Source: Betaproteobacteria bacterium UBA2293 (GTDB lineage: Bacteria > Pseudomonadota > Gammaproteobacteria > Burkholderiales > Rhodocyclaceae). From it: a stretch of 17,108 nt of DNA. The notes below the pieces were generated by a model. That model made no database searches, was not told where the DNA came from, and was given only the letters and a program-made list of their open reading frames with translations. Location: contig DDWF01000310.1 of NCBI GenBank assembly GCA_002345845.1, positions 1 through 17,108 on the forward strand, written 5' to 3'. Position numbers and translations under genes: made by a program. Below, piece by piece: positions 1 to 17,108 of this stretch (positions are counted from its first letter, which is position 1; the number at the start of each line of letters is the position of its first letter).

Positions 1-16
1 TGCAGAAGAGGTGCGC

Positions 17-44
17 ATTATATAGAGACAAGACAAGGCGTCAA
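17..44 (-). promoter_or_regulatory. Strong leftward sigma-70 promoter with GC-rich discriminator
   Basis: Read on the minus strand there is TTGACG (39-44), a 16-bp spacer and a perfect TATAAT (17-22). It is followed by a GC-rich discriminator (GCGCACC). Transcription would start near position 10 and leave the window at once, so the gene it serves cannot be seen. A GC-rich discriminator after a perfect -10 is typical of stringently controlled stable-RNA and translation genes. An rRNA/tRNA operon or tyrS is a guess only. Confidence 0.65.
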
Positions 45-91
45 GGGGGTAACCAAAAATAGTATTCTCCCACCCACCCGTCGCTTTCTAT

Positions 92-1462
92 ATGCAGCAG
101 TTCGCCACGAGGCCGCAAAGTAATCTGCTAGACTTTTCCGCCGCCCCCTCTCTTGAGCAGACAAGAACCGCCCCAGTGACGACCCATACCAGCCCCCATC
201 AACGCGGACTCAAACGCGCCCTTTGGCTAATCCCCAGCCTCGCAGCACTGCTGATTGCCACCGCAATCGCGGTGACTCCCAACAGCAACAAGCCCAGCAG
301 CAAACTGATCATTGAGCAGCTGGATCTCGAAAGCGCCAAGGCTCTGAACAACAATGAGTCAACCTATGTGCTGGAAGAACGGATTCGCGCCGGCGAGACC
401 CTGGGCGAACTGGCAAACCGACTAGGCATCCGCGATCCGGCGGCTCTCACTTACCTGCACACGGCCCCGGAAGCACGCGCTATTGGTGAACAACTGGCAC
501 CGGGAAAAATAGTTTCAAGCGAGACGACAGCGAATGGCGAGTTGGTAAGTCTAAATTTCCCACTGAACGACCGCCAACAGGCTTTGATCATCGAGAAGCT
601 TGATGGCCAACTTCGGGGACGAACTTCCGTGGAAGCCTTCGAAAAAATCGTCATCACCAAGGCCGGAAGAATCAATTCGTCGCTATTTGCCGCCACCGAC
701 GCCATGGATATTCCGGACGCTATCACCATGCAGATGGTCGAAATTTTCAGTGGCGACATCGACTTTCACCGCGATCTACGCAAGGGCGATCGCTTCACGA
801 TCAGCTATGAGGTGGACTACAGCCGCGGCCGCCAGGCTCAACCAGGAAAAGTCCTCGGCGCCGAATTCGTTAATGGCGACAAGGTCTATCGAGCACTGTG
901 GTTTGCGCATGACGGCAGTAGCGGCTACTACACGGATGATGGAAATCCGCTGAAAAAACCCTTCCTGCGCTCGCCACTAGAGTTTTCTCGCGTCACATCG
1001 GGCTTCAGCCGTCGCTTCCACCCAATCCTGAAGGAATGGCGCGCCCACAACGGCGTCGATTATGGAGCCCCGAGCGGCACCAAGGTACGCGCCACAGCCG
1101 ATGCGACGGTCGAGTTTGCCGGCTCTCAAAGGGGTTATGGCAACATCGTCATTCTCAAGCATGCAAGTCAACACACTACGGCCTATGCTCATTTGCGCGG
1201 ATTTGCCAAGGGAATACGCAAAGGCATCCGCGTCGAACAGGGAGAAACGATTGGCTACGTCGGCAGCACCGGCTGGGCAACCGGACCGCATCTGCATTAC
1301 GAATTCCGCGTCAACGGCAAGCCGACCAATCCACTTAGCAGCAAGATGGCATCAGCCACACCGCTCAATACGCGGCAACTGCAATTGTTCAGAACGGCAA
1401 TTGCACCAACCAGTCAGCGGATTGATGCCTTTGCCCAGGTCGCCCCGGCTTTGGTTGACTGA
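92..1462 (+). CDS. M23-family peptidoglycan DD-endopeptidase, membrane-anchored (MepM-like)
   Basis: Probable zinc metallo-endopeptidase that cuts peptide cross-links in periplasmic peptidoglycan. The 456-residue protein has a short Pro/Thr-rich cytoplasmic N-terminus, one membrane segment (about 43-62), and a periplasmic region with an OapA/LysM-like stretch (about 92-160). The C-terminal M23 (lysostaphin-type) domain spans about 295-410. Expected zinc ligands are visible as H319-x3-D323 in HNGVDYGAPSGT and H400-x-H402 in GPHLHYE; the conserved HTTAYAHL motif (361-368) is also present, so the enzyme should be active. No Shine-Dalgarno-like purine tract precedes the ATG at 92, so the exact start is uncertain. 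It converges on erpA. An envelope and cell-shape role fits the nearby bactofilin gene. The family call is firm; the in vivo substrate is inferred. Confidence 0.92.
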   Translation: MQQFATRPQSNLLDFSAAPSLEQTRTAPVTTHTSPHQRGLKRALWLIPSLAALLIATAIAVTPNSNKPSSKLIIEQLDLESAKALNNNESTYVLEERIRAGETLGELANRLGIRDPAALTYLHTAPEARAIGEQLAPGKIVSSETTANGELVSLNFPLNDRQQALIIEKLDGQLRGRTSVEAFEKIVITKAGRINSSLFAATDAMDIPDAITMQMVEIFSGDIDFHRDLRKGDRFTISYEVDYSRGRQAQPGKVLGAEFVNGDKVYRALWFAHDGSSGYYTDDGNPLKKPFLRSPLEFSRVTSGFSRRFHPILKEWRAHNGVDYGAPSGTKVRATADATVEFAGSQRGYGNIVILKHASQHTTAYAHLRGFAKGIRKGIRVEQGETIGYVGSTGWATGPHLHYEFRVNGKPTNPLSSKMASATPLNTRQLQLFRTAIAPTSQRIDAFAQVAPALVD

Positions 1463-1480
1463 GCAGGGATGACTGGGCTA

Positions 1481-1512
1481 ACAGGGAGGCGGAGAAAAAC
1501 CCGCTTCCCTGT
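1481..1512. terminator. Hairpin between convergent M23 peptidase and erpA genes
   Basis: A 12-bp stem (1481-1492 with 1501-1512, one G-U type pair) encloses an 8-nt A-rich loop. It lies exactly between the two convergent stop codons. No U-run follows on either strand, so it is not a textbook intrinsic terminator. It may act bidirectionally or protect 3' ends. Confidence 0.45.
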
Positions 1513-1520
1513 GAGTAAAC

Positions 1521-1871
1521 TCAGGCGGAAAAAGAGGAGCCGCAACCGCAGGTTGAGGTCGCATTCGGATTACGAATGACGAACTGCGAGCCCTCCAGAC
1601 CTTCCGAATAGTCGATTTCCGCGCCCACAAGATACTGATAGCTCATCGGATCGATGAGCAGAGTCACACCAGCCTTTTCCAGGGTAGTGTCGTCATCATT
1701 GACCTCTTCATCAAAGGTGAACCCATACTGGAAGCCGGAACAACCGCCGCCGGTGACAAAAACGCGCAACTTGAGTCCCGGATTGCCCTCTTCCTCAATC
1801 AGTTCCTTCACTTTTGCCGCGGCACTATCGGTGAAGAGAAGTGGAGAAGCGAGTTCGGTTGCTGCATTCAT
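1521..1871 (-). CDS. erpA: Iron-sulfur cluster insertion protein ErpA
   Basis: A-type Fe-S carrier that hands [4Fe-4S] or [2Fe-2S] clusters to apo-enzymes in the cytoplasm. The 116-residue length is usual for ErpA/IscA proteins. The three invariant cluster cysteines are present: C44 in [11 protein letters not shown], and C108 and C110 in the C-terminal TCGCGSSF motif. The [10 protein letters not shown] and [10 protein letters not shown] segments favour ErpA over IscA or SufA. The start is supported by AGGAGC about 8 nt upstream of ATG 1871. It lies 63 bp downstream of the bactofilin gene on the same strand and could be the last gene of that transcript, but no isc or suf genes are nearby. Function is well supported by family conservation. 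Confidence 0.95.
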
Positions 1872-1934
1872 TTGAAAGCTCCTGAAAAAAATCGTGTCGA
1901 ATTATGCGAGCCCGCAACTAGGCGGTCAATGAAC

Positions 1935-2336
1935 TTAGTTCGAGGCAGCCAGCTTTAGTTCCACCGAGCGACCATCCGCATGCAGCATTCGCCCTTCAAC
2001 AACCGCCCCCTGATGCATTTCGATCATCGTGTATTCGACGTCACCGATAATTCTCGCTTTGGACTGGATTTCCAGAGACTCAACAACGCTCACCGGCCCA
2101 ACCACAGTGCCATTGGTGACCAGATGCGCGACGCGAATAGCTCCTTCAACCCGAGAATGTTCGCTCAATACTAGAGTGGATGACGAAGCACCTTCTGCGG
2201 CTTCGACGCTACCCAGAACCTCGCCGTCGATCCGCAGACCACCGGAAAAGCGAATGCTGCCCTCAACCCGTGTCCCCGCACCTATCAGACTATCGATCCG
2301 CCCCTGGGGCACGCCTCCGGTCTTCTTTCCGAACAT
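1935..2336 (-). CDS. Bactofilin (polymer-forming cytoskeletal protein)
   Basis: A 133-residue protein whose core (about 15-118) is a run of short beta strands with repeating GxVxG-type turns: IGAGTRVEGSIRF, LRIDGEVLGSV, SRVEGAIRV, ARIIGDV, AVVEGRML. This is the right-handed beta-helix of the bactofilin (DUF583) family. Such proteins polymerise without nucleotide into filaments at the inner face of the membrane and often position cell-wall enzymes. The start is clear: AGGAGGA sits just before ATG 2336 and overlaps the stop codon of the upstream DUF6776-type gene, indicating translational coupling. The M23 peptidase at 92-1462 is a plausible partner, because bactofilins act with M23 enzymes elsewhere (for example CcmA in Helicobacter). 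That partnership is inferred here. Confidence 0.92.
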   Translation of the reverse strand: MFGKKTGGVPQGRIDSLIGAGTRVEGSIRFSGGLRIDGEVLGSVEAAEGASSSTLVLSEHSRVEGAIRVAHLVTNGTVVGPVSVVESLEIQSKARIIGDVEYTMIEMHQGAVVEGRMLHADGRSVELKLAASN

Positions 2337-2345
2337 CGGTTCCTC

Positions 2346-3080
2346 CTAAAGTTGAGCTGATTGCCGGCCTAGCAGTGTAGCACCCTGAAATATCCGCGCC
2401 TCAACCGACTTCAACTGCGCCCCTTCCGGCAACTGAAAGCCACCTTCCCGACGCAGGAAATGCTTCAGGCTAACCTGGTAATCGGAGGCGGCCTCGGCCT
2501 TGCCCGGCAACAGCAATTGCTCAACTCGCCCGGCAAGGAGATAGTCGACAACCAACTGGAGACGTCCGGAGAATTCGGGCTTATTACGACTGGGCTGATA
2601 GGCGACCAGCAATCGATAGCGGTAACGCCCACTATCATCCTTGACCACCCTCAGCCCCTCCAGTCGTAAGACATCTTCGTCACCAACAACAGGAATCAGA
2701 CGCTCGAAGAGCAGCATATCCTCCTTAAGGGCGGCGTTTTCCTGCTCAAGATCCTTGATCCGAGAAAGCAGATTGCGTTGCGCCGCCCGCTCGATACTCA
2801 TCGCATTCTGACCGGTACCGGCAGTCGATCGGAGCAGACTGAGCTCCTCCTGCTGCTGCAGAAAACGAGCCCGAATCTCCTGCAATTCGCGCCCCACTTC
2901 GCCCACTTGATTTCGCTGCAAAAACATCCAGCCCAGCAGCGCGATGAGCAATACCAGCAACAGAATCGGTAAAGCAAGCCAGCGCCAGGGCAACTGGCTA
3001 CGCACGACGACCTTGGGGGCCGCAATACCGAAACGATTCCGGAACCTGCGAAGCCGCAAACTAACAGCAGGCGTGGGCAT
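2346..3080 (-). CDS. DUF6776-type membrane protein with coiled coil
   Basis: A 244-residue protein of unknown function, common upstream of bactofilin genes in beta- and gammaproteobacteria. It has a basic N-terminus (R-rich, 1-30), one membrane helix (about 32-54), then a Gln/Glu/Leu-rich coiled coil (about 58-128). The C-terminus (about 130-244) is likely beta-rich and periplasmic and includes YRYRLLVAYQP and RLQLVVDYLLAG. An in-frame TGA lies just upstream of ATG 3080, which fixes the start within a few codons; no strong ribosome binding site is adjacent. The stop codon overlaps the bactofilin Shine-Dalgarno, so the pair is probably made in step. I infer a membrane partner of the bactofilin filament. 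No enzymatic motif is visible. Confidence 0.8.
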   Translation of the reverse strand: MPTPAVSLRLRRFRNRFGIAAPKVVVRSQLPWRWLALPILLLVLLIALLGWMFLQRNQVGEVGRELQEIRARFLQQQEELSLLRSTAGTGQNAMSIERAAQRNLLSRIKDLEQENAALKEDMLLFERLIPVVGDEDVLRLEGLRVVKDDSGRYRYRLLVAYQPSRNKPEFSGRLQLVVDYLLAGRVEQLLLPGKAEAASDYQVSLKHFLRREGGFQLPEGAQLKSVEARIFQGATLLGRQSAQL

Positions 3081-3215
3081 ATTGACTAGACCATGCGGTC
3101 ATCTCTTCTTCCTTTCGCCAAACGAAAATGCGTTTCTGGCGCCGAGAAAAGTGCCACATCGACAGATTGCGTACCACCCAGCACCGACAAGGTAGGGCAT
3201 GATAGCTGAAAAAAC

Positions 3216-3244
3216 AAAAAGGTCGCCTTTGGGCGACCTTTTTT
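3216..3244 (-). terminator. Intrinsic terminator after rpsI
   Basis: On the minus strand, starting 16 bp past the rpsI stop, GGTCGCC pairs with GGCGACC (3232-3238 with 3221-3227) around a 4-nt loop. The stem extends through A-U pairs and is followed by a T-run. Because A and T tracts flank both sides it could also stop rightward transcripts. It separates rplM-rpsI from the DUF6776-bactofilin unit. Confidence 0.9.
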
Positions 3245-3259
3245 GCGAAGCGCGAAAAA

Positions 3260-3652
3260 TCAACGCTTGGAGAACTGCTTGCGGCGACGCGCCTTGTGGA
3301 AACCAACCTTCTTGCGCTCAACCTCGCGGGCATCACGCGTCACGAAGCCTGCCTTGGACAGAGCGGGCTTGAGCGCTGCATCGTACTCAATCAGGGCGCG
3401 GGTGATGCCATGGCGAACTGCACCTGCCTGACCCGACTCACCACCGCCGGTGACGTTAACCTTGATATCGAAGCCGGACAACTGGGAAACCAACTCCAGC
3501 GGCTGGCGCACGATCATGCGACCCGTTTCACGGGAGAAGAACTGATCAATCGGCTTGCCGTTGACAACGATGGCACCCGAACCGCGCTTCATGAAAACTC
3601 GGGCAACAGCGCTCTTGCGACGACCGGTACCGTAGAAATAACTTTCAGCCAT
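3260..3652 (-). CDS. rpsI: 30S ribosomal protein S9
   Basis: Small-subunit ribosomal protein that contacts P-site tRNA in the 30S head. The 130-residue length is standard. Signature segments are visible: an N-terminal [15 protein letters not shown], the central [19 protein letters not shown], and the basic C-terminal tail ending KQFSKR whose last residues reach the P site. The start codon at 3652 is preceded by AAGGGG overlapping the rplM stop codon, so the two cistrons are coupled with a 9-nt gap. The order rplM-rpsI is nearly universal in bacteria. It ends in the intrinsic terminator at 3216-3244. Confidence 0.98.
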
Positions 3653-3661
3653 GATGACCCC

Positions 3662-4090
3662 TTAGATTTCCAGAGCCTTCGGCTGCTGGGCAGTGTGAGG
3701 ATGCTGGTCGCCAGCGTAGCATTTCAGCTTCTTGAGCATGGCGTAGCCCAGCGGACCCTTCGGCAGCATGCCCTTGACGGCGGTTTCCAAAGCACGACCC
3801 GGGAAACGTTGCTGCATCTTCTTGAAGTTGGTTTCTTTGATACCACCTGGGTAACCAGTGTGACGATAGTACTTCTTGTCGTCAGCCTTGTTACCGGTAA
3901 CAGTGACCTTATCGACGTTGGTGACGACAATGAAATCGCCGGTATCAACGTGCGGGGTGTAGATGGCCTTGTGCTTGCCACGCAGGCGGCGGGCAATTTC
4001 GGTGGCGAGGCGGCCGAGCACCTTGTCTGTGGCGTCTACCACAAACCACTCGCGCTTCACCTCATGTGGCTTGGCGGAAAACGTTTTCAT
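3662..4090 (-). CDS. rplM: 50S ribosomal protein L13
   Basis: Large-subunit ribosomal protein that binds 23S rRNA early in assembly. The 142-residue length is exactly the usual bacterial size. Diagnostic segments include [43 protein letters not shown] and the [12 protein letters not shown] to [10 protein letters not shown] region. A Shine-Dalgarno-like CAGGACGG lies about 9 nt before ATG 4090. It is the first gene of the rplM-rpsI operon, transcribed from the strong promoter at 4139-4168 with a leader of about 40 nt. Confidence 0.98.
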
Positions 4091-4138
4091 GTGTGTGCCG
4101 TCCTGAAAAATATGGGCGCGGATTGGAGAAAGGCGCGG

Positions 4139-4168
4139 ATTCTAGATGAACCACCAGCGCACTGTCAA
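4139..4168 (-). promoter_or_regulatory. Promoter of rplM-rpsI
   Basis: On the minus strand there is a perfect TTGACA (4163-4168), an 18-bp spacer and TAGAAT (4139-4144), with predicted start near 4132. The strength and position suit a ribosomal-protein operon. The small-RNA terminator at 4201-4229 lies just upstream and would insulate this promoter. Confidence 0.8.
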
Positions 4169-4200
4169 TGACTTTCTCCGCTCCCAACCCTTAGGTGGAC

Positions 4201-4229
4201 AAAAAAAACGCGGCTCGCTGAGCCGCGTT
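4201..4229 (-). terminator. Intrinsic terminator of a leftward transcript in the rplM upstream gap
   Basis: A perfect 10-bp stem AACGCGGCTC/GAGCCGCGTT (4207-4216 with 4220-4229) has a 3-nt loop. On the minus strand it runs directly into eight T residues (4208-4201). It is oriented for leftward transcription, although no protein gene lies upstream of it for about 370 bp. It therefore needs a non-coding transcript, and the promoter at 4317-4345 supplies one. Confidence 0.88.
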
Positions 4230-4310
4230 AAATCCACACCAAAGGAGGAGGGTGGAGGAGACAAATCTGAACCGGAAACTTATCGCTATTAAGTCACCGC
4301 GGTTCGTACG
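4201..4310 (-). ncRNA. Predicted small RNA with two CUCCUCC anti-Shine-Dalgarno motifs
   Basis: Unannotated small RNA predicted from sequence alone, about 110 nt, running from a start near 4310 to the U-run at 4201. Parts in order: (1) a 5' hairpin with stem GAACCG (4305-4300) to CGGUUC (4274-4269) and an inner stem GACUUA (4295-4290) to UAAGUU (4282-4277) around a 7-nt loop; (2) CUCCUCC at 4260-4254; (3) a small hairpin CACC (4254-4251) to GGUG (4240-4237) whose 10-nt loop (4250-4241) presents a second CUCCUCC; (4) the terminator hairpin. The C-rich motifs are complementary to Shine-Dalgarno sequences. Anti-SD loops of this kind are known in cuckoo RNAs of Rhodobacter and sibling sRNAs of Neisseria. 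Homology to either is not shown. Likely role, by inference: repression of several mRNAs at the ribosome binding site. Confidence 0.65.
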
Positions 4311-4316
4311 CTTCAC

Positions 4317-4345
4317 ATTATGCCGAAAGACGCCCCCCTTCGCAA
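4317..4345 (-). promoter_or_regulatory. Promoter of the predicted small RNA
   Basis: On the minus strand TTGCGA (4340-4345), an optimal 17-bp spacer and CATAAT (4317-4322, five of six consensus bases) predict a start near 4309-4311. The -35 is imperfect, which fits the presence of an upstream operator-like palindrome (4353-4367) where an activator could sit. Confidence 0.65.
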
Positions 4346-4352
4346 GAAATAT

Positions 4353-4367
4353 TTGTGCGCCGCACAA
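4353..4367. promoter_or_regulatory. Operator-like palindrome TTGTGC-N3-GCACAA upstream of the sRNA promoter
   Basis: Perfect 6-bp arms TTGTGC and GCACAA flank GCC. The centre is about 50 bp upstream of the predicted sRNA start and 8 bp beyond the -35. The core TGC-N3-GCA resembles sites described for the polyhydroxybutyrate regulator PhaR; that identity is a guess. A near-copy is at 4511-4525. Confidence 0.5.
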
Positions 4368-4377
4368 TAGTTCACAA

Positions 4378-4406
4378 TATCGATAAATACATTTAATCTA
4401 TCGATA
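4378..4406. repeat. Twin 8-bp palindromes TATCGATA, 21 bp apart
   Basis: TATCGATA occurs at 4378-4385 and 4399-4406. The start-to-start spacing of 21 bp is two helical turns, so both would face the same side of the DNA. They sit about 70-90 bp upstream of the predicted sRNA start in AT-rich DNA. This is the geometry of a pair of dimer sites for a regulator I cannot name. Confidence 0.4.
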
Positions 4407-4601
4407 CTAACCATATGATATTGATGTTGTTTAAGTTAAGTTATTTAACACATTTTGCAATGATCAACACGAGGAATCTACAACCGAAACGCCTCGCCAC
4501 CGAACGCTAATAGTGCACTGCACAAACTTGCAAGAACCAGCCCAACAACATCCTTTCCGCCGGCAATCCGCTAGAATCTGGCAACAATTAAGGAGTTGGC
4601 A
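4407..4601. other. Rest of the AT-rich intergenic region upstream of the osmC-family gene
   Basis: Nothing here looks like a gene. The left part (about 4407-4465) is markedly AT-rich compared with the rest of the window. The only short open frame (4460-4510, 16 codons) lacks a ribosome binding site. The right part holds an operator-like site (4511-4525) and a lone -10-like TAGAAT at 4572-4577, about 25 bp before the osmC-family start, without a convincing -35. Confidence 0.5.
4511..4525. promoter_or_regulatory. Second operator-like site of TTGTGC-N3-GCACAA type
   Basis: TAGTGC-ACT-GCACAA has one mismatch from the symmetric form of the site at 4353-4367. The inner TGCACTGCA matches my recollection of the core of PhaR sites in Ralstonia. 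It lies about 50 bp upstream of the -10-like TAGAAT of the osmC-family gene. Two related sites bracketing a divergent region suggest shared control. The regulator is inferred. Confidence 0.4.
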
Positions 4602-5030
4602 ATGGAATGTATCGTCAGATGGACCGGCAACGACTCAGGGATGAGCTTTATTGCCGAAACCGGCAGTGGCCACGCCGTGGTCATGGATGGAGCCCCAGAA
4701 GCAGGCGGACGCAATCTGGGTCCGCGCCCGATGGAAATGGTCCTCGCCGGGACGGGCGGATGCAGCGCTTTTGACGTGGTGATGATCCTGAAAAAGGGAC
4801 GCCAGGCAGTCACCGCATGCGACGTTTCCCTGCAGGCCGAGCGCGCCGATAGCGACCCCAAGGTATTCACCAAGATTCACCTGCACTATCGTGTCAAAGG
4901 CAAGAGCCTCAAGTCAGAGGCGGTTGCCCGCGCCATCGAGCTGTCGAAGGAAAAATACTGCTCAGCTTCGATAATGATCGGCAAGACCGCCGAGATCACC
5001 TACGACTTCGAAATTGTGGAAGAAACCTGA
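4602..5030 (+). CDS. OsmC/Ohr-family protein (YhfA-like)
   Basis: OsmC-fold protein, a family that includes thiol-dependent peroxidases for organic hydroperoxides. I place the start at ATG 4602 (142 aa) because AAGGAG at 4590-4595 sits 6 nt upstream; a TTG two codons earlier has no ribosome binding site. The two conserved cysteines are present: C54 in LAGTGGCSAFDV and C120 in EKYCSASIM. Peroxidase activity is therefore possible, though the YhfA branch is poorly characterised. Residues 1-60 (WTGNDSGMSFIAET to MEMVLAG) match the N-terminal strands and long helix of the fold. It converges on coq7 with 6 bp between stop codons. The large regulatory region upstream suggests controlled expression. 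Confidence 0.88.
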   Translation: MECIVRWTGNDSGMSFIAETGSGHAVVMDGAPEAGGRNLGPRPMEMVLAGTGGCSAFDVVMILKKGRQAVTACDVSLQAERADSDPKVFTKIHLHYRVKGKSLKSEAVARAIELSKEKYCSASIMIGKTAEITYDFEIVEET

Positions 5031-5036
5031 TCGCCG

Positions 5037-5660
5037 TTAGATACGTGAGGCAAGGCCTGTCATCAGCCTAGCCGAGGCTTTCATGGCCAGCCTCACAATT
5101 GCCGGCAACTCGGCCGCACCATGCGCCAACGCCATTTCGGCATGGCGCATTTCATCAACGCGCATTTGGTCGACGATAGCTCTGGAGCGAGCATCTTCGG
5201 CCGGTAAGGCATCCAGATGACCATCCAGATGTGCCTCCACCTGGCGTTCAGTTTCAGCGAGAAACCCCAGGTTCCACTTGTCACCGCAGGCGCCGGCCAA
5301 TAGCCCGAGAGCCAACGCTCCCGAATACCACAAGGGATTGAGCAGGCTCTTCCGCCCGCCCAACTCGGCAATTCTTTGCTCCGTCCACGCCAGATGCTCG
5401 GTTTCCTCTTCGGCTGCGACACGCAACGCACGCCGGACGGTGTCATCGCGGGAAGTTAGTGCCTGTCCCTGATAAAGGGCCTGGGCACAGATCTCACCGC
5501 AGTGATTGACACGCATTAGGCCGATCACCAGGCGCCGTTGCTCGACATCCAGGTTCGTATCCGGCAGGTCCGCCCCTGGCACCGGCCGCACGCTGCGCGC
5601 TGGCGCGCAAATGGCACGTAATGCACGATCCAGTTCGACAATAGCCTGATCCATCGACAT
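5037..5660 (-). CDS. coq7: Demethoxyubiquinone hydroxylase (2-polyprenyl-3-methyl-6-methoxy-1,4-benzoquinone monooxygenase)
   Basis: Membrane-associated di-iron enzyme that adds the penultimate ring hydroxyl in ubiquinone synthesis. The ferritin-like ligand motifs are all visible (numbering from ATG 5660, 207 aa): NHCGE ending near 56, EEETEHL near 84-90, [12 protein letters not shown] near 138-149, and DEMRHAEMA near 169-177. A hydrophobic segment (about 114-124) fits monotopic membrane binding. I prefer ATG 5660 because GAGG lies about 9 nt before it. An upstream GTG at 5675 would overlap the CNP1-like stop by four bases and add five residues, and ATG 5654 is also possible. It is the last gene of the rppH - CNP1-like - coq7 unit. 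This is the Coq7-type hydroxylase rather than the flavin-dependent UbiF. Confidence 0.93.
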
Positions 5661-5671
5661 GCCAACCGACC

Positions 5672-6187
5672 TCACGGATTTGCCTGCAGGGTGGCGGGCC
5701 TTTTGAAGGCATTTTGCAACTGACCAACATTGCCGACAATGACGCCGCCCGGGCAGAAATAATCGAGAAACAGCACCGCACGATGGCGATTGACCGCTGC
5801 TTCGCGCACTGCTGACCAGCTATCGCTGCGCGCCTTGGACCAGCTTCCGTCGGCGCGCCCGGATGCGTAAATGCGCCATTCCCGGGTTTCGCAGCGCATG
5901 CCTTCAAAACTGACATTGCGCGCCCCACCGTGCGTCAGCACGACGAGAACATAGCGCACGACCCCATCAGCACCGATGCTCAGCGTCGACGTATCGACAA
6001 AGAAGCGGTTTTCCGCAACCGCGCTGACATAAAACTCGCGCAATGCGCCTTCCACCGGCGCTGCCGGGAATGCCACTTCAGCCTCGCGCCACGCCTGACG
6101 GGTGTAGTCCTCCTCGACATCGGCAATAACTCCGTTACTCAAGAGGAGCGCCAAGGCCACCACCAGACTTCGCCGAAAATCGAACAC
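5672..6187 (-). CDS. CNP1-like family exported protein
   Basis: A 171-residue protein of the CNP1-like family (named after a cryptic neisserial protein), of unknown function. The N-terminus has a basic start and hydrophobic core (residues 1-22, likely cleaved after VIA), so it should be exported to the periplasm. The mature part has the family's conserved blocks: [49 protein letters not shown] and the C-terminal [10 protein letters not shown]. Two cysteines, in MRCETRE and DYFCPGG, could form a disulfide. The start is GTG at 6187: its GAGGGAGA Shine-Dalgarno runs into the rppH stop codon 4 bp upstream, so translation is coupled. Position between rppH and coq7 gives no clear clue to function. 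Confidence 0.85.
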
Positions 6188-6191
6188 GAAT

Positions 6192-6731
6192 CTAATCTCC
6201 CTCGCCCTTATCCACCAGTTCCGTGACTACGCTCCCTCGCCGAGGCCGGCTCCGCCGGTCGCTATCAAGAAAGCGGTTCAATTCGCTCAACGCCTGTTCG
6301 TAGACGCCACGCTTGAACTCAATGACTGAATCCAGTGGCACCCAGTAATCATTCCAGCGCCAGGCATCAAACTCCGGCTTGCTGGTCGCCCGCAGGCTGA
6401 CATCGTTATCGCGCCCAACGAGGCGCAAGAGGAACCAGATTTGTTTCTGGCCCTTGTAGGAACCGCGCCATTCGCGCTTGATCCAGTGTGTCGGCACTTC
6501 ATAACGCAGCCAGCCTTTGGTTCGCCCGAGTATACGCACGTGCTCCGGGAGGAGCCCGACCTCTTCATACAGTTCACGATACATGGCCTCTTCCGGCGAC
6601 TCGCCGCGCTTGATGCCACCTTGTGGAAACTGCCAGGAATGCTCCCGTATGCGCTTACCCCAGAAAACCTCGTTTTTGGCGTTACAAAGAATGATGCCGA
6701 CGTTCGGGCGATAGCCTTCACGATCGAGCAT
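6192..6731 (-). CDS. rppH: RNA pyrophosphohydrolase (Nudix)
   Basis: Removes pyrophosphate from the 5' triphosphate of mRNAs and so opens them to RNase E-dependent decay. The 179-residue protein starts with the RppH signature [12 protein letters not shown]. It carries a complete Nudix box at 38-60: G38-x5-E44-x7-R52-E53-x2-E56-E57-x-G59. The following [23 protein letters not shown] and the late [29 protein letters not shown] segment distinguish RppH from other Nudix enzymes. The C-terminal 25 residues are basic and then acidic, probably disordered. AGGA lies about 5 nt before ATG 6731. It is divergent from proS across 111 bp and heads the operon rppH - CNP1-like - coq7. Confidence 0.96.
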
Positions 6732-6842
6732 GAGAATCCTGCAAAATTAATAGTTGCCTCGATTCTTTCACAAAGGCTGCCTGGGTGCAAAGCTCGCCCT
6801 GCGTGTAAAATGCCCTTTTGCCAACGAATTCAAGAGCATTCC

Positions 6843-8573
6843 ATGCGCACTTCGCAGTTCTTTTTCACCACTCTCAAGGAAGCCCCGGCGGACGCTGAAG
6901 TCATCAGCCAGAAAATGATGCTGCGGGCAGGCTACATCAAGCGTGCCGCTGCCGGCATCTACACCTGGATGCCGCTCGGACTGCGCGTGCTGCGCAAGGT
7001 TGAGAACATCGTCCGCGAGGAAATGGACCGCGCCGGCGCCCTGGAGTTGCTGATGCCGGCGGTGCAACCCGCAGAACTGTGGCAGGAATCCGGCCGCTGG
7101 GAACAGTACGGTCCGGAGTTGCTGCGTTTCAAGGATCGCCATCAACGCGAATTCGTCATCGGCCCGACGCACGAGGAAGTGATCACCGATGCCGTCCGCC
7201 GCGACGTCAAGAGTTACCGCCAGCTGCCGATCCATCTCTATCAGATCCAGACCAAGTTCCGCGATGAGATCCGTCCCCGTTTTGGCGTCATGCGCGGCCG
7301 CGAATTCCTGATGAAGGACGGCTACTCCTTCCATACTTCTTTTGAAGACCTGCAGCGCGAATACGGCAACATGTATGCGACCTACTGCCGTATCTTCACC
7401 CGCCTCGGCCTGAAGTTCCGTGCCGTGGCTGCAGATACCGGCTCGATCGGCGGTACCGGTTCGCACGAATTTCATGTCCTGGCCGACTCCGGCGAGGACG
7501 ACATCGCCTATTGCCCGACCTCCGACTACGCCGCCAATATCGAGCTGGCGGAAGCCGTTGCCCCAGCTACGCCGCGGGCGGCAGCAGGCAGTGCGATGGA
7601 AAAGGTTGCCACTCCGGGCAAGATGGCTTGCGCTGATGTTGCCGAATTTCTTGGCGTCGGACTGGAACGAATCGTCAAGGCGATCGCTGTGGTCGGCGAG
7701 AAGGAAGATGGCAGCAAGACCTTCGCCCTCCTGCTCCTACGCGGCGACCACGAACTGAATGAAATCAAGGCCAGCAAGATTCCCGCGCTTTCCCCGTTCC
7801 GTTTCGCCACTGAAGCCGAGGTTGAAGACAACCTTGGCTGCAAACCAGGTTACATCGGCCCGGTGGCGCTCCAGGGCAAGGACATCATGGTTTTTGCCGA
7901 TCGCAGCGTCGCCACCATGAGCGACTTCATCTGCGGCGCCAACGACGCCGGCTTCCACCTGTGCGGCGTCAACTTCGGCCGCGACCTGCCGGAACCGGAA
8001 GTCGCCGACCTGCGCAATGTCGTCGCCGGCGATCCGTCGCCGGATGGCAAGGGCTCACTGGAAATCCTGCGTGGCATCGAAGTCGGCCACATCTTCCAGT
8101 TGCGCCAGAAGTACGCAGCCGCCCTCAACTGCGCCTACCTGGACGAAAACGGCAAGAGCCAGATCATGGAGATGGGCTGCTACGGCATCGGCGTCTCGCG
8201 CATCGTCGGCGCCGCCATCGAGCAGGGCAACGACGAACGCGGCATCGTTCTGCCGGCCGCCATCGCCCCCTTCGCCGTCTGTATCGTGCCCATGGGCTAC
8301 CACAAGAGCGAGGCGGTCAAGGCTGAAGCCGACCGTCTGTACGGCAACCTCAAGGCAGCCGGCGTCGACGTCGTCCTCGATGACCGCAACGAACGCCCCG
8401 GCGTCATGTTTGCCGACATGGAACTGATCGGCATCCCGCATCGCGTGGTCATCGGCGAACGCGGCCTGAAGGATGGACTGGTCGAATACAAGGGACGCCA
8501 GGAGACCGAGGCGACGATGATCGCCAGTGGCGAAATCCAGTCCTTCCTGCAAGGGAAGCTGTGCGCCGGCTGA
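6843..8573 (+). CDS. proS: Proline--tRNA ligase (bacterial type, with editing domain)
   Basis: Class II aminoacyl-tRNA synthetase that charges tRNA-Pro and edits Ala-tRNA-Pro. From ATG 6843 the protein has 576 residues, the normal length for the long bacterial form. The frame stays open upstream, but the conserved start [15 protein letters not shown] fixes the true N-terminus here. Visible parts: the catalytic core with PTHEE (108-112) and motif 2 ([17 protein letters not shown], from 139), the YbaK-like editing insertion (about 225-400), motif 3 (GCYGIGVSR, about 445-453), and the anticodon-binding domain (about 470-576). A TAAAAT at 6806-6811 may be the -10 element, but no clear -35 accompanies it. 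Its last 13 bases overlap the lytic transglycosylase gene. Confidence 0.97.
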
Positions 8574-9172
8574 TTGCGGCGCTGTTGATGTGTGGAGCGT
8601 CGGCGGCCTACGCCGGCGCTCAGAAGTATGAGCCGATGTCGGCCAGCGTCCGTGCCGCCTTGCACAAGGCGGTATCCGACTCGCGACCGGCGGTCAGCTC
8701 ATTCAGGACGCCCATGGAGGCTGCCGACTGGCTGGGCGAAATGTCCAAACGCCTGGAAAAGCGCATCCCGAACCGCGACTACCGCATCGACCTGCTGCGC
8801 AGCGTGCATTACGAAGCGACGCGGGCCGGCCTCGACCCACAGCTGGTGCTCGGCCTGATCCAGGTTGAATCGGCTTTTCGCAAGTACGCCGTGTCGTCAG
8901 TTGGCGCCCGCGGCTACATGCAGGTGATGCCTTTCTGGATCAAGGTCATCGGCCGGCCTGAGGACTCACTGTTCGACCTGCGCACCAACCTGCGCTACGG
9001 CTGCACCATCCTCCGCCACTATCTGGACATCGAAAAAGGCGACCTGTACCGCGCCCTAGGCCGCTACAACGGCAGCCTGGGCAAACCCGAGTACCCGAAC
9101 CTGGTGCGCGCTGCCTGGCAAAACCACTGGGACTACGACAAGCCCGCCCGCCTCGCCCAGAGCGAACGCTAG
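8561..9172 (+). CDS. Secreted lytic transglycosylase (SLT domain)
   Basis: Periplasmic muramidase-like enzyme that cleaves the MurNAc-GlcNAc bond and leaves 1,6-anhydro ends. The 203-residue protein starts at GTG 8561, preceded by AAGGG, inside the end of proS. A signal peptide is clear (residues 1-18, cleavage after AYA). The SLT domain covers about 82-180: catalytic E103 in [20 protein letters not shown] (115-124), the [19 protein letters not shown] helix, and ALGRYNGS near the end. Overlap with proS implies translational coupling, an arrangement I think is common in this lineage. It converges on ffh with 26 bp between stop codons. The exact subfamily (MltC- or Slt-like) is not certain. Confidence 0.92.
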
Positions 9173-9198
9173 CGCTTCGCGGGCGTGATGCTCAACGG

Positions 9199-10566
9199 TC
9201 AGCGGCCCATCCCGCCCATGCCGGGCAGCATGCCCTTCATCCCACGCATCAGCTTGCCGATGCCACCCTTTGAGAACTGCTTCATCATCTTCTGCGTCTG
9301 CTCGAACTGGTTGAGCAGACGATTCACGTCCTGTACCTGAACCCCTGCTCCGGCAGCGATACGCCGTTTGCGGCTGGCCTTGATCAGTTCCGGCTTGGCC
9401 CGCTCGGCCGGCGTCATCGAGTTGATGATGCCCTCGACCCTGCCGATCATCTTGTTCTCGGCGCCGGCCGGCAACTGACCGGCGGCCTGGGCAATCTGCG
9501 CCGGCATCTTGTCCATCATCGCCGACAGACCGCCCATATTGCGCATTTGTGCCATCTGTTCCTTGAAGTCACTGAGATCGAAGCCCTTGCCCGCCTTCAG
9601 TTTCTTGGCAAAGGCGACAGCCTTTTCCTCGTCCAGTCCCTTTTTGGCCTCTTCGATCAGCGACAGCACGTCGCCCATGCCGAGGATGCGTGAAGCCATC
9701 CGCTCCGGGTGGAAAGCCTCGAGACCGGATAGCTTCTCGCCGACGCCAGCAAATTTGATCGGCTTGCCGGTCACGTGCCGCACCGAGAGCGCGGCACCAC
9801 CGCGTGAATCACCATCCAGCTTGGTCAACACGACACCAGTCAGCGGCAGAGCCTCGCTGAAGGCACGTGCCGTGTTCACCGCATCCTGGCCGAGCATGGC
9901 ATCAACCACGAACAGGGTCTCGATCGGATTGACAGCAGCGTGCAGACGCTTGATTTCAGCCATCATCTCCTCGTCGATGGCCAGACGGCCGGCGGTATCG
10001 ACGAGCAGCACGTCATGGTAGTGGCGCTTGGCCCAATCGACCGCGGCCAGCGCAATGCTCTCCGGCTTTTCACCGACCGTGGACGGGAAGAAATCGACGC
10101 CGGCCTGGCCGGCCACTGATTTCAACTGCTCAATGGCCGCCGGACGGTAGACGTCACAGGAAACGACCAGCACCTTCTTCTTGTGGTTTTCCTTGAGGAA
10201 CTTGCCCAGCTTGCCGACCGTCGTCGTCTTGCCGGCACCCTGCAGGCCGGCCATCAGCACGATCGCTGGCGGCTGGGTGTTGAAACTGATGCCTTCGTGG
10301 GCGGCGCCCATGATCCTGGTCAACTCGCCATGGACGACGCCGATTAAGGCCTGGCCCGGGCTAAGCGAACCGATTACCGCCTCGCCGACCGCCTTTTCCT
10401 TGACCGCCGCGATGAAATCCTTGACCACCGGCAACGCGACGTCGGCCTCGAGCAAAGCCATGCGCACCTCGCGCAGGGCATCGGTGATATTGGCCTCAGT
10501 CAGGCGGGCTTCGCCCTTCAGCGTCTTCATGACGCGGGCAAGGCGGGTGGTCAGGTTGTCGAGCAT
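9199..10566 (-). CDS. ffh: Signal recognition particle protein Ffh (SRP54)
   Basis: GTPase that binds signal sequences on ribosomes and, with 4.5S RNA and FtsY, delivers inner-membrane proteins to the translocon. The 455-residue length is typical. Domains: N helical bundle (1-90); G domain with P-loop GLQGAGKTT (107-115), DTAGR (near 190) and TKLDGDSRGG (near 247); Met-rich M domain (about 325-455) with the 4.5S-binding helix-turn-helix GSRKRRIAAGAGV-like segment (here KASRKRRIAAGAG) and a Met/Gly-rich tail. Start ATG 10566 gives the standard MLDNLTTRLA N-terminus, but no clear Shine-Dalgarno precedes it. Only 29 bp separate it from the divergent CcsA/YpjD-type start, so its promoter must overlap that gene's 5' end. 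Confidence 0.97.
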   Translation of the reverse strand: MLDNLTTRLARVMKTLKGEARLTEANITDALREVRMALLEADVALPVVKDFIAAVKEKAVGEAVIGSLSPGQALIGVVHGELTRIMGAAHEGISFNTQPPAIVLMAGLQGAGKTTTVGKLGKFLKENHKKKVLVVSCDVYRPAAIEQLKSVAGQAGVDFFPSTVGEKPESIALAAVDWAKRHYHDVLLVDTAGRLAIDEEMMAEIKRLHAAVNPIETLFVVDAMLGQDAVNTARAFSEALPLTGVVLTKLDGDSRGGAALSVRHVTGKPIKFAGVGEKLSGLEAFHPERMASRILGMGDVLSLIEEAKKGLDEEKAVAFAKKLKAGKGFDLSDFKEQMAQMRNMGGLSAMMDKMPAQIAQAAGQLPAGAENKMIGRVEGIINSMTPAERAKPELIKASRKRRIAAGAGVQVQDVNRLLNQFEQTQKMMKQFSKGGIGKLMRGMKGMLPGMGGMGR

Positions 10567-10583
10567 GGCAGATGGGCTTCTAG

Positions 10584-10589
10584 TAGAAT
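10584..10589 (+). promoter_or_regulatory. -10 element placed for a leaderless transcript of the CcsA/YpjD-type gene
   Basis: TAGAAT at 10584-10589 is followed by 6 nt and then the A of ATG 10596, so transcription could start on the first base of the start codon. No Shine-Dalgarno lies between. No good -35 is seen at 17 bp; TTGTCG at 10556-10561 is too far (22 bp). Confidence 0.4.
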
Positions 10590-10595
10590 TCGCGG

Positions 10596-11435
10596 ATGTC
10601 CGACATTGTAATTCAGCTTCTGCCGCACATTCTCGCCGCCCTGATATATGGCCTCCTGGGCCTGCATTTCTGGAACACCCGCTGGCGAGAAAGCGAGCAT
10701 CAATGTGTTGCCTGCCCGATGCTACCCTGGGAACGCGCAGCCATTGCCGCTGCCTTGCTGATCCACGCCTGGGGTTTGTATGACGGCCTGTTCGCCGAGA
10801 TCGGCATGCGCTTCTCCTTCAGCTTTGCCTTGTCCCTGATGATGTGGCTGGCCGTCCTGATCTATTGGCTGGAGAGCTTCATGGCGCGCATGGAAGGGCT
10901 GCAACCAATGGTCCTCCCGCTCGCTGCGGCGTGCACGCTGCTGCCGGTGCTCTTCCCCTATGTTCATTTGGTCGCCCATGCCGGCGCCACCGGCTTCAAG
11001 CTGCATTTCCTGGCGGCCATGCTGGCCTACAGCCTGCTGACGCTTTCCGCCCTGCACGCCATATTCATGGGCTTTACCGAAAATGCACTGCACAAACGCT
11101 CACTCAAGCGCAGCCTGACCAGCCTGCCGCCACTGATGGCCATGGAGTCACTGCTCTTCCGTATGCTGACCATCGGCTTCATCCTGCTCACCCTCACCGT
11201 CGGCAGCGGCGTCCTCTTCTCCGAAGAACTTTTCGGCAAACCGCTCAGCATCGACCATAAGACACTCTTCGCTTTTGCTTCCTGGGGTATTTTCGCCACC
11301 CTGCTGGTCGGCCGCCATGCCTGGGGCTGGCGTGGGAAGCGCGCCCTGCGCTGGACCCTGGCCGGCTTTACGCTACTCATCCTGGCCTATGTCGGCAGCC
11401 GCTTTGTCGGCGAAGTGATTCTCCGGCATCTCTGA
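10596..11435 (+). CDS. CcsA/YpjD-type cytochrome c assembly family membrane protein
   Basis: Polytopic inner-membrane protein of 279 residues, about eight membrane helices by eye. It belongs to the CcmC/CcsA superfamily of haem-handling proteins. Conserved features include the LTLTVGSGVLFSEELFG helix, the KTLFAFASWGIFATLLVGRHAWGWRGKRAL segment with paired Trp/His residues, and the N-terminal LIYGLLGLHFW. Proteins of this branch (YpjD in E. coli) lie next to ffh in many proteobacteria, as here; their role in cytochrome c maturation is assumed, not proven. The ATG at 10596 lacks a ribosome binding site, and a -10 box sits exactly where a leaderless mRNA would need it. No other cytochrome c biogenesis gene is in the window. 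Confidence 0.85.
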   Translation: MSDIVIQLLPHILAALIYGLLGLHFWNTRWRESEHQCVACPMLPWERAAIAAALLIHAWGLYDGLFAEIGMRFSFSFALSLMMWLAVLIYWLESFMARMEGLQPMVLPLAAACTLLPVLFPYVHLVAHAGATGFKLHFLAAMLAYSLLTLSALHAIFMGFTENALHKRSLKRSLTSLPPLMAMESLLFRMLTIGFILLTLTVGSGVLFSEELFGKPLSIDHKTLFAFASWGIFATLLVGRHAWGWRGKRALRWTLAGFTLLILAYVGSRFVGEVILRHL

Positions 11436-11442
11436 TCCCTGA

Positions 11443-11468
11443 ATGGCACCCGCTTACAACGGTGCCGT
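11443..11468. terminator. Weak hairpin after the CcsA/YpjD-type gene
   Basis: ATGGCACC and GGTGCCGT pair (8 bp including one wobble) around a 10-nt loop just past the stop codon. There is no T-run. It may mark the 3' end of the transcript, but the evidence is thin. Confidence 0.25.
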
Positions 11469-11503
11469 CAGCACTCCGAGGACAGCCCCTTCAATATCTC
11501 AAC

Positions 11504-11519
11504 GACATCACGTGATGTC
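11504..11519. promoter_or_regulatory. Perfect 16-bp palindrome in the pilB upstream region
   Basis: GACATCACGTGATGTC is fully self-complementary with no spacer, which suits a dimeric DNA-binding protein. It lies 143 bp upstream of the pilB start in the 226-bp gap between genes. I do not recognise the regulator. Confidence 0.4.
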
Positions 11520-11600
11520 TGCTAAACGTCAAGGTTTTGCTTACTCGCGATCGCATGCTGCAAAGACGGCCAGGATTCAGGCGAGACAGGGCAGCCAACC

Positions 11601-11629
11601 TTTACAAACCCGCGCCTGCGTAGCATCAT
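11601..11629 (+). promoter_or_regulatory. Possible pilB promoter
   Basis: TTTACA (11601-11606), a 17-bp spacer and CATCAT (11624-11629) form a moderate sigma-70 match about 26 bp before the pilB start. No sigma-54 type GG-N10-GC element was found in the gap. Confidence 0.3.
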
Positions 11630-11661
11630 CGGGCGATCTATTAGGCATTTGACTATATTCC

Positions 11662-13377
11662 ATGGCGGCAACCCCCCAATCCCCACCGCTCAGCGGTCTG
11701 GCGCGCGCCTTGGTGCAGGCAGGGCAACTCAAGGAGGCGGAAGCCGAGCAACTGCTGTCGCAAGCCACCAATGCCAGAACCACGCTGATCGAGCAGATCA
11801 TCATCAGCCAGAAGGCGACGGCAATTGAAATTGCCCGCTTCGTATCCGAAACGTTTGGCTATCCCCTGCTTGACCTTGCGTCATTTGATGACAGCCACAT
11901 CCCGGAAAACGCGATCGATCGCAAATTGATTGCAACCCACAAGGTGATTCCGCTCAACAAGCGCGGCAATCGCCTCTCGGTTGCCATCGCCGACCCAACC
12001 AATCTTCGTGCCCTCGATGAAATCCGCTTCCAGACCGGCCTCGCGGTAGACCCCATTGTCGTCGAGCAACCCAAGCTGGCTCCACTGGTTGCCAAGTACG
12101 CAGAATCGGCAAGCGATACGCTGAAGAATCTGGCCGGCGAGGACATCAACCTTGATTTTCTCGACGAGGAATCGGCAGCAAAAGCCGACGAAGCCAACGG
12201 GCAGGATGTCGATGACGCACCGGTCGTCAAGTTCATCCAGAAGATGCTGCTCGATGCCATCAACGATGGCGCCTCCGATATTCACTTCGAACCTTACGAA
12301 AAGTTCTACCGCATTCGTTTCCGGGTCGACGGCATCCTGCGCGAGATCGCCACACCGCCGCTGGCCATCAAGGAAAAACTGGCCTCGCGGATCAAGGTCA
12401 TTTCCCGCCTCAACATCGCCGAAAAACGGGTGCCTCAGGATGGACGGATGCGCCTGGTGCTATCCAAGAGCCGCGCCATCGATTTCCGGGTCAGCACCCT
12501 GCCGACCTTGCAGGGCGAGAAGATCGTCCTGCGCATCCTGGACCCGACCTCGGCCACACTGGGCATCGAAGCCCTAGGCTACGAGCCAGAGCAAAAAGCC
12601 TCCCTGCTCGACGCCATCAATCGCCCCTACGGCATGGTGCTGGTCACCGGGCCAACCGGCTCCGGCAAGACAGTTTCGCTGTACACCTGCCTGAATTTAT
12701 TGAACAAGGACGGCGTCAACATCTCGACAGCAGAGGATCCAGCGGAAATCAACCTGCCCGGCGTCAACCAGGTCAATGTGGACGATCGCGCCGGACTGAC
12801 CTTCCCGGTCGCCCTCAAGGCTTTCCTGCGCCAGGATCCGGACATCATCATGGTTGGCGAAATCCGCGACCTGGAGACTGCCGAAATCGCCATCAAGGCG
12901 GCCCAGACCGGCCACATGGTACTGTCGACACTGCATACCAACGACGCCCCGCAAACACTCACCCGCCTGATGAACATGGGCGTGCCAACTTTCAACATCG
13001 CCTCAAGCATCCAGTTGATCACCGCCCAGCGCCTGGCGCGCCGTCTGTGCAATTGCAAGAAGCCGATGACCGTACCAACCCAGGCCCTGCTTGATGCCGG
13101 CTACAAGGACGAAGATCTCGACGGCTCGTGGACCCTGTACGGTCCGGGCGGCTGCGATCGCTGCAAGGGCAGCGGCTTCAAGGGCCGCGTCGGCATCTAT
13201 CAGGTCATGCCCATTTCCGAAGCCATGCAGCGCCTGATCATGAGTGGTGCCACCTCGCTCGACCTGGCCCAGCAGGCCAAGCTGGAAGGCGTCAAGGATT
13301 TGCGCGAATCCGGGTTGCTCAAAGTAAAACAAGGCGTGACATCGCTCGATGAAGTGCTGAGCACGACCAACATCTAA
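11662..13377 (+). CDS. pilB: Type IV pilus assembly ATPase PilB
   Basis: Hexameric cytoplasmic ATPase that drives pilus extension. The 571-residue length matches PilB. Parts: an N-terminal MshE_N/GSPII_E-type domain (about 10-150); a linker with acidic run; the ATPase domain with Walker A GPTGSGKT (330-337), Asp box and Walker B DPDIIMVGEIRD (about 391-402), and His box TGHMVLSTLHTNDAPQ (from about 417). The tetracysteine zinc site (CNC near 463-466, GCDRC near 497-500) separates extension ATPases from PilT/PilU retraction motors. The start at ATG 11662 has no obvious Shine-Dalgarno. It is followed after 11 bp by pilC, preceded by AAGGGG, as the first gene of pilBCD. Confidence 0.97.
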   Translation: MAATPQSPPLSGLARALVQAGQLKEAEAEQLLSQATNARTTLIEQIIISQKATAIEIARFVSETFGYPLLDLASFDDSHIPENAIDRKLIATHKVIPLNKRGNRLSVAIADPTNLRALDEIRFQTGLAVDPIVVEQPKLAPLVAKYAESASDTLKNLAGEDINLDFLDEESAAKADEANGQDVDDAPVVKFIQKMLLDAINDGASDIHFEPYEKFYRIRFRVDGILREIATPPLAIKEKLASRIKVISRLNIAEKRVPQDGRMRLVLSKSRAIDFRVSTLPTLQGEKIVLRILDPTSATLGIEALGYEPEQKASLLDAINRPYGMVLVTGPTGSGKTVSLYTCLNLLNKDGVNISTAEDPAEINLPGVNQVNVDDRAGLTFPVALKAFLRQDPDIIMVGEIRDLETAEIAIKAAQTGHMVLSTLHTNDAPQTLTRLMNMGVPTFNIASSIQLITAQRLARRLCNCKKPMTVPTQALLDAGYKDEDLDGSWTLYGPGGCDRCKGSGFKGRVGIYQVMPISEAMQRLIMSGATSLDLAQQAKLEGVKDLRESGLLKVKQGVTSLDEVLSTTNI

Positions 13378-13388
13378 GGGGAAGATTT

Positions 13389-14615
13389 ATGGCCACCGCC
13401 GCAAAACCGAGAGCCGCCACCGTCAAGGAAGCCTCCTTCCTCTGGGAAGGGCGTAACAAGGACGGCAAGACCGTGCGCGGTGAAATGCGCGCAGCCAGTG
13501 AATCGGTCGTACTGACCACTCTGCGCCGACAGGGCATCACCAATGCCAAGGCCAAGAAATTGCGTTTCAAGGGCGGCGGCAGGATCACCGACAAGGACAT
13601 CGCCTTGTTCACCCGCCAACTGGCGACCATGATGAAATCCGGCGTTCCTCTGCTGCAGGCCTTCGACATCGTCGGCCGCGGCCACTCCAACGCTGCCGTC
13701 GGCAAACTGCTGCTCGACATCAAGGCCGACGTCGAAACCGGCAGCTCACTGTCCCAGGCCTTCCGCAAGTTCCCGCTGCACTTCGACGCCCTCTATTGCA
13801 ACCTGGTCTCCGCCGGCGAACAGGCCGGCATCCTCGACACCCTGCTTGACCGACTGGCTACCTACAAAGAAAAGATCATTGCCATCAAAAGCAAGATCAA
13901 GGCGGCCCTTTTCTACCCGATTGCGGTGCTCGTCGTTGCCTTCATCATCACGGCAGTGATCATGATCTTCGTGATTCCGGCCTTCAAGGACGTGTTCTCC
14001 AACTTCGGCGCCGACCTACCGGCACCGACGCTCGTCGTCATCGCTATATCTGATTTCTTCGTCGCCTACTGGTGGGCCATCTTTGGCATCATCGGCGGCG
14101 GTCTCTACGCCTTCTTCGAGGCCTGGAAGCGCTCGGAAAAGGTGCAGATGACCATGGACCGTCTGTTGCTGCGCCTGCCCATCTTCGGTGACATCGTGCG
14201 CAAGTCGGTGATCGCCCGCTGGACGCGCACGCTGGCAACCATGTTCGCCGCCGGCGTACCGCTCGTCGAATCATTGGACTCGGTCGGCGGTGCCGCTGGT
14301 AACCATGTATACAAGGTGGCTACCAAGCAGATTCAGAGCGAGGTATCGACTGGTACCAGCCTGACCATCTCCATGCAGAACGTGAACCTTTTCCCCAACA
14401 TGGTCACCCAGATGGTTGCTATCGGCGAGGAATCCGGCGCTCTCGACTCCATGTTGTCCAAAGTGGCGGATTTCTTCGAACAGGAAGTTGATGATGCGGT
14501 GGACGCCATGTCCAGCCTGATGGAACCGGTCATCATGGTGGTTCTCGGCACACTGATCGGCGGCATGATTGTCGCCATGTACCTGCCCATCTTCAAGCTC
14601 GGTTCAGTCGTCTGA
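13389..14615 (+). CDS. pilC: Type IV pilus inner-membrane platform protein PilC
   Basis: Membrane platform on which PilB acts to push pilin subunits into the growing fibre. The 408 residues comprise two repeated T2SSF domains (about 72-195 and 275-395). Each begins with a similar helical motif: LFTRQLATMMKSGVPLLQAFD and WTRTLATMFAAGVPLVESLD. Three membrane segments lie at about 175-200, 222-245 and 378-402, and the protein ends LPIFKLGSVV as usual for PilC. The N-terminal 70 residues hold the short cytoplasmic FLWEGRNKDGKTVRGEM element. The stop codon overlaps the pilD start by one base (TGATG). Confidence 0.96.
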   Translation: MATAAKPRAATVKEASFLWEGRNKDGKTVRGEMRAASESVVLTTLRRQGITNAKAKKLRFKGGGRITDKDIALFTRQLATMMKSGVPLLQAFDIVGRGHSNAAVGKLLLDIKADVETGSSLSQAFRKFPLHFDALYCNLVSAGEQAGILDTLLDRLATYKEKIIAIKSKIKAALFYPIAVLVVAFIITAVIMIFVIPAFKDVFSNFGADLPAPTLVVIAISDFFVAYWWAIFGIIGGGLYAFFEAWKRSEKVQMTMDRLLLRLPIFGDIVRKSVIARWTRTLATMFAAGVPLVESLDSVGGAAGNHVYKVATKQIQSEVSTGTSLTISMQNVNLFPNMVTQMVAIGEESGALDSMLSKVADFFEQEVDDAVDAMSSLMEPVIMVVLGTLIGGMIVAMYLPIFKLGSVV

Positions 14616-15466
14616 TGCTCACCGAATCGCTGGCCGGCCTGGCGGCCGTCGCCGGGCTGTTGGGCCTGTGCGTCGGCAGCTTTCTCAATGTGGTAATCCA
14701 TCGCCTACCGAAAATGATGGAACAGGAATGGCAGGCACAGTGCGCCGAGTTGCGGGACGAAACGCCGCCCGACCAGCCGCCACTGTCACTGGCCCGGCCG
14801 CGCTCGCGCTGCCCCCATTGCGGGCACGGCATCACCGCCATGGAAAACATTCCTCTGATCAGTTACCTGCTGATTCTCAGAGGCAAATGCTCAAGCTGCG
14901 GCCAGCGAATATCGATCCGTTATCCGCTTGTCGAACTGCTCACCGGCCTGCTCTCAGCCTATACCGTCTGGCATTTCGGCCCAACCGTTCAGGCCGCCGG
15001 TGCCCTGCTCCTGATCTGGGCCCTGATTGCCCTCGCCGTCATCGACCTGGATACGCAGTTACTACCGGACTCCATCACTCTGCCCCTGCTCTGGCTGGGC
15101 CTGGCACTCAATCTTGGCGGCAGCTTTACTGATTTGCCGTCGGCTGTGACCGGAGCCATGGCAGGGTACCTCGCCCTATGGTCGGTTTATTGGCTGTTCA
15201 AGCTGGCCACCGGCAAAGAGGGCATGGGCTACGGCGACTTCAAGCTGCTGGCGGCGCTAGGGGCATGGCTTGGCTGGCAGATGCTGCCGGCGATCATACT
15301 GCTCTCGTCTGTTGTCGGCGCCATCATCGGTATTGCCCTGATCGTTGCCGCCCGTCATGGACGCAATGTACCCATTCCCTTCGGCCCCTACCTCGCCGCC
15401 GCCGGAGCCATCGCGCTCTTCTGGGGCGACGCACTGACCCAGCGCTATCTTGGCCTGCTCGCTTGA
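14615..15466 (+). CDS. pilD: Prepilin leader peptidase / N-methyltransferase PilD
   Basis: Bifunctional inner-membrane aspartyl protease that cuts the leader of type IV prepilins (and type II secretion pseudopilins) and methylates the new N-terminal Phe. The 283-residue length is standard. Features: the GSFLNVVIHRLP motif (21-32); a cytoplasmic zinc site with C66-x2-C69 and C92-x2-C95; a first catalytic Asp in AVIDLDTQLLPD (D144 region); a second in GMGYGDFK (D208); and several membrane helices. It starts inside the pilC stop codon, so translation is coupled. The gene coaE, which follows pilD in Neisseria and Pseudomonas, is absent here. Confidence 0.96.
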   Translation: MLTESLAGLAAVAGLLGLCVGSFLNVVIHRLPKMMEQEWQAQCAELRDETPPDQPPLSLARPRSRCPHCGHGITAMENIPLISYLLILRGKCSSCGQRISIRYPLVELLTGLLSAYTVWHFGPTVQAAGALLLIWALIALAVIDLDTQLLPDSITLPLLWLGLALNLGGSFTDLPSAVTGAMAGYLALWSVYWLFKLATGKEGMGYGDFKLLAALGAWLGWQMLPAIILLSSVVGAIIGIALIVAARHGRNVPIPFGPYLAAAGAIALFWGDALTQRYLGLLA

Positions 15467-15492
15467 AACCCTGAATATCGCCCCGATATAAG
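15463..15492 (+). promoter_or_regulatory. Promoter of the fmdB-DUF502-aspS unit
   Basis: TTGAAA (15463-15468), overlapping the pilD stop codon, an 18-bp spacer and TATAAG (15487-15492) make a fair sigma-70 promoter. The leader before the fmdB-type start would be about 37 nt. A second -10-like TACAAT at 15510-15515 lacks a -35. Confidence 0.5.
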
Positions 15493-15536
15493 CGCTTCCC
15501 GGATTCGGATACAATTCAAGGTTTTGGAGGACTCCC

Positions 15537-15788
15537 ATGCCGATTTACGAATATCGCTGCGACTCCTGCGGTTTTCAGAAGGAACACCTGCAGAAAATGA
15601 GCGACGCTCCGCTCACCGCCTGCCCTGGATGCGGACAGGAAAGCTATGCCAAACTGCTTTCTGCCGCCGGTTTCCAGTTAAAGGGTAGCGGCTGGTACGC
15701 CACCGACTTCAAGGGCGGCAGCAAGCCGGCAACCCCGCCCCCGTGCCAGACCGGGGAAGGAAGCTGCTCATCGTGCGTGGCCAGCTGA
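15537..15788 (+). CDS. FmdB-family zinc-ribbon protein
   Basis: Small protein of 83 residues with the FmdB/CxxC_CxxC_SSSS zinc ribbon at its N-terminus: MPIYEYRCDSCG (C8, C11) and TACPGCG (C29, C32). The family was named from a putative regulator next to a formamidase gene; its real function is unknown. The C-terminus is a flexible Gly/Pro/Ser tail with three further cysteines (C70, C77, C80). GGAGG lies 7 nt before ATG 15537, an excellent ribosome binding site. It overlaps the DUF502 gene by 16 bp. The trio of FmdB-type, DUF502 and aspS is a neighbourhood I associate with beta- and gammaproteobacteria. Confidence 0.93.
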   Translation: MPIYEYRCDSCGFQKEHLQKMSDAPLTACPGCGQESYAKLLSAAGFQLKGSGWYATDFKGGSKPATPPPCQTGEGSCSSCVAS

Positions 15789-16402
15789 TCAAGCGCTACT
15801 TCATTACGGGACTCCTGATCTGGGTCCCGTTGGTCATCACCGCCTGGGTGCTGTCGACGATCGTCAACACGCTCGACCAGTCGCTACACCTGTTGCCGGA
15901 AGTTCTGCATCCGCGGAACCTGTTCGGCTTCTCGATTCCCGGCGTCGGCGCCTTGCTGACGCTGGCCATGATCCTGCTGACCGGCCTGCTGGCCGCCAAT
16001 TTCATTGGCCAGAAGTTGGTCGGCTGGTGGGATAAGCTGCTGTCGCGTATCCCGGTTGTCAATTCGGTTTACAAGGCGGTCAAACAGGTATCCGACACCC
16101 TGTTCGCCCCCAACGGTAACGCCTTTCGCAAGGCGCTGCTGGTCCAGTATCCACGCGAAGGCGCCTGGACCATTGCCTTCCTGACGGGGGCGCCCGGCGG
16201 CGACATCCGCAACCATCTCCACGGCGATTTCGTTAGCGTTTACGTGCCGACGACGCCCAACCCCACCTCCGGCTTCTTCCTGATGATGCCGAAGGCGGAT
16301 GTCGTCGAACTCGACATGACGGTCGACGAAGCTCTCAAATACATCATTTCGATGGGTGTCGTGGCTCCTCAGCCGCGTGCCCGCGTCGTTACCCACATCT
16401 AA
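15773..16402 (+). CDS. DUF502 family inner-membrane protein
   Basis: Conserved membrane protein of unknown function, 209 residues from GTG 15773. I choose this start because it gives the family's [20 protein letters not shown]-terminus and AAGGAAG lies 9 nt upstream; a GTG at 15743 would add ten atypical residues. Two membrane helices (about 10-30 and 57-80) are followed by a soluble domain with conserved blocks [37 protein letters not shown] and the [16 protein letters not shown] motif. It overlaps the FmdB-type gene, so it is translationally coupled to it, and aspS starts 20 bp after its stop codon. No function can be read from the sequence. Confidence 0.92.
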
Positions 16403-16422
16403 GCAACCCCCTGGAAAGTTTC

Positions 16423-17108
16423 ATGCGTACCCATTATTGCGGACAACTCAATGCCGCCCTCGACGGGCAAATCGTCACCCTGTGCGGCTGGGCCCACCGT
16501 CGTCGCGACCACGGCGGCGTCATCTTCATCGATCTGCGTGACCGCGAAGGTCTGGCCCAGGTAGTTTGCGACCCGGATCGTGCTGATTCTTTCAAGATTG
16601 CCGAATCCGTCCGCAACGAGTTCTGCCTGAAGATCACCGGCAAGGTCCGCCCGCGCCCGGCCGGGACGACCAACGCCAACCTGGCTTCCGGCGAGATCGA
16701 GATTCTCTGCCATGAGATCGAAGTCCTGAACCCCTCGGTCACCCCACCCTTCCAGCTCGACGACGAGAACCTCACCGAAAACGTCCGCCTGACCCATCGT
16801 GTCATCGACCTGCGCCGGCCGCAGATGCAGAACAACCTGATGCTGCGCTACAAGACGGCGCGCGCCTTCCGTCGCTTCCTCGACGACAATGGTTTTGTCG
16901 ATATCGAGACGCCGATGCTGACCAAGTCCACGCCGGAAGGCGCCCGCGACTACCTCGTGCCGTCGCGCGTCCATCCCGGCCAGTTCTTTGCCCTGCCGCA
17001 ATCCCCGCAGCTGTTCAAGCAGCTGCTGATGGTCGCCGGCTTCGACCGCTACTATCAGATCACCAAGTGCTTCCGCGACGAAGACCTGCGTGCCGACCGC
17101 CAGCCGGA
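16423..17108 (+). CDS. aspS: Aspartate--tRNA ligase (Asp/Asn, probably non-discriminating), 3' end beyond window
   Basis: Class IIb synthetase that charges tRNA-Asp. The first 228 codons are present; the gene runs off the right edge with no stop. It begins [11 protein letters not shown], preceded by GGAAAG. Seen: the OB-fold anticodon-binding domain (about 15-110), motif 1 region ([29 protein letters not shown]), [20 protein letters not shown], and motif 2 ([13 protein letters not shown]) at the edge. H30 in RRRDHGG and G81 in VRPRPAG align with the two residues reported to make the Pseudomonas aeruginosa enzyme non-discriminating; E. coli AspRS has Leu at the first position. The enzyme would then also make Asp-tRNA-Asn for GatCAB. 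No asnS or gat genes are in view to test this. Confidence 0.96.

Follow-up and report, generated by a model that had tools for sequence, protein, structure and literature searches.

Introduction

The small RNAs gathered in Rfam as RF02278, the Betaproteobacteria toxic small RNA, form a described family. Kimelman 2012 is reportedly the source for their toxicity in E. coli, and Sass 2019 is said to be a study on NcS27. Burkholderia cenocepacia and Herbaspirillum seropedicae are each reported to have four copies, and the copy described from Bordetella pertussis is S17 (PMC4603805, PMC5688073, PMC7011215, PMC10987360, PMC11722255). The studied relatives are ncS03, ncS05, ncS27 and ncS62 of Burkholderia, of which ncS05 lies between BCAL0436 and BCAL0437, together with S17 of Bordetella, and for these RNAs pairing with ribosome-binding sites has been either shown or predicted (PMC5688073, PMC11722255). 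With S17 both a dependence on Hfq and pairing at the ribosome-binding site are shown, its overproduction slows the growth of E. coli modestly, and according to its authors hundreds of species have kept its core, one of their examples being Aromatoleum (Rhodocyclales) (PMC11722255). Overexpression of ncS27 likewise slows growth (PMC5688073).

What is it that turns these RNAs on? The regulator of their accumulation in Burkholderia cenocepacia is stated to be unknown in PMC5688073, and the authors of the S17 work postulate an unnamed repressor of its promoter (PMC11722255). A second body of work concerns PhaR, which in Cupriavidus represses its targets when PHB is absent and shifts to the granules once the polymer forms (PMC12542648). 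PhbF, from Herbaspirillum, has a footprinted site of the form TG[N]TGC[N]3GCAA and lowers reporter activity from the phaP1 promoter and from its own in E. coli, and for the Rhodobacter PhaR the bound sequence is CTGC[N]3GCAG (PMC3206438). In Sinorhizobium, PhaR sites at phasin genes and at mmgR are marked as efficient, and the latter, an sRNA gene, is repressed by PhaR (PMC12542648).

The present work concerns the window, the whole stretch of 17,108 nucleotides (17 kb) from Betaproteobacteria bacterium UBA2293 that was analysed. The sRNA that it encodes is itself known, and the new part is a PhaR-type site at the promoters of the family. Such a site at most copies provides one directly testable answer to what turns the RF02278 sRNAs on.

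The sRNA gene and its family

RF02278 is the single Rfam family that scores above its cut-off in the window by cmscan, with bases 4263-4200 of the minus strand spanning model positions 1-64 at 64.4 bits (E 3.1e-11) against a curated cut-off of 50 bits. Because this match is full-length and above the cut-off, the window sRNA is, as judged from its sequence, a member of the described family. The architecture of RF02278 is present, with two hairpins, the second of which is an intrinsic terminator, and CU-rich unpaired stretches. Within the promoter a 17-base spacer separates TTGCGA from CATAAT, and the terminator has its stem at 4229-4207 and eight T at 4208-4201 (minus strand). The predicted 110-nt transcript, 4310-4201, folds at -38.4 kcal/mol (z -3.85) and the 63-nt core alone, 4263-4201, has a folding z of -5.28, with 0 of 200 shuffles as good in either case. 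The features of the locus are collected in Table 1.

Table 1. Features of the sRNA gene and its surroundings in the window.
Feature	Position	Strand	Evidence
Palindrome TTGTGCGGCGCACAA, predicted PhaR/PhbF operator	4353..4367	minus	sequence; 16-row alignment; same 15 letters within one of the PhaR sites tabulated in PMC12542648
sRNA promoter, -35 element TTGCGA	4340..4345	minus	sequence; aligned rows: TTG 16/16, TTGC 12/16
sRNA promoter, -10 element CATAAT	4317..4322	minus	sequence; CANAAT in 14/16 aligned rows
5' leader of predicted primary transcript	4264..4310	minus	fold; partial conservation
sRNA core, full-length match to RF02278 Betaproteobacteria_toxic_sRNA	4200..4263	minus	64.4 bits, E 3.1e-11
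First CUCCUCC anti-Shine-Dalgarno motif, 5' tail, like S17 Site 1	4254..4260	minus	sequence, fold, Rfam; site name from PMC11722255
Second CUCCUCC motif, hairpin 1 loop, like S17 Site 2	4244..4250	minus	sequence, fold, Rfam
Hairpin 1	4233..4256	minus	fold; Rfam structure
Intrinsic terminator, 10-bp stem and U run	4201..4229	minus	sequence, fold
Separate rplM promoter, TTGACA-18-TAGAAT, behind the sRNA terminator	4139..4168	minus	aligned rows: TTGACA 16/16, TANAAT 13/16
rplM, ribosomal protein L13	3662..4090	minus	Pfam PF00572
OsmC-like gene, divergent, on the other flank of the sRNA	4596..5030	plus	Pfam PF02566
coq7, in the conserved neighbourhood	5037..5675	minus	Pfam PF03232

The promoter, the two CUCCUCC motifs, the hairpins and the terminator can all be read from the sequence where the original prediction had placed them, and the terminator, which it had assigned to the sRNA gene, gives no sign of serving another transcript. 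That prediction also put both CUCCUCC motifs into loops. This is right for the second, which has all of its bases except the first in the loop of hairpin 1, but the first is a single-stranded 5' tail whose last three bases fall within the stem; the fold and the Rfam structure agree on both. Conservation in related genomes, on which the case for a real gene had been made to depend, is seen in scans of rplM loci and in an alignment of the window with 15 close relatives (16 rows), where the 64-nt core is near-invariant and the 5' leader, 4310-4264, drifts and is partly conserved. The two-part hairpin described in this leader is in place in the window, with only partial conservation among the 16 rows. 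Processing probably removes the leader, as it does in S17 and ncS27.

Distribution and genomic position

Matches to RF02278 above the cut-off occur in 112 of 150 genomes from the family of Dechloromonas agitata and in 114 of 300 from its order, with 3 in the 369 genomes of the wider class (103 at E <= 0.001) and none in 14 control genomes. In the assemblies as they stand, 184 of the 300 and 38 of the 150 have no match at E <= 1e-8. The claim that the RNA is unannotated and undocumented for this lineage is overturned by the family count, by the Rfam entry and by Aromatoleum aromaticum (Rhodocyclales), which already appears in the figure 3 legend of PMC11722255. The accompanying interpretation fares better, as a trans-acting anti-Shine-Dalgarno repressor of metabolic genes is what has been demonstrated or predicted for the studied relatives (PMC5688073, PMC11722255), and the same role may by analogy be assigned to the window sRNA.

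Eighty rplM loci were collected by protein similarity, of which 74 were scanned with Rfam (L043, L046, L058, L063, L066 and L077 being left out); 33 carry the sRNA, including all of the 14 nearest, and 41 have no match above the cut-off. When the best sRNA copy of each genome was taken together with its fetched flanks, 24 of 30 loci from the family and 15 of 31 from the order had rplM following the sRNA on the same strand, osmC or coq7 lay beside the sRNA in a further 5 and 9, and 1 and 7 had none of the three genes. The window copy sits where the best-scoring copy of the group usually lies, between osmC/coq7 and rplM. Since S17 too adjoins coq7 (PMC11722255), the window copy is probably its positional counterpart.

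Could the element then be a cis-acting leader or attenuator of the rplM-rpsI operon, in which the anti-Shine-Dalgarno loops and the terminator regulate ribosomal protein synthesis? The same-strand position upstream of rplM in many genomes would suit such a role. However, the 41 rplM loci without an above-cut-off match speak against it, as do 14 of 30 loci from a search of 17 genomes of relatives in which the fetched flanks contain none of rplM, osmC and coq7, and the sRNA is conserved as an independent gene across the 112 family genomes. Moreover, behind the sRNA's own terminator rplM has a separate predicted promoter, whose TTGACA is kept in every aligned row. The terminator and this second conserved promoter indicate that the sRNA is not the leader of rplM, an explanation that appears hardly credible and is rejected.

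The 17 genomes of relatives have between 1 and 10 RF02278 hits each at E <= 0.001, and 15 of them have one above the cut-off. In G719 the matches on contig C1 form tandem clusters (3305531-3305801 and 3308499-3309062) with copies about 200-300 bases apart, and G016 has ten matches at E <= 0.001, from which it appears that the family multiplies locally. Two side observations concern the rplM loci. In a Zoogloeaceae MAG (L028, 173-219) the stretch upstream of rplM has a match to Acido-Lenti-1 RNA at 37.4 bits against a cut-off of 37, and the loci L012 (95% identity) and L015 (94%) come from records titled as Chloroflexi and Malonomonas MAGs, which are probably misassigned or contaminated bins.

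A conserved palindrome upstream of the promoter

Just upstream of the sRNA promoter, and beyond the region covered by the original prediction, lies a palindrome of the form TTGTGC-N3-GCACAA, which is exact in 12 of the 16 aligned rows and retains its TGC-N3-GCA core in 15. Does it belong to the neighbourhood or to the sRNA? At loci without rplM, osmC or coq7, at least 10 of the 12 palindrome letters are present upstream of 5 of 22 sRNA copies, compared with 5 of 471 random stretches. Within 450 nt upstream of rplM, 28 of 33 sRNA-bearing stretches have the stricter form TGCRNYGCA, against 5 of the 40 that lack the sRNA (73 stretches, L015 being omitted as its upstream stretch is cut), so that the site tracks the sRNA and not the neighbourhood; two of the five sRNA-free stretches with the site contain CTCCTCC.

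A wider count took 221 sRNA copies, 192 once near-identical ones were removed, and tallied all possible inverted cores of three bases within 160 nt upstream. Of the 192 copies, 132 have TGC-N3-GCA and 60 lack it in these 160 nt, while the other 63 cores with the same gap average 8.4 occurrences, with a maximum of 45, and the next best inverted core at any gap from 1 to 7 reaches 70. R-N-Y predominates in the spacer, with T and A as flanks. A second TGC-N3-GCA site, as found in many phasin promoters, was not seen in the window's promoter in the 16-row alignment.

The palindrome is also phased with the promoter. Among the 80 copies where the site reads TTGC, 67 have these letters doubling as the -35 element with the -10 at a spacing of 16-18, other spacings giving 0-3. 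In 44 of the 132 copies the -35 lies downstream of the site, at the window's own distance in 30 of them, and throughout the window's clade the site is upstream of the -35 and does not overlap it. In two fetched loci (L151, L157) the published S17 promoter pair, TTGCAT-17-TACTAT, has its -35 inside a PhaR-type site. The doubling of TTGC means that part of the conservation of the site is that of the promoter, and it would suit an sRNA that acts as a growth brake without any control by PhaR, the upstream site being a relic or an extended promoter element. Yet a promoter can do without the GCACAA half, and in the window's clade conservation covers the entire palindrome although it lies clear of the -35 and -10 hexamers, so that this explanation is regarded as quite improbable.

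Likeness to PhaR operators

The published PhaR motifs are matched in the core, in the R-N-Y at the centre and in the flanking T and A. The table of Sinorhizobium PhaR sites includes ACATTGTGCGGCGCACAAAGT, which contains the exact 15 letters of the window, in an entry marked NE, taken as not examined (PMC12542648). Among the related genomes the core is present in the 350 nt upstream of 28 of 30 phasin matches, where about 31% would be expected, with the exact palindrome at 8 of the 30, and the upstream regions of the phaR genes themselves have the core in 9 of 16 cases. Twelve of the 17 genomes of relatives were searched for the exact palindrome, which gave 21 occurrences, 4 of which lie by coordinates at the sRNA and 9 at phasins, and 0 for the reversed control. 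The remaining 8 are neither at the sRNA nor at a detected phasin, and some adjoin genes without an obvious role in PHB metabolism. PhaR is present in 16 of the 17 genomes; the single relative that lacks it has no phasin and a weak sRNA match only (46.4 bits).

In two genomes (L249 and L254) an exact TTGTGC-N3-GCACAA (at 1501) is located 41 and 166 bases upstream of an open reading frame that by eye is a putative acyl-CoA synthetase, a candidate PhaR target, and in L252 and L251 exact palindromes adjoin reading frames that by eye resemble an acyl-CoA dehydrogenase and an amidase.

No description of PhaR control of RF02278 sRNAs was found in the literature searched. A term check of the available text of PMC5688073, PMC4603805 and PMC11722255 gave no mention of PhaR, the letters "phar" in PMC4603805 occurring only in "Pharmaceutical", and PHB too is absent from the available text on S17 in PMC11722255. 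A common upstream motif has been reported for three of the Burkholderia copies (PMC5688073, Fig. S3), and this may be a PhaR-type site.

Co-distribution of the site and PhaR

If PhaR acts on the palindrome, should the site not follow the protein across genomes? The relation was counted in 102 sRNA copies from those 87 of the 116 sRNA-bearing genomes for which DNA was fetched, taken from the top of the lists. By genome, the TGC-N3-GCA core is present in 56 of 65 PhaR-bearing and 2 of 22 PhaR-lacking members of the order sample. By copy, the figures are 61 of 79 with PhaR against 2 of 23 without (Fisher 3e-9) for the core, and 58 of 79 against 0 of 23 for the strict site TGCRNYGCA. "Absence" of PhaR may partly be a matter of assembly incompleteness, as the genomes come without completeness figures.

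On an Ffh tree of 59 of these genomes, made by a quick method and with stars on 28 of its 57 inner branches, there are five changes in PhaR and nine in the core, and the core is missing in 6 of 38 PhaR-bearing genomes and present in 2 of 21 PhaR-lacking ones. Five independent pairs can be drawn, of which for the strict site about 2.9 go with PhaR, 0 against it and 2.1 make no difference (median p 0.25), with 2.8, 0.5 and 1.7 respectively for the loose core (p 0.5). The co-distribution fits the link and is no proof of it, being clustered on the tree with too few independent lineages for significance.

The presence of the sRNA itself is a separate matter. Both sRNA and PhaR are found in 85 genomes, the sRNA only in 31, PhaR only in 118 and neither in 66, which is not significant (p 0.10). 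A requirement of PhaR for the sRNA to exist is thus unsupported, and in some lineages the sRNA exists without PhaR, unless PhaR was missed in incomplete assemblies. In PhaR-lacking genomes (copies L304, L309, L317, L318 and others) the RNA core is almost unchanged and the upstream region is different, and so another regulator may drive the sRNA there.

A related possibility is that the RF02278 sRNA of the window is an ordinary one and that its palindrome serves a different dimeric regulator, one of carbon or nitrogen metabolism. PhaR binding to the palindrome is a prediction from sequence, the core is kept in two PhaR-lacking genomes, the eight exact palindromes away from the sRNA and detected phasins include some at genes with no obvious PHB role, and mmgR is controlled by NtrC as well (PMC8401924). 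On the other side, the agreement with the published PhaR motifs extends over core, spacer and flanks, phasin genes of related genomes have the same kind of 15-mers, and the strict site is found in none of the 23 copies from PhaR-lacking genomes. Another regulator in the place of PhaR is accordingly considered unlikely.

A proposed link between carbon storage and uptake

The anatomy of the gene, its family membership, the conserved site, the promoter phase and the likeness to phasin operators form the basis of a joint reading, to which a probability of roughly 0.7 is given. It is that an RF02278 sRNA is repressed by PhaR/PhbF until PHB accumulates, and then blocks the ribosome-binding sites of uptake and catabolism mRNAs. 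From the sigma-70 promoter, transcription would run to the gene's own terminator and yield an RNA of about 110 nt, and removal of the leader, expected from S17 and ncS27, would leave a double-hairpin RNA of 64 nt. The two CUCCUCC stretches would pair with numerous mRNAs, chiefly those of uptake and catabolic genes, at their ribosome-binding sites, thereby blocking translation, the targets being those suggested by the relatives. PhaR/PhbF, as the PHB-sensing repressor, is predicted to bind the palindrome on the side of the promoter and to hold the gene down, and the placement of the site over or beside the -35 fits this sign of control. Accumulation of PHB would draw PhaR onto the granules, the sRNA and the phasins would be produced at the same time, and both the import and the breakdown of nutrients would be throttled. 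Some points weigh against this reading, namely the 60 of 192 copies without the core, the position of the site upstream of the -35 in the window's clade, the apparent occurrence of the sRNA without PhaR in some lineages and the small number of independent pairs on the tree.

On this reading the sRNA should rise with carbon excess. In Burkholderia, levels in glucose medium relative to an exponential LB culture are 8.0-fold higher for ncS03, 6.9-fold for ncS05 and 4.3-fold for ncS27; these three are also higher in biofilm and starvation, with ncS27 peaking in biofilm at 9.7 (PMC5688073, Table 2). On a wider scale, it seems reasonably probable that the RF02278 sRNAs of the Betaproteobacteria belong to the PhaR regulon, that PhaR is also the repressor postulated for the S17 promoter, and that the circuit is the counterpart, with another RNA family, of the alphaproteobacterial PhaR-MmgR circuit.

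Phasin mRNAs as favoured targets, in the manner of MmgR, are unsupported, with a mean duplex energy of -15.0 for 30 phasin starts, positions guessed by script, and of -16.6 for 88 control starts (p 0.11), so that the energies are no better than those of the controls.

If the proposed control by PhaR is true, a widespread family of growth-slowing sRNAs is tied to PHB as the storage polymer, a link of relevance to strains used for PHB production. The cell would then read its carbon store via PhaR and respond with a surge of anti-Shine-Dalgarno RNA, closing down the uptake and breakdown of nutrients.

Comparison with known systems

Cuckoo RNAs of Rhodobacter and sibling sRNAs of Neisseria use anti-Shine-Dalgarno loops on many ribosome-binding sites. 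By description they are analogues of the window sRNA, and the Rfam scan of the window named RF02278 alone. MmgR (alpha-r8) of Sinorhizobium meliloti, a 77-nt Hfq-dependent RNA, has a promoter with a PhaR palindrome and is repressed by AniA/PhaR (PMC12542648, PMC8401924). Unlike the window sRNA it belongs to an alphaproteobacterial family, and it lowers phasin levels, of which there is no sign here.

S17 of Bordetella pertussis, described in a preprint (PMC11722255), shares with the window the coq7 neighbour and the CU-rich 5' end and loop. A long form of S17 is cut to a 67-nt core and its promoter is of the sigma-A type. It differs from the window copy in that its other neighbour is a glycosyltransferase gene and in that it is tied to the Bvg mode. 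Finally, ncS03, ncS05, ncS27 and ncS62 of Burkholderia cenocepacia have, like the window sRNA, the RF02278 model, the double hairpin, the CU-rich unpaired motifs and the terminator, and ncS27 (92 nt) is likewise longer and processed (PMC5688073). In contrast to these copies, the window sRNA belongs to another genus, with a predicted leader of 47 nt and a putative operator just upstream of the -35.
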